A stretch of DNA of 64,000 nt from Allobranchiibius sp. CTAmp26 (lineage in GTDB: Bacteria; Actinomycetota; Actinomycetes; Actinomycetales; Dermatophilaceae): assembly GCF_017565405.1 (NCBI RefSeq), contig NZ_JAGEKR010000024.1, positions 1-64,000 on the forward strand. Direction: 5' to 3'. The notes under the pieces were generated by a model, which ran no database searches, had not been told where the DNA came from, and was given only the letters and a program-made list of their open reading frames with translations. Positions 1 to 64,000 of the stretch are shown piece after piece. The position numbers were made by a program, and so were the translations under genes. Each line of letters starts with the position of its first letter. The stretch's first letter is position 1.

Positions 1-140
1 GCGTCAAACGTGTATCCGACCTCCACTGACCCGGAGACCTTCGGCGTCACCGGGACGAGCGTGCCGTAGGCCACCGCGCTGGTGAGGGCGCTCTCGCGGT
101 CCGCGGTGGTGTACCCGGACTCACTACCTGTCACCGCGAC
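1..140 (-). pseudogene. Continuation of the repeat-rich surface protein, left of the assembly artefact
   Basis: On the minus strand this stretch reads, in the same frame as the gene at 141-1832, the end of one Ig-like repeat and the start of the next (VTGSESGYTTADRESALTSA, then AYGTLVPVTPKVSG). Bases 1-135 align with 286-420 at an offset of 285 bases, which is one 95-residue repeat unit. It is therefore the real continuation of the surface protein. It is cut off from the rest by an adapter at 159-191 and the TAG at 141-143, and it runs off the left edge of the window. Confidence 0.6.
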
Positions 141-1832
141 CTACCTCCACGCGGACTTACACTCTTTCCCTACACGACGCTCTTCCGATCTTGCACCGGA
201 GATGGGCGTCACTGCGCCAGCGGAGGAAACCCGGTACCACTGGTAGGTCAGGCTCACCGGCGCCGGTCCCCAGGCGCCGGGCGTTGCGGTCAACGTGTAA
301 CCGACCTTCACTGACCCGGACACCTTCGGCGTCACCGGGACGAGCGTGCCGTAGGCCACCGCGCTGGTGAGGGCGCTCTCGCGGTCCGCGGTGGTATACC
401 CGGACTCACTACCTGTCACCACCACCTTCAACTGGGCACCCGCATCAGCAGGTGAAAGCGCATACGTCGAACCCTTCGCGCCAGCCACCACCGTGGAGAT
501 ACCACCAACAACCCGAGACCACTGGTACGACAACGCAACCGAACCCGGACCCCACGTACCAGGATCAACACTCAACGAAGACCCCACCTTCGTCGTTCCC
601 GACACCGTGACAGTCCCAGGACTCAGGGTGCCAAGCGGAGTGACTGCGGTGCTGGTGTCTGATGGCGAACTGGACCCGACCGCATTCGAGGCGATCACAG
701 TGAATTGATATGCCACGCCGTTCCTCAGCCCCGCGACAGTGGCTGAGGTGCCTCGGGTCTTAACGGTGACGCCGTCTGGGATCGAAACAACCGTGTAGCT
801 GGCGATGGGCGCTCCGCCATCGTTGGTGGGCGGATTCCAGGAGACGGTGGCGGACCCGTCGCCTGCCGTTGCCGACGGTGCGTCGGGCTTGGCCGGAACG
901 TGTAGCGACCCATCGTTGACCGTGAAGTTGGCGGTGGATAGGTCCAGGGTGTGGCTGGTTGGGCCCACGGCGTTCGTTGGAACCTTTTGAATGCTGCCGT
1001 TCGCCCGGTAAATCGCAACGTTCCCACCCGCATCCGTGACGTAGACACTATCGAGTGTGGACGTGCCGTTGGGCCATGTCGTCGGAATGGTCTGGGTGAG
1101 GGTCCCAGTCAGCGGAATCCCGCCGCTACGCGCTATTTGGTGTTGACCGCCAAGGGAGTCCGAGTAAATGAACAAGACCTGACTAAGCGCGCCAGAGTCA
1201 TCAGAAGCGCTGTAGTGCAGCGTCTGAATCTGACCCGGAGTCACTGGCGACAGATCTGCGCTGAACGAGTTCAGCACCGGCGTCGTCACATCGGCGCTGC
1301 TTCCATCGACCGTGAAGTTGGCGGTGGATAGGTCCAGGGTGTGGCTGGTTGGGCCCACGGCGTTCGTTGGAACCTTTTGAATGCTGCCGTTCGCCCGGTA
1401 AATCGCAACGTTCCCACCCGCATCCGTGACGTAGACACTATCGAGTGTGGACGTGCCGTTGGGCCATGTCGTCGGAATGGTCTGGGTGAGGGTCCCAGTC
1501 AGCGGAATCCCGCCACTACGCGCTATTTGGTGTTGACCGCCAAGGGAGTCCGAGTAAATGAACAAGACCTGACTAAGCGCGCCAGAGTCATCAGAAGCGC
1601 TGTAGTGCAGCGTCTGAATCTGACCCGGAGTCACTGGCGACAGATCTGCGCTGAACGAGTTCAGCACCGGCGTCGTCACATCCGCAGCCGCAATTGCGCG
1701 GGGTGGTGTGACGAAGAACGCACCAAGCAGAACGAGCAATGCGGCTATGGCACGCCCAGCCCAGGAAACATCTCGTCTGTGCGTTAGCACGCGTGCAGTG
1801 GGGCGAAGTGCCACGGTTCCCTCTCGGAGCAT
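141..1832 (-). CDS. Secreted surface protein with duplicated N-terminal domain, FN3 and Ig-like repeats (3' end artefactual)
   Basis: The ATG at 1830-1832 has a GGAGGG ribosome site at 1838-1843. Residues 1-48 form a signal peptide: an Arg-rich start, a hydrophobic core (AIAALLVLLGAFFV), then a probable cut after AIAA. Two almost identical 130-residue modules beginning DVTTPVLNSFSADLSP follow. Next comes a fibronectin type III domain (from about PAKPDAPSATAGDG), then 95-residue Ig-like repeats containing LSYQWSRV and LTYQWYRV. Such proteins are usually cell-surface or secreted adhesion or binding proteins; no catalytic domain is visible. The last 16 residues (RSEERRVGKECKSAWR) are translated Illumina adapter, so the stop at 141-143 is false and the true gene continues left. 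It sits at the outer end of a genomic island. Substrate or partner is unknown. Confidence 0.75.
   Translation of the reverse strand: MLREGTVALRPTARVLTHRRDVSWAGRAIAALLVLLGAFFVTPPRAIAAADVTTPVLNSFSADLSPVTPGQIQTLHYSASDDSGALSQVLFIYSDSLGGQHQIARSGGIPLTGTLTQTIPTTWPNGTSTLDSVYVTDAGGNVAIYRANGSIQKVPTNAVGPTSHTLDLSTANFTVDGSSADVTTPVLNSFSADLSPVTPGQIQTLHYSASDDSGALSQVLFIYSDSLGGQHQIARSGGIPLTGTLTQTIPTTWPNGTSTLDSVYVTDAGGNVAIYRANGSIQKVPTNAVGPTSHTLDLSTANFTVNDGSLHVPAKPDAPSATAGDGSATVSWNPPTNDGGAPIASYTVVSIPDGVTVKTRGTSATVAGLRNGVAYQFTVIASNAVGSSSPSDTSTAVTPLGTLSPGTVTVSGTTKVGSSLSVDPGTWGPGSVALSYQWSRVVGGISTVVAGAKGSTYALSPADAGAQLKVVVTGSESGYTTADRESALTSAVAYGTLVPVTPKVSGSVKVGYTLTATPGAWGPAPVSLTYQWYRVSSAGAVTPISGARSEERRVGKECKSAWR
159..191. 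other. Illumina TruSeq read-1 adapter embedded in the assembly
   Basis: These 33 bases are identical to the standard Illumina read-1 adapter (start ACACTCTTTCCCTACACGAC, end GCTCTTCCGATCT). Read on the minus strand it gives EERRVGKECK, a familiar contamination peptide in protein databases. It lies inside a tandem repeat of a surface-protein gene, where short-read assemblers commonly break. By comparison with the neighbouring repeat unit, it stands in for about 19-20 residues of the repeat. Confidence 0.97.
919..1682 (-). repeat. 390-bp near-identical tandem duplication inside the surface protein gene
   Basis: Bases 919-1292 and 1309-1682 match at an offset of 390 bases. The only difference I found is G at 1125 versus A at 1515. 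The unit encodes 130 residues, so reading frame is kept. Such low divergence means either a recent duplication or ongoing gene conversion; an assembly duplication is also possible given the nearby adapter. Confidence 0.9.
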
Positions 1833-2723
1833 TCAGGCCCTCCAAGGTGGATCCGCCCGTCACTGCTGATCCTACCGGGATCACAGGCCCGGACGCGTCA
1901 ATGATCCTCAGATCTGGCCACCGGCCACGATCCCAAATACCGTGGTGACGCGGACGTCCGAGGGTTCCGCGCTTACCACCTGAGGTCGTGGTCGCTGCCC
2001 TTGCCCCCGTCGGGTTTGGCCATCGCAACTGTCCAGCTTTCGAGCGGCGTCGACATGGCAATACCACTGAGCACCGGCAGCCAACCCGTTCCGCCGCGGC
2101 CGCTGGTCCGGTCGATTCCCGTAAGACCGCCCGGGCGCAGCGCCCGGTGAAGCTGGCTCTACCGGTTTGTCTCCTGCCGGGGCGCACCCACATGACGCCA
2201 TACCAACTTGGCTTCGTTTCCCTCGGCACGGGCGGCGAACCCCCGGGGATGTTCAGCGGCTGCTAACCCTGGCTCATGGGAATCGGTGGGGCGGCCGCGT
2301 ATCGGTCGCCGCCCGCGGTGATGCCAATGCATTCGCGCGGATTGCGACCAGACGTCCGCCCTGGTGTACGACCAGCTAATAGCATTGTATGAAGTACTAG
2401 TACAACGCCGAAGAACGGATCCCGACGGCGTACTGCACTACTGGGTGCAGCTCCCCGTGCTGCAGCACCGGTCTCAGCTCGGCGGCATGACCTGGCTGGT
2501 GCGAGTGGCACTTCAGGATCGTTCGGTATCAGACTCGCGGACTGGCCATACTCAAATCTGATCTGCCGCCCATCACAGTCGATTGCGGCTTTTACATCGA
2601 GGACCTCCAGGACGATGGATGGCTGATCATTTCCAAGGCGTCTCTTGTTCCATGTTCGCTGCATCTCGACATCCGCCGTCGGACGACCCGAGGTTGGGGC
2701 ACGCCCAGTAACCTGCGAACACT
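1833..2723. other. Gene-poor stretch between the surface protein and hsdR
   Basis: No open frame here has both a convincing start and a recognisable product. Short frames occur on both strands: about 2364-2561 plus, about 2540-2722 plus in another frame, and 2263-2664 minus. Two plus-strand frames overlap near 2540 in a way that could be one small gene broken by a frameshift. The 5' region of the surface protein gene lies at 1833-1950. I see no tRNA, insertion-sequence end or long repeat. Confidence 0.45.
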
Positions 2724-5489
2724 ATGAATGCGCATCACGGGGACGACGCTCGGCTGGCTGCCGAGGCACGGGCGCGGGTGGTGATCGATCGCCAGCTGAC
2801 CGATGCCGGATGGGTCGTCCAGGACAAGAAGGCGTTGAACCTGTTCGCCACTCAGGGCGTCGCCTGCCGCGAGGTCCCGATGAAGTCGGGGCACGGTCGC
2901 GCGGACTACCTGCTGTACGTCGACCAACGCGTCGTCGGGGTGATCGAGGCCAAGCCGCTGGGCACGACGCTCAGCGGGGTGGAGTGGCAGTCCGCGACGT
3001 ATGCGGAGGGCCTGCCCGCCCACGTACGGCTCAAAGCACTGACGCGCGATGGCCGACTGCCGTTCGTGTTCGAGGCGAGTGGCAGCGAGACGCACTTCAC
3101 CAACGGCTACGACCCCGACCCACGGGCGCGGCAGCTGTTCGGGTTCCCGCAGCCGGCGACGCTTGCGCGCATCATCCGGGACGCTGACACCGCCCCGGAC
3201 GCACCCACGTGGCGGGCGAAAGTGCGGGATCTTCCGGAGTTGGACATGTCCGCGCTGCGCCCCGCGCAGATCACCGCGATCACCGGCGTCGAGCAATCGC
3301 TGGCCGCGCAGCACTTCGATCGGTCCCTGGTGCAGATGGCGACTGGCGCTGGCAAGACGTACACCGCGGTCACGCTCGCCTACCGGTTGCTCACGTTCGG
3401 TGGGTTCAAGCGGATCCTGTTCCTGGTCGACCGCAACAACCTCGCCGACCAGACCATCGCGGAGTTCCAGAACTACCGCACGCCCGGCGATGGGCGCCGG
3501 TTCACCGAGATCTACAACGTCGACAAGCTCACCCGCTCCGGCATGCTCGCCAGCAGCAACGTCGTCATCTCCACCATCCAACGCGTGTACACGGCGCTGC
3601 AGGGCCAGGACGTCAGCGCCGAGGACGACCCGGGCCTGGACGACTTCGTGCCCGACTCCCCCGTCACCGTCTCCTACAGCGCGCAGCTCCCGCCGGAGAC
3701 GTTCGACCTGGTCGTCGTCGACGAGGCGCACCGCTCGATCTACGGCGTATGGCGCGGCGTGCTGGAGTACTTCGACGCCCACGTGGTCGGCCTGACCGCG
3801 ACGCCGGGCAAGCAGACGTTCGCGTTCTTCCGGCAGAACCTGGTCTCGGAGTACACCTATCCGCAGTCGGTCGCCGACTGCGTGAACGTGGATTTCAGCG
3901 TCTACAGGATCCGCACCGAGATCTCCGAGCGCGGCGGGTCGATCGACGCCGGCACATTCGTGCCAAAGGTCGACCGGCGCACCCGCACGCAACGCCTCGA
4001 GGCCTTGGAGGAGGACCTGGAGTACACCCACAAACAGCTCGACCGCGCGGTCACCGCCAAGTCGCAGATCCGGCTCGTGCTCGAGACGTTCCGCGACCGC
4101 CTCTTCACCGAGATCTTTCCCGGCCGCTCGACCGTGCCGAAGACGCTGATCTTCGCCAAGGACGACGCGCACGCCGAGGAGATCGTCACCACCGCGCGCG
4201 AGGTGTTCGGCAAGGGCAATGCCTTCGCCGCGAAGATCACCTACAACGCGCGCGACCCCAAGGGACAGCTGCAGGCATTTCGCACGTCGCCCAGCCTGCG
4301 CATCGCCGTCACCGTCGACATGATTGCCACGGGCACCGACGTGAAGCCCCTGGAGTGCGTGTTCTTTATGCGCGACGTGCTCTCGGCGCAGTACTTCGAG
4401 CAGATGAAAGGCCGCGGTGCCCGCACCATCGCTCCCGCCGACTTCCAGTCCGTGACCCCGGACGCGTCCGGGAAGGACCGATTCGTGATCGTCGACGCGG
4501 TCGGAGTCACCGAGCACGACTTCGTCGACCCACCCCTGAACCGGGAGAAGGGTGTCTCGCTCAAGAAGCTGCTCGACAAGGCCGCCACGCTGTCCCTCAC
4601 CGAGGGCGAGACCGCCACCCTCGCGTCCCGCCTGGCCAAGCTCGAGCTCGACCTCACCCCCGCCGAACGTGACGAGCTCGACGGTGTCGCCGGCGGATCC
4701 GTACGCGGCATCGTCCGCGGCCTGGTCGACGCGGTCGACCCCGATGTCCAAGCCACAGCGACTCAGGGGCAGGCCGATCCGGCCGAGGCGATCCAACGGC
4801 TCCTCGACGAGGCGGCCAAACCGCTCGCCGCTAACCCTGAGCTGCGCGGCCGCATACTCGAGCTGCGCGCCACCCACGACCGTGTGATTGACGAGGTGAA
4901 CGCCGACGCGCTGATCTCAGCCGGCGGCGTCGTCGACACCGGCCGGGCGCGCTCCGTCGTCGAGTCCTGGGAGGCGTACCTCGAGCAGCATCGCGACGAG
5001 ATCACCGCGATCCAGCTGCTCGGTGAAGCCCGCGTCCGACGGATCAACTTCGCCGACATCCAGGAGCTCGCCGACCGGATCAGCAGGCCGCCGCATAACT
5101 GGACGCCCGACATCATCTGGAGCGCGTACGAGACGTTGTACATCGACCGCGTGCGCCACAGTGACCGGCACACCCTCACCGATCTGGTGTCGCTGTTGCG
5201 CTATACCGTCGGCGCCGACGACGAACTCGTTCCGTACGCCGACCGCGTGCGCGAGCAGTACGTTGCGTGGCTCGCCCAGCAAGAGCAAGCCGGCACGAAC
5301 TTCACTGAGGCACAAAGGTGGTGGCTGGACCGGATGGTCGAAGTGATCGCGAACTCCGCTGGCATCACCGCCGAGGACCTCGACGACGCACCATTCACCG
5401 AGCGCGGTGGCGTCGACGGTGCGCTGCGCGACCTCGGCGACCAGGCGGCCGACCTGCTGGAGAACCTGAACGCCGAACTCACCGCATGA
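2724..5489 (+). CDS. hsdR: Type I restriction enzyme, R (endonuclease/translocase) subunit
   Basis: HsdR is the motor and nuclease subunit of a type I restriction complex (R2M2S1). It translocates unmodified DNA with ATP and cuts it. At 921 residues it is typical of the shorter EcoAI/EcoEI-like R subunits. The N-terminal nuclease has D61 (GRADYLLY) and E75-A-K77 (VIEAKPLG). The helicase core has the Walker A motif MATGAGKT (K211), the DEAH box at 333-336 and the TATPG motif. The C-terminal third is helical, as expected for contact with HsdM. The ATG at 2724 is the first in frame with full homology, though no strong ribosome site is seen. Its stop overlaps the hsdS start (ATGA), so the two are translationally coupled. 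Confidence 0.95.
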   Translation: MNAHHGDDARLAAEARARVVIDRQLTDAGWVVQDKKALNLFATQGVACREVPMKSGHGRADYLLYVDQRVVGVIEAKPLGTTLSGVEWQSATYAEGLPAHVRLKALTRDGRLPFVFEASGSETHFTNGYDPDPRARQLFGFPQPATLARIIRDADTAPDAPTWRAKVRDLPELDMSALRPAQITAITGVEQSLAAQHFDRSLVQMATGAGKTYTAVTLAYRLLTFGGFKRILFLVDRNNLADQTIAEFQNYRTPGDGRRFTEIYNVDKLTRSGMLASSNVVISTIQRVYTALQGQDVSAEDDPGLDDFVPDSPVTVSYSAQLPPETFDLVVVDEAHRSIYGVWRGVLEYFDAHVVGLTATPGKQTFAFFRQNLVSEYTYPQSVADCVNVDFSVYRIRTEISERGGSIDAGTFVPKVDRRTRTQRLEALEEDLEYTHKQLDRAVTAKSQIRLVLETFRDRLFTEIFPGRSTVPKTLIFAKDDAHAEEIVTTAREVFGKGNAFAAKITYNARDPKGQLQAFRTSPSLRIAVTVDMIATGTDVKPLECVFFMRDVLSAQYFEQMKGRGARTIAPADFQSVTPDASGKDRFVIVDAVGVTEHDFVDPPLNREKGVSLKKLLDKAATLSLTEGETATLASRLAKLELDLTPAERDELDGVAGGSVRGIVRGLVDAVDPDVQATATQGQADPAEAIQRLLDEAAKPLAANPELRGRILELRATHDRVIDEVNADALISAGGVVDTGRARSVVESWEAYLEQHRDEITAIQLLGEARVRRINFADIQELADRISRPPHNWTPDIIWSAYETLYIDRVRHSDRHTLTDLVSLLRYTVGADDELVPYADRVREQYVAWLAQQEQAGTNFTEAQRWWLDRMVEVIANSAGITAEDLDDAPFTERGGVDGALRDLGDQAADLLENLNAELTA

Positions 5490-6727
5490 GCGAGGTGCCG
5501 TTCGGCTGGTCGGAGGCAGCTCTAGGTGACGTCTGCAAAATAGTCTCTGGTGCGACCCCGAAGACAGGTGTACGAAGTTTCTGGGGCGGCCCCATCGCTT
5601 GGCTTACACCGAATGACATGTCCCGCGATCGATCCCAGACGCTGCAGGGCGGCGACCGTTCATTGACGCATGCCGGCCTCGCCTCGTGCAGCACCCGGCT
5701 CGTCCCGGCGGGATCGGTTATCGTCAGCTCGCGCGCACCTATCGGATATGTCGCTATTGCGGGTCGAGAGATGTGCACAAATCAGGGCTGCAAGACGGCC
5801 ATACCTCCCGATTTTCTGGACTCGAAGTATCTCTACTGGTACTTGTTGGCCGCAAAGCCAGATCTGGATTCGCGCGCCAGCGGTACGACGTTCAAAGAGA
5901 TCTCTGCAAAGCGGTTCGCGGAGACGCAGATTCGTTGGCCCGGCCTCTCCGAGCAACGGCGAATTGTTGAGATCATCGAAGACCACTTCTCCCGTCTCGA
6001 CGCAGCGGCGAATTATGCGTCCGCTGCTCAGCAGCGAACGAAGACCATGGTGTCCTCCGCCCGACAACTACTCGTCGCTGCTGCAGCTTGCAACTCAACG
6101 ACCTACACCCTGGGCGAACTTGCATCGGTCGGCACTGGGACGACGCCGCAGCGCTCTGAACCTCGGTACTACGCGGGAGGCAACATCCCGTGGATAACCA
6201 GCGGCGACTTGTCACAGGGTGACCTCCTTGAGGCCAATCGGTTCGTTACCGACGCAGCACTCGCCGAGACGAGCTTGAAGTTGTATCCGACGGGGACGCT
6301 GCTGATTGCCATGTACGGCGAAGGAAAGACCCGAGGTACGGTCGCCGAGCTGGGCATCCCAGCTACGACAAACCAGGCCTGCGCAGCTGTCGACGTTCGG
6401 GACGAAGCCCTGAAGCCGTGGATCCGCCTCGTCCTCGAAGCCAACTACTCGGCTCTGCGACGACTTGCAGCCGGTGGTGTGCAACCAAACCTGAATTTGA
6501 GTCTGGTCCGGGCGATCCAAATCCCCATCCCTGACAACGCGGACCGGGAACGGCTGATGGCTTCCACCACCCAGGTCATCGGAGGGGCTTCCTCGATTCG
6601 GGGCGAACTAGAACCCTTTGTTGACCGCGTCGCAAAGTTGCGGAGTGCAGTCTTTGCGGCTGCTTTCAGCGGCAGGCTCGCCGGCCGTAGCACCGACGAC
6701 GAAGTGATCGAGGAGGTGGCCGGGTGA
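5486..6727 (+). CDS. hsdS: Type I restriction enzyme, S (specificity) subunit
   Basis: HsdS recognises the bipartite DNA target and directs both methylation and cleavage by HsdM and HsdR. The 413 residues contain two target-recognition domains. The first runs from about 7 to 150 (LGDVCKIVSGATPK, then the conserved central stretch FKEISAKRFAETQI). The second runs from about 205 to 345 (LGELASVGTGTTPQ, then GGVQPNLNLSLVRAIQIPIP). Helical spacers separate and follow them (SEQRRIVEIIEDHFSRLDAA). The start at 5486 overlaps the hsdR stop by four bases. The stop overlaps the next gene (GTGA), extending one polycistronic message. Target specificity cannot be read from the sequence. Confidence 0.93.
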   Translation: MSEVPFGWSEAALGDVCKIVSGATPKTGVRSFWGGPIAWLTPNDMSRDRSQTLQGGDRSLTHAGLASCSTRLVPAGSVIVSSRAPIGYVAIAGREMCTNQGCKTAIPPDFLDSKYLYWYLLAAKPDLDSRASGTTFKEISAKRFAETQIRWPGLSEQRRIVEIIEDHFSRLDAAANYASAAQQRTKTMVSSARQLLVAAAACNSTTYTLGELASVGTGTTPQRSEPRYYAGGNIPWITSGDLSQGDLLEANRFVTDAALAETSLKLYPTGTLLIAMYGEGKTRGTVAELGIPATTNQACAAVDVRDEALKPWIRLVLEANYSALRRLAAGGVQPNLNLSLVRAIQIPIPDNADRERLMASTTQVIGGASSIRGELEPFVDRVAKLRSAVFAAAFSGRLAGRSTDDEVIEEVAG

Positions 6728-7635
6728 TACCGGACTTCCAGACGCTCATGCGGCCGGTCCTTGCTCTCCTGGCGGACGGTGCCGCCCGCCGATCCCGAGA
6801 TGTCAAGGACGTCATGGCCGAGGAGCTCCGGCTCACGGAGACCGAGCGAGCTGAGCTTCTGCCGAGCGGACGGCAACGCACCATCGACAACCGAGTCGGA
6901 TGGTCGCTCACCTACCTCTCGCAGGCCGGCTTCGTCACACGGCCCAGCCGCGGGCACGTCCTGATCACGGACGACGGTCGTGCGGCTCTCAAAGAAAACC
7001 CGTCGCATATTGACATGAAGACCCTCGAGGCGTACCCGGCCTACCTCGAGTTCCGCGACCGGACGCGCGACAAGACCTCGCCCACGAGCTTCGCCGTCCA
7101 CGACGAGCCGAGTGAGGCGACTCCCAGCGACCTCATCGAGCAAGCTCTCTCGACGAACCGAGCGGCGGTCGAGGGTGAGATCCTGCAAGCGGCGCTGGCA
7201 CTGTCCCCCACCGGGTTCGAGGAACTGGTCATCCGGCTCCTGGCGGGCATGGGATATGGCACGGCTGGATCGGTCGAGCGCACCAGCGCATCCGGGGACG
7301 CGGGTGTTGACGGCATCATCAGCCAGGACCCGCTTGGCCTCGATCGCATCTACGTTCAGGCGAAGCGGTACGCCGAAGATCGGACCATCGATCGGCCCAG
7401 GATCCACGAGTTCGCCGGTGCCCTCCTCGGAAAGCAGGGCGACAGAGGCGTCTTGATCACAACCTCGCGGTTCTCGAGTGGCGCCATCCAGGAAGCCGAG
7501 CGGATCAACGCACGCATCGAGCTGATTGACGGTCGACGGTTGGCCGAGCTGCTCGTCGCCTATGGCGTGGGCGTGCAGGCCGATCAGACCGTGACGTTGC
7601 ACCGGCTCGACGAAGACTTCTTCGAAAGTCTGTAG
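6724..7635 (+). CDS. mrr: Mrr-like restriction endonuclease
   Basis: The protein has 303 residues and the two-domain build of Mrr. An N-terminal winged-helix region spans about 1-95 (M.R.VL..L.DG then RTIDNRVGWSLTYLSQAG). A C-terminal PD-(D/E)xK nuclease domain spans about 160-290. Visible catalytic-type residues are E166/E167 (GFEELVIRLLAGMGYG), D196 (GDAGVDGII) and Q212-A-K214 (VQAKRY), the QxK variant common in Mrr. Mrr proteins usually cut DNA carrying foreign methylation (type IV). The GTG start overlaps the hsdS stop by four bases, so it belongs to the type I operon. It may either guard against modified phage DNA that hsdRMS cannot cut or act as a further nuclease of the complex; the second idea is speculative. 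Confidence 0.88.
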   Translation: MIPDFQTLMRPVLALLADGAARRSRDVKDVMAEELRLTETERAELLPSGRQRTIDNRVGWSLTYLSQAGFVTRPSRGHVLITDDGRAALKENPSHIDMKTLEAYPAYLEFRDRTRDKTSPTSFAVHDEPSEATPSDLIEQALSTNRAAVEGEILQAALALSPTGFEELVIRLLAGMGYGTAGSVERTSASGDAGVDGIISQDPLGLDRIYVQAKRYAEDRTIDRPRIHEFAGALLGKQGDRGVLITTSRFSSGAIQEAERINARIELIDGRRLAELLVAYGVGVQADQTVTLHRLDEDFFESL

Positions 7636-7712
7636 TGCTTTGGGCTCCACCCAATCTGGTGCCGGACGCGCGCCAGCGCGCAGCAAACGCTTGCGCCAAC
7701 CGAGTCCGACTC

Positions 7713-7741
7713 TGTTCGTTTTGTTCGTTTCGAGCTAGTAT
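7713..7741 (+). promoter_or_regulatory. Possible promoter for the toxin-antitoxin pair
   Basis: A TAGTAT hexamer (7736-7741) lies seven bases before the ATG at 7749. A weak upstream element (TGTTCG, 7713-7718) sits 17 bases away. A tandem GTTCGTTTTGTTCGTTT lies between and could bind the antitoxin. The spacing suggests a leaderless transcript, common in actinobacteria. Confidence 0.4.
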
Positions 7742-7748
7742 TAGCGCC

Positions 7749-8240
7749 ATGCCGACCCCCACGAAGACCGCCGCGCGGCACGCTGAGACCTATCTCCCGT
7801 CGTCGGAAGACGAGGCGTCAGCGTCGTCGCTGGCCAATTTCCTGCGGGTGGGCGACGGTGGCCTTGCCGCACTCATCGCACCGGACGGCACGACGATTGC
7901 GCTGTCAGCCCAGGTTCACCGCGTTCTGGTGCAGGTCGCTGACGCCATGGCACAGGGCATGGGCGTGACCGTCGCACCCCATAACGCCATGCTCACTACC
8001 CAGGAAGCCGCCGACTTCCTTGGGATCTCGCGGCCGACCCTGGTGCGCATCATTGATCGCGGCGACCTGGAGGCAGTGAAGCCGGGTCGGCACCGGTACG
8101 TCGCTCTGCAGGATCTGATCGCCTATCAAGAGCGCGTGGCTGTGCAACGGCGCCAGAGTCTTGACGAGATGGCGCGCGATGCCGAGAGCGCAGGTCTTTA
8201 CGACCTACTCGATGGTCAGCCACCGCTGAAGCGCCATTGA
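7749..8240 (+). CDS. HTH (excisionase-type) DNA-binding protein, probable antitoxin
   Basis: The protein has 163 residues. The C-terminal half holds a MerR/excisionase-type helix-turn-helix (LTTQEAADFLGISRPTLVRI, then KPGRHRYVALQDLIAYQER, about residues 80-125). The N-terminal half (about 1-75) has no clear family. It is followed four bases later by a PIN-domain protein, the usual order antitoxin-toxin. The upstream in-frame GTG at 7635 would add residues overlapping a promoter-like stretch, so the ATG at 7749 is preferred. The likely role is to bind its own promoter and neutralise the PIN toxin. Binding to the toxin is inferred from gene order only. Confidence 0.8.
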   Translation: MPTPTKTAARHAETYLPSSEDEASASSLANFLRVGDGGLAALIAPDGTTIALSAQVHRVLVQVADAMAQGMGVTVAPHNAMLTTQEAADFLGISRPTLVRIIDRGDLEAVKPGRHRYVALQDLIAYQERVAVQRRQSLDEMARDAESAGLYDLLDGQPPLKRH

Positions 8241-8244
8241 ACCA

Positions 8245-8817
8245 ATGACGTTCGAGGTCCTGCTTGACACGTGTGTCCTCTACCCGCCGACGCTGTGCGA
8301 CACCCTGCTGCGTATCGCCGAGAACGGAGCGTTCGAGCCGCGCTGGTCGGCTGAGGTTCTGGTCGAACTGGAGCGCAATCTGGCCACGATTGAGTCCGTT
8401 GGTCGCGAAGGCGCCCACGCACGGATCACAGCGATGACGGGTGCGTTCCCGAACGCAACCGTCGCGGCATACGAGCAGTTGCTCGATGACATGCCTGGCC
8501 ATCCTGACGATGCTCACGTCATGGCCGCAGCGATCGTGTCTCGGTGCCAGGTCATCGTCACAGCGAACCTGAAGCACTTTCCTGGGCCCGAACTCGGGCA
8601 GTGGGGTTTGACCGTCAGCCATCCGGACGCCTTCCTGCTCGATCAACTCGAGTTGCACCCGCGAGAAACCCTCCTCGCCCTGCAGAATCAGTCGCGCGAG
8701 TCATCCCGCCCGTCACTGTCGACACCCCAACTGCTGGCATCGCTCCGGCGGACCGGGGTACCCCGATTTGCCGCGGCGGTCGCACGCCTACGAAGCCAAG
8801 GAGTTCACGATGACTGA
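8245..8817 (+). CDS. PIN-domain ribonuclease, probable VapC-like toxin
   Basis: The protein has 190 residues. The PIN fold shows the acidic residues expected for metal-dependent RNA cleavage: D8 in VLLDTCVLYPP, glutamates in EVLVELERNL, and DD in HPDDAHVMAAAI. It also has the late strand IVTANLKHFP, where the family often has VTfNlkDF. About 55 C-terminal residues follow the PIN domain. The ATG at 8245 is four bases after the antitoxin stop, and the 3' end overlaps hsdM by eight bases. A toxin locked into the hsd message could enforce retention of the restriction operon or add a second, abortive layer of defence. RNA target is unknown. Confidence 0.85.
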   Translation: MTFEVLLDTCVLYPPTLCDTLLRIAENGAFEPRWSAEVLVELERNLATIESVGREGAHARITAMTGAFPNATVAAYEQLLDDMPGHPDDAHVMAAAIVSRCQVIVTANLKHFPGPELGQWGLTVSHPDAFLLDQLELHPRETLLALQNQSRESSRPSLSTPQLLASLRRTGVPRFAAAVARLRSQGVHDD

Positions 8818-10279
8818 TGCACGCCGCCTGGTCGACAAACTCTGGTCGTACTGCGATGTGTTGCGCGACGACGGAGTCGGTGTCATCGAGTACACCGAGC
8901 AGCTGACCTACCTGCTGTTCCTGAAGATGGCGCAAGAGCGGGCCACCCGGAAGCTCGCGCCTGAGCAGGTCGTGCCCAAGGAGTACTCGTGGCAAACCCT
9001 GCTCGACGCCCAGGGCGACCGCCTGGAGTTTGAGTACACGCGGATCCTCAACGGCCTCGCCCGTGAAGACGGTGTCATCGGCACGATCTTCCGTAAGGCG
9101 CAGAACCGGATTCAGGACCCAGCGAAGCTGCGCCGGCTCATCGTCGACCTGATTGACAAGGAGAACTGGTCGCAGTCGGGCACCGACATCAAGGGCGATG
9201 CCTACGAGGACCTCCTCTCCAAGGGGGCGTCCGATAAGGGCTCCGGGGCCGGCCAGTACTTCACGCCTCGGGCTCTGATCGAGGCGATCGTCGACGTCGT
9301 ACAACCGACGGTCGACGACACGGTCGTCGACCCGGCCTGCGGCACCGGTGGCTTCCTCTTGGTTGCTCATGACCACGCCTCGCGCGGCGCCGAGTCGATG
9401 ACCCCGACGCAGCGTGACCACCTCCGCGACGAGTTCGTGGCGGGCTACGAACTTGTCGACGGCACAGCCAGATTGGCCGCGATGAACCTGCTGCTGCATG
9501 GCATGGGAACCTCCAACGGGGACTCGCTCATCGAGGTGCGCGACTCCCTGATCGCAGACCCGGGCCGCCGCTGGTCCGTCGTGCTGTCGAACCCGCCGTT
9601 CGGCCGGAAGTCATCGCTGACCATGGTCGGTGCGGATGGTCGGGAGGCCCGGGAGGACCGCGAGATCGAACGCCAGGACTTCGTTGCAACCACGAGCAAC
9701 AAGCAGCTGAACTTCGTCCAGCACATCGCCACGATCCTCAACACGAACGGTCGCGCGGCCGTCGTCCTGCCGGACAACGTCCTCTTCGAGGGCGGCGCCG
9801 GCGAGAACATCCGCCGCAAACTGCTCGCGGATTTCGACCTGCACACCATGCTCCGGTTGCCGACCGGACTCTTCTACGCCCAGGGCGTGAAGGCCAACGT
9901 GTTGTTCTTCGACAAGAAGGTCGCCCGACCCGGGCAACCCTGGACCGAGCGGCTTTGGGTCTACGACCTGCGCACTAACAAGCACTTCACCCTCAAGCAG
10001 AACCCGCTGCGCCGTGCGGACCTCGACGAGTTCGTTGCTGAGTACACCGCGACCGAGCGCGCCGAGTCTGAACGCTGGAAGTCGTTCACGTACGACGAGA
10101 TCATCGCCCGCGACAAGGCTAACCTCGACATCACCTGGCTCAAGGACGATTCGCTCGAGGACCTCGACAACCTGCCGTCGCCGGACATCATCGCCCGCGA
10201 GATCGTTGAAGACCTCACTGCCGCCCTCGCCGAATTCGAAGCAGTGGCAACGTCTTTGGAGGAGCAGCTGCGCAGCTGA
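8810..10279 (+). CDS. hsdM: Type I restriction enzyme, M (adenine methyltransferase) subunit
   Basis: HsdM transfers a methyl group from S-adenosylmethionine to adenine in the target chosen by HsdS. At 489 residues it is of normal length. An N-terminal helical domain (1-140) precedes the methyltransferase core with the SAM-binding motif DPACGTGG (174-181) and catalytic NPPFG (261-265). GAGQYFTPR lies ahead of the core, as in the family. The start at 8810 is chosen because AAGGAG lies at 8798-8803 with a six-base gap; an upstream ATG at 8768 would bury that site. Unusually, hsdM is separated from hsdS by the mrr-like and toxin-antitoxin genes. No clear terminator follows. Confidence 0.95.
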   Translation: MTDARRLVDKLWSYCDVLRDDGVGVIEYTEQLTYLLFLKMAQERATRKLAPEQVVPKEYSWQTLLDAQGDRLEFEYTRILNGLAREDGVIGTIFRKAQNRIQDPAKLRRLIVDLIDKENWSQSGTDIKGDAYEDLLSKGASDKGSGAGQYFTPRALIEAIVDVVQPTVDDTVVDPACGTGGFLLVAHDHASRGAESMTPTQRDHLRDEFVAGYELVDGTARLAAMNLLLHGMGTSNGDSLIEVRDSLIADPGRRWSVVLSNPPFGRKSSLTMVGADGREAREDREIERQDFVATTSNKQLNFVQHIATILNTNGRAAVVLPDNVLFEGGAGENIRRKLLADFDLHTMLRLPTGLFYAQGVKANVLFFDKKVARPGQPWTERLWVYDLRTNKHFTLKQNPLRRADLDEFVAEYTATERAESERWKSFTYDEIIARDKANLDITWLKDDSLEDLDNLPSPDIIAREIVEDLTAALAEFEAVATSLEEQLRS

Positions 10280-10704
10280 CGGTCCGCGCGCTCAGCTATC
10301 CGCCGGATCCAATCCGGTGACGGCAGTTCTGGGTTACTACTCGTGTAGAGGTGCCGGCGGCCTCATTGGCAGCCGGCGCGTACGTGCGCGGGCGCATAGA
10401 CACCCATCACACATTCGAAACAGTCAGCACTCCCCGCGTGGCTTGGAGGCCAGGATGTTCCGAGTCAATCCGGTTGACGTCAACCCGACTGCTTGTCTTC
10501 GTTCTGGCTGCATCGCCTCGCGTTCGGCCCACGCCCCCAAAGCGGGTTCCCGTCTCTACCGGGTGTCGTACCGCCCAGAACGCGGCAACTTCTCCACCTG
10601 TGACAGACACCCCGACCGCTAGCCAGCAAATCAGTCACGGCGGAAGGGGGCACCGTCCTCGGTCTGTACGTCGAGCTTAGGAGAAAATCCGCCCCAGGCC
10701 GGCG
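10280..10704. other. Gene-less stretch between hsdM and the HEPN cassette
   Basis: These 425 bases separate two convergent gene groups. Frames such as 10351-10680 show compositional bias only and no family features. I see no perfect long hairpin, repeat array or RNA gene. A change towards lower GC begins on the right side. Confidence 0.4.
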
Positions 10705-11508
10705 CTAGTCAGACGCCGCGGACTCGGCGATACGTCTGGAAACTACCGACTTGAGGCGCCGCTCAGCGAAGATCGCGGACAGTGCCCGGACCCGGGACCG
10801 GCTGTCTGCGGCAGAGACGTCCACTCCCAAGTAGCCCTCGTCCAACCATCGCTTCATCGTGTGATCAAAAAGGACTTGATTGGAAGATCTCACAAGGAAG
10901 TCGCACGCCGCCAAACTGTCCTGGATTGCCGCAAGGTCGAGAGCGACTCCGTATTGAGCCTTGCCAAGGTCATCGATTCGGAGGGTTCCGTGCGCTCGGG
11001 TATCAAACCTTCCGGACCAGTGGACCGATGCATGACGGATCGCGCACACCGAGTCAAATGTCGCTACCGCCTTCCCAAGGGCCGTTTCTTCAGCTATTTG
11101 ATATTTCGTGAATCGCTTGAATTGCTTAGCGATAACTCCTTTCGAGCTAAAAAGCACGCCCTCGACCAACCCATACCCAGCTTTTCCCGTCGCGAATGTG
11201 CGAACCGCAGAGAAAGGAATCGATTCCAACGCGACGTTGCGAGCTACCCATGGGCACGTATTTGCGAGATCGGCGAAAACCGTCCGAAAGTAGTTCTCAG
11301 TAGATCCAACCATCTGCGCAACGAGCATCTGGCCCAGCGTCACGTCGTGATCCCCACCCATGAGCGATGTCGACAACCTGTTCATAAGAATGACGTCATC
11401 GATCCACTGAGAAATCGCAGACTCTCGAGAGATTTGAACCTCACGAACACAAGCTCGGATATCGATCTGCGAGGCGACGCCCGAATAGTTCACCACGACA
11501 TCACTCAT
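10705..11508 (-). CDS. HEPN-domain protein, candidate RNase effector of a defence cassette
   Basis: The protein has 267 residues and no family I can name with certainty. It carries an R158-x4-H163 motif (AIRHASVHW), the signature of HEPN ribonucleases. Helices around STENYFRTVFADLA (69-82) and FDSVCAIRHASVHW (151-164) resemble the two core HEPN helices. Its start overlaps the end of the upstream ATPase gene by eight bases, so the two proteins are made together. Many HEPN proteins in defence islands cut RNA when a partner ATPase senses infection; that role is inferred here. Codon composition is visibly less GC-rich than the hsd genes, suggesting separate acquisition. A non-nuclease HEPN (scaffold only) is possible. 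Confidence 0.75.
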   Translation of the reverse strand: MSDVVVNYSGVASQIDIRACVREVQISRESAISQWIDDVILMNRLSTSLMGGDHDVTLGQMLVAQMVGSTENYFRTVFADLANTCPWVARNVALESIPFSAVRTFATGKAGYGLVEGVLFSSKGVIAKQFKRFTKYQIAEETALGKAVATFDSVCAIRHASVHWSGRFDTRAHGTLRIDDLGKAQYGVALDLAAIQDSLAACDFLVRSSNQVLFDHTMKRWLDEGYLGVDVSAADSRSRVRALSAIFAERRLKSVVSRRIAESAASD

Positions 11509-13183
11509 AGATGAACTCTTCGGCCACGGATTTTATCTGAGCTGCGCGTTTTGGGCCTATATATTCCGCGGCCAGCAATTTTACATTCTCTTCGTCGGTC
11601 AGGATATCCTGGACCGTACTTACTTTTCCTGCAGCCGTGATCCGATCCAGTTGCTTTTGGCTGATTGGCAATTTCTCAATGCTTGTCGACAGCAACTCCT
11701 CATAAATCGAGGCATCAGTCAGGGGCGCCCCGCAATGCGAGCAGAACCGCGCCTCGGGTATCTCCCTAGGAGTGCCACACCGCTGGCATGCCGCCATGTC
11801 GAGCTTGCAGCGGCTCAAAAAATCCTTACCCAGGAGACTGGCAAGTGTTCGGCGAACGCGCGCTGCGGACGATTCACGTCGAGCGAGGCCGTCAATAGCC
11901 TCAGCAATCGACGGGTTGCGCCCAAGTGCCATGGCACCATGGGTCAGCAGAAGCGAGTAATGAATCACCACCTGCCTGAAGGACTTCGGGCCCATGCTGA
12001 GATTGCTGGAACGCCGCAGAACACCTGCGTACTCCAGCAAGCCCAAAATGCGGTCAACCTCTGCCGGGACCGGCTCTTGCAAGAGGACCGACACGACTTT
12101 AGTTGTGCCTGGTCGGCCGGAATTATACGTCGATATAGCATCGATACAAGCGCCGACCAGATCGCTTCCAACTGCAACGAAATTTTTGTATCTCGGCAGT
12201 TTCTCTTCTAGTGACAGAAAGACTTTGATGGTCGCCGCCGCCGAATCTTCAATTGCTGAATCGCACAGTTGAGTGGTGTTCTTGAGGGAACCATCTTCAT
12301 CTTCTTCTAGGAATTGCGACAACATGGAAAGCAGATTCCTCGGGAGCCCAAAACTTGCGAGGGCTAGATATTCGAGTGCACCGCGGCGCCCTCGAAGCCG
12401 CGCCAACGATTCTGCATCGAGTCGCTTTTCGCACATTTCACTCATCATTGGTATGAAGTCGGGATCAGAGGGATCAAGCCAAACGTCCGAAACTTGAACG
12501 TCATGCCCGACTTGGAAACGAGGGGTATAGGTCGTCACGCCGGGGTAGACGGCGGCTTTGGCGCTAACCACTCTGGATCGCAGATTGCCGAAGATCTCGA
12601 AAAACTCGCGCTGCTGCTCCGGAGAGAAGGCATGAGCTGCGTCATCTAGGAGCAAGACCACGCGCCGCCTGCCAGCAGTTGCAGAGACGCGTTCTAGTAT
12701 CTCGAGGATCTCCGTCAGCGTGAAGTCGCTCGGCGGAGCTTGGTCCACGCGGCGACGCTCGACGGCATCAGCAACTGTCGTGGCGAGCTTCAGTCGGACC
12801 GCCGGTGCTTCGGCTAGCTCCAGTCCAAGAGCGTCTGTCGCTTGCGACAGTCCTCGAAGGATCAGAGCAAGGACCCACTGCCGAAAAAAGGCAAGAGCAC
12901 TTGGATCTCGGCGCAGCTCAGGCTCAAGCGAGAGTGACTTGGCGTAGTTGACGTATATCGGCAACGCAACGGCTTCGTCTTGGAGCTGATAACGGGCTAA
13001 CCGAAGATAGGTGCTCTTCCCGCTGCCTCGGGGGCCGATCAGGAGTCTCTGGCCGGGGCTCTTCAACTTACGCAACAGGCTCTCTTCGCGCGCGGTGAGG
13101 ATCGTGCACCGCTCGAGTTCCTGCCGATTCATATCCTCGGCCCTGTATCCCAGGTCGATCAGGTCGTCAGAAGTGGCGCTCAC
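11501..13183 (-). CDS. P-loop (ORC/CDC6-like) ATPase with C-terminal zinc ribbon, candidate defence sensor
   Basis: The protein has 560 residues. Walker A is GPRGSGKST (50-58) and Walker B is VVLLLDD (175-181), so this is an active-looking AAA/STAND-type ATPase. A helical and winged-helix region follows (around 265-410: FGLPRNLLSML, LLEYAGVLRRSSN). A zinc ribbon has C466, C469, C481 and C484 (CQRCG, CSHCG). The last 50 residues resemble a helix-hairpin-helix element (YIGPKRAAQIKSVAEEF), which could contact DNA. The GTG start at 13183 has AAGGA about seven bases upstream. It is coupled to the HEPN gene by an eight-base overlap. It may be the sensor or switch for the HEPN effector; no target is evident. 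Confidence 0.8.
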   Translation of the reverse strand: MSATSDDLIDLGYRAEDMNRQELERCTILTAREESLLRKLKSPGQRLLIGPRGSGKSTYLRLARYQLQDEAVALPIYVNYAKSLSLEPELRRDPSALAFFRQWVLALILRGLSQATDALGLELAEAPAVRLKLATTVADAVERRRVDQAPPSDFTLTEILEILERVSATAGRRRVVLLLDDAAHAFSPEQQREFFEIFGNLRSRVVSAKAAVYPGVTTYTPRFQVGHDVQVSDVWLDPSDPDFIPMMSEMCEKRLDAESLARLRGRRGALEYLALASFGLPRNLLSMLSQFLEEDEDGSLKNTTQLCDSAIEDSAAATIKVFLSLEEKLPRYKNFVAVGSDLVGACIDAISTYNSGRPGTTKVVSVLLQEPVPAEVDRILGLLEYAGVLRRSSNLSMGPKSFRQVVIHYSLLLTHGAMALGRNPSIAEAIDGLARRESSAARVRRTLASLLGKDFLSRCKLDMAACQRCGTPREIPEARFCSHCGAPLTDASIYEELLSTSIEKLPISQKQLDRITAAGKVSTVQDILTDEENVKLLAAEYIGPKRAAQIKSVAEEFIYE

Positions 13184-13931
13184 GGCGTCATCCTTCCATC
13201 TGGTTGGAACAACGATGGCGGAGCCATGCGGCGTGCGGTCCTATCAACTCACATTCCCAGTCGTTCGCACGCGTTCCCGACCGACTCGCATCACAGCACC
13301 GAGAGCGCGCGAGATGCGTCTGACCGCTGCGTAGGGTCGCGTGACGCTGGTGCTGGGACCCGAACAGGCCAGTGGGTGATCTGGTTGACGGCGATCCCAG
13401 CCTGCATCAAGCAGCAACGCACACCTGCGAACCGCACGTGAGTCCGCTCGTGGCCGTCTCTGAGGACAACGGCGTCCATTTCGCTTCCTCTGTACGCTAT
13501 CTCGATGTCCAGCTAACCACCTCAAGCGTGCGTCTTCGCCGATGACCGCGTTAACGCCGTGCGCCAACTCGTTGGCAGGATCAGGCTGAGAGGTGTGAGG
13601 GTGCTAGAAGACGGCACGTTTGGCCACGGCGTATGAAGCCCCGCTCATTCAGACTGCGGATCTCCTCGAGCGCACGAGAGGTGCCTACATCAGCTACCTA
13701 CGGACGGCCGATGCTCTGTGGTCGGGATAGGCGCACAGTGGTATCGGCACTAGTGAAGCCACGCTCGTTGACGTCTCGTCGACACAAACTTCTGTGGCTT
13801 TGGCGCGTCTGGCGCACGCGGCGGGGTATACGTTCGCCGATCGCCGCGAAGTCGACTGTCCCACTTCGCCGATTATGCCGATGCAGCAGGATACTTAGTG
13901 GATTGGCTGGCTAGAATTTCTGCGCACAGTG
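13184..13931. other. Spacer between the ATPase gene and the larger HEPN-like gene
   Basis: The 5' region of the ATPase gene occupies the left end. Small frames at 13244-13567 and 13291-13479 (minus) have no recognisable motif. The right half holds a degenerate helix-turn-helix-like frame (13618-13905), described separately. I see no RNA gene or insertion-sequence end. Confidence 0.4.
13618..13905 (+). pseudogene. Possible remnant of an XRE/HTH antitoxin-like gene
   Basis: One plus-strand frame reads AYEAPLIQTADLLERTRGAY then ISYLRTADALWSG and a stop (TAG, 13729-13731). It resumes in the same frame with GTSEATLVDVSSTQTSVALA and RLAHAAGYTFADRREVD. The second part resembles the recognition helix and following helices of XRE-type antitoxins (GTS.aTL...., then ALARLAHAAGYTF). 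There is no valid start and there is an internal stop, so if real it is decayed. The resemblance is by eye only. Confidence 0.3.
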
Positions 13932-15371
13932 TCACGCCGAGCCGGAATTGGCGCGCACCTCCCGGGCGAGCGCCCGGATGACCGTTTCCTTTAAGACACT
14001 GAGTTGGCCGAGAGGCTCTCCACGGTCGTCTACGGAGCGCATGGCCCAGTTGTACCAGCCCTTCGAAACCTGCCTGCTGTCGCCAGGAACGAGGCGCCCG
14101 TAGTGTCCAGTTGCATTCCTCCGCGCATACCAGATCCGGACCTGCTCATACAGGGACCTGCCAGGCCCTGCGGCACCGTCTTGAGAAGCTGTCGTTGACG
14201 AGCGAAGGTACTCGTAAACCCGAGGAGCTGCAGCGCTCGTGGTGGCGTTTGGATCGCCCGGCCATGGGGAGCCATTAAGCAGCGTGACCACCTGACCCGG
14301 TGCGATGCGAGCACCCGAAAGTAATTCTAGAATGGACCAGTACCTGAAGTAGCGGGCATCCACGGAGGCTTCAGGAATTGCCTCCGCAAGCAGTTCGTAC
14401 GCAAGCCGGATGATTGGGTCTTTCTCCGATGCGCGTACTTGGTCGAGCAGGAATCGCTGGTCTTCTCCCGCGATGAATCCACCCGCGAGATTGCCTAAGT
14501 ACTGGGCTCCAGGTAGTGAGAGCTTGGTCAACACTCCGTCATTCGACTGGCGTTGCTGAATGGCAACGACAACCGGACGTCCCGCCGCCCCTCTATTAGC
14601 GCTAAGCAATGCAAGTGCTAGTCGCACGCTTTCCTCGGTCATACGGCCGGCGTCCTCGTATGTGACTGCCCAAACGGCGGGAAATACGGCGGCACAAAGT
14701 GGATAGGCGGATGACGCCTGAGACCTCCATGGCTCGACGGAGGCGATGTCGCCAGGAGCCCAACCCAAGTCGCGCACAACTTGGTTGACGATCAGTCGGT
14801 ACTCCTCCATTCCTAAGCTAGGAGATAATGGTTGTATGGACCAGCCCGGGAGTTTTGCCGGCTGGGTAAGAAGGAGGCCTTCGACCAGGATTACTACACG
14901 GTGCTCGATTGTTCCAGCACCTACTTTACCCAGGGGTGTGCCGTACATTTCCCCCTGCTTGGCAAGCAGTTCCGCGAGCACCTCTTCGCTGGCCTTGGGC
15001 GATGATATCGCTGAGTTGAGCGTGGCCGGTCGACTAGAGGAAATCTGTCGTAAGATGTTTTCCTCAGGGCTTTTGATCTGCGTAACCATGACGATCGCTT
15101 CCGTACCCAAGGACAAGCCAGACGGCACTGTGGTCGTGCCGCGGCCGTTGCCGTCTATAACGATCGGGGTAGACAAGCACCAAGCTGAATCGACAGCGTC
15201 GACGTAGCCGAGATCCACTTGAAGCGTTCTGCCGCTCAGGTCTGCGCAGTTGGCGATATGGATGGTCAGTGGCTGCCCATCGGTAAGTATCTCCGGTTCA
15301 AGCCATGCCATGGGAGACACATCCCGGGGGTGGCCCTCGCCATCACCTCCGTCAGCGCCTGATGTGTCCAC
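13932..15371 (-). CDS. Large protein with C-terminal HEPN motif (ApeA-like), candidate anti-phage effector
   Basis: The protein has 479 residues. The N-terminal 330 residues are mainly strands and helices with no family I recognise. The C-terminal part looks like an ApeA-type HEPN domain: YFRYWSILELLSG (341-353) as first core helix, then R418-N-x3-H423 (ARRNATGHYG), the RNxxxH form found in many RNA-cutting HEPN proteins. ApeA-type proteins act in abortive infection; that activity is inferred. The GTG at 15371 is the longest start; an ATG at about 15311 is an alternative. It lies on the same strand as the ATPase and HEPN genes, 748 bases upstream of them. It could be a third component or an independent single-gene defence. 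Confidence 0.65.
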   Translation of the reverse strand: MDTSGADGGDGEGHPRDVSPMAWLEPEILTDGQPLTIHIANCADLSGRTLQVDLGYVDAVDSAWCLSTPIVIDGNGRGTTTVPSGLSLGTEAIVMVTQIKSPEENILRQISSSRPATLNSAISSPKASEEVLAELLAKQGEMYGTPLGKVGAGTIEHRVVILVEGLLLTQPAKLPGWSIQPLSPSLGMEEYRLIVNQVVRDLGWAPGDIASVEPWRSQASSAYPLCAAVFPAVWAVTYEDAGRMTEESVRLALALLSANRGAAGRPVVVAIQQRQSNDGVLTKLSLPGAQYLGNLAGGFIAGEDQRFLLDQVRASEKDPIIRLAYELLAEAIPEASVDARYFRYWSILELLSGARIAPGQVVTLLNGSPWPGDPNATTSAAAPRVYEYLRSSTTASQDGAAGPGRSLYEQVRIWYARRNATGHYGRLVPGDSRQVSKGWYNWAMRSVDDRGEPLGQLSVLKETVIRALAREVRANSGSA

Positions 15372-15510
15372 TCGAGTCAGCGTAGAGACTCCTGTCCGGG
15401 TTGTCCGCTCTTGCGGTTGAGGGAGGCGACGTCACGACGAGTGCGTCTTTTCGTAGCCGCATGTGTCTGTACCAGGAGGACTCGAAGGAAAACGGTGGTC
15501 CTACACGCAA

Positions 15511-16650
15511 TTAGTAGCCTGCCAGCTCCGAGAGTTTCGCAGCGATCTCGGCGTCGCGGCCTCGTGCGACGTGCTGGTAGCGCATCGCCGCCTCCGCGGT
15601 GAGGTGCCCGAGTCGGTCCATCGTCTCCTTCGGTGTCGCGCCGGCCAGTGCAGCGAGCACAGCGCCGGTGTGGCGGAGGTCGTGCAGGCGCATGTCCGGG
15701 CGCCCGGCGGCCGTCCTGGCCTTGATCCAGTGGCGGCGGACTGTGTTGGAATGCACCTGGCGAGTGCTGTCCCCTACAGCTGCGAACAGCAGTGCATCCG
15801 TGTCTCGTTCAACGGAGCGGAGATGGTTCGTGACAGCCTCGACGATGTGGGGTGGCATTGACACGGACCGCTGCTGACCGTTCTTGGGTGTTCCGACGAC
15901 CGGGGTGCTGTGGTCCCATGTAACTGCTCGTCGCACGTGGATGAGGCCAGCCCTGACATCAACGTCTCCGCGACGTAGCTCGGCGAGCTCACCGAAGCGC
16001 AGTCCACACCAGGCCGCGATGAGGATGAAAGCCCAGTAACGGTCAGGCATTTCGTTCATCAGCGTGACGATCTCCTCGGGCGATGCCGGGTCTATCGGGC
16101 GCTGGCGTCGTGCGATCCCGGCGCTCCGGATGGTGCAAGGATTCCTGGTCAGAATGTCGTCTCGCACCGCCTCGTTCAGAACGGCGCGCAACAGCGAGTA
16201 GACCTGCGCTCGTTGAGTCGGTGTGTTCGGATCGAGGGTCGCGTACCAAGTACGCACGACTGGCGGCGTGATGTCGCGCAGTGACACCTCGGCGAATACC
16301 GGAAGGATGAACCGATCCAGCTGCCTCCGGTAGAGCGCACGAGTGAGCTGCTTGACCTCGCGCTGCAGCAGCCACGACTCGGCGTACGGGCCGAACGCCT
16401 CTATCGCGCGTTGGACCTGCGCCCGTCGGGACTTGGCGGGCGACCACTCGTCGTTCTGAATGAGCCGGCGCTCGGCTGCGAGCCAACCCTCGGCGTCCGA
16501 CTTCGCCTGAAAGGTCGACGGTGCACGGTGGATGCCCTCATCCGGGCCCATGTAGTACGCCTGAAAGCGGCGGTTGGAACGCTTCCGGATCGTCCCGAAG
16601 TCCCGCTTCGCCCGGGTCACGACGCGCCGTCCGCGGACACATTTGGGCAT
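15511..16650 (-). CDS. Tyrosine-type site-specific integrase
   Basis: The protein has 379 residues and a phage/island integrase build. An AP2-like N-terminal arm-binding region (FGTIRKRSNRRFQAYYMGPD) is followed by a SAM-like core-binding domain (about 75-170) and a C-terminal catalytic domain. Catalytic residues visible are Arg in WCGLRFGEL, Lys in GTPKNGQQR, His and Arg in LHDLRHTG, His in LGHLT and the Tyr nucleophile in MRYQHVARG. The start at 16650 overlaps two 11-base direct repeats. The gene sits 131 bases from a tRNA-Pro 3' end, the expected place for the integrase of an island inserted at that tRNA. All residues are intact, so excision may still be possible. Confidence 0.94.
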   Translation of the reverse strand: MPKCVRGRRVVTRAKRDFGTIRKRSNRRFQAYYMGPDEGIHRAPSTFQAKSDAEGWLAAERRLIQNDEWSPAKSRRAQVQRAIEAFGPYAESWLLQREVKQLTRALYRRQLDRFILPVFAEVSLRDITPPVVRTWYATLDPNTPTQRAQVYSLLRAVLNEAVRDDILTRNPCTIRSAGIARRQRPIDPASPEEIVTLMNEMPDRYWAFILIAAWCGLRFGELAELRRGDVDVRAGLIHVRRAVTWDHSTPVVGTPKNGQQRSVSMPPHIVEAVTNHLRSVERDTDALLFAAVGDSTRQVHSNTVRRHWIKARTAAGRPDMRLHDLRHTGAVLAALAGATPKETMDRLGHLTAEAAMRYQHVARGRDAEIAAKLSELAGY

Positions 16651-16667
16651 AACTGGGGCATAACTGG
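16645..16667. repeat. Two 11-base direct repeats at the integrase start
   Basis: GGGCATAACTGG occurs at 16645-16656 and again at 16656-16667, sharing one G. The copies overlap the integrase start codon and lie between the gene and the attachment site. They could be arm-type integrase sites, which would also let the integrase repress itself. Confidence 0.6.
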
Positions 16668-16781
16668 AGGTACTTTGGGTCTTCTTACGCCCGCGGCTCT
16701 CATGCGTTGAAGGCTACAACGTCGCAGGTCAGAGGCATATAGCGTGAATTTGCGCCAAGCAAGAAACGGGCGCGTGGAGAA

Positions 16782-16804
16782 TTCAAATCCTGTCACCCCG
16801 ACCA
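16782..16804 (+). other. Attachment-site core: 3' end of tRNA-Pro
   Basis: The 23 bases from TTCAAATCCTG through CACCCCGACCA match the T-loop, 3' T-stem, acceptor strand and CCA of actinobacterial tRNA-Pro. The upstream side cannot form the rest of a tRNA (the 5' T-stem strand does not pair). So this is the copy left at the far end of an island that inserted into the tRNA 3' end. The full tRNA-Pro should lie left of the window. Confidence 0.75.
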
Positions 16805-16810
16805 GCAAAG

Positions 16811-16852
16811 AGAACGGCCCTGACCTGCGGGAACGCGGATCAGGGCCGTTCT
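16811..16852 (+). terminator. Terminator belonging to the original tRNA-Pro locus
   Basis: AGAACGGCCCTGA (16811-16823) pairs perfectly with TCAGGGCCGTTCT (16840-16852) around a 16-base loop, seven bases after the tRNA CCA. It would also stop transcription from the convergent diacylglycerol kinase gene. Confidence 0.75.
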
Positions 16853-16875
16853 TCGTCTCGGGCCACGCGAAGCGC

Positions 16876-17769
16876 TCAGCGGGTGGTTCGCGCCGTCGCC
16901 GGGTCGGGCGCGATGATCCGCAGCGCACCCGGCAGCACGGTCGCCGTCACCGGCAGCGGAGCGAGAGGGTCGCCGTCGGCGTACGCCTGGACGCCGTCGG
17001 CCTCGATGCGCACCTCGCGTCCGCGCAGGACGACGATCTCCTCGTTGGCGGTGTGGGTGCCGCGGTAGACCTGCGGCAGCTTGCGGATGAAGCTCGCGCG
17101 GCTGCCCGCGCCGAGCAGCAGGACGTCGAGCAGGCCGTCGGCCGGGTCCGCGTCGGGGGCGATGTGCATGCCCTTGCCGTAGTAGCCGGAGTTGGCGGCC
17201 ACCACGGTGAACCCGTCGAACGTGCGCTCCACGCCGTCGACCGTGACCCGGTACGTCGTGACCGGGAACGTGGCCATCGCACGCAGTGCCCCGAGCGGGT
17301 ACTGCAGCACGCCGGGCACCCGGCGCATGCCGTTCACCAGCTGCGAGGCCAGCGAGTCGACGCCGGCGTAGACGCTGCCGACGACGACCTTGTCACCGAC
17401 GCCGATCGCGTCGACCAGGCGCACCCCGCCGTTGATCAGGAACGCCGCGAGCACCTGCGGGTCCGTCGGGATGCTCAGCTGGCGGGCGAAGTCGTTCCCG
17501 CGGCCCGAGGGGGCGATCCCGAGCGTGACCCCCCGGTGCGCCACCGCCTTCGCGACCGAACTGACCATGCCGTCGCCGCCGACGGCGACGCAGACCTCGT
17601 CCTCGGCGGTATCTGCGACGAGGTCGTCAGCCGCCTCGATGCCGGGACTGACCGTGGACCGCACCCGAGCGCCGCGTGCCCGCAGCGCCGCGCCGACCTC
17701 GGCGGCGACGCGTGCCCCGCGTCCTCCACCGGAGTGCGGATTCACCAGGAGGTGGAAGGAGCGGGTCAC
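16876..17769 (-). CDS. Diacylglycerol kinase family lipid kinase
   Basis: The protein has 297 residues. It shows the family nucleotide-binding signatures PHSGGGRG (near residue 10), VAVGGDGMV (about 62-70) and GIAPSGRGNDFA (about 82-93). The C-terminal beta-rich domain (EADGVQAYADGDPL) is complete. Members phosphorylate diacylglycerol, sphingoid bases or related lipids at the membrane; substrate cannot be told. The GTG at 17769 is chosen because it overlaps the stop of the upstream oxidase gene (GTGA), which indicates coupled expression. A longer frame upstream of it is only a shadow of that gene. It is the first chromosomal gene right of the island. Confidence 0.88.
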   Translation of the reverse strand: MTRSFHLLVNPHSGGGRGARVAAEVGAALRARGARVRSTVSPGIEAADDLVADTAEDEVCVAVGGDGMVSSVAKAVAHRGVTLGIAPSGRGNDFARQLSIPTDPQVLAAFLINGGVRLVDAIGVGDKVVVGSVYAGVDSLASQLVNGMRRVPGVLQYPLGALRAMATFPVTTYRVTVDGVERTFDGFTVVAANSGYYGKGMHIAPDADPADGLLDVLLLGAGSRASFIRKLPQVYRGTHTANEEIVVLRGREVRIEADGVQAYADGDPLAPLPVTATVLPGALRIIAPDPATARTTR

Positions 17770-19352
17770 GGGATCAGCACCCCCGGGTTGAGCACGCCGG
17801 CGGGGTCCACGGCCTGCTTGACCGCGCGCAGCACCGTCGCCCCGATCGGGCCGATCTCCTCGGCGTACCACTGCTTGTGGTCCCGGCCGACAGCGTGGTG
17901 GTGGGTGATCGTGCCGCCCGCGTCGACGATCGCCTCCGACGCCGCTGCCTTGGCGGCGTACCACTGCCCGCGCGGATCGTCCGTCTCCCGGCACGCCACG
18001 GTGAAGTACAGCGACGCACCCGTGCGGTAGACGTGCGAGATGTGGCAGAGCACGATCGGGTTCGTCCCCTGCGCGCTCAACGCGCCTTCCAGCGCGGCCT
18101 TCACCTCGGCGTACAGGTGGTCCAGATTGCCCCAGAACGTCGCCGTCTCCAGGGTCTCGACCAGGACGCCCTCGTCGAGGAGCGCGTCGCGTAGGTACGG
18201 CGCGCTGAACCGCCCCTGCGCCCACTGCTGCCCGTCCTCGACGCCGAGCGGCGTGCCGCCGAGGCTCTCCAGGGTCGCCCCGACCTCGCTCCGCATCCGA
18301 GCAACGCGTTCTGCGGCGCCTTCGTACCCGCACACCATCAGGGCACCGCCCGGGGAGTCCGCGCCGATGCTCTCCGGTTTCGCGAGATTGAGCGACGTCT
18401 CGGTCTCGTCCGACAGCCGCAGGACGGTCGGGTTGATGCCGTCCTGGGTGAGCGTCCTCATCGCCGTCGCGCCGTCGGCGAACGACGGGAACCGCCAGGT
18501 CTCGTAGAGCGCGGTCGCTGGCGCGGCCCGGACCGCCAGCGTCACCTCGGTAACGATGCCGAGGGTGCCCTCGGAGCCGAGCACCATCTGTCTGAGGTCG
18601 GGTCCCGCCGCGCTCGCGGGCGCGGCCCCGAGCTCCCAGGTGCCCTGCGGCGTCGCGACCTTGAGGCCGACGACCATCGCATCGAATCGGCCGTACCCCG
18701 ACGACGACTGGCCGCTGGAGCGGGTGGCCGCGAAACCGCCGATGGTGGCGAACTCGAACGACTGCGGGAAGTGACCGAGGGTGAGGCCGTGCTCACCGAG
18801 CAGCTCCTCCGCCCGTGGTCCGGAGACACCGGCCTGCAGCACCGCGGTGCTCGACACGTCGTCCACGCCGACCAGCCCGTCGAGTCGACCGAGGTCGATC
18901 GCGACGACCCCGGAGAAACCCTCGTGGGCGGCTGCGAGGCCGCCGACGACGGAGGTGCCGCCGCCATACGGGACGACGGCGATCCGGCGTTCGGCGCAGA
19001 GCGTCACGAGGGCCAGCACCTCGCCGTGATCCGCAGGGCGCAGGACGGCGTCCGGTGCTGCGCCGGCGTCGCCGCCGCGCAGAGCCAGCAGGTCGGGCGT
19101 CGACTTGCCACCCGTGTGCAGCACCCGCGCATCGTCGCCCGTGTCGACATGCTCGACTCCGACGACTCCGCGCAGCGCGTCGAGCAGCTCGTCGGAAAGT
19201 TCGATGGGTGGCAGCTGCACGGTCGCGACGTCCATCGCCGGCCGTGGGGACGCCGGCCCGAACGCCAACTCGAGCATGCCGATCGCGTTGGGCGGAAGCG
19301 TCGCCGCGTGAGCCGGATCTCCCCAGCGAGACCAGTGCATTCGATCACTCAT
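17766..19352 (-). CDS. FAD-binding oxidase, alkyldihydroxyacetonephosphate-synthase-like
   Basis: The protein has 528 residues. A PCMH-type FAD domain has the binding loop VVPYGGGTSVVGG (about 126-138) and GGFAATRSSGQ. The C-terminal substrate domain has ICHISHVYRTGA-like sequence (LCHISHVYRTGASLYF) and the triple-His motif THHHAVGRDHKQWY. These are hallmarks of alkyl-DHAP synthases and related actinobacterial oxidases. The ATG at 19352 (MSDRMHWSRWGDP) fits the family N-terminus. It is divergent from glpD across about 100 bases and coupled to the lipid kinase gene. This suggests a glycerol-phosphate or ether-type lipid pathway, but true ether-lipid synthesis is unproven. Confidence 0.85.
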   Translation of the reverse strand: MSDRMHWSRWGDPAHAATLPPNAIGMLELAFGPASPRPAMDVATVQLPPIELSDELLDALRGVVGVEHVDTGDDARVLHTGGKSTPDLLALRGGDAGAAPDAVLRPADHGEVLALVTLCAERRIAVVPYGGGTSVVGGLAAAHEGFSGVVAIDLGRLDGLVGVDDVSSTAVLQAGVSGPRAEELLGEHGLTLGHFPQSFEFATIGGFAATRSSGQSSSGYGRFDAMVVGLKVATPQGTWELGAAPASAAGPDLRQMVLGSEGTLGIVTEVTLAVRAAPATALYETWRFPSFADGATAMRTLTQDGINPTVLRLSDETETSLNLAKPESIGADSPGGALMVCGYEGAAERVARMRSEVGATLESLGGTPLGVEDGQQWAQGRFSAPYLRDALLDEGVLVETLETATFWGNLDHLYAEVKAALEGALSAQGTNPIVLCHISHVYRTGASLYFTVACRETDDPRGQWYAAKAAASEAIVDAGGTITHHHAVGRDHKQWYAEEIGPIGATVLRAVKQAVDPAGVLNPGVLIP

Positions 19353-19456
19353 ACGTTAAAGTGTGACACAGAACGTTTACTCGTAACATCGGAAACGCCG
19401 AGAAGAACACACGCGCAATGCATCAGCCCGCACCGGGCACGTTGGGAAGGCACTCC

Positions 19457-20974
19457 ATGGCCCGCGACACCGCACTCAACGGCGCCCGACGGGCGCGCGA
19501 ACTCGCCGAGGTCACCGACGGCCGATCGATCGACCTCCTCGTCATCGGCCTCGGGGCCACCGGCGCGGGCGTGGCACTCGACGCGGCGTCGCGCGGCCTG
19601 AGCGTCGTGGCCATCGACGCGCACGACCTCGCGTTCGGCACGTCGCGGTGGAGTTCGAAACTCGCGCACGGCGGGCTGCGCTACCTCGCGCACGGCCAGA
19701 TCGGCATCGCCCACGAGAGCGCGGCCGAGCGCGGGATCCTGCTACGCCGCACCGCGCCCCATCTCGTCCGACCGTCCCGGTGGCTGGTGCCCCTCACGCC
19801 GGACATCTCCCGCAGGAGCGCCGCGATCATCGGTGCGGGATTCGCCGCCGGCGACGTGCTGCGCCGCGTCGTCCGTACGCCGAGTGCGCTGCTGCCGCGC
19901 CCCGGCCGGGTCGGCGCGGCGCAGGCCCGCGCCCTCGCGCCCGCGCTACGACACGACATCCGTGGTGGCATCACGGCCTGGGACGCCCGGATCGAGGACG
20001 ACGCCCGGCTGGTCGTCGCGCTGGCGCGCACCGCTGCGGGCGAGGGCGCCCGAGTGCTCACCCGGGTCCGAGCGCTCGAGGTGACGGGCGACGGGGCGCG
20101 GGTGCGCGACGAACTCGCCGGCACCACTCACGACATCAAGGCGCGGGCAGTCGTGAACGCCGCGGGCGTGTGGGCCGCCGGGCTGGTGCCCGATGTCGCC
20201 CTCCGGCCGTCACGCGGCACCCACCTGGTGCTGCGCACCGACACCCTCGGCGGAAGCGGCGTCATCGTCAACGCGCCGGTGCCGGGCTCGATCGGCCGCT
20301 TCGTCTTCTCGTTGCCGCAGCCGGACGGCCGGACCTACCTGGGACTCACCGACGAAGCTGCCGACGGGCCGGTCCCCGACGTGCCGGTCGCCACCGACGG
20401 CGAGATCGACTTCCTGCTCGACACCTTCAGCCGGGTGCTCGAGCGACCGCTGACCCGGGCCGACGTCGTGGGCACGTACGCCGGCCTGCGCCCGCTGCTG
20501 GACGCGGGCGGCTCGACCGCCGACATCTCCCGGCGCCATGCGGTGCTGACCTCGCCGGACGGGGTGGTGACGGTCATCGGAGGCAAGCTGACGACGTACC
20601 GCCGGATGGCGGAAGACGCCGTCGATGCGGTGGTCCGCGAACGCGGGCTCACGGCGGCGCCGTGCCGCACCCACGACCTGCCGCTCGTCGGCGCTGCGGC
20701 TCCCGCCGTATTGGCTCGGGTCGCCGCGCCCGATCGTCTGGTGCACAAGTACGGCACCGAGGCGCCCGCGCTGACAGCCGATGCCGACCTGCTGACCCCC
20801 GTCGGCGAGGACCAGCTCGTCACCCGGGCCGAGCTCGTCTTCGGCGTCACCCACGAGGGCGCGCTCGATGTCGACGACCTGCTCGACCGGCGCACCCGCA
20901 TCGGCCTGGTCGCGACGGACCGTGCAGCGGTCCTGCCGGCAGCCACGGAGGCGCTGGACTCGTACGGCAGCTGA
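19457..20974 (+). CDS. glpD: Glycerol-3-phosphate dehydrogenase (FAD-dependent)
   Basis: GlpD oxidises glycerol-3-phosphate to dihydroxyacetone phosphate at the membrane and passes electrons to quinone. The 505 residues show the N-terminal FAD motif LLVIGLGATGAGVALDAASR (about 28-47). The GlpD-specific stretch GTSRWSSKLAHGGLRYL follows, and a C-terminal alpha-GlyPO domain (KYGTEAPALTADADLL onward) is complete. The ATG at 19457 has GGGAAGG at 19444-19450, six bases away; the upstream ATG at 19418 has none. It is divergent from the AGPS-like oxidase. The spacer at 19353-19400 contains AACGTT-type elements and is the likely shared promoter zone. Confidence 0.93.
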   Translation: MARDTALNGARRARELAEVTDGRSIDLLVIGLGATGAGVALDAASRGLSVVAIDAHDLAFGTSRWSSKLAHGGLRYLAHGQIGIAHESAAERGILLRRTAPHLVRPSRWLVPLTPDISRRSAAIIGAGFAAGDVLRRVVRTPSALLPRPGRVGAAQARALAPALRHDIRGGITAWDARIEDDARLVVALARTAAGEGARVLTRVRALEVTGDGARVRDELAGTTHDIKARAVVNAAGVWAAGLVPDVALRPSRGTHLVLRTDTLGGSGVIVNAPVPGSIGRFVFSLPQPDGRTYLGLTDEAADGPVPDVPVATDGEIDFLLDTFSRVLERPLTRADVVGTYAGLRPLLDAGGSTADISRRHAVLTSPDGVVTVIGGKLTTYRRMAEDAVDAVVRERGLTAAPCRTHDLPLVGAAAPAVLARVAAPDRLVHKYGTEAPALTADADLLTPVGEDQLVTRAELVFGVTHEGALDVDDLLDRRTRIGLVATDRAAVLPAATEALDSYGS

Positions 20975-20993
20975 GATCCCTTCGGAACGGACC

Positions 20994-21404
20994 TCAGGCC
21001 GGCATCGGGCGGCCCGCGTCGTCGTACCGGTCGCGGGCGTCACGCACCCTCGACATGTGGTCCTCCGACCACGCCACGAGCATCTTGAAGGCGGGGGTCA
21101 GGGACGCGCCGAGCTCGGTGATCTCGTACTCGACCCGCGGCGGCACCTCGGGGAACTGGGTGCGGGTGATGAGACCGTCGCGTTCGAGCTGTCGCAGCCG
21201 ACCGGTGAGGGTCTTAGCGGTCACCGTGCCCAGCGCGTCGCGCATCACGTTGAACCGCAACGGCCCCCGGTTCTGCAGGAGCCACAGGATCGGGGTGGTC
21301 CATCGGCTGAAGGCGACGTCGACGACCGGCGACACGGGACACGGATCGAATGCCTTGCCCTCTGCACACGGGGTGGCGACGGGATCGGCGGTGTCAATCG
21401 GCAT
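20994..21404 (-). CDS. HxlR-family transcriptional regulator (QorR-like)
   Basis: The protein has 136 residues: a winged helix with the HxlR core (SRWTTPILWLLQNRGPLRFN, then LRQLERDGLITRTQFPEVPP and VEYEITELGASL). A cysteine near the N-terminus (C22 in FDPCPVSP) matches the redox-sensing cysteine of many family members. It is divergent from an NmrA-type reductase, with a palindrome between them, the arrangement of QorR and its quinone reductase. It probably represses both genes until quinones or oxidants modify the cysteine. The regulatory logic is inferred. Confidence 0.9.
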   Translation of the reverse strand: MPIDTADPVATPCAEGKAFDPCPVSPVVDVAFSRWTTPILWLLQNRGPLRFNVMRDALGTVTAKTLTGRLRQLERDGLITRTQFPEVPPRVEYEITELGASLTPAFKMLVAWSEDHMSRVRDARDRYDDAGRPMPA

Positions 21405-21418
21405 CCCGACAGTATCTC

Positions 21419-21430
21419 CTAGGAACCTAG
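21419..21430. promoter_or_regulatory. Palindromic operator between the HxlR gene and the reductase gene
   Basis: CTAGG-AA-CCTAG is a perfect inverted repeat located 15 bases upstream of the regulator start. It is placed to control both divergent promoters. Flanking GTATC and GTATCC extend the site. Confidence 0.55.
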
Positions 21431-21505
21431 TATCCCGCGGGCCTATGTTGGCGAGGAGAACCCGGCGCGTCCGCGTCGGCCACGCTCCACGCCAGGAGGA
21501 TCCCC

Positions 21506-22375
21506 ATGCCCACGTACACCGTCACCGCCGCCACCGGTCAGCTCGGACGCCTGGTCGTCGAGGAACTGCTCGCCCGCGACATCGCCGCACAGGACGTCGT
21601 CGCCGTCGTGCGAACGCCGAGCAAAGCGGCCGATCTCGCCGAGCGGGGCGTGCAGGTGCGCGAAGGCGACTACGAGCGACCGGAGAGCCTGACCGCCGCC
21701 CTACACGACGTCGACCGGCTCCTGATGATCTCTGGAAGCGAGGCGGGTCAACGCATCCCGCAGCACACCAACGTGATCGATGCTGCCAAAGCCGGTGGCG
21801 CGACGCGCATCGTCTACACGAGCATCCTCAACGCCGACGACACGACCAACCCGCTGGCCGGCGAGCACCAGGAGACCGAGCGCATGCTGCACGCGTCGGG
21901 TGTGCCGATCACCCTGCTGCGCAACGGCTGGTACGACGAGAACTACACCGCCCAGCTCGCGCAGTACCTCGACCACGGTGAGATCGTCGGCGCCGCCGGC
22001 AGCGGCCGGATCTCGGCGGCCGCCCGCAAGGACTACGCCGTCGCCGCAGTGGCCGCGCTGCTGCAGGACGAGGCCGGCGACCACACGTACGAGCTCGGCG
22101 GACCGTCGTTCGACATGTCCGAACTGGCCGCGGCGGTCAGCGAGGTGACCGGCAGCACCGTCGTCTACCGCGACGTCCCCGCGGCCGAGTACGTCGCCGT
22201 GCTGCGCGGCAACGGTCTCGACGAGGCCACCGCGCAGTTCGTCGCCAGCATCGACACGTCCATCGCCCACGGCGACCTCGAGACCAGCAGCGATGACCTC
22301 ACGCGGTTGCTCGGGCGGGCCGCCACACCGCTGGCCGACGTCGTCCGGGCCGCGCACGCGCAGCACACCCCGTGA
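21506..22375 (+). CDS. NmrA-type NAD(P)H:quinone oxidoreductase (QorB-like)
   Basis: The protein has 289 residues and an atypical short-chain dehydrogenase fold. The N-terminal dinucleotide motif is VTAATGQLGRLVVEELL (about 5-21). The segment SGSEAGQRIPQHTNVIDAAK and TLLRNGWYDENY are typical of QorB/QOR2 enzymes that reduce quinones with NADPH. AGGAGG lies just upstream of the ATG at 21506. It is divergent from the HxlR regulator and probably detoxifies quinones under its control. Confidence 0.88.
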   Translation: MPTYTVTAATGQLGRLVVEELLARDIAAQDVVAVVRTPSKAADLAERGVQVREGDYERPESLTAALHDVDRLLMISGSEAGQRIPQHTNVIDAAKAGGATRIVYTSILNADDTTNPLAGEHQETERMLHASGVPITLLRNGWYDENYTAQLAQYLDHGEIVGAAGSGRISAAARKDYAVAAVAALLQDEAGDHTYELGGPSFDMSELAAAVSEVTGSTVVYRDVPAAEYVAVLRGNGLDEATAQFVASIDTSIAHGDLETSSDDLTRLLGRAATPLADVVRAAHAQHTP

Positions 22376-22489
22376 CCCGCGTCGTGACGGGACTTCCGAT
22401 CGACAGGTAGCGCGTTCCTCGGCCGGGACACAGGTGTAGTTTCCAAGGGGTACGGCGACCGAGGGGGCCGCCCGATCGGGAAAGTCCGG

Positions 22490-22729
22490 ATGAGCACATC
22501 TGATCTGTCGCCGGTCGGCCTGATCGGCCATCTGAGTGTGGCGACGCAGGGTGACGACGGACCGGGGGAAGCAGTGTTCAGGATCAGGGGTGGCACCGAG
22601 GCCTTCATCGCACGCTCCCCCGAGCCCCTCCGACGTGGACAGCAGGTCGTCTGTGTCGCGGAGCTCGGTTCCCGTGCCGTCGAGGTCGCCCCGTGGGGGG
22701 AGCGCCTGGACTCACTGCTGCGCCTCTAG
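22490..22729 (+). CDS. Small NfeD-like (OB-fold) protein preceding flotillin
   Basis: The protein has 79 residues. It reads as an isolated C-terminal NfeD OB-fold (GLIGHLSVATQ, PGEAVFRIRGGTEAFIA, LRRGQQVVCVAELGSRAVEV) with no membrane segment. NfeD proteins are normally encoded beside SPFH/flotillin genes and act with them. Here the flotillin gene follows after 69 bases. The short, membrane-free form is unusual but recurrent in actinobacteria. The role is inferred from gene order. Confidence 0.75.
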   Translation: MSTSDLSPVGLIGHLSVATQGDDGPGEAVFRIRGGTEAFIARSPEPLRRGQQVVCVAELGSRAVEVAPWGERLDSLLRL

Positions 22730-22798
22730 GTCCGCACCCCTCACCATCTGCCTTCGCCGACGTACGGCGCGCACCACCCACTTCACCAAGGAGAAACA

Positions 22799-23980
22799 GT
22801 GTTCGGATATCGGGTCCCTCGCGCTGACGAGGCCATGCTCATCTCTGGTGGCAAGGGATCGGGCGTCTCCCCCTTCCGCGTCGTGACCGGTCACGGCGCG
22901 TTCGTGCTCCCCGTCTTCCGCAAGGTGCAGTTCCTCACGCTCTCGCTCTTCGAGGCCGAGGTGGAGGAGCCCTGCGTGACCAAGCAGGGCATCGCGCTCA
23001 GCGTGAAGGCGGTCATCGCGGCCAAGATCGGCTCCGACAACGACTCGATCGTGAACGCCGGCCAGCGGTTCCTGTCCGACCAGACCCAGATGGCCACCCT
23101 CACCGGTCGCATCTTCGCCGGCCACCTGCGCAGCATCATCGGCTCGATGACCGTCGAGGAGATCATCACCGAGCGGCAGAAGCTTGCCGGTGAGGTGCTG
23201 GAGGGCTCCAAGGAGGAGATGGCCCGGATGGGTCTGCTCGTCGACGCGCTGCAGATCCAGAACATCGACGACGGCGGCCTCGGATACATCAAGGCCATGG
23301 CCGCGCCGCACAACGCGCGCATCCAGCAGCAGGCGCAGATCGCGCAGGCCAACGCCAACCAGGCCGCGGCCGAGGCCGAGCAGCAGTCGCTGCGCGCGCA
23401 GTCCCAGTTCCAGCGCGACACCGCCGTCACCCAAGCCGGATACACCGCGGAAACCCAGGCGGCTCAGGCGAAGTCGGCCCAGGCCGGCCCCCTGGCGCAG
23501 GCGCAGGCGCAGCGGGAGGTCATCGCGGCACAGACCGAGTTGGCCCAGCGCAACGCCGAGCTGCGCCAGCAGCAGCTGGTCGCCGAAGTGGTGAAGCCGG
23601 CCGAGGCGGACGCCGAGCGGGTGCGGATCCTCGCTCGCGCGGACGCAGAGAAGGTGCAGATCCAGGCCGCCGCCGCGGCCTCCAGTAACCGGGTCGCCCT
23701 GGACCAGGCGCTCATCGCCCAGCTTCCGCAGATCGTGGAGAAGGCCGCCGCGGGTCTGGCGGGCGCGAACATGACGGTCGTCAACGGATCGGACGGACTG
23801 TCCGATCTGGTCACCGGGCTCGCCGGCCAGGGCGTGGCGATCTTCAACGCGCTCAAGGGCGACGTCGGCTCCGACCACGACAAGAACAACCGGTCGCAGG
23901 ACTCCGGGCGCACCGGCGCCAGCGCCGCCAACCCCGACCCGAAGGGGATCGAGGGGCGCGAACAGGGCCCGCGGACCTGA
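22799..23980 (+). CDS. Flotillin-like SPFH-domain protein
   Basis: The protein has 393 residues. The SPFH domain starts at the very N-terminus (MFGYRVPRADEAMLISGG), with no membrane helix before it, as in eukaryotic flotillins. MTVEEIITERQKL (about 118-130) is a flotillin hallmark. A long Ala/Glu/Gln-rich coiled coil spans about 170-300, and the C-terminus is polar and low in complexity. Such proteins form large assemblies on membrane microdomains. The GTG at 22799 has AAGGAG at 22788-22793. It probably works with the NfeD-like protein upstream. Confidence 0.88.
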   Translation: MFGYRVPRADEAMLISGGKGSGVSPFRVVTGHGAFVLPVFRKVQFLTLSLFEAEVEEPCVTKQGIALSVKAVIAAKIGSDNDSIVNAGQRFLSDQTQMATLTGRIFAGHLRSIIGSMTVEEIITERQKLAGEVLEGSKEEMARMGLLVDALQIQNIDDGGLGYIKAMAAPHNARIQQQAQIAQANANQAAAEAEQQSLRAQSQFQRDTAVTQAGYTAETQAAQAKSAQAGPLAQAQAQREVIAAQTELAQRNAELRQQQLVAEVVKPAEADAERVRILARADAEKVQIQAAAAASSNRVALDQALIAQLPQIVEKAAAGLAGANMTVVNGSDGLSDLVTGLAGQGVAIFNALKGDVGSDHDKNNRSQDSGRTGASAANPDPKGIEGREQGPRT

Positions 23981-24011
23981 CGACGGTCGAGCGGGGCGTC
24001 ATGATGGAGGG

Positions 24012-25184
<1,173 letters not shown>

Positions 25185-25194
25185 CCGTGACCCC

Positions 25195-25266
25195 GTCGGG
25201 GGGTATGAGAAACATCGAGGGGTGGCGATATATCGCCACCCCTCGGCGTTTTCGCTACCCCCCGAC
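25195..25266. terminator. Nested double-hairpin bidirectional terminator
   Basis: The inner stem is CGAGGGGTGGCGATA (25216-25230) paired perfectly with 25231-25245. The outer stem is GTCGGGGGGTA (25195-25205) paired with TACCCCCCGAC (25256-25266). It lies between two convergent genes. The inner arm is a perfect 30-base palindrome, so it works from either side. Confidence 0.85.
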
Positions 25267-25274
25267 GGGAGGGG

Positions 25275-26057
25275 TCAGAGCGGGTCGAGGATGCGGCGCA
25301 GGAAGGTGCGGGTGCGCTCCTGCTGCGGGTCGGCGATGACCTGACTCGGCGGGCCGGACTCGACCACGCTGCCGCCGTCGATGAAGAGCACCTGGTCGGC
25401 GACCTGTTGGGCGAACCGCACCTCGTGGGTGACCACGATCATCGTGCGGCCCTCCTGCGCGAGGTCGCGCATCACGCCGAGCACATCCCCCACCAGCTCC
25501 GGGTCGAGCGCCGAGGTGGGCTCGTCGAAGAGCAGCAGTTCGGGGCGTAGCGCGAGAGCGCGGGCGATGCCGACCCGCTGCTGCTGCCCGCCGGACAGCT
25601 GGAACGGGTGCTTGTCGGCCTGATCGGCGAGCCCGACCTTCGCCAGCAGCTCCCGAGCGGACGCCGCCGCCTCCGCGGCGGGCCGTTTCTGCACCACGAT
25701 CGGGCCCTCGGTGACGTTCTGCAGCACCGTGCGGTGCGGGAAGAGGTTGTGACTCTGAAAGACCATCCCGCTCTGCGCGCGGTACCGGGCGATCAGCCGG
25801 CTCTGCTCCTTCGACAACCGTCCACCGCGACCAGGGGTGATCTTGGCGAAGTCCACCTCGACCTCGGCGATCCGGACCGAGCCGGAGTCCGGGATCTCCA
25901 GCGCGTTGAGCGCCCGTAGCAGGGTGGTCTTGCCGGACCCGGACGGTCCCAGCACCACCGTGACCGACCCCGCGGGCACCCTGAGGGAGATGTCCTTCAG
26001 CACCGCGTGCTCGCCGAACGCCTTGGCCAGTCCGCTGACCTGCACCAGATCACTCAT
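25275..26057 (-). CDS. Polar amino-acid ABC transporter, ATP-binding protein
   Basis: The protein has 260 residues with Walker A GPSGSGKTT (about 37-45), the signature QLSGGQQQRVGIARAL, Walker B LLLFDEPTSALDPE and the switch histidine in VVTHEV. The sequence class is that of GlnQ-type ATPases energising amino-acid import. The ATG at 26057 overlaps the stop of the fused binding protein/permease gene (ATGA). These two genes form a complete importer. Expression is bounded by the strong terminator at 25195-25266. Confidence 0.93.
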   Translation of the reverse strand: MSDLVQVSGLAKAFGEHAVLKDISLRVPAGSVTVVLGPSGSGKTTLLRALNALEIPDSGSVRIAEVEVDFAKITPGRGGRLSKEQSRLIARYRAQSGMVFQSHNLFPHRTVLQNVTEGPIVVQKRPAAEAAASARELLAKVGLADQADKHPFQLSGGQQQRVGIARALALRPELLLFDEPTSALDPELVGDVLGVMRDLAQEGRTMIVVTHEVRFAQQVADQVLFIDGGSVVESGPPSQVIADPQQERTRTFLRRILDPL

Positions 26058-27535
26058 CGCGCCACGAACCTGCCCAATCGTCCTTCGAGTCTGTCCTGGG
26101 CGAATGCCAGGATCAGGCAGACCACCAGGTAGTAGACCGCCGCCGTGCTGTAGAGCTCGAGGTACTTCCCGCTCGGCGCGGCCGCGTCCTGGGCCTTGCG
26201 CAGCAGCTCGGTGACGATGATCGTCGACGCCAGCGAGGTGTCCTTGACCAGCGAGATGAGCTCGTTGGACAGCGGCGGTACGGCGGTGCGCGCTGCCTGC
26301 GGGATGATCACCCGCCGCAGCGCCGTGGGGTAGTTCATCCCGACCGACGAGGCCGCCTCCCATTGCCCGCGCGGGATGCTCTGGATCGCGGCCCGAATGG
26401 TCTCGGCCGCGTACCCCCCGACATTGAGACTGAAGGCGATGATCGCGGCCGGGAAGGGCGAGAACTTCACGCCCAGCTCGGGCAGGCCGAAGAAGATGAT
26501 GAACAGCTGCACCAGCAGCGGCGTGCCACGGATGATCGCGATGTACGCGCGGGCTACTCCGGATAGCACCAGACGGTTGGACATCCGGGCGATCGCGACA
26601 CCCAGGGCGATGACCAGCCCGGCCACGAAGCTGATCGCGGTCAGGGGCAGCGTGCCGGTGACCAGCCCCTTCAGCATCGGCACCAGATTGGTGCGGATCG
26701 TGTCCCAGGTGCTCGGCACCTTGGGTTGCACCGTGAACCACTTGTCGTAGGTCTTCTTCAGGCTGCCGTCGGACTTCATGGCGGCGATCTGGGTGTCGAT
26801 CTGGGGCATGAATCCGCTGCCCTTACGTGCCGCGAACGCCGACTGACTGGCGTCGGGCGTCGTACCGACGATCTTGACGTCGGTCGCGCCGGTGACGCGG
26901 ATGGCGTACTTCACGGCCAGCTGGTCGTTGACCAGCACGTCGATGCGACCCTGCTGCAGCAGGCTCAGGGATTGGTCGAGCCCCTCCACCGTCTGGATCT
27001 TGGCGCCGGCCTTGCGGGCGATGTCGCCCCAGTTGCTGGTGCTGCTCTCAGCAGCCCTCTTGCCCTTGATGTCGGCCAGGGAGTGGATGTTCTTCTCGCT
27101 GGAGCGGGCCACGATGACGCCCGTCGTGTCGACGTACGGCGACGACAGGTCGTAGAGGGACTTGCGCTCGGAGTTGATCGTGATCTGGTCGGCGATCATG
27201 TCGATGCGCCCGGCCTTGAGCGCGGCGAAGAGCGAGTCGAACGGGATCTGGACGAACTGCACCTTGACGCCGAGCCGCTGGGCGATCTGCTGCACGACCT
27301 CGACGTCGTAGCCGGTGAGCTTGCCGTTCTGGTTGAAGTCGAACGGCGGGTAGGTGCCCTCCGTCCCCACCCGCAGCACCTTCGGCACCGACGCGGTGGA
27401 CGCCCGCCCGATGCTCTGCGGATGGCTGCCCGAGGTGGCGGCACCTGCCGCAGGCAGCGCGACGAATGCTCCGAAGAGGAGGACGATCAGCGCGCCCAGC
27501 CATCGAACGGCAGGTAAGCGAAGGTTATGGGGCAC
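26054..27535 (-). CDS. Fused amino-acid binding protein and ABC permease
   Basis: The protein has 493 residues. Residues 1-33 are a signal segment (LGALIVLLFGAFVALPAAGA). About 50-275 is a family-3 solute-binding domain (VLRVGTEGTYPPFDFNQNGK, YDVEVVQQIAQRLGVKVQFV, DQSLSLLQQGRIDVLVNDQL). About 285-490 is a His/Glu/Gln/Arg-type permease with several membrane helices and the EAA-like loop (EAASSVGMNYPTALRRVIIP). The domain order resembles fused transporters such as GlnPQ. Substrate is a polar amino acid, possibly cystine or glutamine class; I cannot choose. It is cotranscribed with the ATPase gene downstream. Confidence 0.9.
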   Translation of the reverse strand: MPHNLRLPAVRWLGALIVLLFGAFVALPAAGAATSGSHPQSIGRASTASVPKVLRVGTEGTYPPFDFNQNGKLTGYDVEVVQQIAQRLGVKVQFVQIPFDSLFAALKAGRIDMIADQITINSERKSLYDLSSPYVDTTGVIVARSSEKNIHSLADIKGKRAAESSTSNWGDIARKAGAKIQTVEGLDQSLSLLQQGRIDVLVNDQLAVKYAIRVTGATDVKIVGTTPDASQSAFAARKGSGFMPQIDTQIAAMKSDGSLKKTYDKWFTVQPKVPSTWDTIRTNLVPMLKGLVTGTLPLTAISFVAGLVIALGVAIARMSNRLVLSGVARAYIAIIRGTPLLVQLFIIFFGLPELGVKFSPFPAAIIAFSLNVGGYAAETIRAAIQSIPRGQWEAASSVGMNYPTALRRVIIPQAARTAVPPLSNELISLVKDTSLASTIIVTELLRKAQDAAAPSGKYLELYSTAAVYYLVVCLILAFAQDRLEGRLGRFVAR

Positions 27536-27559
27536 GCCCGAAACCCTAATGGTCGCCGG

Positions 27560-29473
27560 TCAGGCCTTCCCCGCCGCGGTGAGGAAGCTCTTGACGATCG
27601 GCAGGCAGGTCACGCCGCCGTATCCGCCGGTCTCGACGAAGACGGCGATCGCGAGGTCGCCCTGGAACGCGATCATCCAGGAGTGCGTCTGCGGTGGGTT
27701 GCCCGTGCCGTACTCCGCGGTCCCGGTCTTGGCCATCACCGGCCCGCCGGGCACCGACTGCAGACCCGTCGCGCCGCCCTCGGTGACCACCGCACGCATC
27801 AGCGCCCGTAGGGAGGTGGTCTCGGCAGCGGTGAGCGGAGTGGTCGGCTGCTTGGACACGGTCGGCTTGTGGTCGGGCAGCACGTACGGCGTGACGCGTG
27901 CGCCGTGCGCGACGGACGCCGCCACGGTGGCCATCCCGAGCGGTGAGGCGAGCACCCTTCCCTGACCGATCATCGACACCTGGTGGTCGGCCCCGGCGTC
28001 ACCGGGCGGCACGCTGCCGAAGAAGGGACCGTCGGACGGGTTCTGCGTCAGCCCGAGCGAATCCGCCGCCACCGCGAGGGAACTCTGCGACGCGCGGTCG
28101 GCGCCCCGGATCATCACGGTGTTGCAGGAGTTCGCGACCGCGGTCTTGAACGGGATCATCCCGAGCTTGTCCTTGGGGTAGTCCGGGAAGTTCTTCACGA
28201 TCCGCCCCTGCACCGAGATCGTCGGGGTGCAGTCGACCGTGTCGGTGATCTTGAGGCCGGACCGCAGCAGGGCCAGCGACGAGACGACCTTGAACGTCGA
28301 GCCTGGCGCATACCGGCCGAGGAACGCCGTGTCGTACCCCTGCGAACCCGCGCCGGAGGCCGCCACCAGCACCTCGCCGGTGGACGGCCGGATCGCCACC
28401 AGCGCCGAGGGGCTCTTCTGTGCTTTCAGCAACGACTCCGCGGTTGTCTGCAGGTCCTGGCGCAGTGTCGTCCGCAGCGGCTTCGGCGCGACGGCGCCGA
28501 GCGAGGCGAGGGTGCGCACGGACTGCGGCCCGCTGGCACCGGGCAGCACCGCGCTGATCCGCAGGGCGGCGCTCCCCCGCAGCTGCGCGTCGTACTGCTG
28601 CTGCAGGCCGCCGATGCCCACCAGGTCGGTCGCCGTGACCGGATCCTTGGTGCCCTTGCTGTTCTTGACGATCTCCGCGGTCGCCGGTCCGACCGTGCCG
28701 AGCACCGCGCGGGCGAAGGTCGCGGACGGCGCGAGCGGGCGCCGGTCGGTGATCAGGACGGCGCCGGGGATCGCACGGATGCGAGCGGCCTCTGCCGCGG
28801 TCACCGCCTGCGTGCGCAGCACAATGGCCTCGACGAACGCCGAGGGACCGCTTGCCGCAACGGATTTCGCGTACGACGCGGCGTCCACTCCGACGACCGC
28901 CGCGAGTTTCGTCGCCGAGGCGGTGGCAGTCGCGGCGGCCGCCTTCGTCTTGTCGATGCCGACCCGGTAGACGGGCCGGTAGGTCACGATGGCGTCGCCG
29001 TTGTCGTCGGTGATCTCGCCCCGGTCCTGCGCCACGGATGCCGCGGTCAGGTGCTCGCCGGTGCGCAGCTGGGGGTGCACCAGGGTGGAGGACCAGGGAG
29101 TGGTCCACTTCTTGGCCGTCGACGTCATCGTGACCTGCTGGTCGTAGGTCCACCGACGGCCGCCGGCGAGCGTCCACTGGGTCGCGAGCATCACGGTCTT
29201 GGACGACTTCGACGCCCCTGGGGTCACCTTCACAACCCGCACGGTGTGCGCGGTGGCGGCCAGCCCGCGGACGACCGCGGCGTACGACGTGTCGACGTCC
29301 TGGCCGGTCACGGGACTGCCGGCGAAGTGCCCGGACTGCAACGCGGCGGCGAGCTTGGCGGCGGCGTCCTTCGATCCGTCACCACCGCCGCCGGAACCGG
29401 TGCAGCTCGCGAGCGCCGCGACCGGCGCCACGACCCCCGCCGCCAGCACCGCCCGACGGCTCGATTGGTTCAT
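27560..29473 (-). CDS. Penicillin-binding transpeptidase with lipoprotein-like signal (MecA-N type PBP)
   Basis: The protein has 638 residues from the ATG at 29473; GTG at 29503 and ATG at 29497 are alternatives. The N-terminus has two arginines (SSRRAVLAAG) and a lipobox LASC ending at C24, so it may be lipid-anchored instead of held by a membrane helix. Then come an NTF2-like MecA-N domain (about 35-160), a dimerisation domain (about 165-315) and a transpeptidase domain with S392-TFK, S449-CN and K582-TG. It crosslinks peptidoglycan outside the membrane and would bind beta-lactams. Related proteins include the low-affinity PBPs; resistance is not shown. It is the first gene of no clear operon. 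Confidence 0.9.
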   Translation of the reverse strand: MNQSSRRAVLAAGVVAPVAALASCTGSGGGGDGSKDAAAKLAAALQSGHFAGSPVTGQDVDTSYAAVVRGLAATAHTVRVVKVTPGASKSSKTVMLATQWTLAGGRRWTYDQQVTMTSTAKKWTTPWSSTLVHPQLRTGEHLTAASVAQDRGEITDDNGDAIVTYRPVYRVGIDKTKAAAATATASATKLAAVVGVDAASYAKSVAASGPSAFVEAIVLRTQAVTAAEAARIRAIPGAVLITDRRPLAPSATFARAVLGTVGPATAEIVKNSKGTKDPVTATDLVGIGGLQQQYDAQLRGSAALRISAVLPGASGPQSVRTLASLGAVAPKPLRTTLRQDLQTTAESLLKAQKSPSALVAIRPSTGEVLVAASGAGSQGYDTAFLGRYAPGSTFKVVSSLALLRSGLKITDTVDCTPTISVQGRIVKNFPDYPKDKLGMIPFKTAVANSCNTVMIRGADRASQSSLAVAADSLGLTQNPSDGPFFGSVPPGDAGADHQVSMIGQGRVLASPLGMATVAASVAHGARVTPYVLPDHKPTVSKQPTTPLTAAETTSLRALMRAVVTEGGATGLQSVPGGPVMAKTGTAEYGTGNPPQTHSWMIAFQGDLAIAVFVETGGYGGVTCLPIVKSFLTAAGKA

Positions 29474-29503
29474 CTCACGCGCGTCCGCAGTCCCCATCCG
29501 CAC

Positions 29504-29823
29504 ACGCTAACCCGGTGTGCCGACACGGATGCCGTACCGCGCGCAGGTGGGAAACCGGCGCTTCGGTCACTTACCTCCGCTCGAAGAGCTACCGCTGCAA
29601 GGCGGCGGTCTTCAGGCGGCCTCGAGCAGGAGCGGTGGCCTCGGGCTGGTACCTCGAGCGTGGGTTATCGACCCCGCGGTCACTTTCCTGCGCCGGTAGC
29701 GCATGCGCAGGTGGGGAATCGACCCTGCGGTCACTTTCCTGCGCCGGGAGCGCCCGCGCAGGTGGGGAATCGGCCCCGCGGTCACTTCCGCACCACGCGT
29801 CGGCACCCGATCGTGGACTGCGA
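29504..29823. other. Intergenic region between the PBP gene and the asd paralogue
   Basis: It holds no supported gene. It contains three 51-base tandem repeat units (29654 onward) and a degenerate copy at 29541, plus the probable PBP promoter near 29504-29530. Open frames through the repeat (17-residue periodicity) are by-products of the repeat. Confidence 0.6.
29654..29800. repeat. 51-base tandem repeat with internal hairpin potential
   Basis: Units begin at about 29654, 29705 and 29756. The core reads GCGCAGGTGGGGAATCGACC, then CTGCGGTCACTTTCCTGCGC. GCGCAGG and CCTGCGC at the two ends of the core can pair. A diverged copy starts at 29541. It resembles dispersed intergenic repeats of high-GC actinobacteria more than a coding or CRISPR array. 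Confidence 0.75.
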
Positions 29824-30882
29824 TCAGCTGACGACGAGCTCGGCGATCTCCAGCAGGTTGAGCGCGGAACCCCGGCGCAGGTTGTCGCCGCAGACGAAGA
29901 ACTGCACCGACCTCGGGAAGTCGTCCAACTGCCGCACCCGGCCGACGAAAACGGGGTCCGATCCGACGACGTCCACTGGCGTCGGCCACTCGTCGGACCT
30001 CGGGTCATCAAGCACGACAACGGAGTTCGCGTCCTGCGTGAGAGCCTGGACGACGTCTTCACGGTGCAGCCGCTGCTCGAACGTCGCGTGCACGGTCATC
30101 GAGTGGGTCGTGGTGACCGGCACCTGCACACACGTCGTGGCGATCTTCAGCGTCGGCGTCTCGAGCAGGGCACGCAGCTCGGCGCGCACCGCGAGCTCGT
30201 GCGCCGACGACTTGCCGTCACCCGGGCCGCCGACCCACGGGACGACGTTGAACGCGATCGGTGCAGGGAACGGGCTCGCGCCGGAGAGGTCGGCGAGCTT
30301 GCGGCGTACGTCGCCCGGGTACTGCCCGACGCTGCGGTCGCCGCCCAGGGCGTTCGCCTCGTCGTAGAGGCGCTGCACTCCGGGCGACCCGGCATCCGAG
30401 ACGGCCTGGTAGGTGGAGACGATCAGCTCCTGCAACCGCCACCGCCGGTGCAGTGACGTCAGCACACCGATCATCGTCAGGGTCGTCGCGCTCGGACTGG
30501 CGAAGATCCGCGCACCCTCCCGTTTGGTGGCGGCCGGGTTGAGCCCCGGCACCACCAGGGGCACCGCGTCGTCGCCGATGAAGGCGCCCGAGCTGTCCAC
30601 GACCACGGCGCCCGCGGCGACCGCGCGCGGCGCCCACTCCCGAGCGACCTCGGGAGGCACTGCGAAAACGGCAACGTCGACACCGGCGAACGCGGCGTCG
30701 TCCAGGCCGTGCACCTGCAGCTCGCGGCCGGCGGCGTCGACGGTGCGACCCGAGGACCGGGACGACGCGAGGAGGCGCACCTCCCCCCACACGTCGCGGC
30801 CCATCGGCAGCACGCCGAGCAGCGTCTGGCCGACCAGCCCCGTGGCCCCGACCACGGCAATGGTCGCTCCGTCGCGCGTCAT
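29824..30882 (-). CDS. Aspartate-semialdehyde dehydrogenase paralogue lacking active-site residues
   Basis: The protein has 352 residues and the full ASADH fold: the N-terminal dinucleotide motif IAVVGATGLVGQTLLGVLP and the core YQAVSDAGSPGVQRL. Yet the catalytic Cys motif is ASPSATT, with A132 where the neighbouring Asd has C134 (NPNCTT). The substrate Arg motif RVP is QVP, the Lys of the EEQK segment is lost, and only the His in THSMTVH remains. It cannot do the normal reaction as judged from sequence. The ATG at 30882 with GGGGGAGG upstream is preferred; a GTG at 30906 that overlaps the asd stop is the alternative. It lies last in a lysC-asd operon, so it may regulate, stabilise or hetero-oligomerise with Asd. 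Confidence 0.85.
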   Translation of the reverse strand: MTRDGATIAVVGATGLVGQTLLGVLPMGRDVWGEVRLLASSRSSGRTVDAAGRELQVHGLDDAAFAGVDVAVFAVPPEVAREWAPRAVAAGAVVVDSSGAFIGDDAVPLVVPGLNPAATKREGARIFASPSATTLTMIGVLTSLHRRWRLQELIVSTYQAVSDAGSPGVQRLYDEANALGGDRSVGQYPGDVRRKLADLSGASPFPAPIAFNVVPWVGGPGDGKSSAHELAVRAELRALLETPTLKIATTCVQVPVTTTHSMTVHATFEQRLHREDVVQALTQDANSVVVLDDPRSDEWPTPVDVVGSDPVFVGRVRQLDDFPRSVQFFVCGDNLRRGSALNLLEIAELVVS

Positions 30883-30902
30883 GTCAGACGTGCCTCCCCC
30901 CG

Positions 30903-33238
<2,336 letters not shown>

Positions 33239-33401
33239 GGTCACCAAGGGTAGTGAGACCAGGATTCGAGACGCACGATGCCCGTATTCCGGGACGCGCT
33301 GGGGTCAGAATCCGGACGTGATCAGACTCACAGCGCCTATATAACACGCGGAACGCCGGATCAAAGATGCGTATGTCGGTCGCCGGTGGCATCCTTATCG
33401 G

Positions 33402-34208
33402 ATGTCAAGTCGCACCCCGGGGTTGGTGACCACTGTGCCCGACGTCGGGCATCGTGCGTTGCTTCCTGCCGCGCTGCGAACTTTCCGGGCCCCCGTCTGG
33501 TGGCATGAGATCGCGATTCTGGTCATCCTGGACGTCGTCTACGAGCGCCTGCGCAACCTCGTGCCGTCGCACGAGACCGCGGCGATCGACCGCGGACTGC
33601 GGGTCCTGCACCTGACCCAGAAGCTGCACATCAACTTCGAGTTGCCGCTCAACCACTTCTTCGCCGCGCACGACGAGATCGCCCGGCTGGCCAACGGCTA
33701 CTACTCGTTCCTGCATCTGCCGATGACCGGCGGGGTTCTGATCTGGCTGTTCTTCTGGCAACGGCGGGTCTATCGCTCGGCGCGCACGGTGCTGGTGACC
33801 ACCACCGTGATCGGACTGTGCGGTTTCTACCTCGTGCCGATGGCGCCGCCGCGCCTGCTGGGTGCGGGTTTCGTGGACACCCTGGTGCAGTTCCACACCT
33901 TCGGGTCCTGGGGGCACGCCTCCGTCGCCGCGGTGACCAACCAGTACGCCGCGATGCCGAGCCTGCATTGCGCGTGGGCGCTCTGGTGCGGTCTGACGGT
34001 CTTCAACCTGGCCAAGCACCGGATCGTGCGGTACGCCGCGATGCTCTACCCGCTGTTGACCTTCACCGTGGTCATCGGCACGGCGAACCACTTCGCGCTC
34101 GACGGGGTTGCCGGCGCCGCGGTGCTCGGCCTCGCCTTCGGCATCCACCGCGCACTGCAGGGCCGCGGTGCCTACGAACCGGCGCCGCTGTTGCCCGAGT
34201 ACTCCTGA
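33402..34208 (+). CDS. PAP2-superfamily membrane phosphatase / inositolphosphotransferase-like
   Basis: The protein has 268 residues with about six membrane helices (HEIAILVILDVVYERL, GGVLIWLFFW, VLVTTTVIGLCGFYLV). The C-terminal PAP2 active site is YAAMPSLHCAWALW then TANHFALDGVAG, where the two His residues serve catalysis. Members remove or transfer phosphate groups on lipids or polyprenyl carriers. The ATG at 33402 gives the complete first helix. Its 3' end overlaps the convergent GT39-like gene by 37 bases. Confidence 0.85.
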   Translation: MSSRTPGLVTTVPDVGHRALLPAALRTFRAPVWWHEIAILVILDVVYERLRNLVPSHETAAIDRGLRVLHLTQKLHINFELPLNHFFAAHDEIARLANGYYSFLHLPMTGGVLIWLFFWQRRVYRSARTVLVTTTVIGLCGFYLVPMAPPRLLGAGFVDTLVQFHTFGSWGHASVAAVTNQYAAMPSLHCAWALWCGLTVFNLAKHRIVRYAAMLYPLLTFTVVIGTANHFALDGVAGAAVLGLAFGIHRALQGRGAYEPAPLLPEYS

Positions 34209-35737
34209 CGCAACCGGTAGATCGTCACGCCGTTCACCCGAGCGGCCGGCGTGTAGTAGGTGTCCACGAAGTACTTCAACTGCGGGAAGACCGACAACGG
34301 GTACTTACCGTCGAAGTACTGCCCCCCGTACGCGCGCAGGTCGGCCGTAGAGGTGTCGAGCACGAGCTGCGGCGGGTGGGTGTAGACCGAGCGCAGCACG
34401 GCGGCATAGGCACCGGGCGTGATGGCGGGCACCGTGTTCGGGTCCGAGGTGCGGTTGCCTGACACTCCGGTGACGAAGTCGGAGTGCACCAGCGCTCCCC
34501 CGAGGGGGCGGTCGGACTCCCACTGCGCCTCGGGAAGGTTGCCCCAGACCAGGATCGGCTGGTCGGGGCGGGTGTGGGCCGCGACGTACTTCGCGAGTGG
34601 CGTCGTGTCGGGCAGCGTGCGGAACGTGCCGGGGGTGAATCCCGCCACCACGGCCGCAACCGTGACCACGACCAGCAGCGAGATGATCCACGTCCGCGGG
34701 CGGCCGGCGAGACGGGCCACGACGGGCGTGGCCAGTAGTACGAGGGGTGGCAGCGATTGGATCCAGTAGTGGGCGAAGAAGCGGAACCCCGAGATCCAGG
34801 CGATCGTCGCCGTCGCCCACCACACCCACAGGTCACGGTCGACCTGCAGCGCCCGCCGCAGCGAACCGGCCGCCCGGACCCGCAGGGCCACGGGAACGAG
34901 CAGCGGCAGGTGCAACCCGACCAGTAGGACGAGGCCGCCGAAGAAGCTGACCGACACCATCGACCAGTTGGGCGCGGTGAGCAGGAACCCCTGGTTGGAG
35001 ACGAAGACCCAGTGCCACACGTCGGCGGTCGGCAGCCAGACCACCACCAGCCCGATCCCGACGAGGAAGCCGCCGAACATCCAGCCCAGGTGCTTCCAGC
35101 GACGTGACCGCGCCACCGCGATGCCGGCCGGCAGCAGCCCGATGAGCCAGGTCTGCCGGCAGAGGACCGCGCCCGCGAGAGCGAGGCCGGCCAGCGCCGC
35201 GGACCTCGTCGAACGCCGGCGGGCCAGCACCATCGCCATGGCCCCGGGGGCGAGCGCGAAGTGCGCGTAGTTGGCCGCCTGACCCGCGTCGGGCAGGAAC
35301 GCCACCGCGGCGGTGATCATCAGGACCCCGGCCCACGCGCGTTCCGCGCGGGTTCGGAGGCTGACATCGGCGGCGACCGCACAGGCCGCCACCGCCAGCA
35401 GCAGAGCGGCCAGCAGGTGCACCGGGCGCAGGTCGACATTGCCGAAGAGCGCGAACATCGCGTGGTAGAGGTAGGTGGGCAGGGGCGGTTTGCGGTCGAT
35501 GGCGTCGATGTAGAGCCGGCCGCCGTGCTGCAGGGTGATCGCCTGGTCGGCGATCGTCGCCTCGTCGGGATCGTAGAGCTGGTGGAAGTATCCGGGGACG
35601 TGCACCACGAGGGCGAGGACGAAGAACGCGCCGGCCATCCCGGCGTACCGACGGGCGATCTCCCGCCACCGGGTGGACGACTCGGTCCCCTCACCGGCGT
35701 CCACTTCTGCCCGGGTCCGGGCGTCTACCTCAGCCAC
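34172..35737 (-). CDS. ArnT/PMT-like (GT39/GT83) membrane glycosyltransferase
   Basis: The protein has 521 residues with about 11 membrane helices and a C-terminal outer domain (from about 385). Near the N-terminus is [13 protein letters not shown], the acidic loop motif of GT-C polyprenyl-phosphate sugar transferases. [17 protein letters not shown] follows, also typical. Donor and acceptor are unknown; cell-wall glycan or protein mannosylation are options. The GTG at 35737 overlaps the recR stop by eight bases, so it is cotranscribed with recR. It overlaps the PAP2 gene tail to tail by 37 bases. Confidence 0.85.
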
Positions 35738-36329
35738 CGATCAACCGGCGACCTTCGAAGGCGCGGCCCAGCGTCACTTCGTCGGCGTACTCCAGGTCAC
35801 CGCCGACCGGCAGCCCCGAGGCCAGTCGCGAGACCGGCATGCCCAACGGCGACAGCAACCGCGACAGGTAGGTCGCGGTCGCCTCACCGTTGAGGTTGGG
35901 GTTGGTGGCGATGATGACTTCCTCGATGGGCTCGGCGCCCAGGCGGCGCATCAACTCGGTGATGCGCAGGTCGTCCGGGCCGATGCCGTCGATCGGGCTG
36001 ATGGCCCCACCGAGCACGTGGTAGCGGCCGCGGAACTCGCGGGTGCGCTCCATGGCCATGATGTCCTTGGGCTCCTCCACGACGCAGATCAAGCTCACCG
36101 AGCGTCGGGAGTCGCCGCAGATGCGGCACAGGGTGTCCTCGGAGACGTTGAAGCACAGGTCGCAGAAGCGGACCTTGTCCTTGACCACGGCCAGCACCTC
36201 GCTGAGGCGTTGGACGTCGGCGCGGTCGGCCTGCAGCAGGTGGAACGCGATGCGTTGCGCCGACTTCGGACCGACGCCCGGCAGCCTGCCGAGCTCGTCG
36301 ATCAGGTCCTGGACCACACCTTCGTACAC
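35730..36329 (-). CDS. recR: Recombination mediator RecR
   Basis: RecR works with RecO and RecF to load RecA on gapped DNA. The 199 residues contain an N-terminal helix-hairpin-helix ([20 protein letters not shown]), a zinc finger ([18 protein letters not shown]) and a Toprim domain ([16 protein letters not shown]). The GTG at 36329 ([13 protein letters not shown]) fits the family start; a longer frame to 36398 is not supported. The usual upstream partner dnaX is elsewhere in this window (43582-45825). Confidence 0.95.
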
Positions 36330-36450
36330 GAGGCGACAGCCTACGGGCTCGTGCTGACACGACCCTGTGGTTCGTCGGACTCGACAACCGACGCACACCG
36401 TTCCCCCCGCCCAGCGCCGGTGGACGCCCTCGGCCGCTTAGGTTGGCGTG

Positions 36451-37017
36451 ATGGTGGGGATTCGGTACGAGCGCGACGGTCGGTCGTGGCCGGCGGGCAC
36501 CGCGCGCACCACGGAATGGATCGGCGAACTCACCAAGGCCGGTCGCGGCATCGACGCCGGCGTGCCATCCGTGTATGCGGGGTACGCGACCCTCGTGCTG
36601 CCCACCGGCGACCGGGACGCGCGCGAGGCGCAGGACGGCGAGCTGCTATCCCTGCTCGCCGACCACTCGCCGGCGCCGTGGTGGCTGGGGTATCTGCACA
36701 CGAACTCCGAGGAGACCGAGCGCTGGGGCGATCTGCCCACAGTCGCACTCTACTCGGGCTGGACCTACACGCTGGTGGAGGCCGGCCCCGAACAGGCCGC
36801 CACCTGGCGTCCTCCGGATTCGACGCGTGGCGCAGTGCCGGACCTGATCTTCCCTGCGGACCGCTCCTGGCTCGTGACCCGCCTTTGGGACGACGGTTGG
36901 CGTTGCATCGGCGGGTCGATCGACCTGGTCGAAAGCCTGCTCGGCCGGTTCCCTGACGCCGCCCGCCGGGTCACTCTCGGCGAGAACTCGACCCCGCCGG
37001 GCCACCGGTCCACCTGA
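36451..37017 (+). CDS. Hypothetical protein, 188 residues
   Basis: I do not recognise this protein. It is soluble and Trp-rich (PWWLGYLHTN, YSGWTYTLVEAGPEQAATW, WLVTRLWDDGWRCIGG), with no signal peptide or membrane helix. The ATG at 36451 lies just after TAGGTT, placed as a -10 box would be for a leaderless message. Coding character is clear (strong third-position GC). Confidence 0.7.
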   Translation: MVGIRYERDGRSWPAGTARTTEWIGELTKAGRGIDAGVPSVYAGYATLVLPTGDRDAREAQDGELLSLLADHSPAPWWLGYLHTNSEETERWGDLPTVALYSGWTYTLVEAGPEQAATWRPPDSTRGAVPDLIFPADRSWLVTRLWDDGWRCIGGSIDLVESLLGRFPDAARRVTLGENSTPPGHRST

Positions 37018-37114
37018 CGGCCGGGCGCGGCGGTCCGTCGCCGCACCGAGTGTTTCCGGTGCGTTCACGTAGACCGTGTGGCGAGGACGAGCCGTCTTCC
37101 AGATCGTTGTGCTC

Positions 37115-38707
37115 ATGAGTGCAACGGAGACGAACGGGGATCCGGGCGTCGCCCGGCGGCATCTGCTCGCGGGGGCCGGGTTCGCCACCGCGGTCACGGC
37201 TCTCGGGGTGTCCACGGCCGCGGATGCCGCGGCGACGCCCGTGACCCTGAGGCCCCAGGGGAAGGGTCGACGGCACATCGTGCCGGTGCCCGTCGTCCAC
37301 GGTCTGCACCTGCAGTTCGGAGCGGACGCCGCCACGGAGGTGGTCGTCAGCTGGCACACCCTGGCGCCCGTCCAGGGCGCGCGGGTGCTGCTCGGCAACG
37401 AGCGGGGCGACTTCAAGCGCAGCGTCGCCGCCGAGACGACGTCATACGTCGATGAGAAGTCGGGGACGACGGTGTACGCCCACCACGCCGCCCTCAGCCG
37501 CCTGAGGCCGGGCACGTCGCACCTGTACGCGGCCGTCCACGACGGGACGACGCCACAGTTCGGCACCTTCACGACCGGTCCTCGCGGGCGGGCACGGGTG
37601 ACGTTCACCAGCTTCGGCGACCAGGGCACCCCCACGCTGGGCAAGCTGCTGCCCGGCACGACGACCACCTGGGTCAACGACAACCTCGGCGCACCCGCCG
37701 GATCGGACACCACGGCGGGTGTGGAACAGGTCGCGCCGATGTTTCACCTGTTCAACGGCGACCTCTGCTACGCCAATCTGGCGACCGACCGGATCCGCAC
37801 GTGGTGGGACTTCTGGGCGAACAACTCCCGCAGCGCGCGGAACCGGCCATGGATGCCGGCGGCGGGCAACCACGAGAACGAACTCGGCAACGGGCCGATC
37901 GGCTATCGGGCCTACCAGACCTACTTCTCGGTGCCGAGAGCCGGCGGACAGACGCAGGTGACCCGGGGCCTCTGGTACTCCTTCACGGTCGGCGCGGTCC
38001 GGGTGATCAGCCTCGCCAACGACGACGTCTGCTACCAGGACGGTGGGAACTCCTACGTGCGCGGCTACTCCAAGGGCGCGCAGCGGACCTGGCTCGAGCA
38101 GGAGCTGCGTCGCGCACGCCACGACCGGGACATCGACTGGATCGTGGTCTGCATGCATCAGGTGGCGATCAGCTCCGCCGACAAGGCCAACGGCGCCGAC
38201 CTCGGCATCCGGCAGGAGTGGATCCCGCTGTTCGACCGGTACGGCGTGGACCTGGTCGTCTGCGGGCACGAGCACCACTACGAACGCAGCCACCCGATCC
38301 GCGGCCAGGAGCAGAACGCGACGCTCACCCCGAAGGTCGCGGCGACCGATACGACCGTGGTCGAGACCACGAAGGGCACCGTGCACATGGTCCTCGGCGG
38401 GGGCGGTTCCTCCTTCACGTCCAACCAGCTGCTCTTCCAACCGCCCGCATGCCGTGTCATCACGGCGGTCGGCGCCCCCGATCCGACGACCGGCAAGCGC
38501 CCTCCCGTCTACGTCATGGATACCGCGCGGTGGTCCGCCTCCCGCGACGGGGAGCACCCGTACGGGTTCGCGGCATTCGACGTGGACCCCGGGCGTCCGG
38601 GCGGGGACACCACCATCACGGTCACCTACTACGACGCCACCGGCGTCGGCGGCGGCCTCCAGGCATTCGAGACCTTCCAGCTGAAGCGACCGCGCTCGGA
38701 CCGGTGA
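37115..38707 (+). CDS. Secreted purple acid phosphatase-like metallophosphoesterase
   Basis: The protein has 530 residues from the ATG at 37115. A Tat-type signal (ARRHLLAGAGFATAVTALG) directs export. An N-terminal fibronectin-like domain (about 50-165) precedes the metallophosphoesterase domain. Metal-binding motifs are FGDQG, GDLCYAN, GNHEN, VCMHQ and GHEHHYER, the purple acid phosphatase set. It would hydrolyse phosphate esters outside the cell. An upstream GTG at 37076 lacks a better ribosome site. The gene appears monocistronic. Confidence 0.9.
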   Translation: MSATETNGDPGVARRHLLAGAGFATAVTALGVSTAADAAATPVTLRPQGKGRRHIVPVPVVHGLHLQFGADAATEVVVSWHTLAPVQGARVLLGNERGDFKRSVAAETTSYVDEKSGTTVYAHHAALSRLRPGTSHLYAAVHDGTTPQFGTFTTGPRGRARVTFTSFGDQGTPTLGKLLPGTTTTWVNDNLGAPAGSDTTAGVEQVAPMFHLFNGDLCYANLATDRIRTWWDFWANNSRSARNRPWMPAAGNHENELGNGPIGYRAYQTYFSVPRAGGQTQVTRGLWYSFTVGAVRVISLANDDVCYQDGGNSYVRGYSKGAQRTWLEQELRRARHDRDIDWIVVCMHQVAISSADKANGADLGIRQEWIPLFDRYGVDLVVCGHEHHYERSHPIRGQEQNATLTPKVAATDTTVVETTKGTVHMVLGGGGSSFTSNQLLFQPPACRVITAVGAPDPTTGKRPPVYVMDTARWSASRDGEHPYGFAAFDVDPGRPGGDTTITVTYYDATGVGGGLQAFETFQLKRPRSDR

Positions 38708-38767
38708 GGTCGAAGCGGGGGTTCGGTAGCCACGCGCCGTGGAGGCGAACTGCCTAGTGTGGGACGC

Positions 38768-38989
38768 ATGGCGCGGGACTGGACCGTCGTGCGGTGCTCC
38801 GGCGGTGACTACTACGAGACCGTCTGGGAGAGATGGGTGTCGTTCAAGGCCGTCCGACTCGGCCGACGGCGCTTCCAACGGTGCCCCATCCATGGCAGGT
38901 GGGAGATGGTCCAGCGGGTGCCGGAGGTGGACCTGACACCGCAGATCCGCCAGTCAGCGGCAGGTCACCGGGATTCCGGCAGGCCCTGA
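38768..38989 (+). CDS. Small hypothetical protein, 73 residues
   Basis: Basic, Trp- and Arg-rich (MARDWTVVRCSGGDYYETVW), with an RCPIHGRWEM segment but no full zinc site. TAGTGT at 38754-38759 sits nine bases before the ATG, fitting a leaderless start. The 3' end overlaps the convergent arsC by 25 bases. It has no recognised family. Confidence 0.5.
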   Translation: MARDWTVVRCSGGDYYETVWERWVSFKAVRLGRRRFQRCPIHGRWEMVQRVPEVDLTPQIRQSAAGHRDSGRP

Positions 38990-39396
38990 TCGAGCCCGGC
39001 CAGCAGAGAGCGCACCCGGTCGTTCAGGTCGTCGCGCACCAGGCGCATCCGCTCGATCCCGTCGATGCCCCGCGCCGACGGCTCGTCGAGTTCCCACGTC
39101 GTGATCGGAGCGCGCATCCCGTCGACCGGGTCGAGGCGCGCATCCGAGCCCACGACGATGACGCGGTCGGCGCGGCGGAGCAGATCGGGGTCGACCGCCT
39201 TCGGCCACTCCCCGGCCAACGAAGCCCCGACCTCCTCGACGACCTGCCGGGACAGCTCGTTGAGGGTGCCGCCCGGTCGGGTGCCCGCGGAGTGCACCTC
39301 GACACGACCGGGGGCGAGCTGCCGCAGGAGTGCGGCCGCCATCTGGGACTTGCCGGCGTTCTTCACGCACACGAACAGCACACAGGGGTCAGGCAT
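38965..39396 (-). CDS. arsC: Arsenate reductase (mycothiol-type, LMW-PTP fold)
   Basis: The protein has 143 residues. It reduces arsenate to arsenite. The P-loop is CVKNAGKSQMA near the N-terminus (C9), where the usual CX5R Arg is Lys, as in actinobacterial mycothiol-dependent arsenate reductases. No resolving cysteine pair follows, which also suits a mycothiol mechanism. Its start overlaps the acr3 stop by eight bases, and it is last of the arsM-acr3-arsC operon. Confidence 0.88.
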   Translation of the reverse strand: MPDPCVLFVCVKNAGKSQMAAALLRQLAPGRVEVHSAGTRPGGTLNELSRQVVEEVGASLAGEWPKAVDPDLLRRADRVIVVGSDARLDPVDGMRAPITTWELDEPSARGIDGIERMRLVRDDLNDRVRSLLAGLDQGLPESR

Positions 39397-40477
39397 GGGC
39401 GCCCTCCAACGGGAAGCGGGAACGTAGGGCCAGGGAGACGTAGACCAGCCCCACGAGGACCGGCACCTCGATCAGGGGCCCGACCACTCCGGCCAGCGCC
39501 TGCCCGGAGGTGACGCCGAAGGTGGCGATCGCGACGGCGATGGCCAGCTCGAAGTTGTTGCCCGCGGCGGTGAACGCCAGCGTCGTCGTCCGGGCATAGC
39601 CCATGGCGAGCACCCGGCCGAGGACGTAGCCGCCGCCCCACATCAGCGCGAAGTAGACCAGCAGCGGCAGCGCGATCCGGGCGACGTCCAGCGGGCGTGA
39701 CGTGACCTGGTGCCCCTGGAGGGCGAAGAGCACCACGATGGTGAACAGCAAGCCGTACAACGCCCACGGTCCGATCCGCGGCAGGTACGCCGCCTCGTAC
39801 CGGACACGGCCCCAACGGCGTTCGCCGATGCGGCGCGAGAGGAACCCGGCCAACAGCGGCACGCCGAGGAAGACCAGCACCGATGCCGCGATGTGCCACA
39901 CAGACACGTCGAGCCGGGTCTGCTCCAGCCCGAGCCAGCCGGGCAGCACCGAGAGGTAGAACCAGCCCAACACGGCGAACATGACGACCTGGAAGACGGA
40001 GTTCAGGGCGACGAGGACGGCGGCCGCCTCGCGGTCGCCGCACGCGAGGTCGTTCCAGATGATGACCATCGCGATGCAGCGGGCCAGGCCGACGATGATC
40101 AGCCCGGTCCGGTAGGTCGGAAGGTCCGCCAGGAAGACCCACGCGAGTGCGAACATCAGCGCGGGGCCCACCAGCCAGTTCAGCACCAGCGAGCTGATCA
40201 GCATGCGCCGATCCCCCGTGACCTGGTCGAGGCGGTCGTAGCGGACCTTCGCCAGGACCGGATACATCATCACGAGCAGACCGATCGCGATCGGCAGCGA
40301 GACGCCCTGCACCTCGACCGCCGACAGCACCCCGGACAGACCGGGGACGAGCCTCCCCAACAGCAGCCCGATCGCCATGGCGGCGACGATCCACGCAGGA
40401 AGCCATCGGTCGAGAGTCGACAGCTTGGCGACGACGCCCCGGTCAGCGGCGGCTCGGGGCTCAGTAGCGACACTCAC
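39389..40477 (-). CDS. acr3: Arsenite efflux permease, ACR3 family
   Basis: The protein has 362 residues and about ten membrane helices. Hallmarks of ACR3 are GLARCIAMVIIWNDLACGD, with the essential Cys, and FTAAGNNFELAIAVAIATFG. It exports arsenite using the membrane potential. The GTG at 40477 is chosen because it overlaps the arsM stop (GTGA). A longer frame is a shadow. Confidence 0.95.
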   Translation of the reverse strand: MSVATEPRAAADRGVVAKLSTLDRWLPAWIVAAMAIGLLLGRLVPGLSGVLSAVEVQGVSLPIAIGLLVMMYPVLAKVRYDRLDQVTGDRRMLISSLVLNWLVGPALMFALAWVFLADLPTYRTGLIIVGLARCIAMVIIWNDLACGDREAAAVLVALNSVFQVVMFAVLGWFYLSVLPGWLGLEQTRLDVSVWHIAASVLVFLGVPLLAGFLSRRIGERRWGRVRYEAAYLPRIGPWALYGLLFTIVVLFALQGHQVTSRPLDVARIALPLLVYFALMWGGGYVLGRVLAMGYARTTTLAFTAAGNNFELAIAVAIATFGVTSGQALAGVVGPLIEVPVLVGLVYVSLALRSRFPLEGAHA

Positions 40478-41232
40478 GCGCGCACCGCCCGTACGATCGC
40501 CGCCTGTGCGTGCTCGTGGACCGCGTGGGTGTAGCGGATCTCGACCTCGCTCCAGCCGTTCGAGGTCAGCGCGTCCCGGTACTGCTGCTCGGTGAGCGCC
40601 CCTGCGATGCACCCGGTGTACGCCGCGACGTCGGCGCGGGTCGCCTCGTCCATGTCCTCATCGGCGATCACGTCGGAGACCGCGAACCGGCCACCCGAGC
40701 GGGTCACGCGTGCGGCCTCGGCCAGCACGGCGCCCTTGTCGGCGGCCAGGTTGATGACGCAGTTGGAGATCACCACGTCCACCGACGCATCCGGCAGTGG
40801 GATCTCCTCCAGGTAGCCGTGCAGGAACTCCACGTTCGTCACGCCTGCCTCGGCGGCGTTGCGGCGCGCGAGGTCGAGCATCTCCTGCGTCATGTCCAGC
40901 CCGATCGCCCGACCGGTGGGGCCGACCCGCCGCGCGGAGATCAGCACGTCCCCGCCCGCGCCAGCACCCAGGTCGAGGACGGTCTCGCCGGCCGCGAGAT
41001 CGGCCACCGCAGTGGGTACGCCGCATCCCAGGGACGCGTCGACCGCGACGCCTGCAGGTCCGGTGTCCTCGCCGGCGTAGAGGCCCGATCCGAAGACTGC
41101 CCGGCCGTCGGCGGAGACGTTCTGGTCGTAGAGGCTCGGGCCGCAGCAGGAGCCGGACCCCTCGGCCGCGGCGCGGGCGGACTCGGCGTACCGGCGCCGC
41201 ACCTCTTCACGAATGGCGATGGGATCACTCAT
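40474..41232 (-). CDS. arsM: Arsenite methyltransferase
   Basis: The protein has 252 residues. It methylates arsenite with S-adenosylmethionine. The SAM motif is [13 protein letters not shown] (about 85-97). Conserved cysteines lie in GSCCGPS, GCGVP, SNCVINL and YTGCIAGAL; the last two match the arsenic-binding pair. The ATG at 41232 has AAGGAG about eight bases upstream. It leads the arsM-acr3-arsC operon, divergent from arsR. Confidence 0.92.
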
Positions 41233-41288
41233 GGTCCTGCTCCTTGCTTCGATACACGTCGATGCAGGCAAGGGTGGCGCTCTGGTTA

Positions 41289-41298
41289 GACATTTGTC
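41289..41298. promoter_or_regulatory. ArsR operator between arsM and arsR
   Basis: GACATTTGTC is an inverted repeat (GACA, two bases, TGTC) in the 77-base spacer between the divergent genes. On the minus strand it includes TTGACA, a -35-like sequence for arsM. ArsR bound here would block both promoters. Confidence 0.6.
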
Positions 41299-41309
41299 AA
41301 TATAGAGGG

Positions 41310-41660
41310 ATGACCTTCATCCCGGTGCGCGACGTGACCGCCTCGCGGGTGCGCGTGACGCCGGGCGAGACCGCGCTCACGGCCGATAGCTGCGACGACG
41401 TGGCGGGCATTCTGAAGGGCCTGGCCGACCCGATCCGGCTGCTGCTCTTCAGCCACATCGCAGCCCATCCGAATCCCGTGTGCGTCTGCGACATCCCCGA
41501 TGCCGGCGTCTCGCAGCCCACGGTCTCCCACCACCTGCGCAAGCTGCGCGACACCGGCCTGGTCGACTGCGAACGCCGCGGCACCTGGGTCTACTACTGG
41601 GCGACGCCGCTCGGCGCGGCGTGCGTGCCGTTCCTGTCCCAGCTGGCAGGCGACCGCTGA
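41310..41660 (+). CDS. arsR: ArsR-family arsenic-responsive repressor
   Basis: The protein has 116 residues: a winged helix with the arsenite site VCVCD (C58, C60) at the start of the DNA-binding region, the classic type I ArsR arrangement, then SQPTVSHHLRKLRDTGLVDC. It represses the divergent arsM-acr3-arsC operon until arsenite binds. The ATG at 41310 leaves a complete family N-terminus. Confidence 0.93.
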   Translation: MTFIPVRDVTASRVRVTPGETALTADSCDDVAGILKGLADPIRLLLFSHIAAHPNPVCVCDIPDAGVSQPTVSHHLRKLRDTGLVDCERRGTWVYYWATPLGAACVPFLSQLAGDR

Positions 41661-41670
41661 GCAGCGCGCC

Positions 41671-42525
41671 TCAGAGGCGATGCCACCGCGCGCGAAGGCC
41701 GAGCGCCGGCCCGAGCAGCGCGAGCCCGAGGATCACCAGCGCGACCTCCACGCCCGCGCTCATGAGGGCAGCGGGCACCGCCGCGTGCTCGGCTCGGTCA
41801 CGCCCGAACGCCGCCGCGGCCGCGATGAGTGCGGTCGGTAGGAGCAGCCGGCCGGCGCCCACCTGCGGAAGTGAGAGGTGGGTCGCCGCGCTGAGATCGG
41901 CGAGCGGAGACCGCACCGGCCGATCTGCTGCGTGCCGGTAGGCACGGATCACCGACCGGGTCCGCAGCACACCCACCATCGCCAGGGCGGCCAGAAAGGG
42001 CCCGCCGAGGATGAGGGCCGCAGGACCATGCCCTGGGACGGCGCCCGCGGCCGCGAACAGGGCGACGGCCGCGGCGAGCAGGGCGCAGCCGTTGCGGCGG
42101 CACAGCAACGCCACCTCCCCGGCCGTCGCCTGCCGCCCCCGCAACCCGAGAGCCTGCAGGGTCGCGAGCGCGAGCGACACCGCTGCGACCTGCGCGGCTG
42201 CGAAGAACGTGACGGCCCAGCCGATCGACCCGGTCGTGGCGGCGGTCGTGGAGTTCAGGACGACCAACGTCGAGCCCGCGACCGCGAAGGCGCCGATGAT
42301 CGTGGCGAACGTCGACCGCTGCGCTCGTCGCGTCGCCACCTCCGCGTCCAGCGCCGCCGCGATCCCCGCAGCATCGCCGAAACGGCGCACCGCCTCCTAC
42401 GGCCCGTCCACGGCGGCGGAGTCCACGAGGTGGTCGCGGCATTCCTTCAGCAGCCGGCGCCGCATGGCGCCGCGTACCTGCAGGAGGCGTCGCAACTCGT
42501 CCAGGTAATCGTCGACAGCCGTCAC
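41671..42525 (-). pseudogene. HAAS-domain membrane protein gene interrupted by an in-frame amber codon
   Basis: From GTG 42525 the frame reads a HAAS-type signalling domain (VTAVDDYLDELRRLLQVRGA, MRRRLLKECRDHLVDSAAVD). Codon 43 is TAG (42397-42399). The same frame then continues EAVRRFGDAAGIAAALDAEV, which is the expected second half of that domain, followed by six hydrophobic segments (to 41671). So one 284-codon gene is split by a single stop. The GTG start overlaps the padR stop (GTGA), the usual padR-HAAS pairing. Causes could be a sequencing error, a recent mutation or read-through. A separate start at GTG 42390 would make only the membrane part. Confidence 0.8.
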
Positions 42526-42845
42526 GCGAGCCCCCCGATCACGCGGTCCACGGCTGCCGAGAAGGTCTGCCACTCCTGCCTGGATCGAGTCGCCGCCTGG
42601 CGACCAGCGGGGCTGAGCCGGTAGACCCGTCGCCGACGACCCTCCGTCACGCTCCATGCGCTCGTGACCTGCCCGGCGCGCTCGAGGCGTTGCAGTGCCG
42701 GGTAGAGCGACCCCTCGGGCACCGAGAGCGCGCCGCCGCTGCGTTCGCCCAGTCGCTGACTCAGCGCATATCCGTGACCGGGCGCGTCGACCAGCACGGC
42801 CAGCAGCAGGCCCTCGAGATGCCCGCGCAAGAGGTCGCTTCCCAT
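42522..42845 (-). CDS. PadR-family transcriptional regulator
   Basis: The protein has 107 residues: a winged helix of the PadR family (LLRGHLEGLLLAVLVDAPGH, GYALSQRLGERS, VPEGSLYPALQRLERAGQVT, RRRRVYRLSPAGRQ). The ATG at 42845 lies nine bases after a perfect palindromic operator. It is coupled to the broken HAAS gene downstream. It probably represses its own operon. Confidence 0.92.
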   Translation of the reverse strand: MGSDLLRGHLEGLLLAVLVDAPGHGYALSQRLGERSGGALSVPEGSLYPALQRLERAGQVTSAWSVTEGRRRRVYRLSPAGRQAATRSRQEWQTFSAAVDRVIGGLA

Positions 42846-42853
42846 GATCCGAC

Positions 42854-42876
42854 GATACCCAGACCGTCTGGGTATC
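42854..42876. promoter_or_regulatory. Perfect palindromic operator upstream of padR
   Basis: GATACCCAGA (42854-42863) and TCTGGGTATC (42867-42876) are exact inverted 10-base arms around CCG. The site ends nine bases before the PadR start, so autoregulation is likely. Confidence 0.75.
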
Positions 42877-42906
42877 GACAAGGGTTACTTCGCAGTGAAT
42901 CGCCGG

Positions 42907-43578
42907 TCAGCCGGTGGCAGAGGGCCTTTCGTTGTACGCCGCAGCGCGCGGCTGCCCGGACAGTTGGGCGATGGCGTCCATGACCTGGTCGGTCAGCTCA
43001 CGCCGGGCACGGCCGGCCGGTACGCCGGTCCAGCGGCCCACCGGGTTGATCGGTGCGCCGAAGCGCACGGTGAACTGCTCCCGGTGCACCCGGCTGTCAC
43101 CGACCGGCTGCACCTTGTCGGTGCCGATCAGACCCACCGGCACGACCGGCACTCCGGCCGTCAGCGCGAGGTGGGCGACGCCGGTGTGCCCGCGATAGAG
43201 CCGCCCGTCGCGCGAGCGGGTGCCCTCGGGATAGATGCCGAACGCGTCACCGGCGGCCAGCACCCGCAGCGCGAGCTCGAGGGACTTGGCCGCAGCCTGG
43301 GAATCGTCGCGCTCGACAGGGATCATGCCCATCGTCTCGAACCACAGCCGCGAGGCGGCGCCCTTCGCTCCGGTGCCGGTGAAGTAGTCCGACTTCGCCA
43401 GGAAGCGGACCTGCCGCGGCGCGACCAACGGGATGACCACGCTGTCGATGAAGGACAGGTGGTTGCTCGCCAGGAGGACTCCCCCATGGCGGGGCACGTT
43501 GTCGGCGCCGTCGACCTGGGGGCGCCAGAGGGCGCGGACGACGGGTGAGACGGTGCCTTTCGCGGCGCGATAGAGCAC
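42907..43578 (-). CDS. 1-acylglycerol-3-phosphate O-acyltransferase (PlsC-like)
   Basis: The protein has 223 residues. It contains the acyltransferase motifs NHLSFID (NHxxxxD, about 39-45), FGIYPEGTRS (about 113-122) and VPVVPVGLIG. Members acylate lysophosphatidate at the membrane to make phosphatidate. The GTG at 43578 is three bases after the dnaX stop, so the two are cotranscribed. Confidence 0.9.
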   Translation of the reverse strand: MLYRAAKGTVSPVVRALWRPQVDGADNVPRHGGVLLASNHLSFIDSVVIPLVAPRQVRFLAKSDYFTGTGAKGAASRLWFETMGMIPVERDDSQAAAKSLELALRVLAAGDAFGIYPEGTRSRDGRLYRGHTGVAHLALTAGVPVVPVGLIGTDKVQPVGDSRVHREQFTVRFGAPINPVGRWTGVPAGRARRELTDQVMDAIAQLSGQPRAAAYNERPSATG

Positions 43579-43581
43579 AGG

Positions 43582-45825
43582 TCAGTCCCGCTGGTCCTCG
43601 ATGACCACGCCACCGAGGATCGAGGTCACCACCGGGATGCCGACCTCGCCGGCGTCCTCGACGTCCTCGTCGTCGCGTGACCCCTCGTCGTCATCGGGCG
43701 CCGGGACGGTGGGACCGGTGACGCCCGCGGAGGCCTGCGGGGTGGCCGGCTCGCTGGCCCAGCTCGGCGCGGGCGCGCTGCTCGCGCCCCATCCGCCGGG
43801 CTCGACCTCGGGCTCGGACCGTTTGCGCGGCGCGGAGCGCTGGGGACGGCGCGCGGCCGCGAGTGCAGCGGGCTGCGGATCAGGCGCCTTCGTGCCGGTT
43901 TCACGGGCGGCGGGTTGCGCGCCCTGCTCTTCGCCGGGATCGGCACGCTCAGCAGGCGGCCGCGCCGGGGCGAGATCGTCCGGCTGCGGCGTGCCGGTGG
44001 GAGCACCGCTGTCGGTGCGGGCCTGCACCGTCACGGTGACACCGAGGGCCTCCTGCAGCGCCTGACGTACGACGTCGCGGTGCGACCCACGCTCGAAGGT
44101 CTGGGCGAGGCCCGGGCTGCTCACCCCGAGCACCAGGAGTGGCGGGCTGTACTCCAGCACGTGCGCGTGCTGACTCAGCAACGCCCACGTCACCCGCTTG
44201 ATGCGGGCGATCGCGTTGAGCACATCGGGCCAGGCCCGGCGTATCGCGTCCGTGTCGAGCCCTCCCGCAGCCGCGACCTGCGGCTGCGCTTCCCGCGGCG
44301 CGTCGGAGTCGTCGGCCGTGTCGCGCTCCGCGGACGGGCTGCCGACGGGGTCGGCGACCGCGGGGATGTCACGCCCCTGGGACCGGACGTCGACATTGTC
44401 ACCGCCGCCGTCGGGTTCGTCCGGCGCGTCCGGCGAGTCCGGCTTCGGGGTGGGGGCCGGCTCCGGGATGGGTGACGGCACCACGGGCGGCTCGGTCGGA
44501 CCCGCGGGGGGCGTGGGCTGCTCGAGTGGCCGGCCGGGCTGCGGCTCGGAGGGCTCAGCCGGCTCGGGCGCGGTCGGCTGTGGCGTCGAAGACTGTGCGG
44601 ACCGGGTCGTGGTGGCCTCCGGCGCGGAGGCGGTGGGCCGAGGTGCCGTCGCCCCCGGCACGGCGCCGATCGCGAGGCGGCGTTCGAGTCGGTCCAGCCG
44701 CGCGGCGTACCCCTCCTCGCCGCTCGCCCCGGGCAGCAGCACACGCGCGCAGATGAGCTCGAGCTGCAACCGCGGCGCGGTGGCCCCGGTCATCTCGGTC
44801 AGGCCGGCGTTGACGATGGTCGCGGCGCGCGCCAGGGTCTCGGCGCCGAACGCCGCTGCCTGCTCGCGCATCCGCTCGAGCTGGTCCTCCGGGACGCCGC
44901 GCAGCACCTGCGCCACCCCCTCGGGGACCGCGGCGACGATGATCAGGTCGCGCAGCCGCTCGAGCAGGTCCTCGACGAACCGCCGCGGGTCGTGGCCGGA
45001 TTCGATGACCCGACCGATCTGTCGGAAGGTCGCCGCGGGGTCGGACACTGCGAGCGCGTCGATGGTGGCGTCGAGCAGCTCGCCGTCGGTGAACCCCAGC
45101 AGCGTGGCCGCGCCGGCGTACGTCAGTCCGCCGTCCTGCGACCCCGAGATCAGTTGGTCGAGCACCGAGAGGGAGTCGCGCACGGACCCGCCGCCGGCTC
45201 GGGTGACGAAGGACAGCACGCCCGGCTCGACCTGCACGCCCTCCGCGACGCAGAGCTGCTCCATGTACTCGGTCAGCTTCTGCGGCGGGACCAGCCGGAA
45301 CGGGTAGTGGTGGGTGCGCGACCGGATCGTGCCGATGACCTTCTCGGGCTCGGTGGTCGCGAAGACGAACTTCACGTGCTCCGGCGGCTCCTCGACGACC
45401 TTCAGCAGCGCGTTGAAGCCCTGCGTGGTCACCATGTGGGCCTCGTCGATGATGTAGACCTTGAACCGGCTGCTGGCCGGGCCGTACGCCGCCCGCTCCC
45501 GCAGGTCGCGCGCGTCGTCCACGCCACCGTGGCTGGCGGCGTCGATCTCGATCACGTCGACCGTGCCGGCGCCGCCGCGGGACAGCGCCACGCACGAGTC
45601 GCACACCCCGCACGGGGTCGGGGTGGGGCCCTGCTCGCAGTTGAGGCACCGCGCCAGGATCCGGGCACTGGTGGTCTTGCCGCAGCCCCGCGGCCCGCTG
45701 AAGAGATAGGCGTGGTTGACCCGGCCGGTCTCCAGGGCACGCATCAGGGGCACGGTCACGTGCTCCTGACCGATGACGTCGGCGAACGTCTCGGGTCGGT
45801 ATCGGCGGTACAGCGCGGTGCTCAC
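43582..45825 (-). CDS. dnaX: DNA polymerase III subunit gamma/tau
   Basis: The protein has 747 residues and forms the clamp-loader motor. The AAA+ domain has Walker A GPRGCGKTT (about 44-52), a zinc site (CLNCEQGP, CGVCDSC), the DEAH box in YIIDEAHM and the sensor SRTHHYPFRLVPP. Domain III follows to about 380. A long Pro/Glu-rich linker (about 400-560) precedes the tau-specific region. The GTG at 45825 (VSTALYRRYRPETFADVIGQ) is the family start. The SRP RNA gene lies about 120 bases upstream on the same strand, a common arrangement. Confidence 0.96.
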   Translation of the reverse strand: MSTALYRRYRPETFADVIGQEHVTVPLMRALETGRVNHAYLFSGPRGCGKTTSARILARCLNCEQGPTPTPCGVCDSCVALSRGGAGTVDVIEIDAASHGGVDDARDLRERAAYGPASSRFKVYIIDEAHMVTTQGFNALLKVVEEPPEHVKFVFATTEPEKVIGTIRSRTHHYPFRLVPPQKLTEYMEQLCVAEGVQVEPGVLSFVTRAGGGSVRDSLSVLDQLISGSQDGGLTYAGAATLLGFTDGELLDATIDALAVSDPAATFRQIGRVIESGHDPRRFVEDLLERLRDLIIVAAVPEGVAQVLRGVPEDQLERMREQAAAFGAETLARAATIVNAGLTEMTGATAPRLQLELICARVLLPGASGEEGYAARLDRLERRLAIGAVPGATAPRPTASAPEATTTRSAQSSTPQPTAPEPAEPSEPQPGRPLEQPTPPAGPTEPPVVPSPIPEPAPTPKPDSPDAPDEPDGGGDNVDVRSQGRDIPAVADPVGSPSAERDTADDSDAPREAQPQVAAAGGLDTDAIRRAWPDVLNAIARIKRVTWALLSQHAHVLEYSPPLLVLGVSSPGLAQTFERGSHRDVVRQALQEALGVTVTVQARTDSGAPTGTPQPDDLAPARPPAERADPGEEQGAQPAARETGTKAPDPQPAALAAARRPQRSAPRKRSEPEVEPGGWGASSAPAPSWASEPATPQASAGVTGPTVPAPDDDEGSRDDEDVEDAGEVGIPVVTSILGGVVIEDQRD

Positions 45826-45949
45826 CTGGGGAACTCTATGCGCCGGGACCGTCAGTGCGACCAGCTCGTACGGGTGGCCGCGGTTGTCCGCAGATCCGTG
45901 CACCCGTCGACACGAAAGTGCGGACAATCACGCACTCCCCTGGACGTGA

Positions 45950-46042
45950 AGGACCCCCCACGCACCTGGAAGAGCACGCCTGCCCTTGCTGCATTCCTGC
46001 CCTGGGGGAGTTCGGCGCGGTACCACCGCGTGGGGGATCGGC
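45950..46042 (-). ncRNA. ffs: Small bacterial signal recognition particle RNA (4.5S)
   Basis: On the minus strand the sequence starts GATCCCCCACGC and ends GCGTGGGGGGTC, which pair to close a long hairpin. The apical part reads CCAGGGCAGGAATGCAGCAA then GGGCAGG, the conserved domain IV with the Ffh-binding loops. About 93 bases is normal for the small SRP RNA. It works with Ffh in membrane targeting. Ends are approximate. Confidence 0.88.
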
Positions 46043-46049
46043 GAACAGT

Positions 46050-47057
46050 CTAGGACACCGCAGCGGGTACGTCGGCCGCGCCGGTGTGACGCCCCTCGCC
46101 CGCGCCACGACCCGGCCCGCCGCCGAAGACCTGGCGATAGCGCGCGGGCGCGAGGCTCGTCTCGCGGCGGAAGTGCGTCCGCAGGTTGGCCGGCGAGCCG
46201 AGCCCGACCTGCTCGGCGATCTGCTCAACCGACAGACCGGTTCCTTCCAGCAGCTCCTTGGTACGGGCGATCCGCTGCTGCAGAAGCCAGGCCAGCGGGG
46301 TCATCGAGGTGCGCTCGGCGAATCGGCGGTGGAAGGTGCGCGTCGACATCCGCGCCCGCCGGGCCATCTGCGCCACGGTGATCTGCTCGCCCAGCCGCGC
46401 CAGCATCCACTGCTGGGCCGCTGCGAGGTCGTCGTCGCCGGGGGCGATCGGCGGCATCTCGATGAACTGAGCCTGCTCCCCCTCCCGACTCGGCGCCATC
46501 ACGATCCGCTTCGCGACGTGGGTGGCGACGGCGGGCCCCAGGTCCTTGCGCAACAGGTGCAGCGCGAGGTCGACGCCGGTCGTCACGCCGCCCGAGGTGA
46601 GGATCGGCCCGTTGTCGACGAAGAGCGGATTCGGATCGACCTCGAGCGACGGGTGCTGACGCGCCAGATCGGCGCACATCGACCAGTGGGTGGTGACGGT
46701 CAGCCCGTCCAGGAGGCCGGCCTGCGCGAGAGCGAAGGTGCCCGAGCAGATCGAGACCATCCGCGCGCCACGCTGCGCCGCCGACCGCAGAGCCGCCAGG
46801 CCGGGTTCGGCGACGCGCTCCGTCGCGGCACCGCCGTAGCCGGGCACGATCACCGTCTCGGCGCGCCGCAGGAGGCGCAGGTCACCGTCCGGTACGAGGT
46901 GCATGCCCCCGGCCACCGCGACCGGACCACCGTCGAGCGAGGCGGTCCGCACCTCGTAGAACTCCGGCGCCTCCCGGGCGAAGACGTGCATGGGTATCGC
47001 CACGTCCAGCGGCAGGACCTGATCCATCAGCAGCACGACCATCCGATGACGCGTCAT
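46050..47057 (-). CDS. GlxA-family transcriptional regulator (DJ-1/PfpI plus AraC HTH)
   Basis: The protein has 335 residues. Residues 1-195 form a DJ-1/PfpI-like domain with the nucleophile-elbow stretch MVSICSGTFALAQAGLLDG. Residues 210-320 form the AraC-type double helix-turn-helix (ITVAQMARRARMSTRTFHRR, then LSVEQIAEQVGLGSPANLRT). The ATG at 47057 lies six bases after TAGAAT, so the message may be leaderless. It is divergent from an alpha/beta hydrolase, with a palindrome between them, and probably regulates that operon. Ligand is unknown. Confidence 0.9.
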   Translation of the reverse strand: MTRHRMVVLLMDQVLPLDVAIPMHVFAREAPEFYEVRTASLDGGPVAVAGGMHLVPDGDLRLLRRAETVIVPGYGGAATERVAEPGLAALRSAAQRGARMVSICSGTFALAQAGLLDGLTVTTHWSMCADLARQHPSLEVDPNPLFVDNGPILTSGGVTTGVDLALHLLRKDLGPAVATHVAKRIVMAPSREGEQAQFIEMPPIAPGDDDLAAAQQWMLARLGEQITVAQMARRARMSTRTFHRRFAERTSMTPLAWLLQQRIARTKELLEGTGLSVEQIAEQVGLGSPANLRTHFRRETSLAPARYRQVFGGGPGRGAGEGRHTGAADVPAAVS

Positions 47058-47078
47058 GGCATGATTCTATCGACGAAC

Positions 47079-47090
47079 GGCAGTACTGCC
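47079..47090. promoter_or_regulatory. 12-base palindrome in the divergent promoter region
   Basis: GGCAGTACTGCC is a perfect palindrome between the GlxA-type regulator and the hydrolase gene. It is a candidate regulator site for either promoter. Confidence 0.45.
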
Positions 47091-47127
47091 ACTTCCGACG
47101 ACGACGGCGGACGACCACGCTGAAATC

Positions 47128-47901
47128 ATGACCACCGAGACGAACTCTCCGACAACCGATTCCGGTCCGCTCACCGTCGTGCTCGTCCACGGCGCCCTCA
47201 CCGACGCCTCCGTCTGGCACGAGGTCGTCGCCGAGCTGCAGGACCGAGGTCACATCGCCCTCGCGCCCGCTCTGGCCATGCGCAGCCTGGCCGGCGACGC
47301 CGCGGACCTGCACGCCTTCCTACGCACCCTCGACGGCCCGATCCTGGTCGTCGCGCACTCCTACGCCGGGTCCGTCATCTCCGACCCGGACGCGCTCACC
47401 CCCTCGGTAAGTGGGCTGGTCTTCGTGGCGGCGTTCCAGCCGGAGGCCGGTGAGAGCGCGGGCGAGCTCAACGACCGCTTCCCGGGGAGCGGCCTCACGC
47501 CCCCGAACGTCGTGCTGCGCGAGGAGCCCGCCGGGCAGGGCATGTACCTGCGCCCTGAGCGCTTCGCGCAGGTGTACGCCGCCGACGTCGCCCCGCGGAC
47601 CGCGGCGGTGATGGCCGCGGCGCAGCACCCGATCGACCCGGCGGCGCTCGCGGAGACCTTCGCGCAGCCGGCCACGTGGCACTCACTGCCGTCGTGGGCG
47701 CTGGTGGCGACCGCGGACCACTCGATCCCCACCCGGGCGCTGCGGTTCATGGCCGGCCGGGCCGGCTCGAACGTCGTGGAGATCGACTCCTCGCACGCAG
47801 TCCCGGTCGCGCACCCCGCCGAGACCGCGACGGTGATCGAAGACGCCCTGACCGCACTGACCCGCTCGACCACCTCGACCACTGCGGGAGCCACCCGATG
47901 A
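47128..47901 (+). CDS. Alpha/beta-fold hydrolase
   Basis: The protein has 257 residues. It shows VVLVHGALTDASVWHEV (oxyanion His-Gly), the nucleophile elbow VAHSYAGSV, and a late His in IDSSHAVPVAHP, so the Ser-His-Asp triad is plausible. It matches the small esterase/EstC-like hydrolases common beside GlxA-type regulators. Substrate is unknown. The stop overlaps the carbonic anhydrase start (ATGA). Confidence 0.88.
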   Translation: MTTETNSPTTDSGPLTVVLVHGALTDASVWHEVVAELQDRGHIALAPALAMRSLAGDAADLHAFLRTLDGPILVVAHSYAGSVISDPDALTPSVSGLVFVAAFQPEAGESAGELNDRFPGSGLTPPNVVLREEPAGQGMYLRPERFAQVYAADVAPRTAAVMAAAQHPIDPAALAETFAQPATWHSLPSWALVATADHSIPTRALRFMAGRAGSNVVEIDSSHAVPVAHPAETATVIEDALTALTRSTTSTTAGATR

Positions 47902-48452
47902 GCAACCTGACCAATCTGCAGGACCGCAATGCGGCGTTCGCCCGGTCCGGAGCCCACAGAGAGGTGCCGGCGATCCCGTTCATCCCTCGCGAGCACCTCT
48001 ACGTGATCACCTGCATCGACCCGCGGGTGGACCCGGCCGCCTTCCTCGGGCTGCAGCTGGGCGACGCGATCGTGGCGCGCGACGTCGGCGGCCGGGTGAC
48101 TCCTGAGGTCATCCGCGACGTCTCCTACATCAGCCATCTCGTGCAGACGAAGGCTGCGGAGGGACCGTGGTTCGAGGTGGCGGTCATCCATCACACCGAC
48201 TGCGGATCGGGGCTGCTCGCCGACGACACGCTGCGGCACGACTTCGTCCACCGGATGGGGCTCGACGAACGCACCCTGACCGACACCGCGGTGCTGGACC
48301 CTGAGCGCACCGTGCGTACCGACGTGGCCCGGCTGCGGTGGGCGCCGACGATCTCCCCCGCCGTACGCGTCTCCGGGCACGTCTACGACGTGGGCACCGG
48401 CCTGGTCCACACGGTCGTCGACACCGCCGGAGCGGATGCCATCAAGGGCTGA
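47898..48452 (+). CDS. Beta-type carbonic anhydrase
   Basis: The protein has 184 residues. Zinc and active-site residues are C39-x-D41-x-R43 (ITCIDPRVD), H98/H99 and C102 (VIHHTDCG). It hydrates carbon dioxide to bicarbonate. The family here is the beta-CA with the CxDxR pattern. It is coupled to the hydrolase gene by a four-base overlap, an unusual pairing, so a related metal-dependent activity is possible. Confidence 0.85.
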   Translation: MSNLTNLQDRNAAFARSGAHREVPAIPFIPREHLYVITCIDPRVDPAAFLGLQLGDAIVARDVGGRVTPEVIRDVSYISHLVQTKAAEGPWFEVAVIHHTDCGSGLLADDTLRHDFVHRMGLDERTLTDTAVLDPERTVRTDVARLRWAPTISPAVRVSGHVYDVGTGLVHTVVDTAGADAIKG

Positions 48453-48515
48453 GCGCACGGCCGCACGACGCTGATTTATGCAGTCCCGCCGGGACCGGGT
48501 AACCTCTGCTCGCCT

Positions 48516-48605
48516 GGAGGATTCGCATAGTGGCCTAGTGCGCACGATTGGAAATCGTGTTGGGGATGAAACCCCTCGCGGGTTCAAATCCCGCATCCTC
48601 CGCCA
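48516..48605 (+). tRNA. tRNA-Ser (anticodon GGA)
   Basis: It is a 90-base class II tRNA. GGAGGAT (48516-48522) pairs with ATCCTCC (48595-48601). The anticodon loop reads TTGGAAA within CGATTGGAAATCG. A long variable arm is present, the T-loop is GGTTCAAATCC, and CCA is encoded at 48603-48605. Confidence 0.97.
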
Positions 48606-48608
48606 CAT

Positions 48609-48642
48609 CGACGGGCCGGCCCCACTTCGGGCCGGCCCGTCG
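48609..48642 (+). terminator. Terminator after tRNA-Ser
   Basis: CGACGGGCCGGCCC (48609-48622) pairs perfectly with GGGCCGGCCCGTCG (48629-48642), with a CACTTC loop. There is no strong U tract, as is usual in high-GC actinobacteria. Confidence 0.8.
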
Positions 48643-48775
48643 TGCTGTGCCGACCGACCGTCGTACGACGTGCCTGCCTGCCGCCGTCCCGGTGCGCCCT
48701 GTGGTGGTGAGAGCATCCTGGGGAGGAGCCGCCGGGTCCGATCCGGCGCTCACGAGCCCCGCAGGAGTGCCCCCG

Positions 48776-49723
48776 ATGCCCGTCGGTCCGACTGACGCCA
48801 GCAAGACCCCGCGGTACGCCGGACTCACGACCTTCGCGCGACTGCCGCGCCGCGAGGACGTCGAGGAGTACGACGTGGCGGTGGTGGGGGTGCCGTTCGA
48901 CAGCGGGGTGAGCTACCGGCCCGGTGCCCGCTTCGGGCCCTCGCACATCCGGGAGAGCTCGCGGCTGCTGCGGCCGTGGAACCCCGAGCTCGAGGTGGCG
49001 CCGTTCGACCTCCAGCAGGTGGTGGACGCCGGTGACATCGCGGCCAACCCGTTCGACATCGAGGACGCGATCGGGCAGATCGAGCGGGGTGCGGCCGAGC
49101 TGACCGCCGGTGGGCGACGGCTGCTCACGCTCGGCGGCGACCACACCATCACGCTGCCGTTGCTGCGGGTGATGCACGCGGCGTACGGGCCGATCGCGGT
49201 GCTGCACTTCGATGCCCACCTCGACACGTGGGACACCTACTTCGGCGCCCCGCACACCCATGGCACGACGTTCCGGCGGGCCTCCGAGGAGGGGCTGCTC
49301 GACCGGGATCACTGCCTGCACATCGGGATCCGCGGACCGCTCTACGACGTCCGCGACCTGCCGGAGTCCGCCGATCTCGGCTTCGCGACCATCCACGCCA
49401 CCCAGTTCGACGAGCTCGGTACGCGCGGGGTGATCGAGGCGATGCTCGCGCGGCTCGGCGATGCGCCCGTCTACGTCTCGATCGATATCGACGTGCTCGA
49501 TCCCGGGAACGCGCCGGGCACCGGCACCCCGGAGGCCGGCGGTCTGACGAGTCGGGAGCTGCTCGCGATCCTGCGAGCGCTGACCGCCACGAACGTCGTC
49601 TCGGCCGACATCGTCGAGGTGGCGCCGGCGTATGACCATGCGCAGATCACCGGTATCGCCGCCTCGCACGTCGGGTACGAGCTGCTGAGCGTCATGAAGC
49701 CGAACGCCGCTGTGACCGCATGA
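48776..49723 (+). CDS. Agmatinase/ureohydrolase-family enzyme
   Basis: The protein has 315 residues. Metal-binding motifs are [21 protein letters not shown] and [22 protein letters not shown], with all Asp/His ligands present. [10 protein letters not shown] fits agmatinase. Classical members split agmatine to putrescine and urea; others act on guanidine or guanidino acids. The ATG at 48776 has AGGAG upstream. It is coupled to a gamma-glutamyltransferase gene, so a guanidino-amine breakdown route is conceivable. Confidence 0.88.
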
Positions 49724-51498
49724 CGTTCACGACGCGACCCACGCTCGCGGGCACCTTCGGAATGGTCTCCTCCACCCACTGGATCGCGTCGCAGTCGGCG
49801 ATGAGCGTCCTGGAACGCGGCGGCAACGCCTTCGACGCCGCCGCGTGCGCCGGTTTCGTGCTGCACGTGGTCGAACCGCACCTGAACGGTCCCGGCGGCG
49901 ACATGCCCGCCATCGTCGCCACCGCCGACGATCCGACGCCCCGGGTGCTCTGCGGCCAGGGCCCGGCGCCGGCCGGAGCCACCATCGAGCACTACCGCGC
50001 CGAGGGCCTGGACCAGGTGCCCGGGTCGGGCCTGCTGGCCGCCGCGATCCCCGGCGCGGTCGACGCCTGGCTGGTGCTGCTGCGCGACCACGGCACCTGG
50101 GAGCTGTCCGACGTACTGGAACCGGCCATCGGGTACGCCGAGGCCGGGCACCCCGTCCTCCCCGCCGTCTGCGCGACCATCGAGCGGGTCTCCGGGATGT
50201 TCACCGAGCACTGGCCCACCTCGGCGGACACCTGGCTGGCCGACGGGAAGGCCCCCGCGGCGGGTTCGATGGTGACCAACCGCGCGTACGCCGCGACCCT
50301 GCGCCGCCTCCTCGCCGAGGGCGCCGCCGCCGGCACCGACCGGGTGAGCCGCATCGAGGGCGCCCGGCGTGCGTGGTCGCAGGGTTTCGTCGCCGACGCG
50401 GTCGACCGCTTCGCCCGGGGTTCGTTCCTGGACTCCAGCGGCGCGGCTCACGCCGGAGTGATCACCGGCGCAGACCTCACGGGGTTCAGCGCGACCTGGG
50501 AGTCCGCCGCCACCCTCGACTGGGCGGGCACCACGGTCGCCAAGACCGGCGCGTGGGGCCAGGGGCCGGTGCTGCTGCAGTCGCTGCAGATGCTCTCGGC
50601 GCTCGGCGACCCCGCCGAGCTCGACCTGCTCGGCGCGGACGGCGTGCACACCACGACCGAGGTCATGAAGCTCGCGTTCGCGGACCGCGAGGCGTTCTAC
50701 GGCGACGTCGACGTGCCGCTGAGCGACCTGCTCGACCCGGCGTACGCCGCGCAGCGCGCAGCCCTCGTCGGCGCGGACGCCTCGATGGAGATCCGGCCCG
50801 GCAGCCCCGGCGGTCGGGCACCGGTGCTCCCCCGCGGCCTGGGCGAGACAGACTCTGCGGCAGGCGATTCGACCGTCGGCGAACCGACGGTCGCAACGCC
50901 CACCGCGCAACGTGGGGACACCTGTCACGTCGATGTGGTCGACCGTTTCGGCAACATGATCTCCGCGACCCCGAGCGGCGGATGGTTGCAGAGTTCGCCC
51001 ACCATCCCCGAGCTCGGCTTCTGCCTCGGCACGCGTGCCCAGATGTTCCGACTGCAGGAGGGCCTTCCGGCCTCGCTCGCTCCCGGCCGCCGGCCGCGGA
51101 CCACCCTCAGCCCGACCTTGGTGCTGCGCGACGGCGCGCCCCTCCTGGCGTGCGGCACCCCGGGTGGCGACCAGCAGGATCAGTGGCAGTTGCTCTTCCT
51201 GCTGCGGGTACTCGCTCAGGGCAGCGCACTGCAGGAGGCCATCGACGCGCCGGCCTGGCACAGCGAGGCGATCCCCAGCTCGTTCTACCCGCGCGGCATG
51301 CAGCCCGGGGTGCTGGTGATCGAGGACCGGATGGACCCCGCCGCGGTGCGCGACCTGTCAGCCCGCGGTCACGACGTAGAGCTCGGCCCGGCGTGGAGCG
51401 AGGGTCGACTGTGCGCCGTCACCCGCGACGCCACGACGGGCGTCCTGCGGGCCGGCGCCAACCCCCGCGGCATGCAGGGGTACGCCGTCGGGCGGTGA
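49720..51498 (+). CDS. Gamma-glutamyltransferase/acylase family protein
   Basis: The protein has 592 residues. It shows the family N-terminus ([38 protein letters not shown]). The probable self-cleaving Thr is in [15 protein letters not shown], where typical GGTs have TTHxxxxD. The small subunit contains [15 protein letters not shown] and [10 protein letters not shown]. There is no signal peptide, so it is probably cytoplasmic. The ATG overlaps the agmatinase stop (ATGA). Substrate may be a gamma-glutamyl amide or another acyl amide. Confidence 0.88.
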
Positions 51499-51522
51499 CG
51501 ACCGCCCGGGCCGGGCGTTCGG

Positions 51523-52401
51523 TCAGGCCTCGGGGATGTCGCGGCCGAAGCTCTCCAGGGTGATGGCGGTGGGCTCGGGGCCGCCACGCCGGTCGGTGTC
51601 CAGGGCGTCGATGGCCACGATCTGGTCATCGCTGAGCTCGAAGTCGAAGACGTCGAAGTTCTCCGAGATGCGCTGCGGCTTGGTCGATTTCGGAATCACC
51701 GAGCGACCCTCCTGCAGATGCCAGCGCAGCATCACCTGGGCAGGCGACTTCCCGTGCGCCTGCGCGATGTCGCCGATCACCGGGTCCTGCAGGGTGCTGG
51801 TGTGCTCGCCGTCGCGGTAGAACGTGATCCCGCCGATGGGCGACCACGCCTGGGTGAGGATGCCGTGCTCCGCACCGAAGGCCTGCACCTCCCGCTGCTG
51901 GAAGTAGGGGTGCAGTTCGATCTGATTGACCGCGGGCACCACGGTGGCCTTCTCCATCAATGCGGTGAGGTGCTCGACCATGAAGTTGCTGACCCCGATC
52001 GCGCGGACCCGGCCGTCGGCCAGCAGCTTCTCCAGCGCCCGATAGGCCTGCTGGGTCTTCTCGAAGTCCGAGGGCAGTGCCTGGTGCAGGATCAGCAGGT
52101 CGAGCTGCTCCACACCGAGCTTGCCGGCGCTCTTGTCGAACGCGTGCAGAGTCTCGTCGTACCCGTAGTCGCTGATCCACACCTTCGTCTCGACGAAGAC
52201 GTCGTCGCGTGCGAGCGCCGAGTCTCGGACGGCCTCACCGACCTCGCGTTCGTTGCCGTACGCCGCTGCGGTGTCGATGTGCCGGTATCCCGTCGCCAGT
52301 GCCGCTGCGACCGCGTTGCGGGTCTCATCGGCGGGGGTCTGGAACACGCCCAGCCCGATGGCGGGCATGCGCACGTCGTTGTTCAGGGTCAGCTCTTGCA
52401 T
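51523..52401 (-). CDS. Aldo/keto reductase
   Basis: The protein has 292 residues and forms a TIM barrel with the catalytic set Asp and Tyr in DTAAAYGNEREVG, Lys in VETKVWI and His in LILHQALP. It reduces small aldehydes or ketones with NADPH (2,5-diketogluconate-reductase-like group). The ATG at 52401 has AAGGAG a few bases upstream. Confidence 0.9.
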   Translation of the reverse strand: MQELTLNNDVRMPAIGLGVFQTPADETRNAVAAALATGYRHIDTAAAYGNEREVGEAVRDSALARDDVFVETKVWISDYGYDETLHAFDKSAGKLGVEQLDLLILHQALPSDFEKTQQAYRALEKLLADGRVRAIGVSNFMVEHLTALMEKATVVPAVNQIELHPYFQQREVQAFGAEHGILTQAWSPIGGITFYRDGEHTSTLQDPVIGDIAQAHGKSPAQVMLRWHLQEGRSVIPKSTKPQRISENFDVFDFELSDDQIVAIDALDTDRRGGPEPTAITLESFGRDIPEA

Positions 52402-52490
52402 GGTTCTCTCCTTGCTCGGGATGTCATCGGGTCGACGGAGGGCGTTTCCCGCCGCGGATGCGACCCGCGTTCGCGTCGGAGACGACGTGG

Positions 52491-53507
52491 TCAGCGACGC
52501 CGCGCGGCTGCGACGAGTTCGTGCTCGCCGTAACTGTTGTCGTCCGGGTTGACGGTCACGCCGGGCGCGACGATCGCGTCGATCCGGTCGAGCACGTCAT
52601 CGGTGAGGGTGAGGTCGGCGGCGGGCAGGTAGGACTGCAGCTGTTCCATCGTGCGCGGTCCGACGATCGCGGAGGTGACGCCGGGGTGGTTGACGACGAA
52701 CGCGATCGCCAGCTCGATCATGCTCACCCCGGCCTGCTCGGCGAGCTGGGCCAGGTCCTCGACGATGTCGAGTTTCCGCTGGTTCGCGGGGACGTTCATG
52801 TCGAAGCGGGCACTCGGGCGGGCGCTGGACGTCGGCGCCGACGCGGCGTCCTTGCGCCACCTGCCGGAGAGCCACCCGCCACCGAGCGGGCTGTAGGTCA
52901 GCGTGCCCATGCCGTATCGACGCGTGGTCGGGAGCACATCCTCGTCGATGCCGCGCACGAGGATCGAGTACGGCGGCTGCTCCGTGACGAACCGCTCCAG
53001 GTTGCGCTCCCGGGCGGCCCACTGGGCTTGCACGATCTGCGACCCGGAGAACGAGGAGGAGCCGATGTAGCGCACCTTCCCCGCGTGCACCAGGTCCGAC
53101 AGTGCGCCCAGGGTCTCCTCGACGTCGATCTCCGGGGTGGGTCGGTGCACCTGGTAGAGGTCGATGTGGTCGGTCTTCAACCGCCGCAGGGAGTTCTCGA
53201 CCTCGCGGATGATCCACCGACGCGAACCGCCGCGCTGATTGGGGCTTTCACCCATCGGCATGAAGAACTTGGTGGCCAACACGACGTCGTCACGTCGGCC
53301 CTGCAACGCAGCACCGACGATCTCCTCCGAGACGCCTGCTGAGTACACGTCCGCGGTGTCGACGAAGTTGATCCCGGCGTCGAGGGCGGCGTGGATGATG
53401 CGGGTCGCATCGGCCGTGTCGTCGTTGCCCCAGGGTCCGAACATCATGGCGCCCAGGCAGAGGGGGCTGACCTGCACGCCGGTGCGGCCGAGTGAGCGGT
53501 ACTCCAT
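52491..53507 (-). CDS. Aldo/keto reductase
   Basis: The protein has 338 residues. It belongs to the YghZ/AKR11-12-like group: MEYRSLGRTGVQVSPLCLGA, DTADVYSAGVSEEIVG, ATKFFMP and YQVHRPTP give the Asp-Tyr-Lys-His set. The start at 53507 shares one base with the stop of the cupin gene upstream (TGATG), so the pair is coupled. Substrate is unknown. Confidence 0.9.
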   Translation of the reverse strand: MEYRSLGRTGVQVSPLCLGAMMFGPWGNDDTADATRIIHAALDAGINFVDTADVYSAGVSEEIVGAALQGRRDDVVLATKFFMPMGESPNQRGGSRRWIIREVENSLRRLKTDHIDLYQVHRPTPEIDVEETLGALSDLVHAGKVRYIGSSSFSGSQIVQAQWAARERNLERFVTEQPPYSILVRGIDEDVLPTTRRYGMGTLTYSPLGGGWLSGRWRKDAASAPTSSARPSARFDMNVPANQRKLDIVEDLAQLAEQAGVSMIELAIAFVVNHPGVTSAIVGPRTMEQLQSYLPAADLTLTDDVLDRIDAIVAPGVTVNPDDNSYGEHELVAAARRR

Positions 53508-53932
53508 CAGTGACTCCCTGAGGCGGTAGCAGCGGCCTCGGCCGCGGCGTACTGCTCGTCGGTGACCGGGTCCAACCAGGTCGTCGCGTCCGTGTCCCCG
53601 CTCGCGTCCAGGATCGCGTAGTGGCACATCATGTGGTCGGCGGTGCCGCCGTGGAAGTGCTCCTCGCCGGCCGGTGTCCAGACGCTTTCCCCCGCCTGAA
53701 GCAGGATCGTGCGCCCGTCGCGGGTGCCGACCAGGCCGATGCCGTCGGTGCACACGAGCAGCTGCCCGTGGGCGTGGGAGTGCCAATTGGTACGCGCTCC
53801 GGGCGTGAAACGCACGTGCCCGCAGACCAATTGGGACGTGCCATCGCCGTTGAACAGCGGGTCCATCCACACGTCGCCGGTGAAGTTCTCCGCGGGTGTC
53901 TTGACGGTCGCGGCGCGGGGGTTCTTGTTCAT
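53507..53932 (-). CDS. Cupin-domain protein
   Basis: The protein has 141 residues: a single small cupin barrel with metal-type His residues in NWHSHAHGQLL and EEHFHGG. This group includes quercetin-dioxygenase-like and carboxymuconolactone-associated cupins. It is coupled to an aldo/keto reductase, suggesting a shared small-molecule pathway. Confidence 0.87.
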   Translation of the reverse strand: MNKNPRAATVKTPAENFTGDVWMDPLFNGDGTSQLVCGHVRFTPGARTNWHSHAHGQLLVCTDGIGLVGTRDGRTILLQAGESVWTPAGEEHFHGGTADHMMCHYAILDASGDTDATTWLDPVTDEQYAAAEAAATASGSH

Positions 53933-54330
53933 GAGTGTCTCCGTCTCCTCTGCTGGCCGACGTGCTCAGCACACCACCGTCGCGGGGGTGCTCCGAGCCC
54001 CGGTCCGGTCCTGGCTCACCGCCGGACGTTCCACCCGACCACCATTGCACCGGTCAGCACCGACCGCCGGAGTGGGCACCTGCGGGCTGTCGTCCACGCA
54101 CAGCAGGTGTCACATATGTCGCATTCGTGCCACGGCATGGCAACCGGGTGGTGCGGTGTGTGGAAAACTCCGAAACCGTCCATCTCGATGCAAGGGGGAT
54201 GTGGATAACGGGGCTCGAATGATCAACATTCACAGCATTTTTCGTAATATTTACCCTTGTCAGGGATATCGAACACGCGTATGATTCAGAATGTAGGGAA
54301 GAGGTAGGAGCAGCGATCGCAGGAGGGGTC
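53933..54330. other. Promoter region between the cupin gene and the DUF222 gene
   Basis: No supported gene. The right half (54200-54300) is distinctly AT-rich and holds a strong promoter for the DUF222/HNH gene. The left half holds the 5' side of the cupin operon. I see no RNA gene. Confidence 0.5.
54257..54285 (+). promoter_or_regulatory. Sigma-70-type promoter for the DUF222/HNH gene
   Basis: TTGTCA (54257-54262) and TATGAT (54280-54285) are separated by exactly 17 bases. The gene starts at 54331 behind GGAGGGG. This is the clearest housekeeping-type promoter in the window. Confidence 0.65.
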
Positions 54331-55743
54331 ATGGCGCAGTCGACAACCGACACGCGGGTGCCCGCGGTGCCGGGGACGGGTGTCCGGCTGCTGTCGCTGC
54401 TGAGGGAGTTCAAGACCGCGTTGGATGAGTGGCCCGCTGCGCTGTACCAGTTGGATGAGACCGAGCTGGGCGAGGTCGTCGGGTCGATGCTGCAGATCGG
54501 AACACGGGGAGAAAACGTTGCCGCCCTGGCCACCTCCGACGCGTTGAACCGGGGCACCGTCTCCAACTCCACCGCCACCGGAGCACCCGCCTGGGTCGCT
54601 CAGCAGACCGCCGGCGTGGAACCGACCGTCGTACGCCGGGTCGGCGCCGTGGGGGTCGAATGCGCCGACCCGCGGAACAAGGTCGTGGCCGATGCGTTGG
54701 CGACCGGGTCGGCGAGCGTGCCGGTCGCGGCGGCCGCGCTGCGTGAGGTGCCACAGATACTGCCAAAACTGCCCACCGCGGATCGCGACGACCTGCTGGG
54801 TCGTTACCTGTCGTTGTCCGACCACGGCGCACGGACCCTGCGGGAGTTGAGCACCCGGATCCTAGGCGAATACGCGCCGGAGCAACTGGCCCACAACGAG
54901 GAACGCCAGCAGGACTGTGAGTCGGTGTACTGGGCCGACCTGCCCTCCGGGCTGACCCGGTTCGTCGCCGAACTGTCCGGTGGGCACGCCGCCGTCGTCA
55001 AACACGCGCTCCGCGCTCTGTCCGCACCCGCGCCACAGACCTGCTCGACCAGCACCAACGAGGATCCCGCGCCGCTGGAGACCGGGGCCGGCGCGCCCGA
55101 GCGAGACTCCCGTACCCCTGCCAAGCGCCGGGCGGATGCCCTCGTGCGACTGGTCGACACCGCGGCCGGGGTGCTGGACGGCACCAGCCCGCGGTCTGTC
55201 GGGGAGTTCGGCGGGACCGCGAAGATCCTGGTCACCATGGACTACGCGACCTTGTACGAGGGGCTTCGCGAGGCCGGCCGACTCGACCAATTCGGTTCAC
55301 GAGGCAGCGGATCCGATCCGACGTACCTGCCGGGGATCGGCGACACCACCGACGGGGACTACCTCGACGCGGGCACCCTGCGTCGATTGGCCTGCGATGC
55401 GGACCTGATCCCCGCCGTCCTCGGCGGCGACTCCGAACCACTCGACGTCGGCCGTGCGAAACGCCTCTTCACCGGTGGCTTACGGACCGCGATCATCCAC
55501 CGAGACAAAGGCTGTACCTTTCCCGGCTGCGACCGGCCACCCGACTGGTGCGAGGCCCACCATGTGACCCCGTGGTGGGCCGGCGGAAAGACCAATCTCG
55601 CCAACGCAGCACTGCTCTGCGCCAGGCACCACACCATCGTCCACCGCGACCTACTCACCGCCCAGGTCACCAGCGCCGGCGTCACCTGGGACCTCACCCC
55701 CGGCCTGATGCCCTCCCGACCCGGCCAGACTCCAGCAGCCTGA
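54331..55743 (+). CDS. DUF222 and HNH endonuclease domain protein
   Basis: The protein has 470 residues. The N-terminal DUF222 region (about 20-330) precedes a C-terminal HNH nuclease: CTFPGCDRPPDWCEAHHVTP, WWAGGKTNLANAALLCARHH and TIVH give the Cys-type zinc knuckle and the His/Asn residues. These genes occur in many copies in actinobacteria and behave like selfish or mobile elements; their function is not known. An AT-rich upstream region and a strong promoter set it apart from its neighbours. Confidence 0.9.
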   Translation: MAQSTTDTRVPAVPGTGVRLLSLLREFKTALDEWPAALYQLDETELGEVVGSMLQIGTRGENVAALATSDALNRGTVSNSTATGAPAWVAQQTAGVEPTVVRRVGAVGVECADPRNKVVADALATGSASVPVAAAALREVPQILPKLPTADRDDLLGRYLSLSDHGARTLRELSTRILGEYAPEQLAHNEERQQDCESVYWADLPSGLTRFVAELSGGHAAVVKHALRALSAPAPQTCSTSTNEDPAPLETGAGAPERDSRTPAKRRADALVRLVDTAAGVLDGTSPRSVGEFGGTAKILVTMDYATLYEGLREAGRLDQFGSRGSGSDPTYLPGIGDTTDGDYLDAGTLRRLACDADLIPAVLGGDSEPLDVGRAKRLFTGGLRTAIIHRDKGCTFPGCDRPPDWCEAHHVTPWWAGGKTNLANAALLCARHHTIVHRDLLTAQVTSAGVTWDLTPGLMPSRPGQTPAA

Positions 55744-55751
55744 CGCGCGGG

Positions 55752-56555
55752 TCAGTCCGTGCGCACTGTGCTCGCTGTACCGAACGCGCCCGCGACCTGA
55801 TCCGCGAGCAGGACCGCGACGCGGCACTGTTCGGCGCTGGGGTGGCTCACGTAGGTCGCAGCGGTCACCCGGAAGTAGCCGAGGACCGTCTGCCCCCGCC
55901 GCACCAGGATGGCGGCGTACTCCTCGGTCGGCAGCCCGACCCGACTGGCCTCGGCCCGGTGCCCGGCGCGGACCACGGTGCCGTCCTCTTCCAGAACGGC
56001 GATCCGCGCGTCCCGGAGCGGGCCGTCGACGAACGTGCACCGCTCGGCGTCTAGGGTATCGGCGATCTGCCGAGCCGCGATCTGAGTGATCGTCGGGGTG
56101 GGCGTGCCGCCCTCCCTAATCGCCGCGGCGCTCGAGAGCAACCCGTCGAGGTATCCCGAGCGGCGGGCGGCCCGCGCCTGCTGGCGGTGGCCCCACAACG
56201 CGAGCTCGGTGACGGAGACACCGATGAGCACGAGCAGCACCGTCGCGACGATGTGGGCGGTGCCGGAGATCGCGAACCGGTGGTAGGGCCGGGTGAGGAA
56301 GAAGTCGAACCAGATGCCACCGGAGACGGCGGCGATCAACGCCGCCACCCGGTCAGCGGTGGCGGCGGCCAGCACGACCCACAGCACGAGCACGAGGACC
56401 GCGATGACCGGCGTGACATCCCTGCGGCCCGCGGAGAGCAGCGCGCAGGTCACGAGCGGGACGAGCGCCGCACCGACCCGGACGGCCCCTGTCCACCACC
56501 CCGCCTGGGCCCACGCCGACGGTTCGAGACGTACGCGGCCGGCCATCACGATCAC
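55752..56555 (-). CDS. Membrane protein with KdpD-like DUF4118 domain and GAF-like tail
   Basis: The protein has 267 residues. About four membrane helices cover 20-130; the segment GIWFDFFLTRPYHRF is the DUF4118 signature of KdpD sensors. The C-terminal part (about 150-260) looks GAF-like (TPTITQIAARQIADTLDAER). There is no kinase domain, so it is a stand-alone sensor-like protein. The start is uncertain (GTG 56555 or an ATG 12 bases later). Confidence 0.75.
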   Translation of the reverse strand: MIVMAGRVRLEPSAWAQAGWWTGAVRVGAALVPLVTCALLSAGRRDVTPVIAVLVLVLWVVLAAATADRVAALIAAVSGGIWFDFFLTRPYHRFAISGTAHIVATVLLVLIGVSVTELALWGHRQQARAARRSGYLDGLLSSAAAIREGGTPTPTITQIAARQIADTLDAERCTFVDGPLRDARIAVLEEDGTVVRAGHRAEASRVGLPTEEYAAILVRRGQTVLGYFRVTAATYVSHPSAEQCRVAVLLADQVAGAFGTASTVRTD

Positions 56556-56737
56556 TCTCTCCCACGATCAGGGACACCCTGCTCCGTGTTCCTCCACCCA
56601 CCAGTGTGATCTCGATCGGGCGGCCCGGAAACCCTGTGGGGCATCAAGATTCGTTAATGGTGTGACAGTGTGCTCAGCAGTGGCGTCTCCGTCGGTCCGG
56701 GAGTGGGCGCCCATCCCAGGCTGGGTCGGAGGCTGTC

Positions 56738-57559
56738 GTGCGGGTGCTGGTCTCGGTCGACATGGAGGGCGTCGCCGGGGTCGTGGACCCACAGGACATC
56801 AGTCCCGGCAACGCGGAGTACGAACGCAACCGCGGGTACATGACGGACGAGGCGAGCGCCGCCGTACGCGGGGTGCTGGCGCACGACCCCGCCGCCGAGG
56901 TGGTGGTCTGCGACGCGCACGCGCAGTTCCGCAATCTGATCCCCGATCGCCTCGAGCAGGGGTGCACTCTGCTGCGGGGTTCTCCCCGGCGTCTCGCGAT
57001 GATGACCGGCATCGAGCGCGGGGTGGACGCGGTCTGCTTCGTCGGTTACCACGGCAGGGCCGGGACGCCGGATTCGGTGCTGGCCCACACGATCAGCGGA
57101 GGCGTCATCGCGAACGTCCGATGCGACGGTCGCGAGCTGGGCGAGCTCGGACTGAACGCCGCGCTGGCGTCGTTCCACGGTGCCGTCCCGGTGCTCGCGA
57201 CCGGCGACGACACTCTCGCCGCCGAGGCCGCATCGGTCGTGCCGGGAATCACGACGGTCATGGTGAAGCGGGCGGTGGCGAACCGGGCCGCCGAAGGGTT
57301 GCATCCGCGGGAGTCGTGCCGTCGCATCGAGGCCGCCGCGCAGGCCGCTCTCGCCCACCCCGAGGTGGTCCATGCCCCGGTGTTCCAGGGCCCGGTGGAC
57401 CTCGAGGTGGACGTCCTGCGGCCGTCGATGACCGAGCGCGCGCTGGGCATCCCGGGTGTCGAACGCCGCGCCCCGCTCACGCTGGGCTTCACCGCGGCGG
57501 ACTTCGGCGCGGCGTACGACCTCATCGAGGTGTTCACCGTCCTAGCGGCAGCCCCGTGA
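56738..57559 (+). CDS. dppA: M55-family D-aminopeptidase
   Basis: The protein has 273 residues. Zinc residues are D8 and E10 (VSVDMEGVAG), His in VCDAHAQFRN and His in VGYHGRAGTPDSVLAHTISG, the DppA set. Family members cleave D-amino-acid peptides, such as those from peptidoglycan. The GTG at 56738 gives the usual short N-terminus. No dipeptide transporter genes are next to it, unlike the Bacillus operon. Its 3' end overlaps the convergent methyltransferase gene by 26 bases. Confidence 0.88.
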   Translation: MRVLVSVDMEGVAGVVDPQDISPGNAEYERNRGYMTDEASAAVRGVLAHDPAAEVVVCDAHAQFRNLIPDRLEQGCTLLRGSPRRLAMMTGIERGVDAVCFVGYHGRAGTPDSVLAHTISGGVIANVRCDGRELGELGLNAALASFHGAVPVLATGDDTLAAEAASVVPGITTVMVKRAVANRAAEGLHPRESCRRIEAAAQAALAHPEVVHAPVFQGPVDLEVDVLRPSMTERALGIPGVERRAPLTLGFTAADFGAAYDLIEVFTVLAAAP

Positions 57560-58378
57560 CGGCAGTGGCGACGTAGTAGGTGCGGTCCAGGAAGTAGCGA
57601 CCGGTCGCGGCTCGTTCACGCAGATCGTCGAGGAGCCGAGTGCCGTCGGCTTCGCTCAGTGCCCCCGTGCGCACCAGCTCTCGGGTCGCCGGCCGTATCA
57701 GCCACTCGAACGCCGCGCCCAGATCACGCGAGATCTGCACCCGCGGAACGACCTCGACCTGCTCGAATCCGTGCGCGGCCAGTCGCCAGGTCAACTCACG
57801 CACGATCAGCCCGTGGTGCATCTGATCGCACAGCAAGTGGGTGAACCGGCGCCCGAGGTCTCGGTCGGTCACCGCTAGACACGTGCTGTCCCAATCCCAC
57901 TCCGCGATGGCCACGCGTCCCTCGGGCGCGAGCACCCGACGCATCTCGTCGAGGGCCGTCCAGGGATCGCTCAGGTGAAGCATCAGCTGGGTGGCCGTCA
58001 CGCGATCGAACGAGGCGTCGGGAAAGGGAAGGTCGTAGACGTCGGCGACGCGGAAGGAGAGGTTGGTCTGATCGACCGAGGACAGCTGCCTGGCGCGCTC
58101 GATCAGTTGGGTGCTGAGGTCGGTTCCAGTGGCCTCGCCCGGGGCGACCAACGGCGCCATGACCCGCAGGTAGTCGCCGGTCCCGCATCCCACGTCGAGC
58201 AACCGAAGGCCCGGACGCAGCGCAAGAGCACCGAAGGCCGTGGCCGGGTCCCGACGAGCCTCGTCGAGCTCTTGCGCTCGGGTCGCTGCAAGGAGGCTCG
58301 CGTAGACGATGGATCACTGGTCTGATCGACCCTGGTCCAACTCCTGCCGAAGTTCGTCATCGGGACGCGATCCGCCAT
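57534..58378 (-). pseudogene. SAM-dependent methyltransferase gene with an apparent N-terminal frameshift
   Basis: From 58202 the frame reads the SAM motif LLDVGCGTGDYLRVM and a complete class I methyltransferase, including GTDLSTQLIERARQ and FDRVTATQLMLHLSDPW. Upstream in this frame the coding pattern continues (IVYASLLAATRAQELDEARR) but hits a stop near 58320 with no start codon. The expected N-terminus is in another frame from the ATG at 58378 (MTNFGRSWTRVDQTSDPS). One missing base near 58305-58315 would join the two. So this is either a frameshifted gene or a sequence error. Confidence 0.7.
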
Positions 58379-58465
58379 GACAGCACCCTCTCCGGGGCTG
58401 CACGTCGGGCACGGCGCCCCGATTCGACGGGCGGATTCTACGCCGGCATGCCGCTGCGTCTGGGG

Positions 58466-58957
58466 TCAGAGCGCCTTCACCATGAGCAGGCAGGGGTTGC
58501 CCTCCCACAGCTCGAGCAGTTCCTCCAACGAGGCGAATCCTCGCCGTCGGTAGAACCGGCGGGTCGCTTCGTAGTGCTCGTCCGGCCGGCTGGGACCGAG
58601 GGTCTTGACCTGCAGGTAACGCACGCCGTCGACCCGTAGTCGCGCCTCAGCGGCATCGAGCAACCGGGTTCCGATGCCGGCGCCCCGGTACGCCGCGTCG
58701 ACGGCCATCAGGTAGACCTCGGCGGCGTCGGCGAAGTGCGTCGTGGTGAGCAGTACGCCGACCGTCCGATCGCCGGACACCGCGAGATAGGAGGGCATCG
58801 ATCCCGCTGCCTCGATGTAGTGCTCGTTCGACGCGGGGATCCCGAACCACTCGGGCAGCGATGCCAGGATGCGCCGCACCGCCTCCGAATCGTTCGATCG
58901 AACGACCCGGGCGCCGCCGGCATCGGGCCTCACGCTGCCGGTCTTCGGATTGGGCAC
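58466..58957 (-). CDS. GNAT-family N-acetyltransferase
   Basis: The protein has 163 residues. It shows the acetyl-CoA motif AAYRGAGIGTRLLDAAE and the late HYEATRRFYRRRGFASL pattern of GNAT proteins. Substrate is unknown. The GTG at 58957 (VPNPKTGSVRPD) is preferred; the GTG at 58933 is an alternative. The very long frame running on to 60412 is a shadow of the permease gene. Confidence 0.87.
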   Translation of the reverse strand: MPNPKTGSVRPDAGGARVVRSNDSEAVRRILASLPEWFGIPASNEHYIEAAGSMPSYLAVSGDRTVGVLLTTTHFADAAEVYLMAVDAAYRGAGIGTRLLDAAEARLRVDGVRYLQVKTLGPSRPDEHYEATRRFYRRRGFASLEELLELWEGNPCLLMVKAL

Positions 58958-59101
58958 CGGACGATCCGAGCAGGCTGACCCGCGCCGACGCAAGCGGTTT
59001 CGTCGTCGTTCGCGCGGCGTCTGGGGCGCTCCCTTCACCCCGTGACGCGCGGCGCATGTAATACCCAGCAGTAACAATGCATTTCGCGGGAGAGTATGCC
59101 C

Positions 59102-60562
59102 ATGACGCAGACCACCGAACCCACGCAGCGGGCCGGCGGGATCGAATCCCGCTCGATCGACTACGTGCCGCTCACCGAGCGGCACGGCAAGCTGTGGCAC
59201 CTCGGCCCGCTGTGGTTCATGTCGAACGCGCAGATCGCGACCCTGGCGGTCGGCCTCATCAGCATCACCGAGGGCGCGACCCTCGCGTGGTCGATCATCG
59301 CCATCATCGTCGGCACGCTGCTGGGCACGCTCTTCATGGCGTTCCACTCCGCGCAGGGCCCGCAGCTCGGCCTGCCGCAGATGATCCAGTCGCGGCCGCA
59401 GTTCGGCTACCTCGGGGCACTGCTGGTCTGGCTGTTCGCCTACGTGCAGTACGCCGGGTTCAACGTCTTCAACACCGTGCTCGCCAGCGAGTCCATGTCC
59501 AAGAGCACCGGCACGTCGTGGATCAAGCCGTGGCACGTGATCATCACCGTGATCGGCGTCGCGATCGCGATCATCGGCTACGACCTGATCCACCGGGCGG
59601 AGCAGTTCCTGACCTACGCGATGCTGATCGTCTTCGGCATCGTCACGATCGTGCTCTTCACGTTGCACTACCCGGCCGGCACGTTCGATCTGGGGCACTT
59701 CCAGGCGGCCCCGTTCTTCGGTCAGTTCGGCGTGGTCGCCGGGTACCAGATCAGCTGGGCTATCTACGTCTCCGACTACTCGCGCTACCTGCCGCCGGAC
59801 GTCACGGTGCGCAAGACCTTCTACTGGACCTACGGCGGATCGGCCATCGGGGGCGCCTGGATGATGGTCATCGGCGCCACGCTCGCAGCGTGGAAGGGAA
59901 AGGACTTCAGCGGCAATGCGATTCCCGAGCTCAAGCAGGTGGGTGACCACTTCTTCCACGGGTTCGGCGACGTCGTGCTGATCCTCGCGGCGCTGGGACT
60001 GATCTCGGTCATCGCGCTCAACATGTACGGCGGGTCGCTCACCCTGATCAGCGCCGTGGACTCCTTCTCCAAGGTCAAGCCCACCCTCGGCATCCGGATC
60101 GCCACCATCGCCTTCACCGCAGTGCTGTCCCTGCTCGGCGCACTGGTCGCGACGGCGAACTTCCTCAGCGACTTCAACAACTTCCTGTTGTTGGTGCTCT
60201 ATCTGTTCATCCCCTGGACGGCGGTCAACCTGGTCGACTACTACGTCGTCCGCCGTGGCCACTACGCGATCGCGGAGATCTTCAAGCCGAACGGCATGTA
60301 CGGCCGGTGGGGCTGGCCGGGCATCGTGTCCTACCTGGTCGGATTCCTCGCGATGACACCGTTCTTCGTGGTGGGCACGCTCTACACCGGATTCATCGCC
60401 AAGTCCCTCCACGACGTGGACATCTCCTTCTTCATCGGGTTGCCGGTCGCCGGACTCCTCTACTGGTTCCTGGCCCGCAACATCGACGTCGAGGCCGAGA
60501 CCCGGGTCGCCCGTGAGGAGCAGGACGAGCTGGAGCGGGCGGCGGTGCAGGGCACCCTGTGA
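59102..60562 (+). CDS. NCS1-family purine-cytosine-type permease
   Basis: The protein has 486 residues and 12 membrane helices. N-terminal hallmarks are RSIDYVPLTERHGKLWHLGP then WFMSNAQIATLAVG. The inner segment SWAIYVSDYSRYLPPDVTVR is typical of the cytosine permease branch. Substrates of the family include cytosine, purines, allantoin and hydantoins. The ATG at 59102 is chosen over 59096 because GGGAGAG lies seven bases before it. The stop overlaps the amidase start (GTGA), so uptake and amide cleavage of one compound are likely linked. Confidence 0.9.
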   Translation: MTQTTEPTQRAGGIESRSIDYVPLTERHGKLWHLGPLWFMSNAQIATLAVGLISITEGATLAWSIIAIIVGTLLGTLFMAFHSAQGPQLGLPQMIQSRPQFGYLGALLVWLFAYVQYAGFNVFNTVLASESMSKSTGTSWIKPWHVIITVIGVAIAIIGYDLIHRAEQFLTYAMLIVFGIVTIVLFTLHYPAGTFDLGHFQAAPFFGQFGVVAGYQISWAIYVSDYSRYLPPDVTVRKTFYWTYGGSAIGGAWMMVIGATLAAWKGKDFSGNAIPELKQVGDHFFHGFGDVVLILAALGLISVIALNMYGGSLTLISAVDSFSKVKPTLGIRIATIAFTAVLSLLGALVATANFLSDFNNFLLLVLYLFIPWTAVNLVDYYVVRRGHYAIAEIFKPNGMYGRWGWPGIVSYLVGFLAMTPFFVVGTLYTGFIAKSLHDVDISFFIGLPVAGLLYWFLARNIDVEAETRVAREEQDELERAAVQGTL

Positions 60563-61989
60563 GGACTGCCTGGGAGATCGCCGACGCGATCGCGGCCGGC
60601 AGTCTGAGCGCGGTGACCGCGGCGCGGGAGTGTCTCGCGGCGATCGAGGAGTACGACGGTGACGTCAACGCGTACACCGTCGTGCTCCGCGACGAGGCGC
60701 TGACGAAAGCCGCGGACGTCGACCGGCGGATCGCCGCGGGCGAGCGCCTGGGCCCGCTGGCCGGCGTACCGGTGTCGATCAAGGACCAGATCTGGCTGGC
60801 CGGCGCTCCGGCCACCAACGGCTCCCGCGTGCTCGCCGACTTCCGGCCGGGCACGTCCGCCGTGGCGGTCGACCGGTTGCTGCAGGCGGACGCCGTCGTC
60901 CTCGGCAAGACCAACAACCCGGAGTTCTGCTACCGCGGCGTCACGACCAACGAACTGTTCGGCACCACCCGCAACCCACGGGATCTGAGCCGTACGACCG
61001 GCGGTTCCAGCGGTGGAGCCGCAGCGTCGATCGCTTCGGGCATGGCGCACCTGGCCCTCGGTAGCGACGGCGGCGGTTCGATCCGCATCCCGTCGGCGTT
61101 CTGCGGGGTGGCCGGACTCAAACCGACGTACGGGCTGGTACCGACCACGCCGGGGTTCCGCGGGTGGCCGAGCCTGTCGGTCGTCGGCCCGATCGCCTCG
61201 AACGTGCACGACCTGGCGCTGGCCATGACCGTGCTGGCGGGGCCGGCACCGGAGGATCCGACCAGCGTGGCGCCGCCTCGTCCCCTGGACTTCCTCGGTG
61301 CGGCACACACCGCTTCGCTGGACGGGCTGCGCATCGCCGCCTCCCCCACGCTCGGCTTCGCCGAGCTGGACGACGACGTGCGGGGGGCCTTCGAGCGGGC
61401 CCTGGACACCCTGCGCCGGTCGGGCGCCACGATCGACCTGGCCCACCCCGACCCGGTCGACGTGTGCGCTCTCTGGGACGCGACCGGGCTGCCCGAGGGC
61501 AACGCGGCCCAGGGGCAGCTGCTCGCCGACCGACCCGACCTCATCGGCGCCGACGCCGCCGCCATCATCGAGGCCGGCGCGGGCATCAGCGCACGCGACT
61601 ACCTGGACGCGCAGGCCGCCCGTAGCCGTTTCACCACCTCCTGGCTGCGGTTCCTGTCGGAGTACGACGTGCTGCTCACCCCGACCCTCCCCGTGACCGC
61701 CTTCGCCGCCGACCGGCTCGGCCCGGCGACGGTGGGCGGCCGGGCGGTCCCGGACGGATTCGACGCATGGTGCGCGCTGCTGCTGCCCGCGAATCTCGCC
61801 GGGCTGCCCGCTGCCAGCGTGCCGATCAGCCCGCCCGGTGCGCTGCCGGTCGGGATGCAGGTCGTCGGCACCCGGTTCGCCGACGACGTCGTGGTGCGGG
61901 CGGCCGCCGCGATCGAGCGACTTGTCGCAGGTCCGGACGCCGCGTCCTCGGAGCGGCACGGGGGCCGCGCCGGTTCCGCGCAGGCCTGA
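60559..61989 (+). CDS. Amidase-signature hydrolase
   Basis: The protein has 476 residues. The Ser-cisSer-Lys triad is visible: Lys in PVSIKDQIW and the two serines in TTGGSSGGAAAS, then GSDGGGSIRIP. It hydrolyses a small amide. It is coupled to the NCS1 permease (GTGA), which suggests a transported amide or a ring-opened product as substrate. The C-terminal region (VGMQVVGTRFADDVVVRAAA) is normal for the family. Confidence 0.9.
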   Translation: MRTAWEIADAIAAGSLSAVTAARECLAAIEEYDGDVNAYTVVLRDEALTKAADVDRRIAAGERLGPLAGVPVSIKDQIWLAGAPATNGSRVLADFRPGTSAVAVDRLLQADAVVLGKTNNPEFCYRGVTTNELFGTTRNPRDLSRTTGGSSGGAAASIASGMAHLALGSDGGGSIRIPSAFCGVAGLKPTYGLVPTTPGFRGWPSLSVVGPIASNVHDLALAMTVLAGPAPEDPTSVAPPRPLDFLGAAHTASLDGLRIAASPTLGFAELDDDVRGAFERALDTLRRSGATIDLAHPDPVDVCALWDATGLPEGNAAQGQLLADRPDLIGADAAAIIEAGAGISARDYLDAQAARSRFTTSWLRFLSEYDVLLTPTLPVTAFAADRLGPATVGGRAVPDGFDAWCALLLPANLAGLPAASVPISPPGALPVGMQVVGTRFADDVVVRAAAAIERLVAGPDAASSERHGGRAGSAQA

Positions 61990-62169
61990 GCGCTCGACCG
62001 GCCACCACCCTCGTGGCACCGGGAAAACCGCGTCACCCTGCGTTCATCTCTCCGCTCTAGGCTGGTCGGGTCACAAGAGGGAAACGGTTGGCGCGCCGAC
62101 TTCAGGATCGGCGCGCGGGACGTCACACTGGGGACCGGGTCAGACAGTCACAAGGGGCAGACAGGCATC

Positions 62170-62961
62170 ATGCGTACCAGGGGGCGACTCGCCCTTCTCA
62201 CCACGGCCGGACTTGCGGCCGCCTCGATGCTGCTCGCGGGGTGTGGTGACCAGGAGGCCGCTCCCGCCAAGAAGGTCGTCTGCACGACCACTCCCACGCC
62301 GAGCGCGCCGATCCCCGCGTCCTACATCCACGTCAACGTGCTCAACGCATCCGACACCCAGGGCCTCGCGGGGCAGGTCGGCACCGCACTCTCGTGGCGC
62401 GGCTTCCAGGTCATCGGCACGGCGAGCGACCCGCAGGACGACAACCGGCCGACGCCGACGTACGCCGAGATCCGTTACGGCGCAGGCGCTTACCAGATGG
62501 CGCTGACGCTGGCGACCCAGGTGCAGCACGCCAAGCTCTACAACGACGGTCGCAACAACCCGTCGATCGACCTCGTGCTCGGGCCGTCCTTCCAGCTCGC
62601 CGCGCTGCCCCCGCCGGCCGCCAAGAGCGTGACCGTCAACGTCTACAACACGACTGCCCGGTCCGGCCTCGCGACCACGGTCGGCAAGGAGTTGCGCGCC
62701 CGCGGCTTCAAGACCGACCGGGTGGGCAACGACCCGCTGGGCAGCTTCAACCCGGAGTTGATCGCGATCGTGCGGTACGGCGCCAGGGGCGAGCCCGCGG
62801 CCCGTCGCGTGGCGCTGTCGGTCAAGGGCGCCAAGCTCGTGCTCGACGGGCGCACCGACTCCTCAGTCGACCTGGTGCTGGACTACCGGTTCACGGGGCT
62901 GGTGCCCGCCGCGCAGGCGACGGCCGCGCCGATGCCCAAGCCCAGCCGCACCTGCTCCTGA
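62170..62961 (+). CDS. Lipoprotein with two LytR C-terminal domains
   Basis: The protein has 263 residues. A signal peptide with lipobox LLAGC puts it on the outer membrane face as a lipoprotein. Two repeated LytR-C domains follow: VNVLNASDTQGLAGQVGTAL and VNVYNTTARSGLATTVGKEL. Such domains occur in cell-wall assembly proteins; here the catalytic LytR/CpsA/Psr domain is absent. A role in wall-associated binding is inferred. Confidence 0.85.
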   Translation: MRTRGRLALLTTAGLAAASMLLAGCGDQEAAPAKKVVCTTTPTPSAPIPASYIHVNVLNASDTQGLAGQVGTALSWRGFQVIGTASDPQDDNRPTPTYAEIRYGAGAYQMALTLATQVQHAKLYNDGRNNPSIDLVLGPSFQLAALPPPAAKSVTVNVYNTTARSGLATTVGKELRARGFKTDRVGNDPLGSFNPELIAIVRYGARGEPAARRVALSVKGAKLVLDGRTDSSVDLVLDYRFTGLVPAAQATAAPMPKPSRTCS

Positions 62962-62982
62962 CCGGGCGAAGACCCCTGGCGC

Positions 62983-64000
62983 TCAGCGGCGCCGGCGGGC
63001 GGTCCCGAACAAGCTGCGGGTGATCTCCCGGCCCAGAGCCGACCCCGCCGACCGCATCATCGACTTGAACGCCGGCGAGCTCGCCACATTCGCGATCATG
63101 CCCTTGTCCTCCTTGCCGCGCGGTGCGGGGCGGGGCGCCTCCTGCGGGGCCTGCGCAGGCTGTCCACCGCCTGAAGGGGCAGGAGCAGGTGCCTCCTGCG
63201 GGGTGGGCGCCTGCTGGAGCTTCGCGTTCAGCATCTCGTACGCCGACTCGCGATCGATCGCCTCCGCGTACTTGCCGACGATCGAGGATCCGCTGACCGT
63301 GGCGTCGATCGTCGCGTCCGGGCTGGGCGCCATCAGAGACTGAGGCGCGCGCATCCGGGTCCAGGCGACCGGGGTCGGCGCGCCGTTCTCCGACAGCACC
63401 GTCACCACGCCCTCACCGGTGCCGAGCTGGGTGAGCAGCTCCTCCAGGTCGTAGGAGCTGTGCGGGAACGTCTGCACGGTCGCCTTGAGCGCCTTGGCGT
63501 CGTCGGGGGTGAAGGCGCGCAGCGCGTGCTGCACCCGGTTGCCCAGCTGCGCCAGCACGTCGTTCGGGACGTCCTTCGGGGTCTGGGTGACGAAGAAGAT
63601 GCCGACACCCTTGGACCGGATGAGCCGGACCGTCTGCTGGATGGCGTCCAGGAACGCCTTGGAGGCGTCGTCGAAGAGCAGGTGCGCCTCGTCGAAGAAG
63701 AAGACCAGCTTGGGCTTGTCGATGTCTCCGACCTCGGGCAGGTCGTGGAAGAGGTCGGCGAGCAGCCACATGAGGAACGTCGAGAAGAGGGCGGGCTTGT
63801 CCTGGACCGCCGCGAGCTCCAGGCAGCTGACGACCCCGCGACCGTCGGAGGAGGTGCGCAGCAGGTCCGCGGTGTCGAACTCCGGCTCACCGAAGAACGC
63901 GTCGGCACCCTGATCGCTGAACGCCACCAGATTGCGCAGGATCACCCCCGCCGTCGCCGAGGAGAGCCCGCCGAGGCCCTCCAGGTCCGCCTTGCCGTCC
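62983..64000 (-). CDS. HerA-like (DUF853) ATPase, C-terminal part
   Basis: This partial protein continues beyond the right edge. It shows Walker B VFFFDEAHLLF and the following TVRLIRSKGVGIFFVTQTPK, the DUF853/YjgR helicase-like family. The Walker A part is outside the window. A Pro/Ala-rich linker precedes the conserved tail FKSMMRSAGSALGREITRSL. Function is unclear; related HerA ATPases act on DNA ends. Confidence 0.88.
   Translation of the reverse strand, partial: DGKADLEGLGGLSSATAGVILRNLVAFSDQGADAFFGEPEFDTADLLRTSSDGRGVVSCLELAAVQDKPALFSTFLMWLLADLFHDLPEVGDIDKPKLVFFFDEAHLLFDDASKAFLDAIQQTVRLIRSKGVGIFFVTQTPKDVPNDVLAQLGNRVQHALRAFTPDDAKALKATVQTFPHSSYDLEELLTQLGTGEGVVTVLSENGAPTPVAWTRMRAPQSLMAPSPDATIDATVSGSSIVGKYAEAIDRESAYEMLNAKLQQAPTPQEAPAPAPSGGGQPAQAPQEAPRPAPRGKEDKGMIANVASSPAFKSMMRSAGSALGREITRSLFGTARRRR

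Follow-up and report, generated by a model that had tools for sequence, protein, structure and literature searches.

An Mrr-like nuclease gene and a predicted HTH-PIN toxin-antitoxin pair at the hsdS-hsdM junction of a type I restriction-modification operon, a candidate exchange site for defence genes

Introduction

Toxins and toxin-antitoxin (TA) pairs inside type I restriction-modification (RM) operons have already been published. PrrC of EcoprrI, an ABC-ATPase-HEPN protein, is silenced by the Hsd complex (PMC3710099, PMC3874165, PMC12707154), and in the RRDM island of EPEC a type I RM system harbours the DarTG2 TA system (PMC12255303), with the pair lying between hsdS and hsdR and one small regulator at the head, RptR, acting on direct repeats. 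Modification-dependent nucleases have been described in such operons as well, namely the GmrSD-like TgvAB in the type I operon of V. cholerae VPI-2 (PMC11411939) and the Campylobacter rlo genes (as cited in PMC11411939 and PMC4619093), with RloF and tgvAB placed between hsdR and hsdS.

Against this background, the arrangement described here is a variant. It was found in a 64,000-nt stretch of DNA from Allobranchiibius sp. CTAmp26 (positions 1 to 64,000 of contig NZ_JAGEKR010000024.1, with adapter sequence present at the contig start), the whole of which is referred to as the window. Like the EPEC island, the locus holds a complete TA pair within a type I RM operon; it differs in its order hsdR-hsdS-[cargo]-hsdM, in its PIN toxin, in an internal motif that appears to arrive with the TA pair and in the many cargos seen at one junction, while the pairing of an HTH regulator with TTCG repeats is, for the window, a prediction. 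As in EcoprrI, a gene for a (predicted) RNA-cutting toxin within a type I operon would form a second line of defence, but here the toxin is of the PIN kind and is paired with an HTH protein of its own. As with TgvAB and rlo, a nuclease gene, here for a putatively modification-dependent enzyme, lies within the operon, and one relative (L163) carries GmrSD itself at the S-M junction; the insertion in the window, however, lies between hsdS and hsdM, and its nuclease is Mrr-like and accompanied by a TA pair. No description of HTH-PIN at the hsdS-hsdM junction was found in the literature searched, which includes papers available in part and covers preprints thinly.

Results

The operon in the window (Table 1) is confirmed as a type I RM operon of the basic order R-S-M with mrr and HTH-PIN at the S-M junction. 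Pfam assigns HsdR, HsdM and an HsdS with two recognition domains; the Mrr_N and Mrr_cat domains expected of an Mrr type IV restriction enzyme are both found in the mrr product, which corresponds to PADLOC mREase_IV (6.1e-75), and the HTH protein matches the NCBIfam excise family over its cut-off (2.8e-12). All six genes, hsdR-hsdS-mrr-HTH-PIN-hsdM, are open frames without interruption. The gene identities, gene order and overlap lengths given by an earlier, sequence-only reading of this DNA proved correct to the base when compared with the Pfam and NCBIfam domain calls and the coordinates: 4 nt for hsdR/hsdS (5486-5489) and hsdS/mrr (6724-6727) and 8 nt for PIN/hsdM (8810-8817), with 4 nt separating the HTH stop from the PIN start. 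A misassembly is ruled out by another genome (G183) having the same HTH-PIN-hsdM junction (PIN 87%, HsdM 93% identical). Identity as a MADS system is likewise ruled out (MAD2 equivalog 104.6 of 720 bits needed, MAD5 35.4 of 400); the PADLOC mad1, mad2 and mad5 rows in the operon (30.8, 173.8 and 168 bits) are outscored by the best type I models (HsdM 614.7, HsdS 232.4 bits). The predicted toxin, a PIN protein rather than an ABC-ATPase fused to HEPN, is not a PrrC/RloC anticodon nuclease.

Table 1. Features of the type I RM operon in the window
Feature	Position	Strand	Description
hsdR, type I restriction subunit, EcoEI-like	2724..5489	+	921 aa; Pfam ResIII 1.6e-34, EcoEI_R_C 3.5e-33
hsdS, specificity subunit	5486..6727	+	413 aa; Pfam Methylase_S 1.4e-41, two target-recognition stretches
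mrr-like nuclease, cargo position 1	6724..7635	+	303 aa; Pfam Mrr_cat 8.1e-36, Mrr_N 6.2e-30
mrr-HTH gap, predicted internal promoter/operator region	7636..7748	+	113 nt; sole sizeable gap among the six genes
Tandem motif GTTCGTTTTGTTCGTTT, predicted operator of HTH-PIN	7714..7730	+	TTCG-type repeats
HTH (excise-type) protein, cargo position 2a, predicted antitoxin/autoregulator	7749..8240	+	163 aa; Pfam HTH_17 8.1e-15
PIN-domain protein, cargo position 2b, predicted RNase toxin	8245..8817	+	190 aa; Pfam PIN_3 5.6e-8
hsdM, N6-adenine methyltransferase subunit	8810..10279	+	489 aa; Pfam N6_Mtase 1.5e-65, HsdM_N

The PIN_3 match is above the Pfam cut-off, and in the structure model (pLDDT 92.4) the PIN fold and its acidic residues are intact, D8, E41 and D89 being invariant in 27 aligned members. 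The model matches 8wmm_G and a M. tuberculosis TA complex (Z 12.2), with Z values of 10-12 against VapC structures over residues 1-142 (Foldseek against S. flexneri VapC: 6.9e-4, TM by query 0.42). A sequence search for solved relatives of the PIN and HTH proteins gave nothing useful, and PADLOC had no match for the PIN protein of the window. The pair resembles VapBC-type pairs in the PIN fold, the acidic residues, the small DNA-binding partner encoded upstream and the predicted autoregulation. On the other hand, the partner is an excise-type HTH protein, the PIN chain is longer than the matched VapC chains (190 against about 130 aa), and it is nearest to the NCBIfam RSP_2648 family, of which it is a relative rather than a member (130.6 bits, cut-off 170).

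To place the operon among its relatives, 61 HsdM loci were compared, an operon being counted as complete when hsdR and hsdS lay upstream of hsdM on the same strand (n = 45); a search downstream of hsdM in the other 16 gave no hsdS or hsdR. In all 45 hsdR is 5' of hsdS. The assumption that hsdS and hsdM are usually adjacent agrees with the cargo-free relatives (15 of 45), and the remaining 30 complete operons of these close HsdM relatives carry cargo between the two genes. A nuclease-like gene follows hsdS in 23 of the 30 cargo operons. The gene directly 5' of hsdM falls into a recognised toxin family in 14 of them (HTH-PIN 5, PIN PF01850 4, Abi_2 2, PIN_10 1, Fic 1, HEPN_Apea 1), is nuclease-like in 7 and has no recognised family in 9; seven cargo operons hold a nuclease-like gene only, with no toxin-side gene. 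A toxin next to hsdM is thus common but not a rule. Complete TA-type pairs at the junction comprise HTH-PIN and DUF433/MerR with PIN_10, to which one incomplete operon adds Doc with its doc_partner antidote; Abi_2 and HEPN_Apea have no recognised antitoxin alongside. Of the cargo, 47 proteins were submitted to Pfam, a subset that includes a few encoded by incomplete operons, and 28 scored above the curated cut-off, falling into nuclease-, toxin- and antitoxin-type families, DUF4357, DUF5655 and one DUF3800. NCBIfam and PADLOC returned no family for cargo proteins of 131, 204, 138 and 102 aa; a 285-aa PIN partner gave a single weak PADLOC row (E 0.021) and no NCBIfam family.

Cargo kind varies between near relatives of the window operon, even between those with 93-94% identical HsdM, and a comparison of junctions showed that homology between relatives with different cargo ends at the hsdM start codon (for 5 of 19 relatives, which have another N-terminal length, the ungapped comparison gave no information and was replaced by a gapped one). 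On the HsdM tree, the hsdM-side cargo required 22 changes (states assigned by hand, 47 of 57 rows labelled) against a mean of 25 and a minimum of 22 for shuffled labels; since this count shows little phylogenetic signal, the turnover is a lower-bound statement. At the hsdM start the sequence ATGACTGA contains the stop of the preceding gene and yields the 8-nt overlap, also where hsdS itself directly precedes hsdM, and ATGA or GTGA yields overlaps of 4 nt; judged by these start sequences, the 8-nt overlap derives from the start of hsdM and not from PIN. A neutral hot spot, where the junction merely tolerates insertions and the genes circulating nearby are defence genes, would fit the turnover close to that of shuffled labels and the ease with which such overlaps arise from these stops. 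However, 70 of the 72 predicted intervening genes are co-oriented with the operon (the exceptions being ORFs of 33 and 8 aa), cargo overlaps hsdS in 24 and hsdM in 19 of the 30 cargo operons (with gene starts taken from a simple custom gene finder), and no transposase or metabolic gene is among the 28 Pfam-assigned proteins. With these counts, all from the S-M junction alone, we consider neutrality improbable. The data suggest instead that the S-M junction is a docking or exchange site for unrelated back-up defence genes. Exchange of such varied cargo at the junction had not been part of the sequence-only reading.

The insertion of a TA pair at the junction, as originally proposed, was borne out by HTH-PIN lying immediately before hsdM in eight genomes including that of the window, three of them more or less broken at the place, a recurrence that goes beyond chance. 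The operon is whole in G000, G183, G161, G087 and G193; G184 keeps HTH-PIN with a broken hsdM and only a remnant of hsdR, in G018 the pair stands beside an hsdM remnant, and in G012 the locus is split across two contigs within PIN. The hsdM-linked PINs come from at least three separate lineages in a 33-row tree and from five in a wider tree of 75 rows, so that HTH-PIN entered the S-M junction at least three times and probably five, many inner branches of both trees being weak. A single ancient insertion is rejected (AU p 8e-8 against one clade, 7 linked of 75 rows; p 1.6e-4 in a 33-row set with 5 linked, chosen after the 75-row test and omitting the long-branched G193 and the hsdM-remnant G018). 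An HTH gene adjoins PIN in 81 of 123 PIN loci; 33 of the 42 without one are from Paracoccus, where no HTH relative was found. The pair is free-standing in most loci seen. This bears on the trigger put forward earlier, failure of restriction, which could act if the type I complex kept the PIN protein inactive and let it go once restriction was blocked by a phage protein. PrrC of EcoprrI operates so (PMC3710099, PMC3874165, PMC12707154), but a PIN protein with a conserved partner gene, in a pair that mostly stands alone, does not need Hsd proteins, and a guard of this type is very improbable here.

In a consensus scan, the mrr-HTH gap showed no sigma-70-like promoter and no terminator. The gap contains two exact 9-nt direct repeats (7713-7730) and a TAnnnT hexamer, TAGTAT (7736-7741, by eye), separated from the HTH start codon by 7 nt. 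The motif GTTCGTTTTGTTCGTTT has one exact copy in the genome and is common to free-standing HTH-PIN loci: of 88 HTH genes, 40 have it in their upstream region when up to 3 mismatches are allowed (none with the reversed control), the other 48 having no close match. It is exact in six of the eight hsdM-embedded copies, the window's own match holding by construction as the motif was derived from it; the copies in G087 and G193 have 5 and 8 mismatches. The proposal that the whole operon forms one message is not favoured. The way the genes are packed, together with the conserved motif that occupies the one true gap, suggests a first unit of R-S-mrr and a second of HTH-PIN-hsdM. Because the gap motif is also found at free-standing pairs, HTH-PIN probably brings its own promoter, on which hsdM would ride; read-through from hsdR into the second unit may occur.

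The value of the insertion could then be the promoter itself, with the antitoxin operator giving hsdM a stress-responsive, autoregulated control like that by C proteins. The placing of the motif in the single real gap and the 8-nt tie of hsdM to PIN agree with this, as does a PIN PF01850 pair whose 5' region, by eye, is almost the same in L147 and L149 although the genes upstream of it differ. Yet hsdS, also required for methylation, lies outside the hsdM unit, operons with no cargo or with a nuclease gene alone manage without such a promoter, and the unrelated toxins at the site have toxicity, not a known regulator, in common; we regard this explanation as quite unlikely. Capture by addiction, where loss of the operon would free the toxin, kill the cell and so stabilise a costly restriction system, draws on the complete TA-type pairs at the site and on the free-pair motif that embedded HTH-PIN mostly retains. 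It cannot account for the site as a whole, however, in view of Abi_2 and HEPN_Apea; in addition, seven cargo operons lack a toxin-side gene, and HTH-PIN persists amid decayed hsd genes in G184 and G018. We consider addiction unlikely.

Discussion

The reading that we prefer, and hold to be evenly balanced between right and wrong, is that back-up defence genes, here mrr and a self-regulated HTH-PIN pair, are exchanged at the S-M junction of the R-S-M operon. The Mrr-like nuclease gene is coupled to hsdS and HTH-PIN to hsdM, both by overlap; the HTH protein would bind the TTCG repeats and repress its own promoter, which would also feed hsdM. The type I enzyme would cut unmodified DNA and Mrr would cut DNA bearing foreign modification. 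Once an infection had shut down gene expression in the host, the antitoxin would decay, PIN would cut RNA and growth would halt, the toxin being released through loss of the antitoxin and not by direct sensing of failed restriction; this is the simpler trigger because a predicted antitoxin gene already accompanies PIN, together with the free-pair motif. Several observations count against the exchange site: the junction-side genes without recognised family (9 of 30) and the seven nuclease-only operons, the three of eight HTH-PIN-hsdM genomes that are broken, remnant or contig-split, the distant motif in G087 and G193 and in 48 of 88 HTH genes overall, and the negative sigma-70-like promoter scan of the gap in the window. 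A permissive site near mobile defence genes could yield much of the pattern without coupling.

A further-reaching version, which we offer tentatively as a lesser possibility, is an evolved plug-in site. The toxin module would head the hsdM unit, and loss of the repressor in infection would both free the toxin and raise the methylase. Modules (three PIN kinds, Fic/Doc, Abi_2, HEPN) would be swapped at the start codon of hsdM, while the nuclease slot coupled to hsdS would change largely on its own, so that defence operons of three layers would arise in many combinations.

The near relatives that combine 93-94% identical HsdM with different cargo offer a natural comparison, and the junction may be used as bait, since those located 5' of hsdM make up a short list of candidates for toxins or other defence functions, among them the unassigned proteins of 131, 138 and 102 aa. 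According to a synthesis from 2012 (PMC3506569), immunity loci carry toxins without typical antitoxins, and immune proteins may be the inhibitors. At the S-M junction whole pairs, each including a predicted antitoxin of its own, occupy one precise place, like DarTG2 in EPEC, and control of the toxin therefore need not pass through the restriction enzyme.

Organization of the operon and its surroundings

Domain searches matched all six genes named in the sequence-only reading, a type I restriction-modification operon of hsdR, hsdS, an mrr-like gene, an HTH gene (predicted antitoxin), a PIN gene (predicted toxin) and hsdM, and confirmed its gene order and overlaps: 4 nt for hsdR/hsdS, 4 nt for hsdS/mrr and 8 nt for PIN/hsdM, with 4 nt from HTH to PIN and 113 nt from mrr to HTH. 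The insertion of a toxin-antitoxin pair and a nuclease between hsdS and hsdM stood. The proposal of a single message is doubtful, the gene packing being suggestive of two units, R-S-mrr and HTH-PIN-hsdM.

The PIN protein is a predicted toxin, judging from its family. Its D8, E41 and D89, which we take to be the catalytic acids of PIN domains, are invariant across 27 aligned members. Over residues 1-142 the structure model (pLDDT 92.4) gave Z 12.2 with 8wmm_G (PcrIIC1) and an M. tuberculosis TA complex and Z 10-12 with VapC structures; Foldseek returned a VapC at 6.9e-4.

Outside the operon, the first ~200 bases of the contig are suspected to be an assembly artefact, and the three flanking minus-strand genes are possibly another defence unit.

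Features of the window and of fetched loci of relatives (L-numbers)
Location	Strand	Feature	Observation
Window 159-191		Exact 33-base adapter-like sequence near contig start	Within minus-strand open frame; presumably an Illumina adapter
Window 141-1832	-	Secreted-protein-like gene	Extends into adapter-bearing end; a tandem repeat of ~390 bp in two near-identical copies (by eye)
Window 2724-10279		hsdR, hsdS, mrr-like, HTH, PIN, hsdM	Six genes, same orientation
Window 10705-15371	-	Three genes flanking operon	Gene 1: 267 aa, no Pfam match, HEPN-like R-x4-H pattern by eye; gene 2: ORC-CDC6-like ATPase, sub-threshold zinc ribbon, 8-nt overlap with the 267-aa gene; gene 3: 479 aa, no match
L147 8909-10187	-	285-aa partner + PIN PF01850	5' region near-identical to that in L149 by eye, with CCCCCG/CGGGGG inverted repeat (by eye); upstream gene differs
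L149 9376-10654	+	285-aa partner + PIN PF01850	As for L147
L154 10050-11040 (also L157, L160, L153, L170)		204- and 131-aa unknown cargo before hsdM	204 aa: PD-(D/E)xK-like by eye; 131 aa: no family found
L156 9822-10184; L159 10664-11077		Short proteins of the cargo, 121 and 138 aa	ParB-like pattern by eye; sub-threshold ParB_N match in one

Cargo between hsdS and hsdM

HsdM searches matched 28/186 genomes of the family (E <= 1e-80), 16/396 of the order (E <= 1e-150) and 30/394 of the class. The 62 matches taken with flanks, picked blind to the genes between hsdS and hsdM (cargo), gave 61 loci, one falling below the score cut-off. Both hsdR and hsdS were present within range upstream on the same strand in 45 of the 61, hsdR preceding hsdS in every case. 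The terminal position of hsdM is partly by construction, since the operon rule scans upstream only; downstream of hsdM in the other 16 loci, neither hsdS nor hsdR turned up. Cargo was present in 30 of the 45 operons and absent in 15, and 70 of its 72 predicted genes were co-oriented with the operon. A Pfam scan placed 28 of 47 cargo proteins over the curated cut-off.

A nuclease-like gene immediately follows hsdS in 23 of the 30 cargo operons (Mrr, DUF4357 cluster, DUF5655 or GmrSD); elsewhere this place is taken by DUF3800 (L153), by Abi_2 (L137), by an unknown, or directly by the toxin-side gene. The DUF4357 and DUF5655 proteins are putative nucleases, with below-cut-off matches to GIY-YIG in two of the former (L179 and L191) and to a NucS-like family in 4/5 scanned of the latter. 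On the hsdM side, the 30 operons carry HTH-PIN (5), PIN PF01850 with a 285-aa partner (4), Abi_2 (2), DUF433/MerR with PIN_10 (1), Fic (1), HEPN_Apea (1), an unknown (9) or nuclease-like cargo only (7). Operons not counted complete include one with Doc (Fic family) and its doc_partner antidote, one with the second (PF01850) PIN pair (L184) and others with HTH-PIN. The neighbours of HTH-PIN are Mrr, DUF4357-cluster or DUF5655 genes, and those of the second PIN pair Mrr, DUF4357, DUF3800 or none.

Exchange at the junction

Genomes G093, G185 and G183 encode HsdM proteins sharing 93-94% identity with that of the window, yet their operons contain, respectively, another PIN pair, no toxin module, and HTH-PIN. 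In ungapped 50-nt bins, identity to the window falls, going upstream across the hsdM start, from 0.86 to 0.34 in G093 and from 0.90 to 0.38 in G185, but only from 0.90 to 0.86 in G183, which shares the window's pair. This drop (>= 0.74 after the start, <= 0.42 before) was seen in 13/19 relatives, G183 alone staying high among the 14 informative ones. The remaining five, uninformative ungapped because their N-terminal length differs, gave, once gaps were allowed, 0.53-0.56 in the 200 nt ahead of the start (0.54 in the shuffled control) and 0.78-0.80 in the 300 nt that follow it. On the HsdM tree (57 rows, 47 labelled, 12 kinds) 22 changes are needed for the toxin-side state, against a mean of 25.1 and a minimum of 22 with shuffled labels. 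The nuclease-side state (42 labelled) needs 16, against a shuffled mean of 22.5 and minimum of 18; a fuller first HsdM tree gave 23 changes.

Common hsdM starts are ATGACTGA or ATGA/GTGA, so that the stop of the preceding gene comes from the hsdM start itself. The start could be called in 44/45 operons; of these, 14 show an 8-nt overlap with hsdM (by cargo in 10, by hsdS in 4) and 9 a 4-nt one (by cargo in 4, by hsdS in 5). Since the 8-nt overlap also occurs where hsdS precedes hsdM, it is not special to PIN. With cargo starts taken from our own gene finder, 24/30 operons show hsdS overlapping the first cargo gene and 19/30 show hsdM overlapping the last; insertions at this junction often retain predicted coupling at both ends. 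Overall, there is a strong case for the hsdS-hsdM junction as an exchange site. That the cargo acts as a back-up defence, with toxin release by antitoxin loss, is a functional claim to which we give about even chances.

Distribution of HTH-PIN and its upstream motif

PIN searches found one copy in the window's own genome, matches in 41/186 genomes of the family (E <= 1e-10) and 63/396 of the order (E <= 1e-12), and 67 loci in a species-level genome collection. Neighbourhoods were compared at 123 places, near-identical ones among them. Immediately 5' of PIN there is an HTH gene at 81; 33 of the other 42 are Paracoccus loci where a search found no HTH relative, and several of the remaining misses are overlapping frames dropped by the distance rule. 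An hsdM relative immediately follows PIN at 6/123 places (the window, G183, G184, G161, G087 and G018, where it is a remnant) and at 0/67 loci of the species-level collection. Counting G193, from another family, and G012, split across contigs within PIN, the arrangement seen in the window, HTH-PIN directly before hsdM, recurs to a total of 8 genomes, the window included; in G184 hsdM is broken and hsdR only a remnant. The HsdM-linked PINs divide into five groups when 75 rows are used for the tree (AU p 8e-8) and into three in a careful 33-row tree leaving out G193 and G018 (p 1.6e-4).

A motif taken from the window itself, TTCGTTTTGTTCGTTT, lies shortly 5' of the HTH gene. It occurs exactly in 6/8 upstream regions of pairs embedded before hsdM and 10/80 of free-standing ones, and within 3 mismatches in 6/8 and 34/80 (reversed control 0/88; L027 and L167 are one place among the 88). 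The two embedded copies that remain differ from it by 5 and 8 mismatches. Genome-wide, its 17-base form has one exact site and one with 3 mismatches (reversed control 2). These upstream regions suggest that a predicted operator and promoter move with the pair, hsdM lying downstream of them. A consensus promoter scan ahead of the HTH gene found no site, which counts against a travelling promoter unless it departs from that consensus.

Relation to known insertions

Passages in published accounts describe PrrC in EcoprrI as a toxin within a type I operon (PMC3710099, PMC3874165, PMC12707154), HEPN families, Abi2/AbiF and ApeA among them, as "embedded in R-M operons" (PMC3710099), GmrSD close to type I genes (PMC4619093), and TgvAB embedded in a type I operon of V. 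cholerae (PMC11411939). They also place RloF of Campylobacter (PMC4619093) and DarTG2 between hsdS and hsdR, the latter site being termed a potential recombination hotspot (PMC12255303), whereas the cargo of the window lies between hsdS and hsdM. The present case adds another junction, other toxin families and an actinobacterial lineage, as well as a toxin-antitoxin pair that seems to supply the methylase with a promoter.
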